Position numbers and translations under genes: made by a program
Part shown: one piece after another, positions 1-64,000 of the stretch
How positions within the stretch are numbered: position 1 is the first letter of the stretch
Layout: every line of letters begins with the position of its first letter
The notes under the pieces: model-generated
Databases searched by the model: none
Told to the model about the DNA's origin: nothing
Seen by the model: the letters and a program-made list of their open reading frames with translations, nothing else
NCBI RefSeq assembly: GCF_000242915.1
Contig: NZ_AFRZ01000001.1
Coordinates: forward strand, 744,001-808,000
Length of the DNA stretch: 64,000 nt
Direction of reading: 5' to 3'
Source of the DNA: Sulfurimonas gotlandica GD1
Lineage (GTDB): Bacteria > Campylobacterota > Campylobacteria > Campylobacterales > Sulfurimonadaceae

Positions 1-1453
1 CATTAGAAAGTATTGTCAGATCAAAGTCATCACCTTTGTTTAACTCTCCGTTAACTGTAATACCACCTTTTATATGTTGCTCGGTAGCAAAATAAAGTTT
101 ATCTAAATTAGGAACTGTTGCTTTATAGTCGCTATTTATCGTACTATTTTTTAAGTTTACTCTAGCTCTTTTTATATCAAAATCTGCAAGCGTAGACTTC
201 AAGTTAACTTTAGAGTCAATAATATCTCCATTTAGAGTTGTATCTGTAATCATTTGAAATGCTGTTTGTGGCATCGGTGTTTTAAACTTGTATGCTTCTG
301 TCATATATTTTACATCAAGTAGACCTTTTTTCACACTTGAGATGACCTTGCCGTTTAACTTACCACTTCTGGCATCTGGTATATTTACATCTAAAGAGAA
401 GATTCCATCTGCATAATGAGGCTGCTTTACCATATATAAAACTCTATCTAGTTTTAAATTTTTCATACTTGCTTGTACGCTGGCTGGAGCAAACTCTTTT
501 AGAATTGCTTCAAATCTTGTATCTGACTCTGCCACATCACTCTTACCATCTACTACAAGCTTTGCTTTTGTACCTTTAACTGTACCGTTTAGTCTAAATG
601 AACCTCTAACATCTGCTCCAGTAACTGGTTTAAGCAATGCTAACTCTTTTATATCTAGTGCATACTTTATATCTGTTTTTAGCGGTGTTGGAATAACTTT
701 ACCTGAAGAAGTTATTTTAAATAGATTAGATATTAGTTTATATGTATAGTCAACATCATCACCCTTAAGCTTTGCATCTAAGTTCATAGTAAAATCAGTG
801 TTGGGAATAGTAATATTGAAGTCATTTTTCATTACTTTAGTATTTATCTTCCCGTCCTCTGTTGCGAGAATTATATCTCCATCCAGAGCATGAGGTTTTA
901 TATTTTTAAAATTAACATCCAGATTTACATCAGCATCTGCATATGGCTTTTGAGCACCTATGTCCAATAATTCACTCAATTTTAACTTTTTAACTTTTGC
1001 AATTATAGAAGTTGGGTTGAATTCAGTTAATTCAACATGATAAGTTGTATCACTAGATGCTACATCACTGATTCCGTCTACAGTAATAAATGCCATATCA
1101 CCTTTTACTTTACCACTCGTTCTAAATGATTTGCGAAGTTCTACTGTGCTAAGAGATTTTAGTGACTCTAAGTTATCCAGATCTACATTATAGTTAATAT
1201 CAAAGCTTTTTGAAAAAGGAGAGTACTCCCCTTTTAAACTAACAACATTACCCTGATTTATCTCTAAAATTATTTCAAACTCACTCATACTCAAAGAAAA
1301 AACTTTAAGTTTGCTATCTAGCAAGGTCTGCTCTTTAATCTTTTCTTCTATTGTAGGCTGCAATATAGAGTTACCAAGAGGCGTGAAAGCCAATACATAT
1401 ACACCAATTACTAAGATCCCAAATAGGCCACCAAACCATGCTAAATATTTCAT
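1..1453 (-). CDS. Membrane-anchored AsmA-like repeat protein (partial, C-terminus outside window)
   Basis: An open frame on the minus strand runs from an ATG at 1453 off the left edge, giving the first 484 residues. Residues 1-24 form one hydrophobic N-terminal anchor (MKYLAWFGGL start); the rest is polar, beta-rich sequence expected in the periplasm. A unit of about 176-179 residues repeats: SFRTSG at about 109, SFRLNG at about 285, GITVNG at about 464, each followed by a VKG/LNKG and an 'SDVA.SDT' or related segment. This resembles AsmA/DUF748-type envelope proteins that handle lipid or outer-membrane assembly, but that is inference from architecture. It is transcribed away from grpE. The truncation is only the window edge. 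Confidence 0.7.
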   Translation of the reverse strand, partial: MKYLAWFGGLFGILVIGVYVLAFTPLGNSILQPTIEEKIKEQTLLDSKLKVFSLSMSEFEIILEINQGNVVSLKGEYSPFSKSFDINYNVDLDNLESLKSLSTVELRKSFRTSGKVKGDMAFITVDGISDVASSDTTYHVELTEFNPTSIIAKVKKLKLSELLDIGAQKPYADADVNLDVNFKNIKPHALDGDIILATEDGKINTKVMKNDFNITIPNTDFTMNLDAKLKGDDVDYTYKLISNLFKITSSGKVIPTPLKTDIKYALDIKELALLKPVTGADVRGSFRLNGTVKGTKAKLVVDGKSDVAESDTRFEAILKEFAPASVQASMKNLKLDRVLYMVKQPHYADGIFSLDVNIPDARSGKLNGKVISSVKKGLLDVKYMTEAYKFKTPMPQTAFQMITDTTLNGDIIDSKVNLKSTLADFDIKRARVNLKNSTINSDYKATVPNLDKLYFATEQHIKGGITVNGELNKGDDFDLTILSN

Positions 1454-1537
1454 ATAAACTCCTAGAGATAGAATATTTCGTATAATTTAAATACATATAA
1501 TGATACTAAATTTAACTTTAACTTAGCACATTTACTA

Positions 1538-1558
1538 CTTGACACTATATGACTCAAC
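1538..1558. promoter_or_regulatory. HAIR-like HspR operator, upstream copy
   Basis: CTTGACA-N7-ACTCAAC closely matches the HspR inverted repeat HAIR (CTTGAGT-N7-ACTCAAG), with 5/7 and 6/7 identities in the arms. It lies 98 bp upstream of grpE and exactly 50 bp (start to start) from a second copy, about five helical turns. HspR is the known repressor of dnaK-type operons in Helicobacter and Campylobacter. Confidence 0.6.
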
Positions 1559-1587
1559 TTAGCTTATATATAAAAACTAAACTTATA

Positions 1588-1617
1588 CTTGACATTGTTA
1601 CACTCAATATGTATAAT
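1588..1617 (+). promoter_or_regulatory. grpE-dnaK sigma-70 promoter overlapping a second HAIR-like operator
   Basis: TTGACA at 1589-1594, a 17-bp spacer and TATAAT at 1612-1617 make a consensus promoter 38 bp before the grpE start. The -35 and spacer also form CTTGACA-N7-ACTCAAT (1588-1608), a second HAIR-like element, so a bound repressor would block RNA polymerase. A clear CIRCE (HrcA) element is not present. Confidence 0.7.
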
Positions 1618-1655
1618 AGTGTTATCTTTTTAAAATAAGGAGTGATTTAACAACT

Positions 1656-2219
1656 ATGTCAAAACAAACAGATGAAGAATTACAGACAGAACCTCTAATA
1701 AATGAAGAGGAAAATATAGAATTAACGAGTGATGAGGCAGAGGCTGAAGCCGAAGCAGTTGAGAATGAGTTTGACCTTCTTCAAGAAGAGTTAGTTGCTC
1801 TAAAAGACAAGTATGCGAGAGTGCATGCTGATTTTGACAACATCAAAAAAAGACTAGAAAGAGAAAAATATACTGCGGTTGAATACTCAAACGAGAAATT
1901 CGCTAAAGATATGATTCCAGTAATGGACGCTCTTCAAATGGCAATAGCTTCTACAGAAAATGTAGCAGATGCTCAAGAGCATTTTGAAAAATTAAAAGAG
2001 GGAATTGAGCTTACACTTAAGCAGTTCACTACCTCTTTAGAAAAGCATGGTGTAACAATGGTTTCTCACGATGAGCCATTTGACCCAAATATTCACAATG
2101 CTGTTCAAAGTGTAGATAGTGAAGATGTTGAGAGTGGACAAATAGTTCAAACTTTTCAAACTGGTTATAAATATAAAAACAGACCACTGCGTGAAGCAAT
2201 GGTAATCGTAGCCAACTAA
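1656..2219 (+). CDS. grpE: Nucleotide exchange factor GrpE
   Basis: Cytoplasmic cochaperone that releases ADP from DnaK. The 187-residue protein has the family layout: an acidic disordered N-terminus (about 1-40, with an EAEAEAEAVE run), a long helical coiled coil (about 40-105, containing the DFDNIKKRLEREK signature) and a C-terminal beta-wing domain (about 130-187) ending PLREAMVIVAN. AAGGAG lies at about 1637, slightly far from the ATG. It is followed by dnaK after 125 bp of structured spacer. hrcA, often upstream in other bacteria, is not adjacent here. The promoter carries HspR-type elements, so heat induction by derepression is likely. Confidence 0.97.
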   Translation: MSKQTDEELQTEPLINEEENIELTSDEAEAEAEAVENEFDLLQEELVALKDKYARVHADFDNIKKRLEREKYTAVEYSNEKFAKDMIPVMDALQMAIASTENVADAQEHFEKLKEGIELTLKQFTTSLEKHGVTMVSHDEPFDPNIHNAVQSVDSEDVESGQIVQTFQTGYKYKNRPLREAMVIVAN

Positions 2220-2229
2220 TTATTAGAAC

Positions 2230-2303
2230 GATAATTGGAACAAGTCCCAATTATCTACGCTAGGCGCTGTGCCACTAAAGCACAAAAAAGCTTTCGGCTT
2301 TTT
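2230..2303 (+). other. Three consecutive hairpins in the grpE-dnaK spacer
   Basis: The spacer holds a perfect 9-bp stem GATAATTGG/CCAATTATC (2230-2238 and 2247-2255, 8-nt loop), a 5-bp stem TGTGC/GCACA (2268-2272 and 2280-2284), and AAAAAGC-TTTCG-GCTTTTT (2285-2303), which looks like an intrinsic terminator. dnaK starts only 41 nt later, so this may be a partial terminator or mRNA processing/stability element that sets the GrpE:DnaK ratio. Confidence 0.6.
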
Positions 2304-2344
2304 CGTAAAAGTGGAAAAAAATTAAATTAAATTAAGGAAATAAT

Positions 2345-4231
2345 ATGTCAAAAGTAATAGGTATAGATTTAGGAACAACAAATTCATGTGTAGCAGTTTA
2401 CGAGGGTGGTGAAGCGAAAATCATCCCAAATGCAGAAGGTAAAAACACAACTCCATCAGTTGTAGCTTTCACAGATAAAGGTGATGTTTTAGTTGGTGAT
2501 CCAGCAAAACGTCAAGCAATCACAAACCCAGAGAAAACTATCTCTTCAATTAAGAGAATTATGGGTCTAATGATGAATGAAGAAAATGCTAAACAAGCAC
2601 ACGACAAAGTAACTTACAATATCGTAGATAAAGATGGTTCAGCAGCAGTTGATGTAGCAGGTAAGATTTACACTCCTCAAGAGATTTCAGCTAAGATTCT
2701 TACAAAACTAAAAGAAGATGCTGAAGCTTATTTAGGTTCTAAGGTAACTGACGCTGTTATTACAGTTCCAGCTTACTTCAACGATGCACAAAGAAAAGCA
2801 ACAAAAGATGCTGGTACAATCGCTGGTCTTAATGTTCTTCGTATCATCAATGAGCCAACTGCTTCTGCACTAGCTTATGGACTTGACAGCAAAACTGAAG
2901 AGAATGTACTTGTTTATGACCTTGGTGGTGGAACATTTGACGTTACTGTTTTAGAAATTTCTGACGGTACATTTGAAGTTCTTTCAACTGATGGTAATGC
3001 ATTTTTAGGTGGTGATGACTTTGATAATAAAATCGTTGATTATTTAAATGCTGAGTTTAAGAACTCTCATGGTATTGATCTTAAAAATGACAAAATGGCT
3101 CTTCAACGTCTAAAAGATTCTGCTGAAAATGCTAAAAAAGAGTTAAGTTCAGCTACTGAGACTGAAATCAACTTACCATTTATCACTATGACAGAAGCTG
3201 GGCCACAGCACCTTGTTGTAAAACTTACTCGTGCTAAATTTGAAGGTATGATTACAACACTAATTGATGAGACAATTCAGCATATCAAAACAGCAATGAA
3301 AGAGTCTGGTTTAGATAACAATCAAATCAAAGAGATTATCATGGTTGGTGGTTCAACTCGTGTTCCAGCTGCTCAAGAAGCTGTTTCAAAATACTTCGGT
3401 GGAAAATCACTAAATAAAGGTGTTAACCCTGATGAAGTTGTTGCCGCAGGTGCTGCTATTCAAGGTGGTGTTTTAAGAGGAGATGTTAAAGATGTTCTTC
3501 TTCTAGACGTTACTCCTTTATCACTAGGTATTGAGACTTTAGGTGGTGTTGCTACTAAGATCATTGAAAAAGGTACAACAATCCCAGTTAAAAAATCTCA
3601 AGTATTCTCAACTGCAGAAGACAACCAGCCGGCTGTTAGCATCTCGGTTGTACAAGGTGAGAGAGAATTCGCTAAAGATAACAAATCTTTAGGTCTTTTT
3701 GAACTAGGTAATATTGCAGCTGCACCAAGAGGTGTACCTCAAATCGAAGTAACTTTTGACATCGATGCAAACGGAATACTAACTGTTAGTTCAACTGACA
3801 AAGGTACTGGTAAATCTCAGTCAATCACAATCTCTGGTTCATCTGGATTAAGTGAAGAAGAAATCAACAAAATGGTTCAAGATGCTGAAGAAAACAAAGC
3901 AGCTGATACAGAGAGAAAAGCAATGGTTGATTTAAGAAACCAAGCTGATGCACTTATCGCTCAAACTGAAAAATCTTTAACTGAGATAGGTGATAAAATT
4001 GAAGCAGAAGAAAAAGCTAAAATTGAAGCTAATGTAACTGATCTTAAAGATATTCTAAAAGATGAGTCTGCTACTAAAGCGCAAATTGAAGAAAAAGTAA
4101 AAGCACTAACAGAATCAAGTCACAAAATGGCTGAGCAAATGTATAAAGACAAAGATGGTGGTGAAGCTGGTGAAGCTGATCAGAAAAAGAAAAAAGATGA
4201 CGAAGATGTTATCGATGCTGAGATAGAATAA
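2345..4231 (+). CDS. dnaK: Molecular chaperone DnaK (Hsp70)
   Basis: ATP-dependent cytoplasmic chaperone. At 628 residues it is of normal length. The nucleotide-binding domain (about 1-380) begins with the phosphate-1 motif [10 protein letters not shown] and contains the phosphate-2 segment [15 protein letters not shown]; the linker [15 protein letters not shown] leads into the substrate-binding domain, and the tail ends in the conserved EDVIDAEIE that binds cochaperones. AAGGAA precedes the ATG. It is the second gene of the grpE operon; dnaJ is not adjacent. Codon use is typical of a highly expressed gene. Confidence 0.99.
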
Positions 4232-4242
4232 TTTCACTATTA

Positions 4243-4268
4243 ATCCAAAGGAGTTAATTCCTTTGGAT
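4243..4268. terminator. Hairpin between convergent dnaK and NosL-like gene
   Basis: A perfect 10-bp stem ATCCAAAGGA/TCCTTTGGAT with a 6-nt loop sits in the 47 bp between two convergent stop codons. There is no strong T-tract on either strand, but position and symmetry fit a bidirectional terminator. Confidence 0.7.
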
Positions 4269-4278
4269 CTACTAACTT

Positions 4279-4773
4279 CTAATGTTTAAAATCTTCTTTT
4301 GCAACTTCTAAAGCTTTAGTAAAATTCATAACTTCCCCACCAAACATAGCCTGAAATTTTTTAGCCATTGATTCATCAGAAAAAGCATACTTGCTAACTC
4401 TAGTCATTGTACCTCTTTTTTTACTTCCAACAACATAGTGAGCATCTCCGACATTAATAAATTTTAATGAGTCAACATCAACAACTTTTGGGTTTTTAAG
4501 AGTTACCCCCTCACCAAGATGATCTTCTAAACAGTGAATCGAACAATACTGAAAATGCTTACCATCATGTTCTGCAGCATGACTTGTTTTGTAAAACATT
4601 ACTAAATCCATTCCGCATCTTCCACATGAGCCTTTATCTTTTCCACTTTGGAGTAGAGTTGCTTCTTGAGGGTTAACTGATTGATACATACTAGATTTTA
4701 CATTAGGATTATTGTCAGGCCCACAGCCAACAAATACTAAAACTGCTATTATTGCTACATATACTTTTACCAT
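4279..4773 (-). CDS. NosL-like copper-binding lipoprotein
   Basis: The 164-residue protein has a lipoprotein signal (lipobox VFVGC, Cys17) and a NosL-type core with CGRCGM (Cys50, Cys53, Met55), His65/His69/His73 and CSIHC (Cys77, His80, Cys81), likely Cu(I) ligands. NosL proteins deliver copper to nitrous oxide reductase. No nosZ or other nos gene is visible here, so it may be a detached nos accessory or a general periplasmic copper/heavy-metal lipoprotein. It is divergent from a TlpA-like thioredoxin, 96 bp away, with a shared palindrome between them. Family assignment is good; partner is inference. Confidence 0.8.
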   Translation of the reverse strand: MVKVYVAIIAVLVFVGCGPDNNPNVKSSMYQSVNPQEATLLQSGKDKGSCGRCGMDLVMFYKTSHAAEHDGKHFQYCSIHCLEDHLGEGVTLKNPKVVDVDSLKFINVGDAHYVVGSKKRGTMTRVSKYAFSDESMAKKFQAMFGGEVMNFTKALEVAKEDFKH

Positions 4774-4800
4774 ATTTATATCCCTTTATTCTTTATTATT

Positions 4801-4816
4801 GTGGTAATATTACCAC
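4801..4816. promoter_or_regulatory. Perfect 16-bp palindrome in divergent promoter region
   Basis: GTGGTAATATTACCAC is an exact palindrome midway between the starts of the NosL-like and TlpA-like genes. Position and symmetry suggest a dimeric repressor or activator site controlling both. The TGGT-N6-ACCA core is reminiscent of some GntR-family sites but I cannot assign the regulator. Confidence 0.55.
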
Positions 4817-4869
4817 TTAACAATTACATAAGTGTTAAACTGACAAATTCATGACAAAAAGTTAACCTA

Positions 4870-5367
4870 ATGAAAGAAAAAATCATAAAATATACAAAAG
4901 AGATAATTACCTTTTTTATATTTATAACTATTTTAGCAAATATTATCAGCTTCTATAAAAGCAGTGACTTAAACAAAGAGTCACTTCAAAATATCAATAT
5001 AACTTTACTAGATTCTCAAAAATATAACTATCCAAAAGATAAACCACTTCTTATACATTTTTGGGCTACTTGGTGCCCAACATGCAAGCTTGAAGCCTCA
5101 AATATACAGACTATATCTGAGAACTTTGAAGTCCTGACTATCGCTGTAAGCTCCGGTGATGATTATGAGGTTAAAAAGTACATGCACGAGCATGACTTAA
5201 ACTACAAAGTCTACAACGATGCTAATGGTTTTTTTGCAAAAGAGTTTAATATTGCGGCTTATCCAACTACTTTTATATATGATAAAAATAAAAATTTGGT
5301 TTTCAGTGAAGTTGGATTCACTAGTACTTTGGGATTGTGGCTTAGAATGTGGTTGGCAGGTTTATAA
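4870..5367 (+). CDS. TlpA/ScsD-like membrane-anchored thioredoxin
   Basis: A 165-residue protein with one N-terminal membrane anchor (about 11-28) and a periplasmic thioredoxin fold. The active site is WCPTC (Cys69, Cys72) in FWATWCPTCKLE, and the cis-proline is in AYPTTFIYD (about 136). This matches the TlpA-like/ScsD disulfide oxidoreductase group, which reduces or oxidises periplasmic disulfides, often for cytochrome or copper-site assembly. It diverges from the NosL-like lipoprotein, so both may serve copper-enzyme maturation. Its TAA stop (5365-5367) directly abuts the TAG stop of the convergent HD-GYP gene. Confidence 0.85.
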   Translation: MKEKIIKYTKEIITFFIFITILANIISFYKSSDLNKESLQNINITLLDSQKYNYPKDKPLLIHFWATWCPTCKLEASNIQTISENFEVLTIAVSSGDDYEVKKYMHEHDLNYKVYNDANGFFAKEFNIAAYPTTFIYDKNKNLVFSEVGFTSTLGLWLRMWLAGL

Positions 5368-6459
5368 CTACCTGTTATTAAGTAGCCAGTCAACTATTTT
5401 ATTCATACTTCTTTTAGGTATTACTTCTTTTGTTGTCTTAACTGACTCTAGATTATATATTTTTGAAAATTCATCAATATTATCAAAGAAGATATCTATT
5501 AATTTTGGATCAAACTGCTTACCGCTCATCTCTCTAATGTAACTCATAACCTTATCTTGTGTCCATCCATCTTTATATGCACGCTTAAATGATAATGCGT
5601 CAAATACATCCGCTATAGCTACTATACGTCCATATATATGTATTTCTTCGCCTTTAAGCCCTTTTGGATAACCACTGCCATCATACTTTTCATGATGTTG
5701 TATACATACTATTGCGGCAGCTTTAAAAAGTGGCAGTTCAGACTTAGACAACATGTCACTTCCCAAAGTTGTATGGTGCATCATCACCTTAAATTCTTCA
5801 TTAGATAGAGAACTAGGTTTATGCAGTATATTATCTGTAACACCGATTTTCCCTATATCATGCAATGAAGATGCATTTTTTAGTGTTTCAGCCTCTTTTG
5901 AGTCCATCCCATATAACAGAGCCAAGGTATGTGTAAACTCAGCAACCCTCTGAACATGCAGCTCAGTCTCTTTTGAATGTCCCTCAGCAATTGAGCCTAG
6001 GGTATACATTAGCTTTACCTGCGTATCAGCTATTTCTTTTGTCTTATCATTAACTTTTTTCTCAAGATTTTTCTCATAATCTTTAAGTTCCAAATGTAAA
6101 TTTACACGGGCTAATAATTCTTCTTTAAAAAATGGTTTCTTGATATAATCAACTCCACCAACACTATATGCTTTGGTTAAAGTCTCTCTATCACTACTAG
6201 CTGTTAAAAATATTACTGGTATAGATTCAGTTGTTGGTTCAACTTTAAGATACCTACATGTCTGTATTCCGTCCATAATCGGCATCATTATATCAAGTAG
6301 TATCAGATCATACTTGCTCTCTTTTACAAGTCTTAGAGCTGTGAGTCCATCTCTGGCAGTTTTAGTTTCAAAACCGACTTTTTCCAGGATTGTTGCAACC
6401 AACTTCAGATTTTCATCTACGTCATCAACTATTAGTACTTTGTATTTAGAATTGTTCAT
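5368..6459 (-). CDS. Response regulator with HD-GYP c-di-GMP phosphodiesterase domain
   Basis: The 363-residue protein has an N-terminal receiver (about 7-122; acidic pair in LIVDDVDEN, phospho-acceptor Asp56 in LILLDIMMP, Lys108 in KKPF), a short coiled-coil linker and an HD-GYP domain (about 150-345) with His200-Asp201 in SLHDIGKIG and HHEKYDGSGYP at about 255-265. All catalytic signatures are present, so hydrolysis of cyclic-di-GMP is expected, RpfG-style. It lies downstream of the molybdoenzyme operon on the same strand but is separated by a terminator, so it is probably its own unit. No clear ribosome-binding site. The cognate kinase is not adjacent. Confidence 0.93.
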   Translation of the reverse strand: MNNSKYKVLIVDDVDENLKLVATILEKVGFETKTARDGLTALRLVKESKYDLILLDIMMPIMDGIQTCRYLKVEPTTESIPVIFLTASSDRETLTKAYSVGGVDYIKKPFFKEELLARVNLHLELKDYEKNLEKKVNDKTKEIADTQVKLMYTLGSIAEGHSKETELHVQRVAEFTHTLALLYGMDSKEAETLKNASSLHDIGKIGVTDNILHKPSSLSNEEFKVMMHHTTLGSDMLSKSELPLFKAAAIVCIQHHEKYDGSGYPKGLKGEEIHIYGRIVAIADVFDALSFKRAYKDGWTQDKVMSYIREMSGKQFDPKLIDIFFDNIDEFSKIYNLESVKTTKEVIPKRSMNKIVDWLLNNR

Positions 6460-6516
6460 AATAACTACTTTTAAAAGAGGATATAAAGAGTATATTGGGG
6501 ATTGAAAGTAAAAAGT

Positions 6517-6540
6517 CCAAAGGGTAGAGATACCCTTTGG
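6517..6540 (-). terminator. Rho-independent terminator of the molybdoenzyme operon
   Basis: A 10-bp stem CCAAAGGGTA/TACCCTTTGG with loop GAGA, followed on the minus strand by a run of five T. It lies just below the stop codon of the catalytic subunit. A smaller hairpin AAAGACT-TATT-AGTCTTT (6552-6569) overlaps the stop. Confidence 0.88.
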
Positions 6541-6560
6541 TAGTAAAGACTAAAGACTTA

Positions 6561-9500
6561 TTAGTCTTTAATCTCAACAGCATAAGCTTTATCCGAAAGT
6601 GGAACCCACGGACGTTTAATATGTTGAGGACGACGAAGTTTATCACTTGAATTAAGTGGACGAGTTAAATCATCTCTCCATCCTTGATAAATTTTAAAGT
6701 TATTTTCATAATTTACATAGATATCACCAATTTTATCACCTGCTTGTGCAGGTTCTAAAATAACTTTCTGGTGCCAACAATGCATACCAGAAATTGGATC
6801 CGGATGAGCTGCAGCTACAGCATTTTGCCATGAACCACTTAGACCATCCCACCAGATGTTACCGCTATCACGGTTGTATTCTGCAAATCTTTCAGCATGA
6901 AAAGGTTTAATACCTTCAACATATTTAAGTTTACCTTCTTTACCATCCATTTGAAGTTCAGCAGTTGGAACACCGAAGCTGTTGATACCGCCTGTACCGT
7001 CATAATCTTCAATCTTAATCTGAGCACCAACTCTACCTGCATTTTCAGGTGAGTGAGCCATAAATTTAGGATCGTTCATATTTCTTGCAACTGGCTGAGA
7101 ATCAACTTTGCCATCACTTACACCATTAGGTATAGTAACAGAGTTTACAAGTTTCCATCTACCACCGTGGTGAGAACATGCTAACGTACCTGGAAGTACA
7201 CCCTCAGTCGGAACAGCCATAGCTACAAAGTAACCTGACTCTAAACCAGTAACACTATCAGTAATTCTTACACGAATCGAGTCACCACGTTTAAAACCTT
7301 GACGAGCAGCATCTGGAGTTGAGATCCAGATAGGGTCATGATTTTGTGAAATTTCCATTAAGTGCTTAGAGTTTGCAGAACGCGTATGAATATTATACGG
7401 CAGACGGAAAACTGTATTAAGCGCATATGAATTTTTCTCAGTCATATAAGAGTGGTCAACATGAGATACAATGTGAACCATTTCTTTTTTCTCTTTTGGA
7501 GTTCTTGGGTAGAATGGAATAGCATATTCTGGCCATTTCCAATCATCAGCTAACCACTCACAGAAGAAATCAAGTTTCTTATCTAGCGTAGCGAAACCTT
7601 CCATCATCTTGCCATCTATCTCGATAGCAACTGGTTTTTTACCATCTTTGTACTTAGTACTTCCATGGTGATCTTGTGCATAAATAACACCAGTTTTTCT
7701 GTCAATAGTAAGATCTCTTTTGTCATACTTGTGACCGTGTGAAACAAGTGTTTGACCATCATACTTAACTGGTTTTTCTTGTGCAGAATAAATTTTATTC
7801 TCTTCCATCCATGCACCATGATCTCTCATATACTCATATACTGGGAATTCAGCATTTTTGTATCTAGAATCTGCAGTTGCAGTAGCTTTAAGATTTGGTA
7901 AGTTGTCACCAAATGCAGCATCATACCACTCAGCAATAGTAACTGGAGTGCCAGGAGTCTTTTTAGATTCCCACATAGATCTGATTGATTTAGTTTTAGC
8001 ATCATCAATGAAGATTTTACCATCTGGATCAATATAGTTAACACACATGTCAAACCAGAACTCATTCTCTTCCCAAACTTCACCAAGACCAGCTTTAATG
8101 TGAGCTTCAAGTGTAGCACGAGCTGGATTTTTAGGTTTCCAACCAGATTTTTCAAGAGCAACTCTCATAACAGGCTGACGGAAAGAAGTCCATCTTGCAG
8201 GCATAGTAGCTTCTGAATGTTGATCGTGTCTTTCACCGGCCAAACCAACAGGTAAAATATAATCAACATACCAGTTTGTCTCAGACCATACAGGAGAAAG
8301 ATTAAATGTAAGTTCCATTTTCTTTTCATCTTTGATCGTCTCAATCCATCTGAAACCATCCGGATTAATCCAAACAGGGTTATACATACGAGGAATCCAA
8401 ACAGCAAGTTTTTGAGGTACGTTAAGACCTTTGTCTATCCATTTTTGCTGCCACTTAGTATCTGCAAGCAGGTGAGGAAGTAAGAATGACATCTCGTAAG
8501 TCGATAGTGGCCACTCTGGTGGGAAACTAAGCTCATTATAAACATCAACTTTAGGAATGTTTGAACCACGCTTACCTTGACCAACAGTTGAACTACCACC
8601 TTTACCAGCTACAGAAATAACATGGAAGTGGTGGAAGAATGTACCACCCTCAGGACCGATAGCACCACGAAGAGCGATTGGCAAGAAACCTGTACGACCA
8701 CTCATCCAACCACCACGGTTACCAGCAGCAGTTGCTCTCCAGAAGTATGAAGAAACTGAAGTACCAGCCCAGATGAACATGTCATATAGCTTTTCAAGTC
8801 TATCCGCAGGAACATGAGTCTCTTTAGATACATGATCTAAAGTATATGGTGTATAAAGCTCTTGTAAAGTGTCTAAGAACGTATCAAAGTCAACTTTTGT
8901 AGGTGCTTTAGAGATATACCCTTTTTCTACCATAAAATCTAAATACTTTTTATTACTTAAAAATACTTCCCAGTTCATCCATTTTTTAACGAAATCTCTA
9001 TCAACTTTACCTTCATTCAAAATTCTCTGAGTTAAGTAAAGATAGATTAGAGGCTCAGTACCAGGCCATGCAGCGATCCATAGATCTGCCATACCAGCTG
9101 AGTTAGACATACGAGGATCCATAACTACAAGTTTGGCACCCTTCGCTCTAGCATCTGCGATAAATGAAGCTGATTGCTGAAAATAGTGACCAGCATCTGC
9201 AGCATGAGATGAGTTAAGGAAGATTAACTTCGCATTAGCCCAATCTGGAGAACTTCTATCATCGTTTGCCCATTGAATAGTCGGAGTACGACCACCTGAA
9301 GAACAGATGTTAGTGTGTGAGTTGAATGCATCACAACCAAGTGTATGCCATACTTTACCAGTAAATCCATTCTCATTTGGACGACCAACGTGGAACATTA
9401 CTGTTTTCTTAGATAACTCATCACCTTTAGCTAATGTATCTCCCATCTTTTTACCGATAGCAGTCATAGCCTCATCCCAAGTTGTACGTACCCATTTACC

Positions 9501-9998
9501 TTCACCACGAGCAGAACCTGGAGCTCTTTTTAGTGGGAATGCAATACGATCTGGATCATACATTTGTGATTGCGTAGCATAACCTTTTGCACAGTTACGA
9601 CCACGAGAAGCCGGGTGTAATGGATTACCCATGTACTTTTTAACTGTAAAAGTTTTTTTATCGATCCATGCAGTCAGACCACAAGAAGCCTCACAGTTTG
9701 AACATGCAGTTGGAACGATCATATAATCATTAACTTCTATACCATTTGGATTAGCTTCACTTCTAACACCGTGGCGGTCAATACCACCTCTTTTCCAGTC
9801 ATCTCCATCTAACTCTTTAAAGTCAGCCCACTCCTCCATCGGAGGGTAGAATGATAATGAGTCTGGAGTGTTTGTAAATTTGCTCTCAGTAACAGATTCT
9901 GCCATAGCATCTGTTGTAAATACACCTTTAGCAATTGCAGCACCAGCAACCGTGAATGCAGCACCTTTTAAAAATGTTCTTCTACTTTGTAAATACAT
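6561..9998 (-). CDS. Tat-exported molybdopterin oxidoreductase, catalytic subunit (Psr/Ttr/Soe-like)
   Basis: A 1145-residue member of the complex iron-sulfur molybdoenzyme family. The N-terminus has a twin-arginine signal (SRRTFLKG, residues 5-12). A [4Fe-4S] site follows: Cys99-x2-Cys102-x3-Cys106-x29-Cys136. Cys232 in HTNICSSGG is the likely Mo ligand, as in polysulfide/thiosulfate reductases. The C-terminal MGD-binding domain includes the RSANSKHLMEISQ region. The protein is longer than PsrA/PhsA (about 760) and nearer tetrathionate reductase TtrA, yet the cofactor-region sequence also recalls SoeA-type sulfite enzymes. It is last in an FeS-NrfD-catalytic operon. Substrate cannot be fixed from sequence; a sulfur oxyanion or polysulfide is my inference. 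Confidence 0.9.
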   Translation of the reverse strand: MYLQSRRTFLKGAAFTVAGAAIAKGVFTTDAMAESVTESKFTNTPDSLSFYPPMEEWADFKELDGDDWKRGGIDRHGVRSEANPNGIEVNDYMIVPTACSNCEASCGLTAWIDKKTFTVKKYMGNPLHPASRGRNCAKGYATQSQMYDPDRIAFPLKRAPGSARGEGKWVRTTWDEAMTAIGKKMGDTLAKGDELSKKTVMFHVGRPNENGFTGKVWHTLGCDAFNSHTNICSSGGRTPTIQWANDDRSSPDWANAKLIFLNSSHAADAGHYFQQSASFIADARAKGAKLVVMDPRMSNSAGMADLWIAAWPGTEPLIYLYLTQRILNEGKVDRDFVKKWMNWEVFLSNKKYLDFMVEKGYISKAPTKVDFDTFLDTLQELYTPYTLDHVSKETHVPADRLEKLYDMFIWAGTSVSSYFWRATAAGNRGGWMSGRTGFLPIALRGAIGPEGGTFFHHFHVISVAGKGGSSTVGQGKRGSNIPKVDVYNELSFPPEWPLSTYEMSFLLPHLLADTKWQQKWIDKGLNVPQKLAVWIPRMYNPVWINPDGFRWIETIKDEKKMELTFNLSPVWSETNWYVDYILPVGLAGERHDQHSEATMPARWTSFRQPVMRVALEKSGWKPKNPARATLEAHIKAGLGEVWEENEFWFDMCVNYIDPDGKIFIDDAKTKSIRSMWESKKTPGTPVTIAEWYDAAFGDNLPNLKATATADSRYKNAEFPVYEYMRDHGAWMEENKIYSAQEKPVKYDGQTLVSHGHKYDKRDLTIDRKTGVIYAQDHHGSTKYKDGKKPVAIEIDGKMMEGFATLDKKLDFFCEWLADDWKWPEYAIPFYPRTPKEKKEMVHIVSHVDHSYMTEKNSYALNTVFRLPYNIHTRSANSKHLMEISQNHDPIWISTPDAARQGFKRGDSIRVRITDSVTGLESGYFVAMAVPTEGVLPGTLACSHHGGRWKLVNSVTIPNGVSDGKVDSQPVARNMNDPKFMAHSPENAGRVGAQIKIEDYDGTGGINSFGVPTAELQMDGKEGKLKYVEGIKPFHAERFAEYNRDSGNIWWDGLSGSWQNAVAAAHPDPISGMHCWHQKVILEPAQAGDKIGDIYVNYENNFKIYQGWRDDLTRPLNSSDKLRRPQHIKRPWVPLSDKAYAVEIKD

Positions 9999-10010
9999 TT
10001 ATTTTTCTCC

Positions 10011-10928
10011 CTAACTCATTGGTAATAATTGTGGTATGTTTAGCCAAACATGTTTAACTAAAAATAGACCCACTAGTGCTAAAATTGCAGCAAGTTTTAA
10101 GATGCTTTCACTTTTGCTCGAACGACTTAATACAATTAACAGCATTGGTAATAAATATGTCATCCATTGACCTAACCAGAACATAACTGTATATGGTCCG
10201 TCACCTTTGATATACTCTAAAGTAAATGCAATCTCTTCAGCTTTCATTGGTCCAAAGATATACTCAGACATATAGATGATAAATGACATTAATGCACTAA
10301 GTCCTAAAACCACACCTAACGTCTTTTTAGCTTCATAAGATAGTTTAGAACCACCTAGAAGAATCATTGCAGCTGAACCAGCAAGAAGTGCAGCTAAAAT
10401 CATTTGAGCTGATTCTGCTGGCATTTGCCATAGTTCACGAGCTGTACACTGAGACATAAGAGCTGCAGTATAAAGCGTTACAGGAATTGCTAATATAGTT
10501 GTCCATAAAAGTATCTTGTCATAATTAGTATTACACTCATCTTTAGTTCTTGCTCTCCATGCTACTAACACTAAAAGAGTCAGTAAACCTAAGAAAGCTG
10601 ATGCCATAAATGTACCCCATGCAATTGCAGATGAAAAACTAGGGTGAACAAGGATATGCCAAAATCTAAACGGCTGGTGTAAGTCTGCCAATGTAAACAA
10701 TAGGAATATATTAATAAATATAAACGCAACTATTGAAGTTTGCAGTCTTAATTTATTACCAGATTCTGGATGCATTCTAAGAAGTAAGAAAAGCATAAAA
10801 ATCACACCAGTACCAATACTTTTTGCCCACATATTTACTGTAACTAACCAAGGCCAAACTATACCTGGAATAGCTACATCTAAAGTTACTACAGCGTTTG
10901 TTGCTGCTAAAATTTCATGTGCCGCCAT
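10011..10928 (-). CDS. NrfD/PsrC-type membrane subunit of molybdoenzyme
   Basis: A 305-residue integral membrane protein with about eight hydrophobic helices, belonging to the NrfD/PsrC family that exchanges electrons with quinones. HQPFRFWHILVHP (around residue 85) is a typical NrfD segment in the first half. It is too short and differently arranged for the ten-helix ActC/DmsC types. The start overlaps the FeS gene stop by one base, and 12 bp separate it from the catalytic gene, so the three are translated from one mRNA. It should anchor the complex at the periplasmic face of the inner membrane and take or give electrons to menaquinone. Confidence 0.9.
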   Translation of the reverse strand: MAAHEILAATNAVVTLDVAIPGIVWPWLVTVNMWAKSIGTGVIFMLFLLLRMHPESGNKLRLQTSIVAFIFINIFLLFTLADLHQPFRFWHILVHPSFSSAIAWGTFMASAFLGLLTLLVLVAWRARTKDECNTNYDKILLWTTILAIPVTLYTAALMSQCTARELWQMPAESAQMILAALLAGSAAMILLGGSKLSYEAKKTLGVVLGLSALMSFIIYMSEYIFGPMKAEEIAFTLEYIKGDGPYTVMFWLGQWMTYLLPMLLIVLSRSSKSESILKLAAILALVGLFLVKHVWLNIPQLLPMS

Positions 10929-11566
10929 TAGTGGTGTCCTCCTACTGGAAGTGTTGTAATCTTGTTAAACAATGAGTGACCGTCTACTCTATGTGATGCA
11001 AGAGGGTTAAGGTTAACATTACCTGCATTTGTATAGAAATGGTGAGGGTTAGTTCCCTTCTCTGGCTTACGCACTTGAACATTTCCTTGATTTACTTGAA
11101 TATATTTAGAAATATTTGAAGTTGGATCATCTAAGTCACCAAAAATATTCGCTTGAACAGGACAAGCAACAACACAAGCAGGCATCATTGATGATGCGAC
11201 ACGGTGTGCACAGTAAGTACACTTATCTGCTGTTTGTGTTTGTGGGTCAATATAGATTGCTCCATATGGACAAGCCATAACACAACCAGCACAACCAATA
11301 CAGCGCTCTTTATCAATATTTACAATTCCATTATCTAAATAATGTAATGCGCTAACTGGACAGATTCTCTCACAAGGAGCATTCTGACAGTGATTACATC
11401 TCAGAGGTGTAAATGTTCTTTTTGTATCTGGGAAAGTCCCCACATCCACATACTTAACACGAAGTCTCCATGTACTAAGTGGAACTTCATTCTCCACTTT
11501 ACATGCGATCTCACATCCTTTACATCCCATACACAAATGTAAATCAACTAGGAAACCTAATTGCAT
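10928..11566 (-). CDS. Four-cluster ferredoxin-type electron-transfer subunit of molybdoenzyme
   Basis: A 212-residue protein with sixteen cysteines in four ferredoxin motifs: CMGCKGCEIAC (from Cys12), CNHCQNAPCERIC, CIGCAGCVMACP and CTYC...PACVVACP. This is the PsrB/DmsB/TtrB pattern that wires the Mo site to the membrane subunit. No signal peptide is seen, so it is either carried out with the Tat-exported catalytic subunit or lies differently from PsrB. First gene of the operon, with AGGAG just before the ATG. The 5' leader contains a terminator-like hairpin (11631-11668). Confidence 0.93.
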   Translation of the reverse strand: MQLGFLVDLHLCMGCKGCEIACKVENEVPLSTWRLRVKYVDVGTFPDTKRTFTPLRCNHCQNAPCERICPVSALHYLDNGIVNIDKERCIGCAGCVMACPYGAIYIDPQTQTADKCTYCAHRVASSMMPACVVACPVQANIFGDLDDPTSNISKYIQVNQGNVQVRKPEKGTNPHHFYTNAGNVNLNPLASHRVDGHSLFNKITTLPVGGHH

Positions 11567-11630
11567 ATATTCTCCTTTAGCCTTTTATTAACGGCAAATT
11601 TAAGATTTATAACTTTATCTAATACATTTA

Positions 11631-11668
11631 AAAAGAAGCCCTTATAGTGGTGAAACCAAGGCTCTTTT
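11631..11668 (-). promoter_or_regulatory. Terminator-like hairpin in leader of molybdoenzyme operon
   Basis: On the minus strand GAGCCTT pairs with AAGGGCTTC (small bulge) and is followed by TTTTT; a perfect TGGT-GAA-ACCA hairpin lies in its loop. It sits 65-102 nt before the FeS-subunit start, in a region where both flanking genes point outward, so an ordinary gene-end terminator is not expected. A transcription attenuator is a reasonable reading. Confidence 0.5.
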
Positions 11669-11755
11669 ACTAACAAAAATAGTATCTAAGTAATCTTAAA
11701 TTAGTTATAAACACGTGATAATTTTTTGATAAGTTTTTATAGTTGTGTAGTTTTG

Positions 11756-11780
11756 TTAACAAGTAAAGTCTACTTGTCAA
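11756..11780. promoter_or_regulatory. 25-bp dyad, candidate operator between divergent operons
   Basis: TTAACAAGTA-AAGTC-TACTTGTCAA has 10-bp arms with one mismatch and a 5-bp centre. It lies between the molybdoenzyme operon and the signalling operon, 67 bp before the latter. Such a dyad fits a dimeric regulator; no known consensus is recognised. Confidence 0.5.
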
Positions 11781-11832
11781 TTAAAGATTTTGTTAGAATT
11801 ATTGGAGTACAATTTATATCGACACAACTATA

Positions 11833-11838
11833 TATAAT
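11833..11838 (+). promoter_or_regulatory. -10 element very close to start codon (possible leaderless mRNA)
   Basis: TATAAT ends 8 nt before the ATG at 11847 and no Shine-Dalgarno sequence is seen between them. A transcript starting 6-8 nt after the -10 would begin at or next to the ATG. The -35 region is weak. Confidence 0.4.
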
Positions 11839-11846
11839 GGATTATA

Positions 11847-13232
11847 ATGACGAAAAAGCACAATATACTTATAGTCGATGACAATGCAAAGAACATACAG
11901 CTGGCTGCTAATGTTTTAAAATCAACAGACTTATATAACATATTTTTTTCTACAAGTGGTGAAAAAGCCATAGAACAACTTAAATTGCGAAGATACTCTC
12001 TCATACTTTTAGATATTAATATGCCAGGATTAAATGGCTATGAAACCGCTTCCATAATAAAAAATGATTCAAATACAGCAAATATACCAATAATATTCCT
12101 TAGCGCTAATGCGAACAAAGACAGTATTAGAAAAGGTTTTGAACATGGCGCTGAAGACTACATAACAAAACCTTTTGACGAACTTGAGTTAATTCATCGT
12201 GTTAAGACACATGTTGAGCTCTTCAATGCAAAAGAGCAACTTCTTCAAGAAGTAAACGAGACAAGAACTCTGCTTGAACAATATAAAATAGCTGTTGATG
12301 CAGCTGCCTCAGTCTCTAAAGCAGACTTAAGTGGAGACATAACGTATGTTAATGATAAATTTTGTGCACTGACTAAGTATCCAAGAGAAGAGCTTATTGG
12401 TAAAAATCACAGGATTTTCAGAAGTCCTGATGTTAGTAATGAGATTTATAAAGAGATGTGGGAAACTATCACCAATAAAAAAACATGGAATGGTTTAGTT
12501 AAAAATATTGCCAAAGATGGAAGTAACTACTATTTTGAATCTACTATTATTCCAATAGTAAACTATAACAATGAAATTGTTGAATACATTAGTATAAGAA
12601 CTGACATTACAAAAGAGATGGAACTTCAGAATGATATTGTAGCTACTCAAGAAGAGGTACTTCAAACCTTAGGTGAACTAGGCGAATGGCGATCAAAAGA
12701 GACTGGTGATCATGTAAACAGAGTCTCACTATTTTCTGAACTTCTAGCTAGAGCTCATGGATGTGATGAAGAAAATGTAGCACTTCTTAAAATGGCTTCT
12801 CCAATGCATGACATTGGAAAAGTAATTATACCAGATGCCATACTTTTAAAACCAGGCAAACTCTCAGATGAGGAGTTTGAGCTTATGAAAAATCATACTA
12901 CATTTGGATGGGAAATCTTTAATAAATCAAAACATCAACTCTTACAAGCTGCAGCACTGATATCATATCAGCATCATGAAAAATGGAACGGTACAGGCTA
13001 TCCTAGAGGTATAAGTGGTGAAGACATTCATGTGTTTGGCAGAATTACTGCTATTGCTGATGTATTTGACGCTCTATGTCATGACAGAATCTATAAAAAA
13101 GCTTGGAGTGTTGAAGATACTTTAGACTTTATCAAATCTCAAAGCGGCATTGCTTTTGAACCAGAACTCGTAGATTTGCTCATTGAAAATATAGATGAAA
13201 TACTAAAAATAAAACAAAAATATAATAAATAA
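11847..13232 (+). CDS. Response regulator-PAS-HD-GYP phosphodiesterase
   Basis: A 461-residue protein with a receiver domain (about 5-122, Asp56 in LILLDINMP), a PAS domain (about 145-255, with the Aer-like run HRIFRSPDVS...EMWETI...KTWNGLVKN) and an HD-GYP domain (about 265-450; His321-Asp322 in HDIGKV, HHEKWNGTGYP at 376-386). All hydrolase signatures are intact, so it should degrade cyclic-di-GMP under dual control by phosphorylation and PAS sensing. The stop overlaps the SCO gene start (TAATG). It is divergent from the molybdoenzyme operon, and its PAS is close to that of the phosphatase encoded at 15841-16926. Confidence 0.93.
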   Translation: MTKKHNILIVDDNAKNIQLAANVLKSTDLYNIFFSTSGEKAIEQLKLRRYSLILLDINMPGLNGYETASIIKNDSNTANIPIIFLSANANKDSIRKGFEHGAEDYITKPFDELELIHRVKTHVELFNAKEQLLQEVNETRTLLEQYKIAVDAAASVSKADLSGDITYVNDKFCALTKYPREELIGKNHRIFRSPDVSNEIYKEMWETITNKKTWNGLVKNIAKDGSNYYFESTIIPIVNYNNEIVEYISIRTDITKEMELQNDIVATQEEVLQTLGELGEWRSKETGDHVNRVSLFSELLARAHGCDEENVALLKMASPMHDIGKVIIPDAILLKPGKLSDEEFELMKNHTTFGWEIFNKSKHQLLQAAALISYQHHEKWNGTGYPRGISGEDIHVFGRITAIADVFDALCHDRIYKKAWSVEDTLDFIKSQSGIAFEPELVDLLIENIDEILKIKQKYNK

Positions 13233-13801
13233 TGCGAAAAAAGATATATGCTGCAGTAATGATACTCCTTGTCATTACCGTATCTATACTTATAATGATT
13301 GTTCCTACCTTCTTTACAAAAGGTTTTTCTAGAACTTCACTTCAAAAAGAGTTTAAACTTCCACTTGTTTTAAATGATGACAAAGATATAAAACTTCTAT
13401 TTTTTGGCTATTCTGGATGCGCAGATATTTGTACGCCAAGGATGCAAGATATTAGCACTCTTTACAAATCACTGAATTCTGAGACAACTAAAAGAGTAGG
13501 TTTAGAGTTTTTAGATATATCTACTCCTGATGATGAAACTCTACCAAATAGATTCGCTAACTTTTTTAATGAAGACTTTAAGGGAATATATTTAGACAAA
13601 AACACTTTAAGAGACTACACAAAAGTATTTAGTGTCTATTTTTCAAAATCTCTTATGGATAAAACCGAGTATGACCATACTGCAAACTTATACCTTATAA
13701 AAAGAAGCAAAAACAAAAAAGAGATAAGATATATATACAATTCATATCCATATAATTTACATCAGATTAAGTTAGATATAGAGGAGTTACTTCATGAATA
13801 G
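13232..13801 (+). CDS. SCO1/SenC/PrrC family copper-thiol protein
   Basis: A 189-residue protein with one N-terminal membrane helix (about 5-27) and a periplasmic thioredoxin-like domain. The metal-binding motif CADIC (Cys63, Cys67) in [11 protein letters not shown] and a distal His149 in [10 protein letters not shown] are the classical Cu ligands of the SCO family, which loads or protects the CuA site of oxidases. Here no oxidase gene is near; it is coupled on both sides (TAATG start, 8-bp overlap at the end) to signalling genes. PrrC of Rhodobacter, a SCO protein encoded with a redox sensor kinase, is the closest parallel I know. Confidence 0.88.
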
Positions 13802-15851
13802 TTTATTTAAGGTCTTTTTTTTAAATGGCACTTTTTCTTCTGATATGAGCAAAGAATATGCACGTGCTGATGGGTTTATGCTAAAACTAGTATTTGTCCA
13901 CTGGGTTATAGTATCTACTATAACTGCTTATGTATTTGATGCCTATCTTCTTGGCTTTATTGGGGGAGGTGCTCTATTTGGCATAACATACTTTGCCTAT
14001 AAATCTTTTTATGGTACTCAAACATATAGATATATATTAGCGTTGGTTCTTCTTACTTTTTCTATCATAATGATTCAGCAGAGTTTAGGTCGAATAGAGA
14101 TGCACTTTCACATATTTGGAGCACTCTCATTTTTAGTAATTTACAGAGATCATAAAATAATTACTCTTGCATCTATATTTACACTACTTCATCACTTAAT
14201 ATTCAACTACTTACAACAGTACAATATAACTATCTTTGACACACCTATAGTTATTTTCAACTATGGATGTGGGTTCGATATTGTTTTGCTTCATGGTGCA
14301 TTTGTAATGTTTGAATGGTTTGTTGTTGCTAATATAGTTTTATATATGGATAAAACGCATAAGGAACTTCACCGCGCAAAAGAGGCTTTAGAATCTGTAA
14401 ATAAAAATCTTGAGAGTATGGTAGAGATTAGAACTCTGGAGCTAAAACAGGCAAAAGAAGAGGCAGATTCAGCAAATAATATGAAGTCAGAATTTCTGGC
14501 GAATATGTCTCATGAGATTAGAACACCGATGAATGCAATCATTGGTTTTACTGACCTGTTGGAAAAAAGTGTTAAAGATACAACTAATCAAAACTATGTT
14601 AAATCAGTTCAGGATAGCTCTAAAATACTTCTTGCAATCATTAACGACATATTAGACCTCTCAAAAGTTGAGGCTGGAAAACTAGAAATTCAACATATTG
14701 CCACAGATATTAGAACTATAGGAGATGAGATAAAAAATGTTTTCTATCATAAAGCGAAATCAAAAGCCCTAAAACTAAAAGTAAATATTGAAGAATCAGT
14801 TCCAAGTAGCTTGATGTTGGATGAAGTGAGAACACGACAAGTACTTCTTAATCTAATAAGTAATGCTATTAAATTCACTCCTGAAGGCTTCGTAAATCTA
14901 AATATATTTAGCTCTTTAAATCAAGATACAAATCTTATCAATTTGACAATAGAAGTTGAAGACAGTGGAATTGGTATGGATAAATCAGAGCAAGATAAAA
15001 TGTTTGAGGCATTTGCACAGCATACAAACCAAAGTAATAAAGAGTACGGAGGCACTGGGCTTGGCTTAGCTATCACAAAAAAACTAGTTACTTTAATGGG
15101 TGGGGATATCAGTGTAAAAAGTAGTAAAGACAATGGTTCAACTTTTAGAATCATTTTACCTAATATAGAAATAGCTCAAAGCGAACCTATCGCTAAACTA
15201 AGAGCAAACCAAAAAATATCATTTGAGAATGCTACTGTACTTATTGCAGATGATATTGAACTAAATAGAAAACTAATTATTGAATACCTAAAAGATACAC
15301 CACTTACTATTATTGAAGCTGTCAATGGACAAGAAGCTATAGATATAGCTAAAGAACAGCAAATTGATTTAATACTTATGGATATCAAGATGCCAAAGAA
15401 AAATGGTATTGAAGCTACTAATGAGATTAAAGAGTTTAAAGATATTCCGATTATTGCGATAACTGCTTCTGTAGTATTTAATGTACCTAATTCAGAGCAC
15501 GATATATTTGATGATTTTTTACATAAGCCATTAAAAAAAGAGCGCTTGCTAATAGCAATGTCTGAGTTCTTAAAGTCTAATATTGAGACCATTGCAAATA
15601 AAGAGATTGAGACTCAAGTGCAAACAACCGAGATCTCTTTAGATAACTATCCATCTCTTAAAGAACTTCTTCTAGAAGCTAAGGTAGCTGGCGACATAGA
15701 GTTAATACAAAATTTTGCTGACGAACTTAATATATACGCTAAAAAATATAATATAAATAGTTTTAAAACTATCTCAAATAAATTATCTGCCGCAGTAGAG
15801 AGTTTTGATATTGGTGAGTGTGAAGTCTTGCTAAATATCTTTAAGAGTTAA
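13794..15851 (+). CDS. Hybrid sensor histidine kinase with His-rich membrane sensor and receiver
   Basis: The 685-residue protein has an N-terminal six-helix membrane region (about 28-185) with clustered histidines: IEMHFH (His104, His106), LLHHLIFN (His133, His134) and His167. A coiled coil follows, then HisKA with His240 in SHEIRTP, an HATPase domain (about 350-465; DSGIGM and GGTGLGLAI motifs), and a receiver (about 475-600) with Asp530 in LILMDIKMP. The tail (600-685) could be a small Hpt-like or unknown domain. GAGGAG lies before the ATG and the gene overlaps the SCO gene by 8 bp. The His cluster suggests metal or haem binding; that is inference. Confidence 0.9.
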
Positions 15852-16926
15852 AATTATTTTCTAAATGTATTAAGGTGACATCATCACTAAACTCATATTT
15901 ATTTAATGAATTTGCAGTGTAATCAATCAATGATGGATCGTTAATAAGTCGTCTTGGCAAGAAATGGTCTTCATCTTTTTTTGCATGTTCCACAAGTCCA
16001 TCACTGTAAAGCATTACTGATTTCCAACCAGGAATGTCTATTTTACTGACTTCCGGAATATCAGAAAAGTCCATAAAAGGCAAATTATTCGCTTTTATTC
16101 TAATGATATCTTTTTTATTTTTTAATTTAAAAGGGTACATTCCACCAGATGCATATGATAGTTTATCTCCTTTAGGATTTATCATTATCATAATATAAGA
16201 AAGCTGTTCCAGCTCTCCTAAAAATGTTCTAATTGTCGGAAATAGTTTTTTACATATTTTTTTTAAACCGCCCTTGCCTTTGACAAGCTCTTTAATAGTT
16301 GCAGATGCGGCGAACACAGTTAATGCTGGAGAAACTCCATGTCCCTGACCATCAAGGAGATATATAAATATTGAACCATCCTCACGCTTAAATAGTGAAT
16401 AAAAATCACCACAAAGTATATCTGATGGATGATATATAACTTTACAGCTTTTTGCATCTAATTCATTTACTATACCTGCTTCAAGTTTTTCTCTTGCAGC
16501 ATTTTGCTGTGAGATATCATACTCTCGCAGCATCTCATTTTTAAGATTTAACTCTTTTAGTTCTGTAATATCATGACGAATAGATATATATTCCATTACA
16601 TTACCATCACAATTTAATATAGGATAGATTGAAGCTTCTACAGTGTATTTAGAACCATCTTTTTTTATATTTTCTAAAATACCTCTCCAGATTTTTTTGG
16701 CTTGAATAATATCCCATAGTTCTTTAAAAACTGAGCTTGGAGTATCTGGATTTCTTAAAATTGAGTGAGGTTGCCCTAGAAGTTCACCAGCAGAATAACC
16801 AGTCGTTTCTAGAAATTTGTTATTTACATAAGTAATAGTTCCTAATAAATCTGATTTAGAAACTATACTTGTTTCATCTACAATGTATCTATACTGTTCT
16901 AATATATTTGACTGACAATCTTTCAT
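15841..16926 (-). CDS. PAS-SpoIIE (PP2C-type) phosphatase
   Basis: Likely 361 residues from ATG 16926 (MKDCQSN), preceded by AAGAAG; an earlier in-frame start at 16995 would add 23 residues of hydrophobic, unlikely sequence. Domains: PAS (about 10-125, Aer-like [10 protein letters not shown]...LWDII...IWRGILEN), short coiled coil, then a SpoIIE/PP2C domain (about 150-360) with metal-binding aspartates in [14 protein letters not shown] and the final EFSDDVTLI. Such proteins dephosphorylate anti-sigma-factor antagonists or other phosphoserine partners. No such partner is visible. The 3' end overlaps the convergent kinase gene by 11 bp. The PAS resembles that of the HD-GYP protein at 11847. Confidence 0.88.
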
Positions 16927-17031
16927 TAGTGGACTTCTTAATATAAATATTATTTTATTATTAAAGATTATAACTAATTGAAAATACAAAGTCAAATCAT
17001 ATTATTGATTCTTATTCTTTTCTTACTCTTT

Positions 17032-17505
17032 CTATTCTTTTATGAACTCTTCAGGGTCGGCTAAACAGTCCATACCATCAGAATGATCTTTTACATGAGC
17101 ACCATAAGTATAAGTTAGCTCACCACCCATTTTGCCTTGAAATAAAACTCCACCAGCAATAATAGCTACTAAAATTATTGAAAAAAGCTCTGCTTTAAAA
17201 ACTTGCTTTTGACAACCATAGAACTTAATAACCGCTGCTATACCCATAGCTATTGCTAAGTAGAGTCCAAGCTGCTTATGCTGTTTTAGTAAGGCTTGTC
17301 CTTCTCCAGAAATCAGCATATATACTTCTCCGCCATCATGCTTTCCCGTAAAGAATGCGATTATAATAAATATTGCTGCAAAAACCATAAAACGTGAAGA
17401 AACTTTAGACATAAGTTCAGTTGGTTTATATAAATAAGCCAAACCTAGTATTAAAGAGATAATTGGGAGTGAGATAGCGAAATGAGCTGCTGATGGATGT
17501 AACAT
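17032..17505 (-). CDS. DUF2231-type membrane protein
   Basis: A 157-residue protein with four hydrophobic helices, N-terminal LHPSAAHFAISLPI and C-terminal GGELTYTYGAHV, the conserved features of the DUF2231 family (predicted redox or haem-linked inner-membrane protein of unknown role). Conserved His3, His8 and the HKQLG segment (about 76) could bind haem; not proven. The Shine-Dalgarno sequence AAGGG lies 8 nt before the ATG but inside a 9-bp hairpin arm (17513-17538), suggesting translational control or a terminator for the upstream hisD unit. The downstream C-terminus is acidic. Confidence 0.75.
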   Translation of the reverse strand: MLHPSAAHFAISLPIISLILGLAYLYKPTELMSKVSSRFMVFAAIFIIIAFFTGKHDGGEVYMLISGEGQALLKQHKQLGLYLAIAMGIAAVIKFYGCQKQVFKAELFSIILVAIIAGGVLFQGKMGGELTYTYGAHVKDHSDGMDCLADPEEFIKE

Positions 17506-17512
17506 TTGTGAA

Positions 17513-17538
17513 ACCCTTATTTTAAATTTAATAAGGGT
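17513..17538 (-). promoter_or_regulatory. Hairpin enclosing the ribosome-binding site of the DUF2231 gene
   Basis: ACCCTTATT/AATAAGGGT form a perfect 9-bp stem around an AT-rich 8-nt centre. On the minus transcript the 3' arm contains AAGGG, the only ribosome-binding site of the gene starting at 17505. It may also terminate transcripts from hisD, although only TTT follows. Confidence 0.55.
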
Positions 17539-17579
17539 ATTCTACACTTTATTATATAGTTTTTACTTATGAAATAAAA

Positions 17580-18872
17580 TTACTTACTCATTCTTACACG
17601 AACTGATTGCTCATGAGCAGTTAGTCCTTCAGTATTTGCTATAAGTGCACAAGCTTCGCCTATTTCATTTATAGCCTTATGAGAAAAAGAGATGATTGAA
17701 GTTTTTTTCATAAAGTTTTCAACTCCAAGTGGAGAGTAAAATTTAGCCGTACCGCCTGTTGGCAGAGTATGGTTTGGCCCAGCCACATAGTCGCCGATTG
17801 CTTCAGGAGTATTATGACCTAAAAAGATTGCACCGGCATGTTTAATCATTGGCAAAAGCTCAAAAGCATTGTCAGTTGCAACTTCTAAATGCTCAGGAGC
17901 AATATCATTCATAAGCTTTATAGCCTCATCCATATCCGATGTTACTATAATAGCTCCACGTTCTTCTATAGATTTTCTAGCAATCTCTTCACGTGGAAGT
18001 TTAATAAGCCAATTTTCGATCTCTACTCTCACCTCATCTGCAAGCTTCTGAGATGGAGTGATTAAGATAGAACTTGCCATCTCATCATGTTCAGCTTGAG
18101 ATAACATATCAACAGCTAAATGGTTGGCATTTGCACTATCATCAGCTAAAATACCTATCTCACTTGGCCCTGCGATCATATCGATATTCACATCACCAAA
18201 CACCATCTTTTTTGCAGTTGCAACAAATATATTTCCAGGTCCTGTAATTACATCAACCTTAGGGATAGTTTGTGTTCCATAAGCCATAGCAGCGATTGCG
18301 CTGGCACCACCAACCTTATAGACTTCACTTACACCACAAAGATGACATGCGGCAAGTAAAAGCTCATTTGGCTCGTTATCTGGCGTTGGAGTACACACTA
18401 CAATTTTTTCCACTCCTGCAACTTGAGCAGGGATAACATTCATTAAAAGTGAAGATGGATAAGCCGCCTTCCCACCAGGGATGTAAAGTCCTGCACTATC
18501 AACAGCGGTTACTTTTTGACCTAAGATAGTTCCATTCTCTTCTGTGTCAAACCAAGATTTTGGTTTTTGCTTCTCATGATAAACTTTTATTCTATCATAT
18601 GCCAAGTGCAAAGCAGCCTTTAGTTTTGAATCTATATTGTCATATGCTTTACTCATAGACTCTGTAGAAATCTTTAGATCTTCATCGCAAGAAGGTGTCC
18701 AATTGTCAAACTTTGAAATATGTTGCTTTAGAGCACTATTTTTATCAGTTTTTATCTCATTTATTATATTTGCCACAATAGCACTTACATGTGCTATATC
18801 CATTTTTCCTCTCTGTAAGAGCTCATTAAAGCTCTCAGCGAAATCTGGATTTTTCGTATCAGTAAATATCAT
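17580..18872 (-). CDS. hisD: Histidinol dehydrogenase
   Basis: Catalyses the last two steps of histidine synthesis, L-histidinol to histidine with NAD. The 430-residue protein is of family length, with GLYIPGGKAAYPSSLLMN near 130, the zinc-site segment SQAEHDEMASS (about 256-266), GPNHTLPTGG and the catalytic-region APEHLE. It is transcribed with the thioredoxin and aroK genes upstream (2 bp gap, then 8-bp overlap). Other his genes are elsewhere except hisC at 39602. A hairpin after its stop may end the transcript. Confidence 0.98.
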   Translation of the reverse strand: MIFTDTKNPDFAESFNELLQRGKMDIAHVSAIVANIINEIKTDKNSALKQHISKFDNWTPSCDEDLKISTESMSKAYDNIDSKLKAALHLAYDRIKVYHEKQKPKSWFDTEENGTILGQKVTAVDSAGLYIPGGKAAYPSSLLMNVIPAQVAGVEKIVVCTPTPDNEPNELLLAACHLCGVSEVYKVGGASAIAAMAYGTQTIPKVDVITGPGNIFVATAKKMVFGDVNIDMIAGPSEIGILADDSANANHLAVDMLSQAEHDEMASSILITPSQKLADEVRVEIENWLIKLPREEIARKSIEERGAIIVTSDMDEAIKLMNDIAPEHLEVATDNAFELLPMIKHAGAIFLGHNTPEAIGDYVAGPNHTLPTGGTAKFYSPLGVENFMKKTSIISFSHKAINEIGEACALIANTEGLTAHEQSVRVRMSK

Positions 18873-18874
18873 TA

Positions 18875-19300
18875 TTATTTTCCCGTTTTAGTAAAGCTGT
18901 CAAACTCTTCTTTAACTACTGCTAATGCTTTTAAAAAGTTTTCTGCATCTATAGCACCCATTATAGGCTGAAACATAGGTTCTCCGCTTGGTAGTAAAAA
19001 CCATATTGCCGGTGTACCTGGCTGATAGAGCTCTCTTGGCATGTAATCATTCTCATCACTGTATGCGATAATTGATACATAATCTCTGTTTAGAGCTTCT
19101 ACAACTCTTTTATCTTTCAACGTACCATTATCTAAAATCACACAAAATTTACATGTATGTCTTGATGAGATAAAAAGTACCGGTTTGCTAAACCTAGCAG
19201 CTTCTATTATGCCGGTATTATAGTCTTTAGCCCATTTGACTTCAGATGCCATTATTGTAGTAGCAACAAGTAGTGTTAAGTATATTAAAATTTTACGCAT
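18875..19300 (-). CDS. Exported thioredoxin-fold protein (CxxC)
   Basis: A 141-residue protein with a cleavable signal peptide (about 1-18, LVATTIMAS) and a thioredoxin-like domain with CKFC (Cys50, Cys53) in SSRHTCKFCVILD. A cis-proline-type GTPAIWFLLPSGEP follows (about 93). This resembles SoxW/DUF255-like periplasmic thioredoxins; the substrate is unknown. The gene lies between aroK (8-bp overlap) and hisD (2-bp gap), so it is cotranscribed with amino-acid biosynthesis genes for no obvious functional reason. Clear family, uncertain role. Confidence 0.8.
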   Translation of the reverse strand: MRKILIYLTLLVATTIMASEVKWAKDYNTGIIEAARFSKPVLFISSRHTCKFCVILDNGTLKDKRVVEALNRDYVSIIAYSDENDYMPRELYQPGTPAIWFLLPSGEPMFQPIMGAIDAENFLKALAVVKEEFDSFTKTGK

Positions 19301-19808
19301 ATTTTTTTACCTTTTTTAAAAGTTCTTTCGAGCACTCAAGTGCACTTTTTTTTGTAACATCTATAACTATATCAGCAAGAGCCAAATATTCTGGACGACG
19401 CTCTTTATAAAGCTCTTTTGCTTTTTCCAAATCATTTAAAAGTGGTCTTTTTTTAATTTTTCTCGCTGCATTTGGGTGAGTCTTTATTCTCTTAATTATT
19501 GCATCAAATGGTGAATCAAGAAGAACAACTGTGCCAATTTTTTTAAGACTTTTCTGCTTATAAAAACCACCACCTGTTGATATCAAAGTATTTTTCACAC
19601 TTGATTCAAGCCATCGTGCAACATTTAACTCAAGCTTTCTAAAATATGCTTCGCCATCTTCTTCAAATATTTCTTTAACTTTTTTGTTTTCCATACTCTC
19701 GATCAAGTCATCAGTATCTATGGCAATATAATCAGAGTGCTTGATTACTTCACGAGCAACGCTGCCCTTACCAACTCCCATAAATCCTATTAATATGATA
19801 TTTTTCAT
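19293..19808 (-). CDS. aroK: Shikimate kinase
   Basis: Phosphorylates shikimate with ATP in aromatic amino acid synthesis. From ATG 19808 (AAGGA 5 nt upstream; an in-frame TTG at 19811 is less likely) it is 171 residues. Walker A is GFMGVGKGS (residues 8-16), with Gly-Ser replacing the usual Ser-Thr after Lys; the shikimate-binding DTDD (about 32-35), ISTGGG (about 78) and the lid region KIKKRPLL with its arginine are present. First gene of the aroK-thioredoxin-hisD run. Confidence 0.95.
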   Translation of the reverse strand: MKNIILIGFMGVGKGSVAREVIKHSDYIAIDTDDLIESMENKKVKEIFEEDGEAYFRKLELNVARWLESSVKNTLISTGGGFYKQKSLKKIGTVVLLDSPFDAIIKRIKTHPNAARKIKKRPLLNDLEKAKELYKERRPEYLALADIVIDVTKKSALECSKELLKKVKKYA

Positions 19809-19826
19809 CAAAATCCTTAAGTAACG

Positions 19827-21116
19827 TTAAACTGTAGCAAATGCGCTCATGTCAAAATCAGGTTTAGTTTTTTTAATTTTTCTATATATTAAAACTGGCG
19901 CAATAACATTATATTGTAAAATTACCATACTAACAATAAAACTAACCGCAGAGATGCTGAGTAATATTGGAATATAAAATGCAAAAATAAAACCAATCAG
20001 AGATGCTATAAATAAAACAAACTGCGCTCTTGCTAAATTTTTGTTTATCATCTCATTCATCGTTGGAATAGTCATATAACCCATAGCATTTAAATGAAAC
20101 CAAACAAGAAACGGAATTATTTTGTAAAGCATACCAATCATAATAGAGAGTATAAATCCACCACCTAGCAGAATAGCAACCATAACTATATATTCATTTT
20201 TAAAATATTCGTCAAAAATCCAAAGAAAAGATCCAAGTGTTAAAGATATACTCGAGACTCTCCAATACCACACAGTAACATCACTAATAGGACGACGTCG
20301 GGCACTTAGCTTTCTCCACATTGTTGTAGCAAATGCCCAGAAGAAAAGTGCTATCCACGCCTTGCCGATAATCGCGTAAGATTCTTCATAAACATTCGCA
20401 TATAACCATATCACTAAACCTACACTAATAAGCAGTACTACTCTTTTTTTACAAAACTGCTTAAATCTAGGTGCTACATAAAACATTGGAAGAACTTGGA
20501 ATGTAACACCTATAATCAAGATGCCTCCAAAGCCAAAGACGCCCCATACACTGTGAACATTAGCAACCATATTTCTATAAGGTGCAAAATCAATGTCTAT
20601 ATACGTGTATAGTAGAAATAGCCCCATTAATACCGTAAAAGATGCAAATACAAGACTTACACTCATCGCTTTTACTGTTGGATTAAAATTTTGTACTTTT
20701 ACTACTGCCATGGCTATAACCACTATTATCATAGTAAAGCCAATACTTAATAAGATTAAAGCTACTGTGTTAGATAATGCGACATCATGCATTAGCCCAA
20801 ATAACATAAAAGCTGTACCGATAACTAAAAATATATATGAAATTTTTGTAACTAAATCAACTTTAGGAATTCTAACACCTGCTAAAACAGGTAGCATCTG
20901 AGTAAGTGATCCAAGCATTATAAAGCCTAAAAAGCCAATTGTTAATGCGTGAGTTATTACAATTGAGTCGAGCGAATATCTGCTCATCAAGATGCTAGCA
21001 TCGCTGAATAGGATTAAAAAACCAGCTATTATTGCAAATATTGGTGCAGTTAGATAAAACCTAAGAGGCGCTGATATTGGCGGAGCTTGATCAATCGATA
21101 AACCATTAAGTTCCAT
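19827..21116 (-). CDS. Polytopic membrane protein, NnrS/haem-copper-oxidase-like
   Basis: A 429-residue protein with about twelve membrane helices. Conserved histidines occur where haem-copper-oxidase-like folds hold ligands: THALTIGFLG (His56), NVHSVWGVFGFGG (about 188) and FLVWFHLN (about 341). This resembles NnrS-type or CcoN-like quinol/NO-related membrane proteins of denitrifiers. It lacks the full set of six metal-binding His of true oxidases as far as I can see, so electron transfer or gas sensing/binding rather than O2 reduction is likely. It is followed upstream in the transcript by a hemerythrin gene 17 bp away, which supports a link to O2 or NO. Function is inferred. Confidence 0.65.
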   Translation of the reverse strand: MELNGLSIDQAPPISAPLRFYLTAPIFAIIAGFLILFSDASILMSRYSLDSIVITHALTIGFLGFIMLGSLTQMLPVLAGVRIPKVDLVTKISYIFLVIGTAFMLFGLMHDVALSNTVALILLSIGFTMIIVVIAMAVVKVQNFNPTVKAMSVSLVFASFTVLMGLFLLYTYIDIDFAPYRNMVANVHSVWGVFGFGGILIIGVTFQVLPMFYVAPRFKQFCKKRVVLLISVGLVIWLYANVYEESYAIIGKAWIALFFWAFATTMWRKLSARRRPISDVTVWYWRVSSISLTLGSFLWIFDEYFKNEYIVMVAILLGGGFILSIMIGMLYKIIPFLVWFHLNAMGYMTIPTMNEMINKNLARAQFVLFIASLIGFIFAFYIPILLSISAVSFIVSMVILQYNVIAPVLIYRKIKKTKPDFDMSAFATV

Positions 21117-21133
21117 AGTTTACTCTCAAAATA

Positions 21134-21574
21134 TTACTCAACAATCATAGACTCCATCATATCCACAATTCTTGGTGATTCGGCACTTAAGTGCTGCTGA
21201 GCCATAGTGTAAAGCATCTGCTCTTCTTTCATATTATGCTGCTGCATTAAAATCATAAGAGTCTCTGAGAGTCCAAAAAATTTGTCTTTATTGTTGGCTT
21301 CTAAAGCTTCACCCATCTGTTTAACAAGACTTCTCATTTGAACATGTTCGTGTCTCATCATTGCTGTTGGACCTTCTGTCATACCAGTCTTTGTTTCAAA
21401 CTCTGCAAACATAACTCTCTCTTCCATTTGGAAGTGTCTTTCTGTTGCCTGTGCAAACTCTTCATAAGCTTCTTTTGCATCTGCCAAAGATGTGTTTGCT
21501 TTATCTTCCATCATTGCAAAAAAGTCATCGCATCTAGCATGATCTGCTGTTAAATATTCTTTAATTGTGCTCAT
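21134..21574 (-). CDS. Hemerythrin-domain protein
   Basis: A 146-residue four-helix protein with the di-iron ligands of hemerythrins: His12 in TADHARCDD, His47 and Glu51 in RHFQMEER, His75/His77 in MMRHEHVQM, and His113/Glu117 in QQHNMKEEQML. Such proteins bind O2 or NO or protect iron-sulfur and di-iron centres from nitrosative stress. It is 17 bp upstream of the haem-copper-oxidase-like membrane gene on the same strand, so the pair is probably coexpressed, fitting a respiration-linked gas-handling function. Confidence 0.9.
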   Translation of the reverse strand: MSTIKEYLTADHARCDDFFAMMEDKANTSLADAKEAYEEFAQATERHFQMEERVMFAEFETKTGMTEGPTAMMRHEHVQMRSLVKQMGEALEANNKDKFFGLSETLMILMQQHNMKEEQMLYTMAQQHLSAESPRIVDMMESMIVE

Positions 21575-21675
21575 TTTATATACCTTAGATTAAATAATTT
21601 TTGTATTATATAGAAATAATATAAAAATGGTATTATCATAAGTCAATCTAGAAATAATGAAAGATATGTAGTTAT

Positions 21676-21707
21676 TGATTACCCCGATTTAAATCAGGAT
21701 AATCAAA
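21676..21707. terminator. Hairpin below the small membrane-protein gene
   Basis: TTGATTA/TAATCAA (7 bp) encloses an inner GATTTAAATC palindrome. It lies 12 bp beyond the stop of the minus-strand gene at 21719 and about 100 bp before the hemerythrin start. No strong T-tract, so terminator status is tentative. Confidence 0.4.
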
Positions 21708-21718
21708 TGTGAATTTAT

Positions 21719-22141
21719 TTATGAGAATAAATATCTTGTTAAAAATGCGAGGCATGAAGCCCCAATATGAGGTACTCCATATAAGAATGTTGCAAAAACC
21801 GTAATTAGCAAACTTCTTTTAAACTTCAATACAAAAATAATCGAAGAACCTATAAATGTTGTTAAAAATATATATAACAATGCTTCAACAAGACCATATT
21901 CAGGGCTATACCCAGCAATAGCTACTGCTAGTGATATCACATAACTAGAAGCAAAAAAGTAAGCCACATTTTTTGATGTGTCGTATCTTATAAAGCTCTC
22001 GCCTAAATCACAATCTTTTACAACTACTTCCCCATTTGCAATACTCTGCTTTTTTGCCTTAATCGCTAAACTTTCAAAAAACAAAAAAGCACTCAGTGAT
22101 AAAACAACACCCGCTATGATTAATATTGGTAATGATTCCAT
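21719..22141 (-). CDS. Small four-helix membrane protein of unknown function
   Basis: Start placed at ATG 22141 (MESLPILIIAGVV) because GGAGG lies 6 nt before it; a longer frame from 22186 lacks a ribosome-binding site. The 140-residue product has an N-terminal helix (about 3-22), a short charged loop with KAKKQSIANGEVVVKDCDLGE, and three further helices. It has no motif I recognise. It is divergent from ctpA across 206 bp. A real gene by its strong ribosome-binding site and membrane pattern. Confidence 0.75.
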   Translation of the reverse strand: MESLPILIIAGVVLSLSAFLFFESLAIKAKKQSIANGEVVVKDCDLGESFIRYDTSKNVAYFFASSYVISLAVAIAGYSPEYGLVEALLYIFLTTFIGSSIIFVLKFKRSLLITVFATFLYGVPHIGASCLAFLTRYLFS

Positions 22142-22289
22142 TTTTTCCTCCGTATTACTTTTAAAGTACTTAAATTGTAACGTCATATTTACACTCGTAT
22201 ATTAATTTAATATATTAGATTATTTTATGAATACAAACTTAATAATATTTTCTTATCTCTAGCTTCAAAAAATATTTGCTTTCTTTCAT

Positions 22290-22318
22290 TTGTTATTTAA
22301 ACAGCTTTTTACTATAAT
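22290..22318 (+). promoter_or_regulatory. Promoter of the ctpA-purCSQ-crcB transcript
   Basis: TTGTTA (22290-22295), 17-bp spacer, TATAAT (22313-22318), 30 bp before the ctpA ATG, which has AGGAA as ribosome-binding site. Confidence 0.7.
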
Positions 22319-22347
22319 ATCTCTCTTTAAATATAATAGGAATAAAT

Positions 22348-23679
22348 ATGAAAAATAAAAAATATATAACTCTAGGTTTTGCTTCTGTTACAATCGCAAT
22401 ATCTATCCTTTTTTCTGCAAATCTTTTTGCAAAAGCTACAGAGAACACAGAAAAAGAGGCTTCTAGATTAGAAGCTCTTGCAAAGTTCACAAAGGTTATT
22501 AGCATTGTTGAACAATACAATGTAGATGACATAACTATTGAAGAACTAATGGACAAAGCTCTTCAAGGCATGATGGGAAATCTTGATGCTCACTCCAATT
22601 TTCTTACTCAAAAAGATTATAAAAAACTAAAAGTTCAGACTGATGGTGAGTTTGGCGGACTTGGAATTACTGTTGGCATCAGAGATGGTGCACTTACAGT
22701 TATTGCTCCAATTGAAGGAACTCCTGCTGATAAAGCTGGTCTAAAGTCAGGCGATATTATCCTGAAAATCAATGAAAAATCAACTCTTAATATGACGATA
22801 GATGAAGCAGTAGCAATAATGAGAGGAAAAGTTGGTGATCCTATTGAAATTACAATTGTTCGTAAGGGAGAAGCTAAGCCACTTCCTATTAGCATCGTTA
22901 GAGGTGTTATAACAATTGAGTCTGTTTATGCAAAGACTATTGGCAAAGATATTTTATATGTCCGTGTAACTAGCTTTGATAAAAAAGTTGTTGAAGATGT
23001 AATGAAGGCTATCAATAAAAAGAAAGCAATGATAAAGGGAATTGTTCTTGATTTAAGAAATAATCCTGGAGGTTTGTTAGATCAAGCTGTTGGACTTGTG
23101 GATCTGTTTGTAGATGAAGGTCAGATAGTTTCTCAAAAAGGTCGCAATAAATCTGATGATCAAGTATACAGTGCTAAAAAAAGCAATACAGTTACAAATG
23201 TACCTCTAGTGGTTTTAGTTAACGGCGGAAGTGCATCTGCTTCTGAGATTGTAAGTGGAGCTCTTCAAGATCACAAACGTGGTGTAATTCTAGGTGAAAA
23301 TACTTTTGGCAAAGGCAGTGTTCAAGTCGTCCTTCCTATTACGCAAAAAGAGGCTATCAAACTTACTATTGCTAGATACTACCTTCCAAGCGGAAGAACA
23401 ATTCAAGCTGTAGGTGTTAAACCTGATATTGAAGTTCAGCCTGGAGAAGTAAAGAAACAAGAGGATGGATTTTCAATAAAAGAGGCTGATCTTAAGAAGC
23501 ATCTAGAAGAAGAGTTAGATAAAGCTAACGGTGATGCTAAAGATAAAGATAAAAAGTCTAAAAAAGCTGAAGAAGATAAGAGTAAAAAAGATATAATTAC
23601 GCAAGAACAATTATATAAAGATATTCAACTAAAAGAATCAGTTGATATCATAAAAGCATTAATAATCGTAAAAGGATAA
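22348..23679 (+). CDS. ctpA: C-terminal processing peptidase CtpA/Prc (S41)
   Basis: A 443-residue periplasmic serine peptidase. An N-terminal signal or anchor (about 6-25) is followed by a PDZ domain (about 95-180, GGLGITVG...[19 protein letters not shown]) and the S41 catalytic domain with the Ser of GGSASASE (295-300) and Lys322 in TFGKGSVQ, forming the Ser-Lys dyad. The tail (about 385-443) is Lys-rich. It is the first gene of a run with the purine genes, 8 bp before purC, an arrangement I also expect in related Campylobacterota. Confidence 0.96.
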
Positions 23680-23687
23680 AGACTAGA

Positions 23688-24401
23688 ATGGAAAAAAGAG
23701 CACTACTGTACGAAGGCAAAGCTAAAAAACTATTTTTGACTGATGATGAGAACCTTGTAATCTCAGAGTTTAAAGATGATTTAACAGCATTTAATGGTGA
23801 GAAAAAATCAAGTGAAGCAGGTAAAGGCGCACTAAATAATAAAATCTCTACTGAGCTATTTAAACTTTTAGAAGCAAACGGAATACAAACTCACTTTGTT
23901 GAGATGTTAGATGATAATCACATGCTTCACAAAAAAGTTGATGTAATTTTAATCGAAGTTATCGTTCGTAATATTGCAACTGGCAGCTTAAGCCGTAACC
24001 TTGGTATTGAAGATGGTAAAGTTCTTCCTTTTACTCTAGTTGAATTTGATTATAAAGATGATGCTTTAGGCGATCCTAAATTAAATGACCAGCATGCACT
24101 AATATTAGGCTTAGTTGACTACCAAGATGAGCTAGACAAGCTTCGTAGAATGGCAAGACAGATTAATGATATTCTACGTCCTTACTTTTTTGAAAAAGGT
24201 CTTAATCTTGTTGACTTTAAATTAGAGTTTGGAAAAGATAGCAGTGGAAATATCATCCTAATAGATGAGATTTCTCCTGATAATTGTCGTTTTTGGGATG
24301 TAGAGAGTGGCGAAAAGATGGATAAAGATAGATTTCGTCAAGGTCTGGGTGGATTAACAGTAGCTTACGAGCAAGTATTAAATAGAATATTAGGAAAATA
24401 G
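23688..24401 (+). CDS. purC: Phosphoribosylaminoimidazole-succinocarboxamide synthase
   Basis: ATP-dependent joining of aspartate to CAIR in purine synthesis. The 237-residue protein is of usual bacterial length with [11 protein letters not shown] at the start, [32 protein letters not shown] (about 88-104) and [12 protein letters not shown] (about 190). purS starts 3 bp downstream, and purS-purQ share a base at their junction, so purC, purS and purQ form a tight translationally coupled set; purL is not in the window. Confidence 0.98.
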
Positions 24402-24403
24402 TA

Positions 24404-24646
24404 ATGATAAAAGCAATAGTAAATGTATCTCTAAAAGCGGGTGTTTTAGATTCTCAAGGTAAAGCTGTGCACCATGCTCTTGATTCTCTTCACTTCAGTG
24501 GTGTTAGTAATGTTCGCGTCGGTAAACAAATCATATTAGAGCTAGATACAGAAGATAAAACAACAGCTATGGCTGATGTAACTAAAATGTGTGAAGAGCT
24601 TTTAGCTAACACTGTAATTGAAGATTACGAGATAGAGCTAGTTTAA
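24404..24646 (+). CDS. purS: FGAM synthase subunit PurS
   Basis: An 80-residue small subunit that bridges PurL and the glutaminase PurQ in phosphoribosylformylglycinamidine synthase. VNVSLKAGVLDSQGKAV and the C-terminal LLANTVIEDYEIEL are characteristic. Position between purC and purQ confirms identity. Its stop overlaps the purQ ATG (TAATG). Confidence 0.96.
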   Translation: MIKAIVNVSLKAGVLDSQGKAVHHALDSLHFSGVSNVRVGKQIILELDTEDKTTAMADVTKMCEELLANTVIEDYEIELV

Positions 24647-25320
24647 TGAAAGTATCTATCCTTCAATTCCCAGGAACTAACTGTGAATATGACACGCAAC
24701 ATGCTTTTGAAGACTTAGGCGCTACAACAGAAATAGTTTGGCATAAATCTAAGTCAATTCCAAGTGATACTGACCTTTTAGTAGTTGCTGGCGGTTTCTC
24801 TTATGGTGACTACTTAAGAAGTGGTGCTATTGCTAGATTTTCTCCTGTCATGAAAGCAGTAGAAGCTTATGCAAGCAATGGTGGGAAAGTTCTTGGCATC
24901 TGCAACGGTTTCCAAGTATTGACTGAAGCTGGATTACTGCCAGGTGCTCTAAAGAGAAATGAAAGTCTTCACTTCTTATCTAAGCATCACCACCTCAAAG
25001 TTATAAATAACGATAATGTATTCCTAGAAAAACTAAGCAACAACGATGTTGTGAATATTCCTATCGCTCATCACGATGGAAATTATTTCATAGATGCTGA
25101 TGGATTAAAAGAGTTAGAAGAGAACAATCAAATTCTTCTGAAATATACAGATGCTAACGGTGAGATACTAAACCCTAACGGTAGTGTTGATTCAATTGCA
25201 GGAGTATGTAACAAAGAAAAAAATGTATTTGGTCTTATGCCTCACCCTGAACGTGCAATGGAACTACTTCTTGGAAGTGATGATGGCGTTAAAATGCTTC
25301 AAGGATTTTTAGAAGCGTGA
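24646..25320 (+). CDS. purQ: FGAM synthase glutaminase subunit PurQ
   Basis: Class I glutamine amidotransferase (224 residues) that feeds ammonia to PurL. The nucleophile Cys86 is in GICNGFQVL; the His-Glu pair is in MPHPERAME (about 199-205). The SYGDYLRSGAIARFS oxyanion region is present. The stop overlaps the GTG start of the next gene by four bases, so purine genes are coupled to an unrelated envelope gene. Confidence 0.97.
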   Translation: MKVSILQFPGTNCEYDTQHAFEDLGATTEIVWHKSKSIPSDTDLLVVAGGFSYGDYLRSGAIARFSPVMKAVEAYASNGGKVLGICNGFQVLTEAGLLPGALKRNESLHFLSKHHHLKVINNDNVFLEKLSNNDVVNIPIAHHDGNYFIDADGLKELEENNQILLKYTDANGEILNPNGSVDSIAGVCNKEKNVFGLMPHPERAMELLLGSDDGVKMLQGFLEA

Positions 25321-26450
25321 TTCGTCTACTTCTTTTAGGGTTGTTATTTTTAACAACTCTAAGCTCAAACGAAACTACTATCATTAATGATAAGAATGTG
25401 ACTTATGACTCACCTAAAACAAATCAAATAATTTCTGCAGCAAACTCACAAAAAGTTTTATATCTTAATTTTGAAAAAACTCCAGATAGAGTTATAAAAG
25501 GGGAAATATTTCCAGTAACTATTAAGACTCTTTCAACCATACAAAGCTTTATAGATATCACTTACGAACTTAAAAACCATCAGGGTCTAAAAGTTTTAAA
25601 TGAGATTCCATATAGAGTAGAAGATTCTAAATACTACCATGATACTTTTTACTTTTTAACAACTTCCAGCAGTGCTATGCTACCTGATTTTACTGCAACT
25701 TTACATGACTATAACAACACGATGCACAAAGATACTACTTTAGTTGGTAAAAGTCTAAATGTAGTAACACTAAATCCTAAAAAGAATTTCTCAAATATAG
25801 TAGCAAACTCTTTTGAACTATTGGAATATAAGACTTCTTCTTACGATGACCAGCACAATATTGTAGTTTTTGCAGCAACTGCAACAAACTGTGACATAAG
25901 TGCATTTAATCTTCAAAATGTTTATAAACAAGGTGTAGAATCAATAACTGAATCTCATTTTGACTCTAAAATAGTTTATTATGCAGTTATAAATAAAGAA
26001 ATACAAAACTTCACATTCACATACTTTAACTTAGAAAAAAACAAATTTTTACGTCTAGATATTCCAATCATAGTAATTGATGACAGTGTTACAACTCAGA
26101 CTGATCTTAAACCAATAGATCAATCTCGAGAGAGGCTCAAAATGACTATTGCGGGTGCAGTAGCTCTTGTGGCTTTTATATTTATACTATTGAGAAGAAA
26201 GTATATATACTTAATATTTATAATTATTCCATTGGCTTACATAGCATATCTTGGGATACCATCTAAGGAAGTTTGTATAAAAGTCGGCTCAAATATCTAT
26301 CTACTTCCAGTTAATAATGGAACAATATTTGAAAGAACTAACAGTGTTTATCACTTACAAAAAGAGGGAAGTGTGAAAGAGTTTGTGAAAGTAAAACTAA
26401 AAAATGAAAAAATAGGTTGGGTAAAAAATGAAGATATTTGCGCGTATTAG
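25317..26450 (+). CDS. Exported/membrane protein with C-terminal SH3-like domain, unknown function
   Basis: Starts with GTG at 25317 overlapping purQ. The 377-residue protein has a signal peptide (about 1-16), a large periplasmic beta-rich region (about 40-255) with a look of BatD-type Ig-like domains, two closely spaced membrane helices (about 277-312) and a C-terminal segment (about 318-377: KVGSNIYLLPV...IGWVKNEDICAY) like a bacterial SH3 domain that would bind the cell wall. I do not recognise a specific family. The 3' end overlaps plsC by 23 bp. Possible envelope-integrity role, from architecture only. Confidence 0.7.
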   Translation: MIRLLLLGLLFLTTLSSNETTIINDKNVTYDSPKTNQIISAANSQKVLYLNFEKTPDRVIKGEIFPVTIKTLSTIQSFIDITYELKNHQGLKVLNEIPYRVEDSKYYHDTFYFLTTSSSAMLPDFTATLHDYNNTMHKDTTLVGKSLNVVTLNPKKNFSNIVANSFELLEYKTSSYDDQHNIVVFAATATNCDISAFNLQNVYKQGVESITESHFDSKIVYYAVINKEIQNFTFTYFNLEKNKFLRLDIPIIVIDDSVTTQTDLKPIDQSRERLKMTIAGAVALVAFIFILLRRKYIYLIFIIIPLAYIAYLGIPSKEVCIKVGSNIYLLPVNNGTIFERTNSVYHLQKEGSVKEFVKVKLKNEKIGWVKNEDICAY

Positions 26451-27126
26451 TTGGCTTTTTGCAACAATAGTAATTTTTTCTTCTTTAACACTAATGATAG
26501 TGCTATATTATCTTGTTCCAAGACCATATTCAAGAAAAATATCAGCTTGGATTATTAGACTTACAACCTTTTTTTCAGTAGATATAAAAGGTAAAGAAGA
26601 TCCAAAAGCTCAAATGTTTTTGCTAAATCATCAGAGTGATTTAGACATTGCGATTATGGAAACAATTACTAAAAAAGATTTAACTTGGGTTGCGAAAAAA
26701 GAGCTCTTTGCAATACCTTTCTTTGGATTAGCACTAAGGCTTCCTGAGGATATAGCTGTCGAGAGAGAGAGTAAAACTTCACTTCTTAAACTTCTTAAAG
26801 ATGCAAAAAACAGACTTGATAAAGATAGAATTATCACGATGTTTCCAGAAGGTACTCGCTCTTCAAAAGGTAAGATGCTACCATTTAAATCTGGTGCCAA
26901 AATGGTCGCAGACAAGTTTAAACTTCATGTACAGCCTATTGTTTTAATACAAACTGCCAAGTACTATAATGTTAAAGAGTTTTACTATAAACCAGGTCGA
27001 ATAAAAGTAATTTATATGGACTCTTTTGTAGCTGATAGAAGCGACAAAGATTGGTTAAACGATTTAAGAGTTAAGATGCAAAAGGTATATGATGATGAGT
27101 TGGCAAACAATACTAGCAATAGGTAG
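26428..27126 (+). CDS. plsC: 1-acyl-sn-glycerol-3-phosphate acyltransferase
   Basis: Converts lysophosphatidic acid to phosphatidic acid at the inner membrane. The 232-residue protein has an N-terminal membrane helix (about 8-30), the catalytic HX4D motif NHQSDLD (His68, Asp73), a VAKKELFAIPFFG block and the substrate-binding FPEGTRSSKG (about 140). It overlaps the upstream unknown gene by 23 bp and the downstream crcB by 38 bp, an unusually compact arrangement that suggests coupled translation. Confidence 0.95.
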   Translation: MKIFARISWLFATIVIFSSLTLMIVLYYLVPRPYSRKISAWIIRLTTFFSVDIKGKEDPKAQMFLLNHQSDLDIAIMETITKKDLTWVAKKELFAIPFFGLALRLPEDIAVERESKTSLLKLLKDAKNRLDKDRIITMFPEGTRSSKGKMLPFKSGAKMVADKFKLHVQPIVLIQTAKYYNVKEFYYKPGRIKVIYMDSFVADRSDKDWLNDLRVKMQKVYDDELANNTSNR

Positions 27127-27481
27127 TGGCGGTTTTATAGGAGCAGTTTTAAGAGCTTACTTTAACGGCCTAATATCGCATAGAGTGCCTCATGATCTTC
27201 CATTTGGAACTCTTGGTGTAAACCTAATAGGTAGCTTTATAATGGGGATATTAGTAGCTTATTTTATGTATACAACTATTTTTTCACTTCATGCAAAATC
27301 ATTTCTATCTACTGGTATTTTAGGTGCACTTACAACTTACTCAACATTTGCTATTGAAAGTTTCTTACTCTTAGAGGGCGGTCATATATTTTTAGCAATG
27401 GCAAATATTTCACTGAATGCTTTTGGTACCATATTCATGGCTGGCGGTGGATTTTATATCGCTAAGTTTTTTTTAAAATAA
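27089..27481 (+). CDS. crcB: CrcB/Fluc fluoride ion channel
   Basis: A 130-residue four-helix membrane protein that exports fluoride as a dimer. Family signatures are SGGFIGAVLRAYFNG (about 13-27), GVNLIGSFIMGIL (about 44-56) and the central break TYSTFAIESFLL. Three consecutive ATGs start the frame; the first has AAAAGG upstream. It lies inside the 3' end of plsC by 38 bp, so no fluoride riboswitch can be directly upstream. It ends the ctpA-to-crcB run at a terminator hairpin. Confidence 0.94.
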   Translation: MMMSWQTILAIGSGGFIGAVLRAYFNGLISHRVPHDLPFGTLGVNLIGSFIMGILVAYFMYTTIFSLHAKSFLSTGILGALTTYSTFAIESFLLLEGGHIFLAMANISLNAFGTIFMAGGGFYIAKFFLK

Positions 27482-27496
27482 TTACATAGTAAATCT

Positions 27497-27514
27497 CGAA
27501 AAATAAATTTTTCG
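27497..27514. terminator. Bidirectional terminator between crcB and ABC ATPase gene
   Basis: CGAAAAA-TAAA-TTTTTCG, a 7-bp stem with A- and T-runs on both sides, in the 54 bp between convergent stops. Confidence 0.7.
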
Positions 27515-27535
27515 TAGCTTTAGTGCGTAACATAG

Positions 27536-28105
27536 TTATAACATAATAATCTCATCTGCACACCACTTTGCAAGCTCTAAGTCATGTGTAATAAGAAGCA
27601 TTCCCATCTCATCAAGAGAATTCATAAGCATATTCATAACTTCCAACTGTATAACGTTGTCTAGTGCTGATGTAGGTTCATCTAGAAGTAAAACATCCGG
27701 TTTCATAAGCATAGCTCGTAGGATTGAAGCACGCTGTAGCTGCCCTCCTGATAGTTCATGTGGCAGTTTTAGCAGAAGTTCATAATCAAGATTCAGACTT
27801 TTTAAGTAAGCGTGAATCTCATCTGTATTAGCCACATCCTCTATCTGATTTAGTAGTGAGTAACTTGGATGAAAAGAGCTATATGGATCTTGGAAAACTT
27901 CAGAAGCTTTCTCGCACTCTATAGTCCCGCTAAGTGGTTTTAAGTTTTTTAGTATCAACTCAAAGAGCGTACTCTTTCCAGCTCCACTAGCTCCAACTAT
28001 AGCTTTAATCTCACCTTTTTTTAAACTGATTGAAAGATCATTAAAAAGTAAAAAATCTTTTTTATACCCAAAAGATAAATTTTTAACTTCTAATATCTGA
28101 TTCAA
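27536..28105 (-). CDS. ABC transporter ATP-binding protein (peptide/nickel type)
   Basis: A 189-residue nucleotide-binding protein with Walker A GASGAGKST (about 38-46), Q-loop VFQDPYSSFHPS, signature LSGGQLQRASILRA and Walker B VLLLDEPTSALD followed by an H-loop THDLE. The VFQDPYSSFHP segment is typical of DppF/NikE oligopeptide or nickel ATPases, but the protein lacks their usual C-terminal extension. The start is TTG (no ATG nearby). No permease or binding protein is adjacent, so it is either an orphan or works with distant partners. The dUTPase gene stop is 3 bp upstream. Confidence 0.85.
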   Translation of the reverse strand: MNQILEVKNLSFGYKKDFLLFNDLSISLKKGEIKAIVGASGAGKSTLFELILKNLKPLSGTIECEKASEVFQDPYSSFHPSYSLLNQIEDVANTDEIHAYLKSLNLDYELLLKLPHELSGGQLQRASILRAMLMKPDVLLLDEPTSALDNVIQLEVMNMLMNSLDEMGMLLITHDLELAKWCADEIIML

Positions 28106-28108
28106 TAA

Positions 28109-28801
28109 TCAACTCTTTGTAAGCGCTAAATATAGTTTAGTTAGTTCTTTATAAAGAACATCTGGCTGAATATCACCATTTTCTTCCCAGATGTGCTTCA
28201 TAATAACATTGTCTTCTGTACCATCCCATACTTTAATGTAAGAACCATCTTTATAGCCATTATCTTGACGAAACTGATTTAAAATATTTTTGCCAACATA
28301 TAGACGATAAAGAGTCTCTAGATCAAGACCACTCATAATAACTAAATCAAAGAAATCTGATATTAAAGCATCTAAATCCAATTCATCTTTGGAAAGAGAT
28401 GCAAGCATAATATTTTCAACATTGGCAATGATATCCTTTTGAGATGCAAATAATTCACTTTTTTTATCTATATTTGAAAAACTGTTCATGCTTGATATAT
28501 TTATAGCTAAGTCTTCTATTTGGCCTCTTAGAGTTTGTGAATAATTTTCAATAGCTAAACTCATTATAAAATGCCATACATCTACAACTTCAATCTGTAA
28601 GTTATCCCAATCAGGTTCTTGATTTATACTTTTCCAGTGTTTCCATGAAAAACTATCAACCATCTCAGCGCATTCCATATAGATGCATCTTTTCCAGTTA
28701 ATCTCTTTTCCATTCTTAGTAACACCCTTGGTCCAGTTATCTCCATTTGTAGCATCGTTAAGTTGTGCTTGAAGTTGTAGCATAAGTAAAATTTTATCCA
28801 T
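28109..28801 (-). CDS. dut: Dimeric all-alpha dUTP diphosphatase
   Basis: Hydrolyses dUTP to dUMP, keeping uracil out of DNA. The 230-residue protein is the dimeric helical MazG-fold type found in Campylobacter rather than the trimeric beta type. The metal-binding motifs are ECAEMVDS (about 43-50) and EVVDVWHF (about 74-81), with FSWKHWK between. It is just upstream of the ABC ATPase gene. Length and motifs fit the family well. Confidence 0.92.
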   Translation of the reverse strand: MDKILLMLQLQAQLNDATNGDNWTKGVTKNGKEINWKRCIYMECAEMVDSFSWKHWKSINQEPDWDNLQIEVVDVWHFIMSLAIENYSQTLRGQIEDLAINISSMNSFSNIDKKSELFASQKDIIANVENIMLASLSKDELDLDALISDFFDLVIMSGLDLETLYRLYVGKNILNQFRQDNGYKDGSYIKVWDGTEDNVIMKHIWEENGDIQPDVLYKELTKLYLALTKS

Positions 28802-28878
28802 AGGTATATCTCTTTATGTAATTTAATTCGTTTATTTTATCTAATATGCTAGAATTCCCTACTTAAAGAGAGAGATTT

Positions 28879-29052
28879 ATGAAAAGAATTAACTGTAGAA
28901 GATGCCAATTTTATTTTGTAACATGGGAAAAGAATCAGCCTCATGGATGCAGAGCTTATGGCTTTAAAGCACCTCAGATTCCATCTCTTGTAGTTTTTCA
29001 AAGTAGTGGTATGGATTGTTCTCTGTTTAAAGAAAAGGCTCCTGTAAAATAA
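28879..29052 (+). CDS. Small conserved four-cysteine protein (57 aa)
   Basis: A short frame: ATG 28879, TAA 29050-29052, with GAGAGAG just before the start. The product begins MKRINCRRCQFYFVTWEKNQ and has CRRC (Cys6, Cys9), HGC (Cys24) and Cys47, a plausible zinc site. I recall similar roughly 55-60-residue proteins in diverse bacteria, with the HGCRAYGF segment conserved; function unknown to me. It is divergent from dut and its last 26 bp overlap the convergent PNPOx-like gene. Confidence 0.75.
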   Translation: MKRINCRRCQFYFVTWEKNQPHGCRAYGFKAPQIPSLVVFQSSGMDCSLFKEKAPVK

Positions 29053-29452
29053 TCTTCTTCCCAAATCCAAGATTATTATCTGTCATTTTAAAGTAATTTA
29101 TTTTTATCTTCCATAGCTTTGGCATCATAGCAAGAGCATATGGAAATGTTTTAAAATAAAGCTTTTTAAGAGCCTCATCCTCTAATATAGAAAAAGTTCC
29201 CCTAAACTGCAAACCCTGAATCTTACCAACCGTTTTCGTCTCTAAAACAACACTTCCGGCTACATTTGGATTTTTTATAATATTTTGTATGTGAGTTGTC
29301 TCATCACTGCTTGCAACGACAAAAGAAACCTCTTTTTCATCAAATGCATAAAAGAGGTTGCAGACACTAAGTTCTAACTCAGCCGAAGTGGCAAGACTCA
29401 TCACATGGTGCTGTTTTATAAAGTTTACGATTTTTTCTAAATCACTCTTCAT
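29027..29452 (-). CDS. PNPOx-like split-barrel flavin protein (HutZ/YhbP-like)
   Basis: A 141-residue protein with the pyridoxamine-phosphate-oxidase-like split barrel: IKQHHVMSLATSAELELSVCNLFYAFDEKEVSFVV at the start and a GKIQGLQFRGTFSIL strand later. Members include UPF0306/YhbP and haem-degrading HutZ; the exact ligand cannot be read from sequence. It overlaps the small Cys protein gene at the 3' end, and follows the 73-residue gene at 29456 head to tail on the same strand. Confidence 0.8.
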   Translation of the reverse strand: MKSDLEKIVNFIKQHHVMSLATSAELELSVCNLFYAFDEKEVSFVVASSDETTHIQNIIKNPNVAGSVVLETKTVGKIQGLQFRGTFSILEDEALKKLYFKTFPYALAMMPKLWKIKINYFKMTDNNLGFGKKIILQEPFL

Positions 29453-29455
29453 GAC

Positions 29456-29677
29456 TCAAGACTGAAACATAAAGTCTTCTAAGCCTTCTGCATCTGTTAT
29501 ATCTCTTTTGTTTAACAAAAGCTGACCGATATCATCTTCCGCTAACATATTATATATCTCTCTAGGGCCGCTCATATTGTAATAACTTTTTACAAAATCG
29601 ATAGCTACCTGAAGCTTGTCTTCTTTACCGCTGAATTTTTTAAACTCTTTGTACTCATCCCAATCAAATGCTGCCAA
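29456..29677 (-). CDS. Small acidic protein of unknown function (73 aa)
   Basis: Start is TTG at 29677, supported by AGGAA 6-7 nt upstream; there is no nearby in-frame ATG. The product (MAAFDWDEYKEFKKFSG start, GLEDFMFQS end) is helical and acidic with no motif I know. It sits between ovoB and the PNPOx-like gene on the same strand with 3-bp spacing to the latter, so it is probably cotranscribed with the ovothiol genes. Moderate support as a real gene. Confidence 0.6.
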   Translation of the reverse strand: MAAFDWDEYKEFKKFSGKEDKLQVAIDFVKSYYNMSGPREIYNMLAEDDIGQLLLNKRDITDAEGLEDFMFQS

Positions 29678-29697
29678 TGTATTTCCTAGTATTATAA

Positions 29698-30894
29698 TTA
29701 TTTGCGATATTTTAGCGAAAGTGCTTTGTCTAATCGCTTAATCACTTCTAACATTTTTGTAGTAGAGACTGCAAAATTCAGTCTCATAAAGCCATCACCC
29801 TCTCTACCAAAGCTAAGACCTGCATTCAAACCGAGCTTCGCTTCTTTTATAAAAAAGCTTCTAAGGGCTCGATTATTGAGTCCCATACCTCTACAATCCA
29901 ACCAAGCCAAATACGTAGCTTCTATAGGTGTCACTTTAATCTGATCACTATATTTCTCACACAGTTCTAACAACATAGTATAGTTATTCAACAAATGCTC
30001 TTTTAAATCTTCTAGCCACTCTTTTCCTTGGCTATATGCAGCCTCAAAAGCCACATGACTTAGAGCTGAACCTTGTGCAAAATGAACACGTTTGTAAGAC
30101 TTTAAAAACTTTTCTTTTAACTCTTTATTAGTTATTGCAACACTGCTCATTGCAAAACCGGCCATATTAAAAGTCTTTCCGACTCCTATAGCTGTGACAG
30201 TTATACCTCTTGCTTCTTGTGAAAGAGATGCAAAAGGAATGTGCTTGTTTGGAGCGTAGACCAAATCAGAATGTATCTCATCACTAAAGACTACAATATT
30301 GTGTTCTAAACAGATTTCTAAAATCTCTTCAAGCTCTTCTCTTTTCCAGACTCTTCCAACTGGATTATGCGGTGAGCAAAGAAGCAGAAGTTTTGTTTTA
30401 TCATCTATTTTTGATTTCAAGTCTTCTATGTCAAAAACATATTTTCCATCTATATTTTGTTTTAGAGGGTTCTTTAATAGTTCTCTATTATTTTCAATAA
30501 CACTATGAAAAAATGGAGGGTAAACAGGTGTTTGAACTATTACCTTATCTCCTTCCTCACTAAAAGCATTTATAACTAAACCCATAGATGCAACAACAGA
30601 GTGAGAATATATCATATCTTCCAACTCAAACTCTATACCATGCTCATTTTTCATCCACTCAATCTGAGCTTTAAATGCAGTTGTAGGAAACTCTTCATAA
30701 CCGACTATAGAGTGTTCTAACCTTTTTTTAACAGCTTCTATGACGAAAGGAGGCGTGTCTATATCCATATCTGCTACCCAGACAGGCATCACGTCATTTG
30801 TTCCAAATAATGATTCTCTTAAAGTGTATTTCTCTGCATTTGTATCTTTTCTGCAAGCAGACTCTGTGAAGTTATATTTCAACGTTTTTTCCAA
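29698..30894 (-). CDS. ovoB: PLP-dependent C-S lyase, probable ovothiol lyase OvoB (MalY/PatB type)
   Basis: A 398-residue aminotransferase-fold enzyme with Lys240 (IGVGKTFNMAGF) as the PLP Schiff base and Asp205 in FSDEIHSD, of the MalY/PatB cystathionine beta-lyase group. Directly after ovoA with a 16-bp overlap, it is most simply OvoB, which cleaves the 5-histidylcysteine sulfoxide made by OvoA to 5-thiohistidine. Start is TTG (30894; a second TTG 12 bp later is possible). Without the neighbour it would be called cystathionine beta-lyase. Confidence 0.8.
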   Translation of the reverse strand: MEKTLKYNFTESACRKDTNAEKYTLRESLFGTNDVMPVWVADMDIDTPPFVIEAVKKRLEHSIVGYEEFPTTAFKAQIEWMKNEHGIEFELEDMIYSHSVVASMGLVINAFSEEGDKVIVQTPVYPPFFHSVIENNRELLKNPLKQNIDGKYVFDIEDLKSKIDDKTKLLLLCSPHNPVGRVWKREELEEILEICLEHNIVVFSDEIHSDLVYAPNKHIPFASLSQEARGITVTAIGVGKTFNMAGFAMSSVAITNKELKEKFLKSYKRVHFAQGSALSHVAFEAAYSQGKEWLEDLKEHLLNNYTMLLELCEKYSDQIKVTPIEATYLAWLDCRGMGLNNRALRSFFIKEAKLGLNAGLSFGREGDGFMRLNFAVSTTKMLEVIKRLDKALSLKYRK

Positions 30895-32978
30895 ATACTA
30901 ACTTGTGATATCGTATGCTGATATTTTCTTGCGGTCTCTTTTATAACAAAATCTAAATCTTGAACATGCAAGAGTTCAAACTTATCACTCATAACATTTT
31001 TAAGACTATCAAGAGTTTTAACTTCAACACCGTTTGAATCTACATATCCGCCAAGCCATAACTCTTTTTGAGTTGAGCTCTCTTGCCATGTATATGGTGA
31101 AGTTAAGATAAGAACTCCATCTTCATTTAATCTCTCATCGACTGTGTCTAAAAATAGTCTGGGGTTGTAAAGTCTGTCTATCAGATTTGTCGCAATTATC
31201 AGATCGTAAGAGTTAAAATTTGGCTTTAGATTACAAGCATCTCCTTGCCAAAAAGAGACTTTATCTCTTAGGTTCTCATACCCTAACTCTTCTATAGTAA
31301 CTTTTTTGTTTACTACTAAATCACCCTCTTCTTTTGAGGTAAATGCTACAAAACCATTGTCTTTTAAATTTGCTCCAACTTGTACAAAACGAACAGAAAA
31401 GTCGATTCCTTCAACCTCATCAAAATCTTTCGCAAGTTCATACGTAGCACGTCCTGTCGCACAACCGAGGTCTAAGGCTTTGCCTTTTTTAGTTGCAAAC
31501 TTTGAGGCTATCTTTGCACACTCAATAGCAAAGTTACTTACTCCAAAGTGAGTATCACCATACTGAAACTCACAATACTGAGATACCAGATCATCACTCT
31601 CATAAATATCTATTTCTTCATCATTAGAATTTTCAGAGATAACATATCTAAATCCGGCGAATTGAGGAAAATGTTTTCTAAAAGCATAACGAGAGTGTTT
31701 CATGATTAAGTTTCCGCTACTCGCCCATGATGAACCAAGTATTAGAGCATGTTTATCATCAAAAGTTGGAACGGAAAAGTCATCATAAGCCGGATGAATT
31801 TCAAAGCCTTCAAAGCCTCTTATCGGAGTACGACTCCACTGCCAAACATTTCCAACTACATCATAGATGCCGTTAAAGCTAAACTCATTTACAGGACAAG
31901 AACTTGCATAGTGATAGAAGTTCAAGTTTGCTCTGCTCTCATGAAAATCTGGCAAATCTTGTAATCCTGATTGATTATATATTGCTCTATACTCTGCTTC
32001 ACTAGGAAGAGAATAAATCACACCATCTTTTTGACTCTTGTATCTACAAAAAGCCTCTGCTTCAAGAGCATTGACATCTACGGGCCAATCAAGTGGCATC
32101 TCTATTAATTTAGAAATAGTTCTGTACCTATAATCTCCATTTTCTAAAACCCAAAAAGTCGGATATGCAGCTTTAGAATCTTTTAAAAACTCTCTTCCTT
32201 CATCGTCCCAAAACTCTTCTGTTTCGTAGCCACCATCTTTGACAAACTCCATATACTCGCTATTACTAACAAGATACTTTGAAGTTTTAAACTCTTTTAC
32301 ATCTTCTTCATAAGTGCCATATTCGTTATCCCAACCATAAAGATGATGGGTCTTCTCTTTGCCAAGTTCTATATGTTGAGCTTTTATACTTAACATCTCG
32401 TTTTTAGGTGCAGCAGAGCTATGAGAGCAGGCTTTAAATTCATCCACTTCTTTAATAAACTCCAGTGGCATCTGAGTATGAAGTACTAATGATGTCTCTA
32501 TATGGATTCTCTCATGCTCTATCCCCATAAGAATAACCCACATATCAGACTCTTGTGAAATTGGAAGATTTAAAGGCAGTGTTATTATTAGCTCATCGAC
32601 AAGCCCTCTAACTTTAGTTCGATACTCTCTAACCTCATCAACTTTAGGCCAAGAGTAGTTTTTAGAATCAACATCATCCCATGACATTTCATCAACGCCG
32701 ACAGCAAAAACAGACTCAAAATTTGCGTCTACTCTTTCGTTTATTACTTTCATACTAATTAGTTTATTTACAAAAAAAGTTGCCGTATGTCCAAAATAAA
32801 ATATCATTGGATGGCGAGTTATTTCTGACTTTCTATAAAATACATCATCATTTTTAAGTAGTTCAAACACTTTTTCAAATAGACTAAATGTGTTATGAAA
32901 ATAGTCTCTTATTTCTTGACGCTTATTTTGTATATCGTTTCCATTAAGCGTCACTGGATACATACTAAGATTACTCAA
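30879..32978 (-). CDS. ovoA: 5-histidylcysteine sulfoxide synthase / 5-thiohistidine methyltransferase OvoA
   Basis: A 699-residue fusion that makes ovothiol, a thiol-histidine antioxidant. Domains: DinB-like iron site (about 15-170) with His64 and the HX3HXE motif His155-His159-Glu161; FGE-sulfatase-like domain (about 195-435, GNVWQWSRTPIRGFEGFE); SAM-dependent N-methyltransferase (about 490-640, LDLGCATGRATYE). This three-part layout is diagnostic of OvoA as opposed to EgtB. The start may be TTG 32978 (AAAGG upstream) or ATG 32963. Its start is only 32 bp from divergent pgeF. Followed by ovoB. Confidence 0.92.
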   Translation of the reverse strand: MSNLSMYPVTLNGNDIQNKRQEIRDYFHNTFSLFEKVFELLKNDDVFYRKSEITRHPMIFYFGHTATFFVNKLISMKVINERVDANFESVFAVGVDEMSWDDVDSKNYSWPKVDEVREYRTKVRGLVDELIITLPLNLPISQESDMWVILMGIEHERIHIETSLVLHTQMPLEFIKEVDEFKACSHSSAAPKNEMLSIKAQHIELGKEKTHHLYGWDNEYGTYEEDVKEFKTSKYLVSNSEYMEFVKDGGYETEEFWDDEGREFLKDSKAAYPTFWVLENGDYRYRTISKLIEMPLDWPVDVNALEAEAFCRYKSQKDGVIYSLPSEAEYRAIYNQSGLQDLPDFHESRANLNFYHYASSCPVNEFSFNGIYDVVGNVWQWSRTPIRGFEGFEIHPAYDDFSVPTFDDKHALILGSSWASSGNLIMKHSRYAFRKHFPQFAGFRYVISENSNDEEIDIYESDDLVSQYCEFQYGDTHFGVSNFAIECAKIASKFATKKGKALDLGCATGRATYELAKDFDEVEGIDFSVRFVQVGANLKDNGFVAFTSKEEGDLVVNKKVTIEELGYENLRDKVSFWQGDACNLKPNFNSYDLIIATNLIDRLYNPRLFLDTVDERLNEDGVLILTSPYTWQESSTQKELWLGGYVDSNGVEVKTLDSLKNVMSDKFELLHVQDLDFVIKETARKYQHTISQVSIWKKR

Positions 32979-32998
32979 ATTAAGCCTTTAAATTTTGT

Positions 32999-33004
32999 TA
33001 TAAT
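32999..33004 (+). promoter_or_regulatory. -10 element 6 nt before pgeF start (possible leaderless mRNA)
   Basis: TATAAT ends 6 nt before the ATG at 33011 and there is no ribosome-binding site between. Only 32 bp separate this start from the ovoA start on the other strand. Confidence 0.5.
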
Positions 33005-33010
33005 CATTAT

Positions 33011-33778
33011 ATGAAAATTTATCAAAGTACTATATTAAATAATTTCCCAAACTTAACTCATGCATTTACTACTAAGGATGGAGGAGTAAGCAAAACTCCA
33101 TACAACTCTCTGAATCTTGCTTTTCATGTACAAGACAATCCTCAAGACGTACTCTCGAACCATGAAAAGTTAGCAAACGAGATAGAGTATGACAGAAGAA
33201 CACTTGTTCACATGAAGCAAGTTCATTCTAATATAGTCCACACTGTTGGCCCTAAAGATAATTTTGATAATCCACCAACTTGTGATGCTCTCATAACAGA
33301 TAGAAAAAACACCCCTCTTATGGTTATGATCGCAGACTGTAGTCCTATCCTCTTTTATGATGAGGAAAAAGAGGTTATTGCAGTTGCACATGCTGGAAGA
33401 CAAGGTGCATTTAAAAATATAGTTCAAAATGTTATCAACACCTTTACTAATATCTATGACTCTCATGCACAAAATATATCTGTAACAATTGGTGCCAGTA
33501 TTGGTGTTTGTTGTTATGAAGTTGGGGGTGAAATTTATGAAGAAGCTAAAAAACTGAAACTAGATTATGCAATAGAAAAAAGAGATAATAGTTTTTATCT
33601 CGATGTTAGTAAAATCTTAAAAACTCAACTACTTACATCTGCTATAAAAGAAGTAAACATTGAAGTATCAGATGAGTGCACATGTTGCAAACATGATAAA
33701 TATTTTTCTTACAGAGCTGATGGGACTACAGGAAGATTTTGTGGAGTTTTGATGATGAATAATTCGAAGGATAAATAA
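33011..33778 (+). CDS. pgeF: Peptidoglycan editing factor PgeF (YfiH, DUF152)
   Basis: A 255-residue multicopper-polyphenol-oxidase-fold protein that in E. coli removes misincorporated L-Ser from peptidoglycan precursors. Signatures: FTTKDGGVSKTPYNSLNL near the N-terminus, VHMKQVHSN (about 67), the Zn-binding AHAGRQGAFKNIV (about 125) and DECTCCKHDKYFSYR at the C-terminus. Formerly annotated as laccase or polyphenol oxidase. The stop overlaps the next start (TAATG). Probably transcribed without a leader. Confidence 0.92.
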   Translation: MKIYQSTILNNFPNLTHAFTTKDGGVSKTPYNSLNLAFHVQDNPQDVLSNHEKLANEIEYDRRTLVHMKQVHSNIVHTVGPKDNFDNPPTCDALITDRKNTPLMVMIADCSPILFYDEEKEVIAVAHAGRQGAFKNIVQNVINTFTNIYDSHAQNISVTIGASIGVCCYEVGGEIYEEAKKLKLDYAIEKRDNSFYLDVSKILKTQLLTSAIKEVNIEVSDECTCCKHDKYFSYRADGTTGRFCGVLMMNNSKDK

Positions 33779-34215
33779 TGGATATATTTTTAGAAGAAGC
33801 TATCAAAGAAGCAAAAAAAGGTTTGTCTGAAGGCGGAATTCCAATTGGTTCAGTTCTTGTAATTGACGGCAAAATTGTAGGACGAGGTCATAATAGACGT
33901 GTTCAAAATTCCAGCGCTATTTTACATGCAGAGATGGACTGTTTAGAAAATGCAGGTCGACTTAAAGCAATTGATTATAAAAGGGCAACTATATATTCTA
34001 CTCTATCTCCATGTGACATGTGCAGCGGTGCCATACTTTTGTATGGAATCAAAAGAGTCATTATTGGAGAAAATAAAACTTTTAAAGGCCCTGAAGAGTA
34101 TGTAAAGTCAAGAGGTATAGAAGTTAAAGTTGTTGATAATAAAGAGTGCTGTAATCTAATGGAATCTTTTATTAAAGCATCTCCAGAGTTATGGAATGAA
34201 GATATTGGGGAGTAA
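33778..34215 (+). CDS. Yeast-type cytosine deaminase (Fcy1-like)
   Basis: A 145-residue zinc deaminase with HAE (His50, Glu52) and SPCDMC (Cys79, Cys82). Many positions match Saccharomyces Fcy1: GRGHNRR (Asn39), TLSPCDMCSGAILLYGI, VIIGENKTFKGPEEYVKSRG (Phe102), and the C-terminal LWNEDIGE (Trp139, Asp142), which in yeast close the pyrimidine site. This makes cytosine the likely substrate, unlike bacterial CodA, which is an amidohydrolase, and unlike TadA (tRNA adenosine) or guanine deaminase. Cotranscribed with pgeF. Substrate is inferred by motif. Confidence 0.85.
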   Translation: MDIFLEEAIKEAKKGLSEGGIPIGSVLVIDGKIVGRGHNRRVQNSSAILHAEMDCLENAGRLKAIDYKRATIYSTLSPCDMCSGAILLYGIKRVIIGENKTFKGPEEYVKSRGIEVKVVDNKECCNLMESFIKASPELWNEDIGE

Positions 34216-34226
34216 AATATATCTGC

Positions 34227-34258
34227 TAGCTAAGAGAGTGCTTCTACTTTCTTAGCTA
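34227..34258. terminator. Hairpin spanning ends of convergent deaminase and dxs genes
   Basis: TAGCTAAGAGAG pairs with CTTTCTTAGCTA (11 of 12) around an 8-nt loop; it starts 12 bp after the deaminase stop and covers the dxs stop codon (34230-34232). Confidence 0.65.
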
Positions 34259-36050
34259 ACTGTGCAGGAAGAAGTCCTAAAGACTCTTCTACAAGTTTTG
34301 TGTTTCCATGAGTTATAAACTCATCTTCATATTCAAAACTCTCTACTGCCACATCTAAGATCTTCTCGTGAGCTAAGAACTCTAAGATAGCAGAACCGAC
34401 TCCACCCATTTTAGAACTGTCGCTAAATACAAACCATTTTTTATGTTTAGAAGCCATATCGCGAAGCATCTCAGTGTCCAATGGTTTTACAAATCTAAGA
34501 TCCAATATGCTTACTTTTACATTCAGTATTTCAGCTGTCTCATATGCACGTCCAACACCGTTTCCATAACCTATGAAAAGTATGTTACCCTCATTTGAGC
34601 GAAGTAGTTGAGATTTAGCCAGTTCAAAGGCAACTGACTCGGGAAGGTCTGTTTCAGTAAAAGAACCTCTTGGATATCTCAAAGAACACGGATGCTGATA
34701 TTCTGCGGCAAACCCAAGAGCTTGATGAAATGATTTCTCATCTCTTGGAGCAAAAAGTGTCATGTTTGGTATAGCTCTTAAAAAACTGATATCAAATACA
34801 CCTTGGTGAGTCTCCCCATCTTCTCCAACTATCCCTGCACGATCAAGTGCAAAGACTACAGGAAGATCCATTAAACATGTGTCATGAATAATTTGATCAT
34901 AACCACGTTGCAAAAATGTTGAGTAGATTGTGCAGAATGGTTTAAAGCCCTCTTTTGCTAGAGCTGACATTGATGTAACAGCATGTTGCTCTGCTATAGC
35001 TACATCCCAAAATCTTGTAGGATATGCTTCCATAAGTTCGCTGAGACCTGTTCCACTTGGCATAGCCGCTGTTGCACCAACAATCTTTTCATCATTTTTT
35101 GCCAGATGCATTAAAGCTTCTGTATATATTTGAGTGGCACTTTTAGTAGAAGATTTTTTTGAACTATGCCCATTGCTAAGATTAAATGGACCTACACCGT
35201 GCCACTTTTCCTCTTTACCCTCTGCAATATCATAACCCTTGCCCTTAAGAGTTTGAGCATGTATAATTACAGGCTGATTAAGTTTTCTTGCTGTTTGCAT
35301 AATATCAATTAACTGAGTTAAATTATGTCCATCAACTGGACCGATGTAGTTTATTCCCATCTCTTCAAACAGCATACCAGGAGTAATAAGCTTCAGACTT
35401 TCTTCCATTCTTTTTGCGATATAGTGAGCACCTTCACCAAAATTATCTACGAAGTTTTCCGTATGTTTTTTAAATTTTTGATAAAATGGAGAAGCCATTG
35501 CAGAGCTAAGCATTCTACTTAGTGCACCGATTGGTTTAGCGATACTCATCTCATTATCATTTAAAATGATAATCATCGGGTATTTTCTATCCCCTAACTC
35601 ATTCATAGCTTCATAAACCATGCCTGCAGTCATAGAACCATCACCAATCATAATAACTGGGATTCGGCTATTTTGTTCTCCCTTTAGAGCTATTGCTTTT
35701 GCAGCACCTACTCCTAAAGATATAGATGTAGAACTATGTCCAGCAACAAAATAATCATGCTCTGATTCACTTGGTTTTGTATAACCGCATGTTCCTCCAA
35801 ATTGACGCAGTGTGTCAAATTCTTCCCATCTATCTGTTAGAAGTTTGTGTGCATAGGACTGATGTGACACATCAAAGATAAAGGGATCTTTTTTAGAGTC
35901 AAATACCTTATGCATTGCTACTATTATTTCAGTTGCACCTAGTGTTGAACTTAAGTGTCCGCCATTTTTACTAACAACTCTTAAGATTTCTTCTCTTATT
36001 TCTTGGCAAAGAACCTCAAGTTCTTTTATACTTTTTTGTTTTATATTCAT
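34230..36050 (-). CDS. dxs: 1-deoxy-D-xylulose-5-phosphate synthase
   Basis: First enzyme of the MEP isoprenoid pathway: pyruvate plus glyceraldehyde-3-phosphate to DXP, thiamine-diphosphate dependent. The 606-residue protein has the ThDP motif IGDGSMTAGMVYEAMNELG (about 140), the transketolase-type DRAGIVGEDGETHQG (about 405) and LRYPRG near 460. It is last in the conserved fliF-fliG-fliH-dxs run, 6 bp after fliH, so isoprenoid synthesis is transcribed with flagellar genes as in Campylobacter. Confidence 0.98.
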   Translation of the reverse strand: MNIKQKSIKELEVLCQEIREEILRVVSKNGGHLSSTLGATEIIVAMHKVFDSKKDPFIFDVSHQSYAHKLLTDRWEEFDTLRQFGGTCGYTKPSESEHDYFVAGHSSTSISLGVGAAKAIALKGEQNSRIPVIMIGDGSMTAGMVYEAMNELGDRKYPMIIILNDNEMSIAKPIGALSRMLSSAMASPFYQKFKKHTENFVDNFGEGAHYIAKRMEESLKLITPGMLFEEMGINYIGPVDGHNLTQLIDIMQTARKLNQPVIIHAQTLKGKGYDIAEGKEEKWHGVGPFNLSNGHSSKKSSTKSATQIYTEALMHLAKNDEKIVGATAAMPSGTGLSELMEAYPTRFWDVAIAEQHAVTSMSALAKEGFKPFCTIYSTFLQRGYDQIIHDTCLMDLPVVFALDRAGIVGEDGETHQGVFDISFLRAIPNMTLFAPRDEKSFHQALGFAAEYQHPCSLRYPRGSFTETDLPESVAFELAKSQLLRSNEGNILFIGYGNGVGRAYETAEILNVKVSILDLRFVKPLDTEMLRDMASKHKKWFVFSDSSKMGGVGSAILEFLAHEKILDVAVESFEYEDEFITHGNTKLVEESLGLLPAQLAKKVEALS

Positions 36051-36056
36051 TATTTT

Positions 36057-36836
36057 TTATTCACTTAAGGCCGCTCTTTTAACTCTCTCAAATCTTTTCG
36101 AAATCTGAGCGTCTATATTTCCAGCATCGCTTATAGCTATAACACCACCTTCACTAACAGCACTGTCTGAAATAATCTCGACATGCTTTAGTGAACCAAG
36201 CTTTTGAGATATATCTCCATGGTTTCTTGGATTTACTTTTAGTGTTATTTTTGATGCACTCTGTAATTCTTTTATTAACTCTTTTGATAAGACTTCAGCT
36301 ATTGCAGTCGAACTCTCATTTAACTCAATCTTTATAACTTCTTTAGAGATATCAAGTGCTGCACTAATAAGCTCACTTTTAATACCTTCTAAAGCTCTTT
36401 CATAGTCAGCAGCACAATTGTCTAAAGTTGATATAGATGCAGATAGTTGTACGATAGCATTATTCATGCTTGTTACTTCACCTTTTGCCGCCTGGTCTTT
36501 ACCAGCTATTATCCCTTCGTTAAAAGATTCTGTCTTAACTTTTTCTAACTCATGCGTATGCTCTTCACTCATGTCTTCTAGCTTCATCTGTAATTTTATA
36601 AAGTTTGATGACATTTCATCTGTTTTTTTCATCAGTGATTCTATAAGTGAATCTTTGGAGTTTTGACTCATGGCACTTGAATCTATATCAGCTGCTCTAA
36701 TACCAGGGTTATTATCTTTAGTAAGTACGGGCTTCTCTGTCTCTTGTGCATTATCTGTGCCCATAGGTAAGACTTTGAAAGTATACTTATCAACACTATG
36801 TTTAGTTAGTCTATCGCTTGAGATTACAGTTGCCAT
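36057..36836 (-). CDS. fliH: Flagellar export ATPase regulator FliH
   Basis: A 259-residue cytoplasmic protein that binds and controls the FliI ATPase. Sequence is weakly conserved but shows a disordered N-terminus, a long helical region with coiled coil (about 70-140) including the glycine-containing ESFNEGIIAGKDQAAKGE, and a C-terminal FliH/YscL-like domain (about 140-259) with ALDISKEVIKIEL. Assignment relies on position directly after fliG, as in the conserved Campylobacterota order, together with the domain. Confidence 0.88.
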   Translation of the reverse strand: MATVISSDRLTKHSVDKYTFKVLPMGTDNAQETEKPVLTKDNNPGIRAADIDSSAMSQNSKDSLIESLMKKTDEMSSNFIKLQMKLEDMSEEHTHELEKVKTESFNEGIIAGKDQAAKGEVTSMNNAIVQLSASISTLDNCAADYERALEGIKSELISAALDISKEVIKIELNESSTAIAEVLSKELIKELQSASKITLKVNPRNHGDISQKLGSLKHVEIISDSAVSEGGVIAISDAGNIDAQISKRFERVKRAALSE

Positions 36837-36845
36837 AACAATTAC

Positions 36846-37871
36846 CTACTCTACCATCTCGTCAGTTGAACCCATTTGGATTGTTCCTGCTTCAGCAAGC
36901 CCATTAACAACTTCAACAATTTTTCTCTGAGAATTCTCAACATCTTTCATTTTAACAGCACCAAGGAACTGCATCTCTTCATCAAATGCTTCTCTAGCTC
37001 TCTCAGACATTGCAGAAAAGAATTTCTCTTTAAGTTCTTCAGGCGAACTTTTCAGAGCAAGCATTAGCTCTTTTTTATCTACAGTTTTTAGAATTTCTGT
37101 AATAGCACTTTTATCAAGTGTAACTATATCATCAAATGTAAACATCATCTCTTTAATCAGAGTTGCAAGCTCTTCATCAACTTGCTCAACTTGAGAAAGT
37201 GTAGCTTTTGCAGACTTGGCACCAAGACGGTTAAAGATATCAGCAACAGCTCTTGGTCCACCAACTTCAACTTTGTATGAAGCAAGAGACTCAAGTTTAG
37301 ACTCTAGCACAGCTGAAACACGTTTAATAACTGATGGAGATATATCACCAAGTCTAGCCATTCTCATAGCAACTTCTGAACGTAAATCATCTGGGAAGTA
37401 CTGAAGTGTATCTGCTGCTTCTGTTGCGTCCATGTGAGCTAAAATAAGAGCGATTGTTTGCGGATGCTCATTAACAATAAAGTCTGAAAGTTGCTGAGGC
37501 TTGATTTTTGAAAGGTATGAAAAATTTTGAGTATTTTGCATACTTTTAGATAACTTCTCTAAAACTTTTTTAGCCTCTTCAGGACCAAGAGTTCTATAAA
37601 GAAGTTCTCTTGCATATTCCATACCGCCAGTTGTAATAAATTGACCTGATTGAAAGATTGCATGGAACTCTTCAAGTATTGCGGTTGCAACAGCTTTTTC
37701 AATACTTCTATTTCCTGCAATATATTTTGACACTTCAGTAATAGCATCTACAGTCATGTTTGAAAAAATCGCAGCTGTTGCTTCTTCTCCTAACTGCATA
37801 AGTAAAATAGCAGCTTTCTCCGCCATACTCATTTCATCAAAAGATGCTTGCTGTGTTGGGTTTAAATTCAT
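36846..37871 (-). CDS. fliG: Flagellar motor switch protein FliG
   Basis: A 341-residue rotor protein linking the MS ring to the C ring and carrying torque. N-domain (about 10-100) starts MSMAEKAAILLMQLGE; middle EHPQTIALILAHM motif (about 134-146); C-domain (about 245-335) with charged torque helix residues ERAREAFDEEMQFLG. The start overlaps the fliF stop by one base. Length and motifs are typical. Confidence 0.97.
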   Translation of the reverse strand: MNLNPTQQASFDEMSMAEKAAILLMQLGEEATAAIFSNMTVDAITEVSKYIAGNRSIEKAVATAILEEFHAIFQSGQFITTGGMEYARELLYRTLGPEEAKKVLEKLSKSMQNTQNFSYLSKIKPQQLSDFIVNEHPQTIALILAHMDATEAADTLQYFPDDLRSEVAMRMARLGDISPSVIKRVSAVLESKLESLASYKVEVGGPRAVADIFNRLGAKSAKATLSQVEQVDEELATLIKEMMFTFDDIVTLDKSAITEILKTVDKKELMLALKSSPEELKEKFFSAMSERAREAFDEEMQFLGAVKMKDVENSQRKIVEVVNGLAEAGTIQMGSTDEMVE

Positions 37872-39583
37872 TATCTATTTGACCTCTCTCTGCTGTGATC
37901 TTCTTCTTCAGTTAATAAAGATTGAAGCAGTGCTGCTATTTCTTCTGGTGCATCTTCAGCCATATTTCTAACTTTTTCCAGTAAAACTTCATGCTTGAGC
38001 TCATCTTCATTAAAGCCATCACCAACGCCAAGTTGACTCTCAACTTTCTTACGCATCATTTGAACTTTTTCTACTAAATCTTCTTCCTCATCATCATCTA
38101 TATCAAGAGTAGGACGATCAAGATCATCATCCTCTTTAGATACTTCTAACATCCTAAGAGCAAATGGAGAAATGACCTTTTTGTAAAGAATAAGCAATAA
38201 GATAAGAACAAAAACATACTTAAATACTCCAGAAAAAGGTGCTAAATAAGTTTGACTAAATGTAACTGCTTGACTAACTCCATCAGCTTCAATATGAGTG
38301 TCACCTCTTTTAAACTGAAGGTTTTTAACGCTTATCTGATCGCCTCTTTGATCATTGATGCCGATTGATCTACCTACAAGTGAAGCCAGTGCATCTAAGT
38401 CACTCTCTTGAAGTGGCTCATACTCAAGCTCATCTGTTGATTTGCCCTCTGCATCTAGTTTAAACTTGTACTTACCGTCTACTATAACAGCCGCACTTAT
38501 TCTTTTTATGCGTGCAAACTGAGACTTAGTAGTTGATACAGTTTTACCAACTTCATAATTAGTTGTTCCTGTATTTTTTTCGTACTTCTCATTTGTTTGG
38601 TTACTTTTAAGACCTTGAACAGGACCAATGTTACTTACCGTACCAGGGACACCGCCTATCTCAGCTGGAGAACCACCCTCTCTTTTTTCTTCACTTACTT
38701 GTTCACTTCTTACAACATTCTCGGGATCGTATGTCTCAGATGTTGAATTTTGAATAGAAAAATCAAACTCAATTGTTACTTGAGCAACTACTTTTTCTTC
38801 TCCGCCAACAAATGGAGAGATAACCTGTATGATTTTACTTTGTCTTTTCTTCTCTTCTTTTGTTTTAAATTTTTGCTGAACAGTTGATAGCTCACCCATC
38901 TGAGCCATCTCATCTTCATCACCTAAAGTCTCGCCTTCAGAATTTATTAACATTACAGCTGATGCCTTCATTTTTGGCACTGCAGATGCAACAAGATTTT
39001 TAATACCACGTATTTGTTTTGGAGAGAGTCTTTGCTCTTCCACTAATTGGACCATAACAGAAGCACTTGGATCAACTTGTTTAGCAATAAAAAGTGTGTC
39101 TTTGGGAATAGCAAGACTAACGCTTGCTGATTCAATTGGGCCAAGAGCGTTTATGGTTCTTGAGAGTTCACCCTCTAGTGCACGAAGATATTTAACATTT
39201 TGATCAAAACTGGTAGCTCCAAACTCTTGTGTATCAAATAGTTCAAAACCAACACCTCTGTTTTTAGGAATTCCCATAGAAGCAATAGTTATACGTTCTT
39301 TGTATACAATATCTTTAGGTACTTTAATGATATTGTTGTCTTCTAGTTTATAAACTATGCCATCTTTTTCCAATTGATCAACAATCTTAGCAGCATCTTC
39401 AGAACTTAGGGAATTAAAAAGGATTTCATACTCATCATCAGTATTTTTTTTAGCAGTATATACAACCATGAAAATTAAAAATGAGACTATACCAATAATG
39501 GCAGCAGCAATAATGATTCTCTGCTGCGAAGTTAGTTTTGTATAAAGAACAACTAACTGAGAAAAAAGTATTTTAAAATCCAT
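37871..39583 (-). CDS. fliF: Flagellar MS-ring protein FliF
   Basis: A 570-residue inner-membrane ring protein, base of the flagellum. Start set at ATG 39583 (an in-frame TTG lies one codon upstream). Two membrane helices (about 25-46 and 445-465) bracket the large periplasmic ring-building region, with EGELSRTINALGPIESASVSLAIPK near 130. The C-terminal tail (about 525-570) binds FliG. First of fliF-fliG-fliH, 15 bp after hisC. Confidence 0.97.
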   Translation of the reverse strand: MDFKILFSQLVVLYTKLTSQQRIIIAAAIIGIVSFLIFMVVYTAKKNTDDEYEILFNSLSSEDAAKIVDQLEKDGIVYKLEDNNIIKVPKDIVYKERITIASMGIPKNRGVGFELFDTQEFGATSFDQNVKYLRALEGELSRTINALGPIESASVSLAIPKDTLFIAKQVDPSASVMVQLVEEQRLSPKQIRGIKNLVASAVPKMKASAVMLINSEGETLGDEDEMAQMGELSTVQQKFKTKEEKKRQSKIIQVISPFVGGEEKVVAQVTIEFDFSIQNSTSETYDPENVVRSEQVSEEKREGGSPAEIGGVPGTVSNIGPVQGLKSNQTNEKYEKNTGTTNYEVGKTVSTTKSQFARIKRISAAVIVDGKYKFKLDAEGKSTDELEYEPLQESDLDALASLVGRSIGINDQRGDQISVKNLQFKRGDTHIEADGVSQAVTFSQTYLAPFSGVFKYVFVLILLLILYKKVISPFALRMLEVSKEDDDLDRPTLDIDDDEEEDLVEKVQMMRKKVESQLGVGDGFNEDELKHEVLLEKVRNMAEDAPEEIAALLQSLLTEEEDHSRERSNR

Positions 39584-39601
39584 CAACGTCCCATTTTATA
39601 A

Positions 39602-40696
39602 TTACAAAATTTCTGATGCTAGTTCAAAAAAGCGACTATTTTGCTCTTGTGTTCCAACTGTTACCCTAATCGCATTCATCCCATAACTACTAAGGTCTCT
39701 GACAATCATCCCTTTTTTTAGAAGCAGATCTGCGATTACAGAAGATATTTGGTTCGGATTTAGACATAAAGTAACAAAATTTGTATAGCTGTTAATTATA
39801 TCTATTTTTTGCTCTTTTGCAAACTCTTCGTAACGTTTCATCTCATTAAAGTTATTAACTACACTTTTGTTTACAAATTCTTCATCTCCTAAGGCAATTG
39901 TTGCAGCTTCTAAAGATAAAGTAGTAATATTAAACGGAGGTCTAAGTTTATATAGTTCTTTGATTATTTTAGCATCCGCTACTCCGTAACCAACACGCAT
40001 TCCACCAAGACCATAAGCTTTTGAAAAAGTACCAAGATAGATTACATTGTCAAACTCTTCAACCAGATCTTTTGGTTTTACTTCTTTGCTTGAATCTTTA
40101 ACTAAAGCGTACTCCATGTAAGCTCCATCTACAACAACTAATGTGTCACTGTCAATTTTCTTTAGAAACTCAAACAGTTTTGTTGCTTCAATAGCATCCC
40201 CAGTTGGATTGTTTGGAGTACACAAAAAGATTATTGAAGGTTTTTCTTCCTTATAAATCTTGTAAAACTCATCTAAGTCATGTTCTTGTGAAGAAGTTCT
40301 TAAAATTTCTGCACCAACGTGTTTGGCATAGATCTCATACATTGCAAATGTTATGCTGTTCATTAATATTTTAGACTCAGAGTTTGCTTTTGCATGTATT
40401 AAAAACTCTATCACCTGATCGCTTCCTGAACCGATAATTACATTCGAAACTCCAACATCAAATCTTTTACTTAGTGCACTCTTTAAAGCAATCATAGAAT
40501 CATCCGGATAAAGAGCCATTTTTGAGATGATCTTTGATACTCCATCCTGAACTTTTTTTGAGCAACCATTAGGATTTTCGTTACTTGCTAATTTGATAAT
40601 ATCTTTTGGCTCTATGCCAAATTCTCTTACAACTAATTCTATAGGCTTTCCAGCCTCATAGTTTTTGATATCTTTCATTTTTGAATTAAAGTTCAT
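39602..40696 (-). CDS. hisC: Histidinol-phosphate aminotransferase
   Basis: PLP enzyme converting imidazole-acetol phosphate to histidinol phosphate. Start placed at ATG 40696 (GTG 40702 also in frame), with AAGGG upstream, giving 364 residues and an 11-bp overlap with pheA. PLP Lys is in [14 protein letters not shown] (about 231), with the Asp-Ala-Tyr cofactor site in VVDGAYMEY and CTPNNPTGD. Usual length. Sits between pheA and fliF. Confidence 0.95.
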
Positions 40697-41774
40697 CTTC
40701 ACCCTTTACATAACTTCCAAGCCAAGTAACTTCAGCGTCGTGCTTAGATAGTACTTTTTGAATATGTGGCTCATCAATGTGCCCATAAAAATCTATATAG
40801 AACCAATAACCAAACCCTGACTGATCTTTTGAGGGACGAGATTCAATTTTTGACAAGTTGATATTTTCTTCATCAAAATCTTGTAAGAAATGAACAAGTG
40901 AGCCAGCCTCTTTTGCATCTTCTAGTTTAACTAAAATAGATGTTTTATCATGCTCGCTGATTCCATTTTTAAAATCACTCAAAATTACAAAACGAGTAGA
41001 ACTGTCATGTTCATCTTCTATGTTCTCAAACATTGTAGGTACTTTATAAAGTTTAGCTGCAATATGAGAACATATCGCAGCAGAGTTTGGATCTTCAGAT
41101 GCTAAGATTGCCGCTTTTGCAGTCGATTCTACTGGGATATGTTCTATATTTATAAGGTTATGTTCAGATAAAAATTCTCTGCACTGTCCAAAGCCTTTGT
41201 CTTTTGAGTAGATCTTTTTTATATCTTCAATCTTTGTTGCTTTTGTAACAAAAGACATATGAATCGGCATATATAGTTCTGCTACAATTTTCACAGAACT
41301 TTTAGCAAGCAGATCAAGTGTCTCACCGACAATACCGTCTTTTGAGTTTTCTATTGGCACAACACCAAACTTTGCTCTTTTTGATTCAAGTGTTTTAAAA
41401 ACAGAGTGGATTGAACTTAGTGAAATATAATCGCTCATAGCACCAAAACGGCTCTCCGCGGCTTGATGAGTAAATGTGCCCTCAGGACCTAAGTAAGCTA
41501 TTTTTTCCGGACGCTCCAAGTTTCTAGAGACTGCAAATATCTCTAAAAATATCGCCTCTATGGCACTCTTATTCAAAGCTCCGCCATTGGCCTTGCTTTG
41601 TGCTTCAAGTCTTTCGATAATAGCTTTTTCTCTCTCTGGTCTGTATATCGCACCGCCAGATGCATTCTTTATCTCGCCAACTCTTTCAACAACCTTCATT
41701 CTTTTGTTGAGAAGTTCCAGCATCTCATTATCAATAGCATCTATCGATCTTCTACAATCATCTAAAGTTTTCAT
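40686..41774 (-). CDS. pheA: Bifunctional chorismate mutase / prephenate dehydratase
   Basis: Phenylalanine synthesis. The 362-residue protein has an N-terminal AroQ-type chorismate mutase (about 1-85, [18 protein letters not shown]), a prephenate dehydratase domain (about 93-270, [41 protein letters not shown]) and a C-terminal ACT domain (about 280-355; SKIESRPSK) for feedback by phenylalanine. Overlaps the HAD-like gene by 4 bp and hisC by 11 bp. Confidence 0.97.
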
Positions 41775-42547
41775 ATCGCCTCCAACATATTTTGCATATC
41801 CCCATAAACCATGTCAGGTCTAAGTTCAGGTTTTAAAAATGGAACTATCTCAGATTCTGTTTTATATTTTCCGCTTGTAACAAAAACTGTCTTCATTCCC
41901 ATCTCTTTTGCTCCACCTAGATCACCTTTAACATCATCACTAATCATAGTCACCCTGCTAAACTCAGCCTTGCTATCTTGCTCTTTTAATTTTGCCAATG
42001 ACTCGTTATAAAAAGCTTCGCTTGGTTTTCCGACAACTTCATAAGTTACAGAAGTAGCAAATTCTAGCATCTTTAAAATAGCTCCTACTCCAGGATATCT
42101 TTTAGAGTTTTTAGCATATATAGATGTCTCGTGCATACCGACAAGTTTTGCACCGCTTAGCAAAAACTCTATCATCTGAGCATATTCATCTGCACTAAAA
42201 TCTTCTTTTATAGCGACAAGAACTGTTTTAGGGTTTTCATAATTTAAAGTATATCCCATTGCTCTAAGTGTTTTTAAAAACTCATCTGCGCCATAAGCTG
42301 CTACCGAGTCTTTTTGTACACGGGATTCTAAAAGCATCAAAGGGTCAAGATACTTAGAAAAATCAAATTCAAAGCCAATCGAACATAAAAAGTCATAAAA
42401 ATCATGTGAAGCTTTTTTTGTGTTATTTGTAATAACCATATATGGAATATTTTTATCATTACACATCTTTATAAACTCTATACTTCCACGAATTGGAGAT
42501 TTATCAGTGTCGCTGATTAGAGTGCCCTGCACATCAATGAAGTACAT
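41771..42547 (-). CDS. HAD-family protein with altered motif I (DxQ)
   Basis: A 258-residue NagD-like HAD protein. Motif I reads FIDVQGTL: Asp5 is kept but the second aspartate, the general acid/base, is Gln7. Motif II TNNT (about 40), a cap domain and motif IV ISDDVKGDLGGA (about 202) are intact. In phosphatases of this superfamily the second Asp is needed for efficient hydrolysis, so activity may be weak or altered. Sits in the conserved lysA-pheA cluster. Role unknown. Confidence 0.85.
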   Translation of the reverse strand: MYFIDVQGTLISDTDKSPIRGSIEFIKMCNDKNIPYMVITNNTKKASHDFYDFLCSIGFEFDFSKYLDPLMLLESRVQKDSVAAYGADEFLKTLRAMGYTLNYENPKTVLVAIKEDFSADEYAQMIEFLLSGAKLVGMHETSIYAKNSKRYPGVGAILKMLEFATSVTYEVVGKPSEAFYNESLAKLKEQDSKAEFSRVTMISDDVKGDLGGAKEMGMKTVFVTSGKYKTESEIVPFLKPELRPDMVYGDMQNMLEAI

Positions 42548-42549
42548 AT

Positions 42550-43758
42550 TTAGTTTTCCAAGAACTCTTTCTCTAAAGCAATTAAATCTTCAAAGTTTTC
42601 TCTTTTTCTGATAAGTCTAGCTTGACCTTTTTCAACTGCAACTTCAGCGCTTCTTCCACGAGTGTTGTAATTGCTGCCCATTCCAAAACCGTAAGCTCCG
42701 GCACTGTGAACTACAAGTAGGTCGTTATGGTTTAACTCTGGAAGAAGATAATCTTTAGCAAAGAAATCTCCACTCTCACAAACTGGTCCGACAATATCAA
42801 CAGTACGCGGCTCAGATGCAGAGTCAGTAATAGCTTCTATTCTGTGGTAAGCACCATAAAGAGCTGGACGAAGGAGATCATTCATAGCACCATCAACAAC
42901 TACAAATTTCTTAGCTCCATTTTGTTTTTCATAAAGAACCTTGGTTAAAAAGTATCCAGCATTTGCTGTTAAAAATCTTCCTGGTTCACAAATAACCGTC
43001 AAATCAAGACCTTTTAAAGTTCCAAGTATAGCTTGTGCATAATCATATGGTTTTATTGTAGCTTCATCATCATATGTTATTCCTAGTCCACCACCGATAT
43101 CAAAAAACTTTAGTTCAATATCAATCGCTTCTAATGAACGAACAAGATCAGCTACAATTACAGCAGATTCATATATTGGTTCAAGATTCGTCAGTTGTGA
43201 GCCTATATGAAAGTGAACTCCAACAGGATCAAGAGAATCAGAATTCTTTGAAAATATATACATTCTCTTAGCAGTGTTAATATCAACACCAAACTTGTTG
43301 TCATGCAATCCAGTAGAGATGTATGGGTGAGTTTGAGGGTCAATATTTGGATTAACACGAATACTGATACGAGATATCTTGTTAAGCTCTTTTGCTATTA
43401 TCGCTACACGAAACAGTTCTGCTTCACTCTCAACATTAATGTAAAGGATATCTTTTTCAATGGCTTCACGAATTTCATCATCACTTTTGCCAACACCAGA
43501 AAAGATAATTTTATATGCTGGAATTCCTGCTAAAAATGCACGACGTACTTCACCGATAGAAACACAATCAGCACCGCTTCCTAAATTTGCGAAATGCTTA
43601 ACTACACTAAGATTTGAGTTTGCTTTTACAGCGTAAGCTAAGATAGATTTTCTACCTCTAAAAGCCTCTTTTAACTCTTGGTATTGTTTGCTCATATAGT
43701 CTAAGTCATAAACATACAAAGGTGTTTTATACTCAGATGCCAGTTCTTTAAAGTTCAT
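42550..43758 (-). CDS. lysA: Diaminopimelate decarboxylase
   Basis: Makes L-lysine from meso-DAP with PLP. The 402-residue protein has the PLP Lys45 in LAYAVKANSNL, the GGGLGITYDDE phosphate site (about 223), the VCESGDFFAKD substrate motif (about 333) and a GAYGFGMGSNYNTRGR end segment. A 179-bp gap holding its promoter separates it from lptG; the HAD gene follows 2 bp later. Confidence 0.98.
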   Translation of the reverse strand: MNFKELASEYKTPLYVYDLDYMSKQYQELKEAFRGRKSILAYAVKANSNLSVVKHFANLGSGADCVSIGEVRRAFLAGIPAYKIIFSGVGKSDDEIREAIEKDILYINVESEAELFRVAIIAKELNKISRISIRVNPNIDPQTHPYISTGLHDNKFGVDINTAKRMYIFSKNSDSLDPVGVHFHIGSQLTNLEPIYESAVIVADLVRSLEAIDIELKFFDIGGGLGITYDDEATIKPYDYAQAILGTLKGLDLTVICEPGRFLTANAGYFLTKVLYEKQNGAKKFVVVDGAMNDLLRPALYGAYHRIEAITDSASEPRTVDIVGPVCESGDFFAKDYLLPELNHNDLLVVHSAGAYGFGMGSNYNTRGRSAEVAVEKGQARLIRKRENFEDLIALEKEFLEN

Positions 43759-43865
43759 TGTAAAATTTCCAAATATTTTTTAGAGATTCTATCCAAAATG
43801 TGCTTATATTTTTGTTATAAATTAGTCGATGATTATCTTCTCTCGGCAAAGGCGAAGCTTTTATT

Positions 43866-43909
43866 CTATGTTTTGAAATAACACTGAACACATGCGTGAT
43901 CAGACATAG
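43866..43909 (-). other. Structured intergenic sequence between lptG and lysA
   Basis: CTATGT/ACATAG (43866-43871, 43904-43909) enclose a second hairpin, CTGA-x-CAC around a 4-nt loop to GTG-x-TCAG (43884-43903). No open frame covers it. It follows the lptG stop by 29 bp on the minus strand; no T-tract follows, so terminator, small RNA or chance are all possible. Confidence 0.35.
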
Positions 43910-43937
43910 CTTGAACTTGTTTAAATTATGTTAGATA

Positions 43938-45008
43938 TTAGGTCGCTAAACGATATTTTCTCCACTGTCTAAGTGCTATTAAAAATAAAATTACTACTGG
44001 AGCAACAACACCGGCTTCACTTGGAATTGTTTTATTATTTGAAAGTTCTATAAGCATAAAAAGTATTCCCCAAACTAAAAGTGTTGCAAGAATTGCTCCA
44101 AAACTAAAAAGAGAAACATTTAAAAATCTTGCACTAATTGGAACAAAGAAGAAGATAATAACTACCAAACATGGCACGAAAAATGGGTAAATAAATATTT
44201 TATAAAGCGCACCTTTTATACTTCTGGTATTTATGTTTTGATCACTAAGCAACAAAAGTGCGTCTATGGCATTTTTAATAGTGAAATTAACCTTTCCCTC
44301 ATATACTTGGTCAAGCATTTTTGGTCTAAAACCATGCAGAATATCAAGACCTTTTTCATGGTCTACTTTTATCCCTTTTGATTCAAAACTCATATTATCA
44401 GGTTTTGTAATTACGTCTGCTTGAGCTATATGCCATGATTCATTTCTATAAGTAGCTTCTTTTGCTACGAGAACTTCTTTTAGTGAGTTTTCTTTGATAC
44501 TAAAGACTCTAATTCCTTCTGCTCTCTCTTGAAGAGGCAGCATCTGAGCAAAATAAATATACTTATCTTTATATGTAAAAAAAAGGTCTTTTGTAGGGCT
44601 TAGATAAGCTGCATTTTTGCGAATGTTATTTGAAAACTCATCTGCACGAGAAAAACTAGGAATAGCATGAAGAGAGACAAATATAACTATGATAGTAGTT
44701 GAAACAACTACAAAAGGCTTTAATACATCTACTCTTGAATAACCCAATGAATAAAAAGAGACCAGCGCATTTGAGCGAATTAAAAATATTTTCGTTGTAA
44801 TCATTGCAAAAATTAGAGATAAAGGAAGCAACATATCTATAGCAAAAAAAGCTTTATATACCAAATAAATAAGTACAAGGTTGGCTGATGAGGATAGAGA
44901 ACTGGCATTTTCCATATAGTCAAATCCGACAAGGAACATAACCAATGCAATTAGGATAACTGAAAAATATTTTAGATAATGAAAAGATATATATTTGAAT
45001 GCCATCAT
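43938..45008 (-). CDS. lptG: LptF/LptG-family lipopolysaccharide export permease
   Basis: A 356-residue inner-membrane permease of the YjgP/YjgQ family, which with LptB extracts lipopolysaccharide for transport. Helices lie at about 12-35, 47-75, 95-115 and three at about 265-350, with a periplasmic jellyroll domain between (about 130-255). It matches the gene at the same place in Campylobacter (between lysA and pth). LptF and LptG are hard to tell apart by sequence alone; the symbol is a best guess. Confidence 0.85.
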   Translation of the reverse strand: MMAFKYISFHYLKYFSVILIALVMFLVGFDYMENASSLSSSANLVLIYLVYKAFFAIDMLLPLSLIFAMITTKIFLIRSNALVSFYSLGYSRVDVLKPFVVVSTTIIVIFVSLHAIPSFSRADEFSNNIRKNAAYLSPTKDLFFTYKDKYIYFAQMLPLQERAEGIRVFSIKENSLKEVLVAKEATYRNESWHIAQADVITKPDNMSFESKGIKVDHEKGLDILHGFRPKMLDQVYEGKVNFTIKNAIDALLLLSDQNINTRSIKGALYKIFIYPFFVPCLVVIIFFFVPISARFLNVSLFSFGAILATLLVWGILFMLIELSNNKTIPSEAGVVAPVVILFLIALRQWRKYRLAT

Positions 45009-45028
45009 CTTTAAGTTCCGTTTTTGTG

Positions 45029-45586
45029 CTATTTTAGCTGAAATTTTTTAATTGTATATTTAGAACTCACATCTTCTAGTGAATTTTCAAGCATACTCTC
45101 TACAGCTTCACAAGTATACGAAATCCAAGTCTTTAGATGCTCAGTTTCAGTTTTAGAAAAGTCACTTAACACATGGGAAGCAACTTCACCCTTATGTTCA
45201 GGTTTTCCAATGCCTAGTCTTACTCTAGCATAATCACGAGATATCATCTGGTCTGTAGATTTAAGTCCATTGTGTCCACCATGTCCACCGCCGTGCTTGA
45301 AACGAAGAGTACCAAAAGGAAGGTCTAAATCATCATGTATTACAACAACTTCATCTACTTTATAAAACTTTTTAACAGCTAAAATTGAGTTACCTGATAA
45401 GTTCATATACGTAAGTGGTTTTAATAAAAAATGATTTGAGAATTTGAAGAGTTCACCATTAAATGATGAAGAGGAGAGTTTCTGAGCACTATTTCTGCGA
45501 ATAAGCTCATCTATGACCATAAAACCAATATTATGGCGATTACCTGCATATGCCGGGCCAGGGTTACCCAGTCCGACAATTAACAT
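45029..45586 (-). CDS. pth: Peptidyl-tRNA hydrolase
   Basis: Releases tRNA from stalled peptidyl-tRNA. The 185-residue protein has GLGNPGPAYAGNRHNIGF with catalytic His18, TYMNLSG (about 60), the HDDLDLPFG motif with Asp near 85, and GGHGGHNGLKS. Two bp after rplY; lptG follows after 20 bp. Standard length. Confidence 0.98.
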   Translation of the reverse strand: MLIVGLGNPGPAYAGNRHNIGFMVIDELIRRNSAQKLSSSSFNGELFKFSNHFLLKPLTYMNLSGNSILAVKKFYKVDEVVVIHDDLDLPFGTLRFKHGGGHGGHNGLKSTDQMISRDYARVRLGIGKPEHKGEVASHVLSDFSKTETEHLKTWISYTCEAVESMLENSLEDVSSKYTIKKFQLK

Positions 45587-45588
45587 GA

Positions 45589-46125
45589 TTATTTAGCTTT
45601 AATAATACTTATTACAGCAACACGATCTGAATCTAACATAACAACATTAGGGATAGGATCTAAATCACGAATAAGTTTAGAATCACCAGTATCCATTTTT
45701 GTTACATCGATTTCAAAAGTATTTGGTACATTCTCGATAGCACCTTTTACAGTTAAACGAGGCTTAGCCTTGTGAACAAGACCTTTATTTTTAAGACCAA
45801 ATGCTTCACCAACTGGTACAACTGGTACATTATAAGTAGTTACAACACCTGGTTGTGCTACCATTAAATCAACGTGTAAAAGTGTACCAGTTACTGGCTG
45901 AGCTTCATATGATTGAACTACAAGATTCATCTCTTTTCCCTCTATACTTACAGGGAATGCTAAAGTTTCTTTCTTGCGAACAGTACGGATATATTCATTC
46001 ATTTTGAATGCAGCATTGATATTTTCAAGCCCTTTTCCGTAGATGTTAGCAATTAGATAACCATCACGACGTAGCGTCTTTGTGCTTTGTTTGTCAGTAC
46101 TCTTTCTAATTATGCCTTCTAACAT
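45589..46125 (-). CDS. rplY: 50S ribosomal protein L25/CTC
   Basis: A 178-residue 5S-rRNA-binding ribosomal protein of the long CTC/TL5 type: an N-terminal L25 domain (about 1-90) and a C-terminal beta domain (about 95-178, VPVVPVGEAFGLKNKGLV). First gene of the rplY-pth-lptG set. Confidence 0.96.
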   Translation of the reverse strand: MLEGIIRKSTDKQSTKTLRRDGYLIANIYGKGLENINAAFKMNEYIRTVRKKETLAFPVSIEGKEMNLVVQSYEAQPVTGTLLHVDLMVAQPGVVTTYNVPVVPVGEAFGLKNKGLVHKAKPRLTVKGAIENVPNTFEIDVTKMDTGDSKLIRDLDPIPNVVMLDSDRVAVISIIKAK

Positions 46126-46178
46126 ATTAAATCCTTAATAAAAATTGTTTGGAATTATACACATAGAAGCTTTAAAAA

Positions 46179-47366
46179 CTACTTTAAGTCAAAGATATCA
46201 TCAGTTTTATCGATTTTAATCGATTTTTCTTCACTTGTTTTTGGGTTTTTAACAGTTTTAGATGAGCTCAATCCGCTCATTCTTAACTCTAAATCAGCTG
46301 CACTTGTTGCATAATCTTTTGCTTTTTCTCTTGTGATTATTCCCTCATCATACAGGTCTAAAATATGTTGATCAAAGCTTTGAGACTTGTAATGATCTCT
46401 ACCTTTTTCAATAGCATCTCTAATTTCATAATCTCGATTTTCCATAATAAGCTTTTCTATTGTAGGTGTACGCACAAGCACTTCCATTGCAGCGCGTCTT
46501 CCTCCATCTATCGTAGGGATAAGTCTTTGTGAGACGATACCTTGAATTACCCCGGCAAGAGACATTCTTACACGATTTTGCTCTTCTGTAGGGAATGTTG
46601 CGATAATACGGTTAATAGTCTCCTTTGCATCTATTGTATGAAGGGTCGAGAAAACCAAGTGACCTGTATCAGCGGCATGAAGCGCAAGGTTGATAGTTTC
46701 TCTATCGCGCATTTCCCCAACCAAGATAATATCTGGATCTTCACGAAGAGATGCACGCAGAGCCGCACCAAAAGAGAGTGTATCTTGACCGACTGAGCGT
46801 TGGTTTATGATACACCCTTTATCTTTATGAACAAACTCAATTGGGTCTTCTATTGTAATAATATGTTTTCTTTTTGTTATGTTTATCTCATTTATTAGAG
46901 CTGCCAAAGTAGTTGATTTACCACTACCTGTTACACCTGTAACTAGAACTAATCCCCTCTCTTTTTGAGTAAATTCTTTTAAAATATCAGGGAAGTGCAA
47001 CTCTTCTATAGAAGGAATTTTGATAGGAATAACACGAAATACAGCCGATACTCCATCCATTTGAAAGAAAACATTTACACGAAAACGGTTTCTCTCATCA
47101 AATGGATAAACTAAATCTATCTCTTTATTTTCAATAAACTCTCCAAACCTGCCTTTTAAGAGTTCTTTGGCAAAAGTAAGTGCATCTTCTTTTGCAAAAA
47201 TATCACCGGCAAACTGAACAATATTTCCATTTATTCTTGCACGTATTACTGAGTTCGCTTTTATATGAAGGTCACTTCCTCCAAGCTCAATCATCTTCTT
47301 AAGATATACTCTGATCTTATTTAGTTGGGCAAAGGTTAACTTACTGACATCTACTTCATTACTCAT
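46179..47366 (-). CDS. PilT-type secretion/retraction ATPase
   Basis: A 395-residue GspE/PilT-family hexameric ATPase with the N-terminal PilT-type region (LKKMIELGGSDLHIKANS), Walker A GVTGSGKSTT (about 143-152), Asp box, Walker B DPDIILVGEMRDRET and the His-box HLVFSTLHT. The sequence fits PilT (pilus retraction) better than PilB. No pil genes are adjacent; it overlaps transaldolase by 4 bp (ATGA). Confidence 0.88.
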   Translation of the reverse strand: MSNEVDVSKLTFAQLNKIRVYLKKMIELGGSDLHIKANSVIRARINGNIVQFAGDIFAKEDALTFAKELLKGRFGEFIENKEIDLVYPFDERNRFRVNVFFQMDGVSAVFRVIPIKIPSIEELHFPDILKEFTQKERGLVLVTGVTGSGKSTTLAALINEINITKRKHIITIEDPIEFVHKDKGCIINQRSVGQDTLSFGAALRASLREDPDIILVGEMRDRETINLALHAADTGHLVFSTLHTIDAKETINRIIATFPTEEQNRVRMSLAGVIQGIVSQRLIPTIDGGRRAAMEVLVRTPTIEKLIMENRDYEIRDAIEKGRDHYKSQSFDQHILDLYDEGIITREKAKDYATSAADLELRMSGLSSSKTVKNPKTSEEKSIKIDKTDDIFDLK

Positions 47367-48343
47367 AATGACTCCAATATATCATGAAATGCATCTTTAA
47401 AAGCATCTAATCCATCTGCAATTTGCTTATCTAAAACAGCCTCAAAATCAATACCTGCATTTTTCACCTTAAGAAAGTGTGCTTGAATTACTTCTTGTGA
47501 AATCGGCAAAACAGCCTTTTTCTCTCCACCTTTATGAAAGGCTTCTATAGTATCAATAGGAGCCGTATTTACACTGTTATATGCCAAAAGCTTATCAACA
47601 TAATAATACGCAGGAAGGGAATCATCTTTTACGCCTGTGCTTGCAAATAATGCTCTACATCCAGAAACATTCATTTCCTCAATAGCTGCATATATATCAG
47701 CTGTATTGTAGATGCCGCTAAGAGCCACCTCAACACCATTTTCACTTAGTGTTGCATCTAGAGCACGGTCAACTCTACTTACAAAGATACTGATTACAGT
47801 ATCAACTTCCTTGCCATTTTTCTTGCCTCCACGTTCAAATGCTTTAGCACAGGATACAGCCTGCTCTTTTTTAAAGATTAGAGTGGCATTTACTGGAATT
47901 CCAGAAGCACTTAACTCTTCCATGGCAACGTAACCTGCAGTTGTCGCAGGAACTTTAATCATTACATTTTCTCGGCCTATCTCGCCAAAAAGTCTTTTAC
48001 CTTCTTCAATAGTAGCATCTGCATCGTCACAAAGAAAAGGGTCTACTTCGATGCTCACATATCCATCATCACCTGCATCATAAAGTGCTTTTAGTATATC
48101 TGCTGCTTTTTTGATGTCATATATTGCAACTGCTTCATATTTATCTTTAGGATTTAAAGAACCAAGAGATGCAAGTTGCTCTTTATATGCCGGTGAGTTT
48201 AAAATAGCATTCTTAAATATAGCTGGATTTGACGTAGCTCCATTTATGATTCCATCGTTAATCAACTCTTTAAACTCTTTATCTAAATAATCTCTCTCAA
48301 TAAAATCTGCCCATAATGAAAACTTCAAATCATCTATATACAT
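47363..48343 (-). CDS. tal: Transaldolase
   Basis: Pentose-phosphate enzyme moving a dihydroxyacetone unit via a Lys Schiff base. The 326-residue protein has GATSNPAIFKNAI (about 35-47), the active-site region NVMIKVPATTAGYVAMEEL (Lys about 130) and FVSRVDRALD. This is the longer Campylobacter-type subfamily. Shares a transcript with the pilT-like gene and, through 4-bp spacing, with the small membrane gene upstream. Confidence 0.95.
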   Translation of the reverse strand: MYIDDLKFSLWADFIERDYLDKEFKELINDGIINGATSNPAIFKNAILNSPAYKEQLASLGSLNPKDKYEAVAIYDIKKAADILKALYDAGDDGYVSIEVDPFLCDDADATIEEGKRLFGEIGRENVMIKVPATTAGYVAMEELSASGIPVNATLIFKKEQAVSCAKAFERGGKKNGKEVDTVISIFVSRVDRALDATLSENGVEVALSGIYNTADIYAAIEEMNVSGCRALFASTGVKDDSLPAYYYVDKLLAYNSVNTAPIDTIEAFHKGGEKKAVLPISQEVIQAHFLKVKNAGIDFEAVLDKQIADGLDAFKDAFHDILESL

Positions 48344-48347
48344 ATAC

Positions 48348-48731
48348 TTAAATCCTAAATAAATTTTTATCTATTATAGCCCAAAAATTCTCAAATTTTT
48401 TTAAATTAATTAAAACAATTAGATGAAGTGCACTTAATACATACATTACTTCACTATTTATAAAGATCCTCTTATCTACTGCGTCAAAATAGAGATATAT
48501 TTCAAATACGCACTCATCACAAACATCCAAATTTATTAGGCTGATAACTAAAAACGAAAGAGAGAAAAAGAATTTATATGAAAAATATTTGTAATATCTA
48601 TGTAATAGGTAAGAAGCACCAAGTAGAGTAAAAAAATAAACACTGAACATGCTTGAGACAAATAAATACAGTAAAAGAATATGTAAAAATAGTGCCGCCA
48701 GAAAATATATGATATTTTGTGTTAGTTTCAT
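48348..48731 (-). CDS. Small membrane protein, unknown
   Basis: A 127-residue protein with four hydrophobic helices (about 5-28, 30-45, 52-68, 90-108), rich in Phe, Tyr and Leu, no recognised motif. It begins one base after the sensor kinase stop and ends 4 bp before transaldolase, so it is cotranscribed with both. CDVCDEC-like cysteines (VCDECVFEI, about 70) may be of interest. Confidence 0.65.
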   Translation of the reverse strand: MKLTQNIIYFLAALFLHILLLYLFVSSMFSVYFFTLLGASYLLHRYYKYFSYKFFFSLSFLVISLINLDVCDECVFEIYLYFDAVDKRIFINSEVMYVLSALHLIVLINLKKFENFWAIIDKNLFRI

Positions 48732-50057
48732 CTATGACACTGATCTAGGAATCTCAATTATAAATGTTGAACCATTACTTGATGTTTTAACTTCAATCAT
48801 CGTTCCAAACTGTTTTTGCATAATCATTTGACTCATATATAGACCAAGTCCTGTGCCATTTTTACACTTGGTACTAAAGTATGGCTCAAAAAGATGTGAT
48901 ATATTTTCATCTTTTATGCCATCTGCATTATCTTTTATTTTTACAACTATACTCTTTTGATTATTTTGTAAAGAAATTATAATTTTAGGATTCTCTTTAT
49001 TAGCTTCATTTAATGCGTCTATTGCATTGTTTAAGATATTAAGTAAAACTTGAATAATCTCATTTATATATGTACTAATAATAGCTTTATCAGATTTTTG
49101 CAAAACTATTTCTATGCCCTTTTCATTTACTCTAGGCAAAGTAAAGTTTATGGCTCTTTGTATTAATTCGTGTACTTCTATTCTTGAAATTTCTTTATGA
49201 GGATGAAAATATGTTTGAAAATCATCAACTGTATCAGATAAATAGAGAATGGTATCACTAATTTCACTTAATGTTTTGTCAACCTCTTCTTCCCCTACCT
49301 CTTTGCCTAGTGCTTTTTTAATATGCAGATTTGATATCTGCAATGTTATTGTTGAAAGAGGTTGTCGCCATTGATGAGCTATCATGCTTATCATCTCTCC
49401 CATTACTGCCTGCTTTGACTGTGCTGTTAAAAGCTGATCTTGAAGTTTTAACTCTTTTAACTGATCGGCAAGTTCAACATTAAACTTTCTGAGCATATCC
49501 TGCTGTTCTAATATCAAATCTTTTGCTGCATCCATTTTCACCTGATAAAAGTAAATAATTACACTAACAACAATTAAGACAAATGAAATGTATGTAACTT
49601 GAAAAAGTGAATATTGAACTTCAACAAAGGCTTGAACTGGAGCAATAAGAAGGATAATTAGAGTAAATATAAGCCAATATATAGCATTTCTTGTATTTTG
49701 AAAGTATAGTAAAATTATAGGATATGTAAAGAGCCAAATATGTTTTAGGGCACTTGGTTCACTTATGTAAACTAAAAAAAGAAAAAGGAAAGTAAATTGC
49801 GCTGTAATAACTAGAGAAACATTTTCAAATGATTCTCTATATTTTCTTAGTATGAAAAATAGTATAAGATTCACACAAAGTAGAAAAAATTCTAACATAA
49901 TAAGTCCGGAAACGTCTCTTATAATATTTCCAAGCATCCCATAGATAAGTGATATAGATGACAATAGCAGTCCGATATTAACCATCTGATATCTACTTTC
50001 TAAATCTCTCTCACTTTCATTAAAAAGCCATCCGCTTGTAAAAAAGTTATCTATCAT
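48732..50057 (-). CDS. Membrane sensor histidine kinase
   Basis: A 441-residue kinase with about six membrane helices in residues 27-172, a coiled coil (about 175-215), the phospho-acceptor His228 in SMIAHQWRQPLSTI and a HATPase domain (about 330-440, NILNNAIDAL, IKDNADGIK, GTGLGLYMSQMI). The AHQWRQPLS motif is common in Campylobacterota kinases. No response regulator is adjacent; it overlaps pabB by 4 bp. Signal unknown. Confidence 0.9.
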   Translation of the reverse strand: MIDNFFTSGWLFNESERDLESRYQMVNIGLLLSSISLIYGMLGNIIRDVSGLIMLEFFLLCVNLILFFILRKYRESFENVSLVITAQFTFLFLFLVYISEPSALKHIWLFTYPIILLYFQNTRNAIYWLIFTLIILLIAPVQAFVEVQYSLFQVTYISFVLIVVSVIIYFYQVKMDAAKDLILEQQDMLRKFNVELADQLKELKLQDQLLTAQSKQAVMGEMISMIAHQWRQPLSTITLQISNLHIKKALGKEVGEEEVDKTLSEISDTILYLSDTVDDFQTYFHPHKEISRIEVHELIQRAINFTLPRVNEKGIEIVLQKSDKAIISTYINEIIQVLLNILNNAIDALNEANKENPKIIISLQNNQKSIVVKIKDNADGIKDENISHLFEPYFSTKCKNGTGLGLYMSQMIMQKQFGTMIEVKTSSNGSTFIIEIPRSVS

Positions 50058-50992
50058 GGTAGATATACTTTATCCAGCAGTTCATTGTATTCTAAATATG
50101 AATCACTATCTAAAGTTATACCTCCACCACTTTTATATACATAACCATCTTTAGTTTTTTCAACAAAACGAATCATAACTCCACTATCAAAGTTTTCTCC
50201 GTCATAAACACCGAAAACACCACTAAAAAAACCTCGCTCATAAGATTCTACATTTTTGATAATCTCTAAAGTACTCTTTTTTGGTGTACCGCTTATACTC
50301 CCTGCAGGAAGAAGTGAGTTTAAAATATCTCCGATTCTCTCATGCCAATCTTCACCAACATTACCGCTTATATGCGAGCTTACTTGAAGAAGTTCTTTCT
50401 CTCCTGAGTCTATCTTTTTAACATATCTAAACTCTTCTACTTTTACATCAGATGCTACTATTGAAAGATCATTTCTTAAAAGATCAACAACCATAGTATG
50501 CTCAGCCATCTCTTTTTCATCATGGAGTATTTTATTCTTAGCATCTGTTATTGAGGCATCTATAGTTCCCTTCATCGGGAATGTATGCATTGTCGAGTCT
50601 TTTATTTGAACAAATTTCTCAGGAGAAAAACAGACAAACTCATTTTTGTATCTCAGTTTATAAGGGGCATTCGCGTAATTATATATCTCTTTTAGAGTAA
50701 GGTCTGAGTATATTTTTGTTGGAGCTGTTAGGTTTAACAAGTAAGTGTCACCTGATTTTATATGTTCAATAATCTCATCAAACTTTTTTTTATAACTCTC
50801 AAATCCAACTGCTTCTTTTTTAAAAGAGTGCCCATGTTTTTTTTGTATATAATTTTCATCTATACAAAATTCAATATCTTGAGAGCTTAATTCATCTAAT
50901 AATATTACTTCTATATTTTGTGCTAAAAAGTCACTTATAAAAAGAAATGGTTTTCTCTTCTTTCCTAAAGCATTTAGATGTTTAAATGTCAT
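50054..50992 (-). CDS. pabB: Aminodeoxychorismate synthase component I (PabB)
   Basis: A 312-residue chorismate-utilising enzyme for p-aminobenzoate in folate synthesis. It has the C-terminal catalytic domain with [28 protein letters not shown] and [11 protein letters not shown] motifs, but lacks most of the N-terminal subdomain of 450-residue PabB/TrpE proteins. The short form is known in Campylobacterota. It overlaps pyrB by 11 bp and the sensor kinase by 4 bp. pabA/pabC not adjacent. Confidence 0.9.
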
Positions 50993-51878
50993 GTATCAGT
51001 TTTTTTAAAACCGCCATTCTTATAGATACACCATTTGTTACTTGTTCTAATACTTTACATCTCTCATCTGCTAAAAGTGCATCGCATATATCTATATTTC
51101 TGTGAACTGGTCCGGGGTGAAGAATGATTATATCTCTATCCCCGACTAATTCAGTAGTGATACAAAAGTCACTAGCATAGTCTTTGAGTGAAGCATAACT
51201 TTGTGATGAGTGTCTCTCTGTCTGAGTTCTAAGACTCATAATCACATCTACCTCATCTATTATCTCTTTTAAAAAATGTGTAGTTCTAAGAGTTGTTTTT
51301 GGTAAAAAATGAGGAGGAGCGACTAGGATAACTTCCATTCCAAATCTAGTAAGAAGTTCTATATTTGAGTTAGCAACTCTAGAGTTTTTAATATCTCCGA
51401 CTATTGCTATTTTCCTACCCTTCACATCACCAAAGTGCTCTTTTAAAGTAAAGAGGTCAAGTAGCGCTTGAGTTGGATGTGCATGAGCACCGTCACCTGC
51501 ATTAATAATTGCTGATTTCGTATGGTTTGACAAGATTTGCGGAACACCAGAATTTTGATGACGAACAACTATAGCATGCGGATTCATTGCATCTAGGTTC
51601 ATAGCCGTATCAACCAAAGTCTCGCCCTTTGCAGTTGAACTCTTCGCAGCATCTAAGTGAACCATCTCAGCACCAAGTCTTTTTGCAGCTATTTCAAATG
51701 AGCTTTTAGTTCTTGTAGAATTTTCAAAAAACAGTGTAATAACTATTTTATCCTGCAGGATTCTATCAAACTTTACATTGCCATTCTCGCCTGCAGCAAA
51801 CTTCCTTGCATCTGTAAAAATATCTTCTATTTCTTCTATCGTAAAATCATCTGTTCGAATTAAGTGCTTCATGCTCAT
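50982..51878 (-). CDS. pyrB: Aspartate carbamoyltransferase catalytic chain
   Basis: First committed step of pyrimidine synthesis. The 298-residue protein has the carbamoyl-phosphate loop [44 protein letters not shown] (about 135) and [11 protein letters not shown] near 255. No pyrI is adjacent. Two close ATGs (51878, 51872) are possible starts. bioD lies 14 bp upstream. Confidence 0.97.
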
Positions 51879-51892
51879 CTTTTTAAATAAAT

Positions 51893-52540
51893 TTATAGAT
51901 TATACAAGACATCGCAAATAGTGTCAATATCTTGGCTAACTTTTAGCACTTTAAACCCTGTTTTTAAAAAGTAAGGCTCTGAAACGCTTGTAAAACTTGT
52001 ATCGTTATCTCGACAATTAAAAGCTACAAGATGCTTGATTTTCCTATCCTCTAATAATTTCTTGCTTAGAAGTGTATCATTAATACATCCTAGTGAGCAA
52101 TGAGTAACTAAAAGTGCCGTTGCATCAAAGTACTTTATAATATCCACCATCATCGTATCTTCATCAACCGGAACATAAAGTCCACCAGCACCTTCTATGA
52201 TTAAGACATCACAAAGTTCTTCAAGTTTTTCTATATTTTCATCTAATATTTTTAAATCTAATTTTGTATTATTTGAAGAGACAAAAGGAGCAGCAGGAAG
52301 TTCATAAGTGATAGGCACTATATCTTCCAAAGAGACATTTTCAAACTCACAATTTAACTCTTTAACAGTCGATAAAAGCTCACTTCCATCAATTGCATAA
52401 CCATCTATTACACCAGTTTCTATAGGCTTGATTACACCAACTCTAAATCCTCTGGATGCAAACTCACGCAAAAGCAGTTTTGTCGTGTAAGTCTTACCAA
52501 TATCTGTATTTGTCGCTGTAATAAAAAATCTTTTTTTCAT
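51893..52540 (-). CDS. bioD: Dethiobiotin synthetase
   Basis: Closes the ureido ring of biotin with CO2 and ATP. The 215-residue protein has the P-loop [13 protein letters not shown] (about 8-20), the VIKPIETGV substrate loop and [15 protein letters not shown]. First of the bioD-pyrB-pabB-kinase run; divergent from the sulfhydrylase gene across 50 bp. Other bio genes are not in the window. Confidence 0.96.
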
Positions 52541-52590
52541 ATTTATCTCTACTTTGGTATAATCACTTATAATTTAAAGGCTATATATTA

Positions 52591-53826
52591 ATGAATAATT
52601 TTGAAGAGTATTGTACCAAATTTGTCCAGTCAGTTGGAAACAAAGAGGGAGCAGTTAGTCCAGCTGTGATTAATTCTGCATCTTTTGCTTATGACACGCC
52701 TGAAATAGCGGAAGGTATTTTTGATGGAAGTGTTAAAAAACCTTTATATGCACGTATGGGAAATCCAACAACAGCAAAACTAGAGTCTATTATGGCAGAT
52801 ATGGATGGTGGGGTTGCAGCAGTGGCTACAAGCTCAGGTATGGGAGCAACAACTCTTGCCTGTATGTCACTTCTTGCATCTGGAGATGAAATTATTTCCA
52901 TTGGTGGTCTTTTTGGTGGAACATATGCTCTATTTTCTGAAACTCTTACTCGTTTTGGCATCAAAACAAGATTTTTTGACGTTGACGATTTTAAAGAGAT
53001 AGAAGAAGCAATAAATGATAATACAAAAATAATCTTTTTAGAGAGTGTCGGGAATCCAAATATGAAACTTCCAGATATAAAACGCATAGCTAAAATTGCA
53101 AATGATGCGGGTGTTATTTTAATAATTGACAATACTATAACTCCTCTTAGTATCTCCCCATTAAAGCTTGGTGCGGATATCAGTGTCTATTCAACTACTA
53201 AAATTATCTCCGGAAACGCTTCAGCTCTTGGTGGCTGTGCAGTCTTTCGTGCTGTTAATGATGGTGAAGATAAACTAAAGTCTCCAAGATATGAATTCTT
53301 GGCAAAATTCATCAAAGGTGCCGGGAAAATGGCACTCTTTGCAAATGCTAAAAAAAGAGCCTTAAGGGATTTTGGAATGAGTGCTAATGCGAATGCCAGC
53401 TACCAAACTATGCTTGGGCTGGAAACACTTCCTCTAAGACTCTCTAGAATTACTCATAGTGTGGAAGTTGTAGCATCTACCCTTAGTGAAAACGGACTAA
53501 ATATTAACCATCCATGTTTAAAAACACACCCTCATCATAATAGATACATAAATGATTTTAAAAATGGATGCGGAACATTATTTACCATAGATATGGGAAG
53601 TAAACAAAGAGCATTTGAATTTTTAAACAACACAAAACTAGCTACACTTACGGCAAATATCGGAGACAATAGAACACTGGCTCTGCATATGGCATCTACC
53701 ATCTACAGAGATTTTGATGAAGAGACTAGAAAATTTCTTGGTATTACCGATGGTTTAATCCGTATATCTATAGGTCTTGAGAATCCACAAGATATTATTG
53801 ATGATTTCATTCAAGCACACAAGTAG
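52591..53826 (+). CDS. O-acetylhomoserine sulfhydrylase-like PLP enzyme
   Basis: A 411-residue Cys/Met-metabolism PLP enzyme. Signature elements: YARMGNPTTAKLE (about 50-62), TSSGMGATTLACMSLL, FLESVGNPNMKLPDI, DNTITPLSISPLKLGADISVYSTTKIISGNASALGG (PLP Lys about 204) and a C-terminal IRISIGLENPQDIIDDF. Best read as MetY/O-acetylhomoserine (thiol)-lyase; cystathionine or methionine gamma-lyase activity cannot be excluded. The clpS ATG is 6 bp downstream. Confidence 0.85.
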   Translation: MNNFEEYCTKFVQSVGNKEGAVSPAVINSASFAYDTPEIAEGIFDGSVKKPLYARMGNPTTAKLESIMADMDGGVAAVATSSGMGATTLACMSLLASGDEIISIGGLFGGTYALFSETLTRFGIKTRFFDVDDFKEIEEAINDNTKIIFLESVGNPNMKLPDIKRIAKIANDAGVILIIDNTITPLSISPLKLGADISVYSTTKIISGNASALGGCAVFRAVNDGEDKLKSPRYEFLAKFIKGAGKMALFANAKKRALRDFGMSANANASYQTMLGLETLPLRLSRITHSVEVVASTLSENGLNINHPCLKTHPHHNRYINDFKNGCGTLFTIDMGSKQRAFEFLNNTKLATLTANIGDNRTLALHMASTIYRDFDEETRKFLGITDGLIRISIGLENPQDIIDDFIQAHK

Positions 53827-53832
53827 GAATTA

Positions 53833-54132
53833 ATGGCTATAAATACAGATTTAGAACTTTATAATGAAGTTAAATTAAAACATCCAAAAAAGTACAAAGT
53901 TTTTCTTTTAAATGATGACTATACTTCTATGGATTTTGTAATTGATATACTTATTACTATCTTTCACAAAAGTTACAGCCAAGCAGAAAGTATAATGCTT
54001 GACATTCATAAAAAAGAGCGCGGTCTTTGTGGTGTTTATACTCATGAAATCGCCGAGACAAAAGTTATGCAAGTACGAAGAAAAGCCAAAGATAACGGCT
54101 TTCCACTAAAAGCTATGATGGAGGAAGAATAA
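53833..54132 (+). CDS. clpS: ClpS adaptor (N-degron recognition)
   Basis: A 99-residue adaptor that binds proteins with bulky N-terminal residues and hands them to ClpA. The core LLNDDYTSMDFVIDILITIFHK supplies the Asn-Asp pocket, and CGVYTHEIAETKVMQV is the C-terminal part. Flexible N-terminus of about 20 residues. It precedes clpA by one base, the latter with GGAGG before its ATG. Confidence 0.95.
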   Translation: MAINTDLELYNEVKLKHPKKYKVFLLNDDYTSMDFVIDILITIFHKSYSQAESIMLDIHKKERGLCGVYTHEIAETKVMQVRRKAKDNGFPLKAMMEEE

Positions 54133-54133
54133 A

Positions 54134-56326
54134 ATGATAAGTACAAATTTAAATGACATTTTTCAAAAGTCAATCCTTTATGCAAAAGAATTAAGACATG
54201 AGTATTTAACTATTGAGCATGTATTTTACCTTCTATTAAATTCAAAAGATGGAGCAGAAATTATTCGAACTTGTGGTGGTGATGTAGATAAAATGAAGGA
54301 GTCTCTAAACAATTATATTTTAACAAATATGGAAACACTTCCTGATAACATTAAACAAGACCCTTATGAGAGTGTAGCACTTTCAAGACTAATTGATAAT
54401 ATGATTAAACATATTCAAAGCGCTCAACAGTCAAGTGCCGATGTTGGTGATCTTCTAGCTGCATTATACGATGAAGAAAATAGTTTTAGCTACATACTTC
54501 TAAGCGAATATCAAATATCCAGACTTGATATTTTAGAGTTAATTTCTCATCGTGATACAAGTTCTGAATCTGAAGATAGAGAGTCATTTTTAGAAAAGTA
54601 CTCTATAAATCTTTTAGATAAAGCTAAAAAAGGAAAAATTGATCCTGTAATTGGAAGAGATAGTGAGATTAAAAGAGTTGTACAGATATTATGTCGTCGT
54701 AAAAAGAACAACCCTATCTTAGTTGGAGAGGCTGGTGTTGGTAAGACTGCAATTGCTGAAGGCTTAGCACTTCACATATCTACTGGAGATGTTCCAGATA
54801 TTATTAAAGAAGCAGAACTTTACGCACTTGATCTTAGTGCTTTACTTGCTGGTACAAAATACAGAGGAGACTTTGAAAAGAGACTCAAAGGTGTAATGGA
54901 TGAACTTAAAACTCATCCAAATGCTATTTTATTTATAGATGAAATCCACACTTTAATAGGTGCGGGAGCTACAAGCGGTACAATGGATGCAGCAAATCAG
55001 CTAAAGCCTGCTTTAGCATCTGGAGAATTAAAATGTATGGGTGCTACAACTTTTGCTGAATATAGAAATGGCTTTGAAAAAGACAAAGCTCTTAGTCGAA
55101 GATTCTCAAAAGTAAATATAGAAGAACCCTCTGCTAAAACAAGCTACCAAATTCTAAAGGGTTTAAAAAGTAAATATGAGCAACATCATAATGTTACTTA
55201 CACAAATGAAGCACTAAAAAGTGCTGTGGAACTATCAAAGAGATACATTACAGATAGATTTTTACCAGATAAAGCTATTGATCTTATTGATGAAACAGCG
55301 GCTTCATTTCACTTAAAAAAATCAAAGAAAAGAAAAGTTACAGCTTATGATATAGAAAAAACAATTTCTTCAATCATAGGTATTTCAAACTCAAAAGTAA
55401 CAAAAGATGAGACTAGCTCACTCATGAATCTAGAAAGTGATTTAAAACAAAAAGTAATTGGTCAAGATGCTGCTGTAATGGAAGTTTCAAAAGCAATAAA
55501 AATCTCTAAAGCAGGTCTTACTCCACAGAATAAACCTATAGCATCATTTCTATTTTCAGGTCCAACCGGTGTAGGAAAAACTGAACTGGCGATTTCGCTT
55601 AGCCAAACGCTTGGTGTAAATTTTGAAAGATTTGACATGAGTGAATATATGGAAAAACATGCACTGTCACGTTTAGTAGGCGCACCACCTGGATATGTAG
55701 GGTTTGAGCAGGGAGGCTTACTTACAGAAGCTATTAAAAAGCATCCTTATACTGTCTTACTTCTTGATGAAATAGAAAAAGCTCATCCTGATTTGGTAAA
55801 TATACTGCTTCAAATTATGGATAGTGCAACATTAACAGACAACAATGGATACAAAGCAAATTTTCAAAACGTTATACTCATCATGACTTCAAATATAGGA
55901 GCAAGTGCTAGAAATGTAATGGGATTTAACAAAGATGCTTCTCTTTCACAAAATGAAGAGTTAAAATCATTTTTTACTCCAGAATTTAGAAATAGATTAG
56001 ATGCTATTGTAGAATTTGGACAACTTAGTATTAAGACTGTACAGGGCATTGTACTTAAGTTTATCAATGAATTAAACCAAGATCTAAAAAAGAAAAAAAT
56101 TACTATAACTATCTCAGAAAAAGCAAAAGATTTTATAGCTGAGAGTGGTTACTCTAAAGAAATGGGAGCAAGACCATTAAAAAGATATATTCAAGATAAT
56201 ATAACTAATAAATTAAGTGATGAAATACTCTTTGGAAAATTAAAAGATGGCGGAAAAGTCGAAGTAGAATTCAATAAAAAACTTATTTTAAGATTTAAAC
56301 AACTTGATGATTCCACAATTAAATAA
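54134..56326 (+). CDS. clpA: ClpA AAA+ unfoldase
   Basis: A 730-residue ATPase that unfolds substrates for ClpP. N-domain with two helical repeats (about 1-140), D1 Walker [14 protein letters not shown] (about 197) and D2 Walker [13 protein letters not shown] (about 476), with sensor-2 arginines GARPLKR in D2. It lacks the ClpB middle coiled coil and the ClpX zinc domain. Directly after clpS and overlapping aat. Confidence 0.97.
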
Positions 56327-56993
56327 ATACGAACTAAAATTTCCAGATGCATCTCAAGCAAATACAGATGGAATATTGGCTTGGGGAGGAGACTTAACTC
56401 CTTCTAGGCTTATTCGTGCATATCAAAATGGCATCTTTCCTTGGTTTAGCAGTGGAGACCCTATTATATGGTGGTCACCAGATCCTAGACTTATTATGGA
56501 ATTAGATGATTTCAAAATAAGTAAATCCCTAAAAAAAAGTATGAAAAAATTTGAATACAAGTTTGACACTAACTTTGAAGAGGTTATGCATAAATGCTCT
56601 ACGGTAAACAGAAACGATCAGGCAGGCACTTGGATAAGCTCTGAGATTATTGAAGCTTTTACTACCATCCATGGTATGGGTATGGCACATTCTATTGAGA
56701 GTTACCAAAATGGTGAACTGGTAGGCGGACTGTATGGGATAGTAGTTGGAAAGGTATTTTGTGGAGAATCAATGTTTGCAAATATGAGTGACGCTTCTAA
56801 ATCAGCTTATGCAGTTCTAATCAAACATTTAAAAGAGTGGGGTTATGATTTTATAGATTGTCAAGTGCCAACAAATCACTTAAAGAGTCTGGGAGCTAAA
56901 GAAGTATCAAGAGAATATTTTTTAGATAGACTTTTAAAAACAAATATGGAAACTGTAAGTCATACTTGGGAAATAAATAAAGAGTTAATATAG
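56307..56993 (+). CDS. aat: Leucyl/phenylalanyl-tRNA-protein transferase
   Basis: Adds Leu or Phe from tRNA to N-terminal Lys/Arg to create N-degrons. Start set at ATG 56307 (a TTG one codon earlier also opens the frame). The 228-residue protein has GGDLTPSRLIRAYQNGIFPWFSSGDPIIWWSPDPR (about 30-60), AHSIESYQNGELVGGLYG and FCGESMF motifs. Overlaps clpA by 20 bp; third of the N-degron operon. Confidence 0.96.
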   Translation: MIPQLNKYELKFPDASQANTDGILAWGGDLTPSRLIRAYQNGIFPWFSSGDPIIWWSPDPRLIMELDDFKISKSLKKSMKKFEYKFDTNFEEVMHKCSTVNRNDQAGTWISSEIIEAFTTIHGMGMAHSIESYQNGELVGGLYGIVVGKVFCGESMFANMSDASKSAYAVLIKHLKEWGYDFIDCQVPTNHLKSLGAKEVSREYFLDRLLKTNMETVSHTWEINKELI

Positions 56994-57044
56994 TTTTGAA
57001 TAAATTGGATTGATTAAGTAAAGAAGAGAAAGTAAAATTGATCA

Positions 57045-57162
57045 ACTAGGCAGCGACCTACGTTTCCAATCCTGCAAGGATCAGTATTATCAGCGATGAG
57101 AGGCTTAGCTTCTGGGTTCGGAATGGAGCCAGGCGTTTCCCTCTCTCTATAGCCACCTAGAC
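57045..57162 (-). rRNA. rrf: 5S ribosomal RNA
   Basis: The minus strand reads CTAGGTGGC at the 5' end pairing with GCTGCCTAG at the 3' end, with CCATTCCGAACCCAGAAG and ACTGATCCTTG inside, the universal 5S layout. Last gene of the rRNA operon. Ends are approximate. 5' of it (higher coordinates) is the 23S spacer. Confidence 0.93.
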
Positions 57163-57164
57163 AA

Positions 57165-57200
57165 TCAAGTAAAAAGACACCTAGATGTTCTTTTACTTGA
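57165..57200 (-). other. Hairpin at the 23S-5S junction
   Basis: TCAAGTAAAAAGACA/TGTTCTTTTACTTGA pair over 15 bp (two mismatches) around a 6-nt loop next to the 5S 5' end, a likely RNase processing site. Further short hairpins lie at 57204-57216, 57225-57242 and 57263-57282. Confidence 0.6.
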
Positions 57201-57336
57201 CTGTATTGAGTCAATAAAGGGGTATTAATGATTTCTCATTAAGTTATGATTGTCGTGTGTCGTATGCCATTTCAAAGCATAGGACTAAAGTCAACATGTT
57301 TTTTCTAAATAACTATATGTATATTATGTAATACAC

Positions 57337-57353
57337 TAAACAAGGTAGTGAAC
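57337..57353 (-). other. 3' arm of the 23S rRNA processing stem
   Basis: A 17-nt sequence TAAACAAGGTAGTGAAC just after the 23S 3' end that is the exact reverse complement of 60261-60277 before the 5' end. A second, outer pair is 57286-57297 with 60372-60383 (12 of 12). Confidence 0.85.
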
Positions 57354-57354
57354 T

Positions 57355-60250
<2,896 letters not shown>

Positions 60251-60260
60251 TCTAATTTGC

Positions 60261-60277
60261 GTTCACTACCTTGTTTA
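60261..60277 (-). other. 5' arm of the 23S rRNA processing stem
   Basis: GTTCACTACCTTGTTTA, perfectly complementary to 57337-57353. In the folded transcript the two ends of 23S are brought together, the usual RNase III substrate. Confidence 0.85.
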
Positions 60278-60482
60278 ATGTACTTATACATCATCCAAGA
60301 CAGATCCTGTTGATTTTGTAGTTATTTAGTAATATAATTAATAATTGAATAAATTCTTTTATCTCTTATATATGTTGACTTTAACAATTATAATTTAATG
60401 AACTTTTTGGTTTTAAAACCAAATATAAACTCTTATATTTAAGAACTTATATTTGATTTTAACGCTTTATAAAAAAATGAAA

Positions 60483-60558
60483 TGGTGGAGAGTAGCGGGA
60501 TCGAACCGCTGACCTCCTGCGTGCAAGGCAGGCGCTCTCCCAGCTGAGCTAACCCCCC
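60483..60558 (-). tRNA. tRNA-Ala (TGC)
   Basis: A 76-nt cloverleaf on the minus strand with GGGGGGT acceptor arm, D arm AGCTCAGCTGGGAGAGC, anticodon loop CTTGCAC and T arm AGCGGTTCGATCCCGCT. The CCA end is encoded (60483-60485). It lies in the 16S-23S spacer and is the only tRNA there; tRNA-Ile, often paired with it, is missing from the remaining 230 bp. Confidence 0.97.
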
Positions 60559-60572
60559 ATTTCAAATGATTA

Positions 60573-60612
60573 GATCACTGAAAACTAAGCAAGTAATAAA
60601 CTAATAACTAAC
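60573..60612 (-). other. 3' arm of the 16S rRNA processing stem
   Basis: About 40 nt between 16S and tRNA-Ala that pair almost fully with 62402-62443 upstream of 16S. Together they form the long stalk cut by RNase III. Confidence 0.85.
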
Positions 60613-60669
60613 ATCTCTGTGAGATTTTCTTTGTAAGATGATCAAACGAATGATCTCTCTTTACTCTAG

Positions 60670-62185
<1,516 letters not shown>

Positions 62186-62401
62186 TGAATTATGTAAAGA
62201 TCACATTGCTGTGAAATTACTGATCTTTGCCCAAGATTTAAAAATCATTGGCTTTGTTGCCACAAACCGCGTGAACAGTCTGTGGACTTTGTATGTATCT
62301 ATACTATTGGGATCCATTGCTGGATTCAAATAGAATAGACGGTTGTTGTTAATTAGTTATTTCTAAGTAAACTTATTAATGCCTAATCGCTAACTTGTTT
62401 C

Positions 62402-62443
62402 GTTAGTTATTAAGTCTATTTACTTGCTTAGTTTTCAATGATC
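62402..62443 (-). other. 5' arm of the 16S rRNA processing stem
   Basis: The sequence pairs with 60573-60612: the blocks GTTAGTTATTA and ACTTGCTTAGTTTTCA are perfectly complementary, with small internal loops and a single mismatch near GATC. Confidence 0.85.
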
Positions 62444-62518
62444 TCAAACAATCTCAAAAGCTTCAACTCGAAGTCTCTCTAGGCCTTTTTGACAAGGTCT
62501 CTTTGTTTGTGGATGGGA

Positions 62519-62524
62519 ATTATA
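62519..62524 (-). promoter_or_regulatory. -10 element of the rRNA operon promoter
   Basis: TATAAT on the minus strand, preceded by CCCCC, about 335 nt before mature 16S. The -35 is poor (GAAAGC at 17 bp), as is common in Campylobacterota. Best promoter candidate in the leader. Confidence 0.6.
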
Positions 62525-62591
62525 GGGGGATATCACTTAGAGCTTTCTTAATCGAGAAGGAAGTTTCCGAAAAGTTTTTATTTAAGCAAAG

Positions 62592-62614
62592 ATAGATAGC
62601 CTTAAGCTATCTAT
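62592..62614 (-). terminator. Terminator hairpin at end of DNRLRE-type gene
   Basis: ATAGATAGC/GCTATCTAT, a 9-bp stem with loop CTTAA overlapping the stop codon. The T-tract is weak, but it separates this gene from the rRNA promoter about 70 bp on. Confidence 0.6.
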
Positions 62615-64000
62615 TTACTTCTGAATTTAGCTCTATTGAAACTGGCTCTGAAAAATTAGGAACATCATCATATGAAAATACAGCATAGTATTTATGGACA
62701 GTGCTGTCACCGAAGTTATCATATGTATAGTTATCAATTCCTCCATATAATTTTTGTCCATCATATGGAGAGCATGGAACTCTAAAAGGATTTTTAACAA
62801 CTATAGATCCTTTGTATCCATCATCATTTGGAATATCCCACTCTAACTTTATTATATTATTTTCTATTATGTGTCTTAAATTTTCAACTTTATCTGGCGC
62901 ATTTCTGCGTTTCTTTATATAGTTAATTATTAAAGAAGGTCTTTTTACTCTTTTTGAATCCATAAATGTAACATCTTGGTTTTTTAAAATAGCTTTGTGA
63001 GATGAAGCCGATATAACAAATACGGCTTTTGATCTATTATCAATATTTTCTACCATCTCATTTATTGCATATGTGTCAAACACAAATCTTTGCTTAGGTT
63101 CTGACTTTATATCTGCGACACTAACGTCATAACCGATTCTCTCTATAATATCTCTTGTAGTAATTTTCTCATATGTTTTTTCACCATCACATGGAACTAT
63201 CATCTCAATATGAAAACGGATTTTATTTGTAGAGTTTATATCGATTGCTTCTAACTCTATATATGCATTTGATATTACTGTATTATCCATTGCTGGCCAT
63301 TGAGAAAGATCAAACTCTATGCATGAGTATTTTTTATTACCATTTTTATCGTAACCAGCAAGCAGTTTATTATCTATTATTTCATTTTCTAGAGCTGTAA
63401 ACTCTCTTGAAGATTGAAGTTCTAGCTTAGCTTCATCTACTGTATATGATATATCTAATTTTGGCCTATATGTCAGTCCTCCACTAAATTTTCCATATCC
63501 AATATCCCATTGCATTAGTTGAGATGCGCGATCTAATGGCAAAGATGAAGGCCCTTCAAATTTAAAAAGAGCTTCTGAGCGAGCTAATGACTTTTGCAAA
63601 ACAGATATTTCTTGTGCTGCGAAGGTGTAAGTTCTCCATATTCCCTGAGCTAATTGAGCTGAACCGGTTGGTCTATCTATGTAACTTAATGTCTTAGCAT
63701 TTTTAATATCATCAAAACTACTTGTACTGTCAATAGTTCTTTCATCTATCTGTCCAACCCTCCACTCTCCATAACTCTCCACCTGAACAGAAACTCTATT
63801 CATAGGATAAAAAGATATAGATGCACTCGTTATGATTGCATTCATTGGAATTGTAGTTAGTGAAAAGCCACAAATACCAAAACATTCACCCTTACTCTCA
63901 GAAATACCAACAAACATTGAATTATTTCCAAAATGCTCTGCATTTTTCTTAGTTTTTTCTCCAACATAACCAATCTTATCAGCTAATGGGTAGAGTATTT
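62607..64000 (-). CDS. DNRLRE-type repetitive surface protein (partial, N-terminus outside window)
   Basis: The frame is open from the right window edge to a TAG at 62607-62609, giving the last 464 residues; the ATG at 63917 is internal because coding sequence (ILYPLADKIGYVG...) continues above it. The product has at least two beta-rich units with the pattern ASISFYPMNRVSVQVESYGEWRVGQIDERTID and, later, NAYIELEAIDINSTNKIRFHIEM, as in DNRLRE-domain proteins that encase cell-surface or virion shafts, and a C-terminal fibronectin-like segment (KLEWDIPNDDGYKGSIVV). Surface or appendage role is inference. Upstream neighbours are not visible. Confidence 0.75.
   Translation of the reverse strand, partial: ILYPLADKIGYVGEKTKKNAEHFGNNSMFVGISESKGECFGICGFSLTTIPMNAIITSASISFYPMNRVSVQVESYGEWRVGQIDERTIDSTSSFDDIKNAKTLSYIDRPTGSAQLAQGIWRTYTFAAQEISVLQKSLARSEALFKFEGPSSLPLDRASQLMQWDIGYGKFSGGLTYRPKLDISYTVDEAKLELQSSREFTALENEIIDNKLLAGYDKNGNKKYSCIEFDLSQWPAMDNTVISNAYIELEAIDINSTNKIRFHIEMIVPCDGEKTYEKITTRDIIERIGYDVSVADIKSEPKQRFVFDTYAINEMVENIDNRSKAVFVISASSHKAILKNQDVTFMDSKRVKRPSLIINYIKKRRNAPDKVENLRHIIENNIIKLEWDIPNDDGYKGSIVVKNPFRVPCSPYDGQKLYGGIDNYTYDNFGDSTVHKYYAVFSYDDVPNFSEPVSIELNSEVNR

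Follow-up and report, generated by a model that had tools for sequence, protein, structure and literature searches.

A predicted ovoA-ovoB unit for ovothiol A synthesis in Sulfurimonas gotlandica and the distribution of its genes among relatives

The genome of Sulfurimonas gotlandica GD1 very probably encodes the synthesis of ovothiol A, an antioxidant amino acid familiar mainly from sea urchins, through an ovoA-ovoB unit on the minus strand of the window analyzed here (the whole stretch of 64,000 nucleotides). The three reactions of this route are established knowledge of the OvoA and OvoB families. In S. gotlandica, ovoA and ovoB would form a translationally coupled unit, in which the N-terminal part of OvoA, with a mononuclear iron and O2, would couple cysteine to carbon 5 of histidine, giving 5-histidylcysteine sulfoxide; a PLP lyase would then cut the C-S bond, releasing 5-thiohistidine, pyruvate, and ammonia; and, finally, the C-terminal methyltransferase of OvoA, with SAM as the donor, would methylate the imidazole to yield ovothiol A. 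An earlier note on this DNA had proposed such a complete two-gene route, and, at the gene level, the intact domains and the joint inheritance of ovoA and ovoB support it; the outer coordinates given there for the pair (29698 to 32978) were correct as well.

Neither the presence of ovothiol genes in Sulfurimonas nor that of ovoA and ovoB in bacteria is new. In its passages on bacteria, PMC9103826 describes OvoA and OvoB across bacteria, some of which have lost the methyltransferase domain, relates a survey of bacterial ovoA/ovoB loci (Genome Biol. Evol. 2021, evab169) in which OvoA occurs with OvoB, as in the Sulfurimonas pair, and points to two anaerobic holders of OvoA/OvoB, with Sulfurimonas hongkongensis as one of its two references. 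The idea, also contained in the earlier note, that ovothiol belongs mainly to animals and trypanosomatids is therefore out of date. The same passages make no mention of family-wide presence, of the absence of glutathione genes, or of inserted defense genes. What is added here is the occurrence of OvoA in 94 of 101 genomes of the family alongside the near-absence of two glutamate-cysteine ligase families. In the open-licence PMC literature, nothing was found on ovothiol in Epsilonproteobacteria, Arcobacter, or Campylobacterota, and nothing that joined low-molecular-weight thiols in Campylobacter jejuni with glutathione biosynthesis.

The ovoA gene and its junction with the lyase gene

The ovoA gene (30879 to 32978; this and all features below lie on the minus strand unless stated otherwise) is a frame of 699 codons, with a TTG start at 32978 and a TGA stop at 30881 to 30879. 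Both NCBIfam models for OvoA match its 699-residue product well above their cut-offs: ovoA_Nterm (TIGR04344; 667.4 bits, cut-off 400) covers residues 8 to 446, and ovoA_Cterm, the 5-thiohistidine methyltransferase model (TIGR04345; 314.2 bits, cut-off 170), covers residues 459 to 698 (30885 to 31604), a part in which five Pfam models of class I methyltransferases also score above cut-off. Upstream of this lie an FGE-sulfatase-like domain at residues 193 to 446 (31641 to 32402; Pfam 78.9 bits, cut-off 23.3) and a DinB_2-like N-terminal domain at residues 28 to 162 (32493 to 32897), the score of which, 23.4 bits, is 1.4 bits below the Pfam cut-off of 24.8. Thus, the three-domain OvoA that had been proposed is largely borne out, the DinB-like domain being a candidate that scores slightly under the curated line; domain integrity is a direct observation.

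The protein also matches, over residues 5 to 698, PDB entry 8khq (822.7 bits; E = 2.2e-246), which is annotated as OvoA-type and which we take to be the OvoA of Methyloversatilis thermotolerans. The two share their domain order as well as three histidines and one tyrosine that presumably form the active site, with the histidines as iron ligands: His64, His155, and His159 (codons within 32502 to 32789) and Tyr398 (31785 to 31787), the last of which aligns with residue 406 of 8khq. None of these four residues varied among the 149 OvoA sequences aligned, a set in which duplicates were retained (five duplicate pairs were found among the loci) and from which, as from the lyase alignment, two copies of the locus present in the window (L001 and L119) were omitted. 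The differences from 8khq amount to ordinary divergence, along with the TTG start and the overlap with the lyase gene that characterize the S. gotlandica gene. OvoA relatives named Sulfurimonas show 86 and 84% identity, supporting the genus. Judging from these matches, we conclude that 30879 to 32978 (minus strand) encodes a full member of the OvoA family, the scores here and for the lyase being such that chance is excluded as their source.

Two related families were considered and rejected. The sulfoxide and selenoxide synthases EgtB and SenA have the DinB/FGE-sulfatase architecture in common with OvoA, but their models score far under their cut-offs (165.2 bits against 360 for EgtB and 154 against 420 for SenA). 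No match to the EgtD-type methyltransferase (PF10017) was present in the organism's own genome, and a genome-wide search at an E value of 0.001 returned OvoA as the sole FGE-sulfatase protein.

The adjoining ovoB candidate (29698 to 30882, with an alternative start at 30894) encodes a PatB-family PLP C-S lyase (TIGR04350; 543.5 bits, NCBIfam cut-off 340), for which AlphaFold returned a confident model (pLDDT of 89.6) and the PLP lysine of which (codon 30175 to 30177) is identical in 90 of 90 aligned lyases. As had been claimed, ovoA directly overlaps this MalY/PatB-type gene, the two sharing bases at the joint. When the TTG at 30894 is used as the start, the lyase frame has 398 codons and the overlap spans 16 bases; with the TTG at 30882, only 4 bases are shared (TTGA, 30882 to 30879). 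The upstream TTG sits inside Ile-Trp codons close to the C terminus of OvoA, and a junction comparison revealed Val/Ile-Trp codons at the equivalent position in many relatives. Since the 16-base overlap may accordingly be mechanical, arising from conserved OvoA codons, the preferred lyase start is the TTG at 30882, which overlaps the OvoA stop codon by 4 bases. A promoter scan gave 15 sites against 17.1 expected from shuffles (i.e., no signal above shuffles), and a terminator scan at the ovo locus provided no lead.

Probable assignment of the lyase as OvoB

By itself, the sequence of the lyase fits OvoB and another PatB lyase alike, and it is on the basis of context that we file it as OvoB. 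The nearest structures, 4dgt (323 bits) and the Staphylococcus-type PatB 6qp3 (308 bits), both outscore 5z0q, presumably the OvoB of Erwinia tasmaniensis, which belongs to the same PLP fold-type I PatB/MalY family and matches with 218.7 bits over 377 residues, a score equaled by MalY (218 bits). Of the 63 NCBIfam matches obtained, the best 25 included no model for OvoB. Given this proximity to ordinary PatB rather than to 5z0q, OvoA might be genuine and its neighbor a general PatB/MalY C-S lyase (a cystathionine or cysteine beta-lyase) that is also capable of the second step, a reading with which the description of OvoB as a beta-lyase of broad specificity, in a passage of PMC12631010, would agree.

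The distribution of the two genes makes such a general lyase improbable. In a class sample of 397 genomes, OvoA was found over cut-off in 119 and the PatB-type lyase in 193. While the lyase was present in 74 of the 278 genomes without OvoA, as would be expected of a general enzyme, it was present in 119 of 119 genomes with OvoA; OvoA without such a lyase was never seen (Fisher test, 4e-50, ignoring kinship). Within the window's family, the same sample held 48 genomes with both and 3 with neither, counts for which the kinship-sorted lists were assumed to cover the whole family. As the three family members without OvoA are also without the lyase, the enzyme would be dispensable for methionine there. 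Besides, two O-acetylhomoserine sulfhydrylases score over cut-off in the genome, representing a direct methionine route, so that no clear need for a cystathionine lyase is apparent; a third, weaker one is the Cys/Met-metabolism PLP enzyme at positions 52591 to 53826 of the window (plus strand; 328.8 bits, cut-off 495.1). The overlap between ovoA and the lyase gene likewise argues against a general lyase.

Gene order points in the same direction. In 35 of the 48 family genomes, the lyase gene directly adjoins ovoA; in 8 an insert stands between the two, and in 5 the genes lie apart. Of 80 named loci, 36 from Campylobacterota and 33 others were testable, the remaining 11 being without enough downstream sequence. 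The lyase gene was adjacent in 28 of the 36 campylobacterotal loci by reading (26 by script, L074 and L096 having been missed solely through a too early start codon), was separated by an insert in 5, and was missing from 3. Among the 33 other loci, 14 had an adjacent lyase gene (in Nitrosomonas, Nitrosospira, Methylotenera, and other Betaproteobacteria, a Methylococcaceae MAG, two Geomonas, and Pontiella) and 19 had none in the locus. Those 19 loci, together with the 5 family genomes in which the genes lie apart and the 74 lyase-bearing genomes without OvoA, count against the identification as OvoB. Nevertheless, co-inheritance of the pair is directly observed, and the presence of the lyase in every OvoA genome of the sample makes the link far stronger than a single window could show.

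In a lyase tree that included three lyases from genomes without OvoA (L174, L176, and L177) and one second copy, from a genome with OvoA (L171), these four joined one another with a support of 0.993 and were grouped apart from the remaining lyases of OvoA genomes. Small as it is, this sample fits a division between putative OvoB-like and general PatB enzymes and sets the lyases of OvoA-less genomes apart, contrary to what a general lyase beside ovoA would suggest. In summary, the earlier naming of the lyase as OvoB stands by context (119 of 119); the sequence, to which 5z0q (219 bits) is no nearer than MalY, is not specific to OvoB. Retaining OvoB as the preferred assignment, we infer that the enzyme takes the sulfoxide produced by OvoA.

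Thiol setting and possible role

OvoA was found in 94 of the 101 family genomes (in 93 of them over cut-off) and in 76 of the 79 genomes of good quality. The E. coli-type glutamate-cysteine ligase, in contrast, was found in 0 of 101 and the GCS2 type in 3 of 101. The only strong GCS2 match belonged to G404, a genome 65% complete and one of the seven without detected OvoA; the weak matches in G252 and G401 came from genomes with OvoA, and the window's own genome gave no GCS2 match. Both searches gave matches in E. coli, which served as a positive control. On this picture, which rests on the two glutamate-cysteine ligase families, most members of the family seem unable to make glutathione. The high frequency of OvoA, combined with the rarity of these ligases, makes 5-thiohistidines (ovothiol A, with unmethylated or modified forms in some genera) a tentative candidate for the family's main low-molecular-weight thiol in place of glutathione.

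Which small thiol buffers redox stress in Campylobacterota without glutathione has been under question; the passage concerned in the Nautilia profundicola genome paper (PMC2628731) reports no recognizable route to a typical redox thiol in that organism. An ovoA of near family-wide occurrence, paired with a putatively dedicated lyase, gives a definite compound to seek in these abundant sulfur-oxidizing bacteria.

OvoA requires O2, a demand that poses a testable puzzle in cells living mostly at low oxygen. A cbb3 oxidase subunit was found over cut-off in the genome, indicating a capacity for O2 use, and a supply of O2 for OvoA is therefore plausible. An intact pathway could still serve something other than peroxide scavenging, for example, as a carrier or sink of sulfane sulfur in a cell that oxidizes sulfur or as a thiol used solely at the oxic edge. 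To this we give a minor but appreciable share of the probability: the need for O2 sits uneasily with the nitrate-dependent growth for which the genus is known (a passage of PMC9789136), and, according to PMC12631010, the antioxidant role has little evidence in general. A role in sulfur metabolism, on the other hand, is countered by non-sulfur bacteria (Ancylomarina and Oceanimonas, for example) that also carry ovothiol genes, and the predicted pathway offers no direct sign of a sulfur function here. We favor ovothiol A as a redox thiol that would act under low oxygen.

End product, neighboring genes, and insertions

Instead of ovothiol A, the end product might be a different 5-thiohistidine, with additional methylation, acetylation, or conjugation. 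Variation in OvoA among relatives lends this some credence. In one genus of the family (g5), eight of nine sampled OvoA proteins are without the methyltransferase domain, and two of these eight genomes contain a separate TIGR04345 protein over cut-off (of 269 residues in G389 and within a frame of 613 residues in G176). Six further loci (L121, L124, L125, L126, L127, and L135) encode an OvoA of 620 to 646 residues with a shorter methyltransferase below the TIGR04345 cut-off, perhaps reflecting another methylation pattern. Across the family, 62 of 94 OvoA frames are long, 7 are intermediate, and 25 are short, some of the short ones being truncated by contig ends. Since the methyltransferase domain is missing or shorter in some of them, relatives of the window may make other 5-thiohistidines. 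An N-acetyltransferase for 5-thiohistidine is, moreover, known in Bacteroidota (a passage of PMC12631010), and two conserved neighbors of the pair, described below, are without a known role. For S. gotlandica itself, a different product is nonetheless quite unlikely: its methyltransferase domain is standard (314 bits, cut-off 170), and one of the two neighbors also occurs in relatives without OvoA. Ovothiol A remains the product that this cell would be predicted to make. As a side observation, in loci L129 to L133 and in genus g5, the methyltransferase-less OvoA lies beside the lyase.

The first neighbor, a 73-amino-acid open reading frame (ORF) following ovoB (29456 to 29677), is probably cotranscribed with it and has homologues in 29 other loci. 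It gave no Pfam match at an E value of 0.1; it is predicted to be a five-helix protein (pLDDT of 88.2), and a fold search returned 41 matches at an E value of 10 and none at 0.001. In L061, the homologue is located away from ovoB. We conclude that this ORF is not needed for the ovothiol pathway. The second, a YhbP-like protein with a flavin-binding fold (29027 to 29452; Pfam PNPOx_N over cut-off with 30.1 bits, NCBIfam YhbP 120.7 bits, cut-off 176), is encoded downstream of ovoB across most of the family. Its candidacy as the third gene of the pathway was rejected, since an alignment search detected the protein in 232 of the 397 class genomes, including the three family members without OvoA; the same search did not find it in G060, a genome with OvoA. 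It is a conserved neighbor that is not specific to ovothiol.

While ovoA and ovoB join without an insert in the window, 1 to 5 kb of DNA is inserted at this joint in 7 of the 29 genomes of its genus (L134 to L140). At the next joint, between ovoB and the YhbP-like gene, an insert was seen in 1 of the 29. The excess is suggestive only (7 of 28 against 1 of 28; Fisher test, 0.051, borderline). PADLOC assigned families of known or candidate defense proteins to six of the seven inserts (restriction-modification, KilA-N/ORF6N, and PD-T7-4-like or ApeA-like), and, among four named loci with an insert that were also tested, L035, L036, and L042 were positive and L033 was negative; these counts cover the main inserted ORFs. 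Both ovoA and ovoB are intact in the insert-bearing loci. Elsewhere in the window, a complete rRNA operon (16S, tRNA-Ala[TGC], 23S, and 5S) occupies positions 57045 to 62185 on the minus strand.
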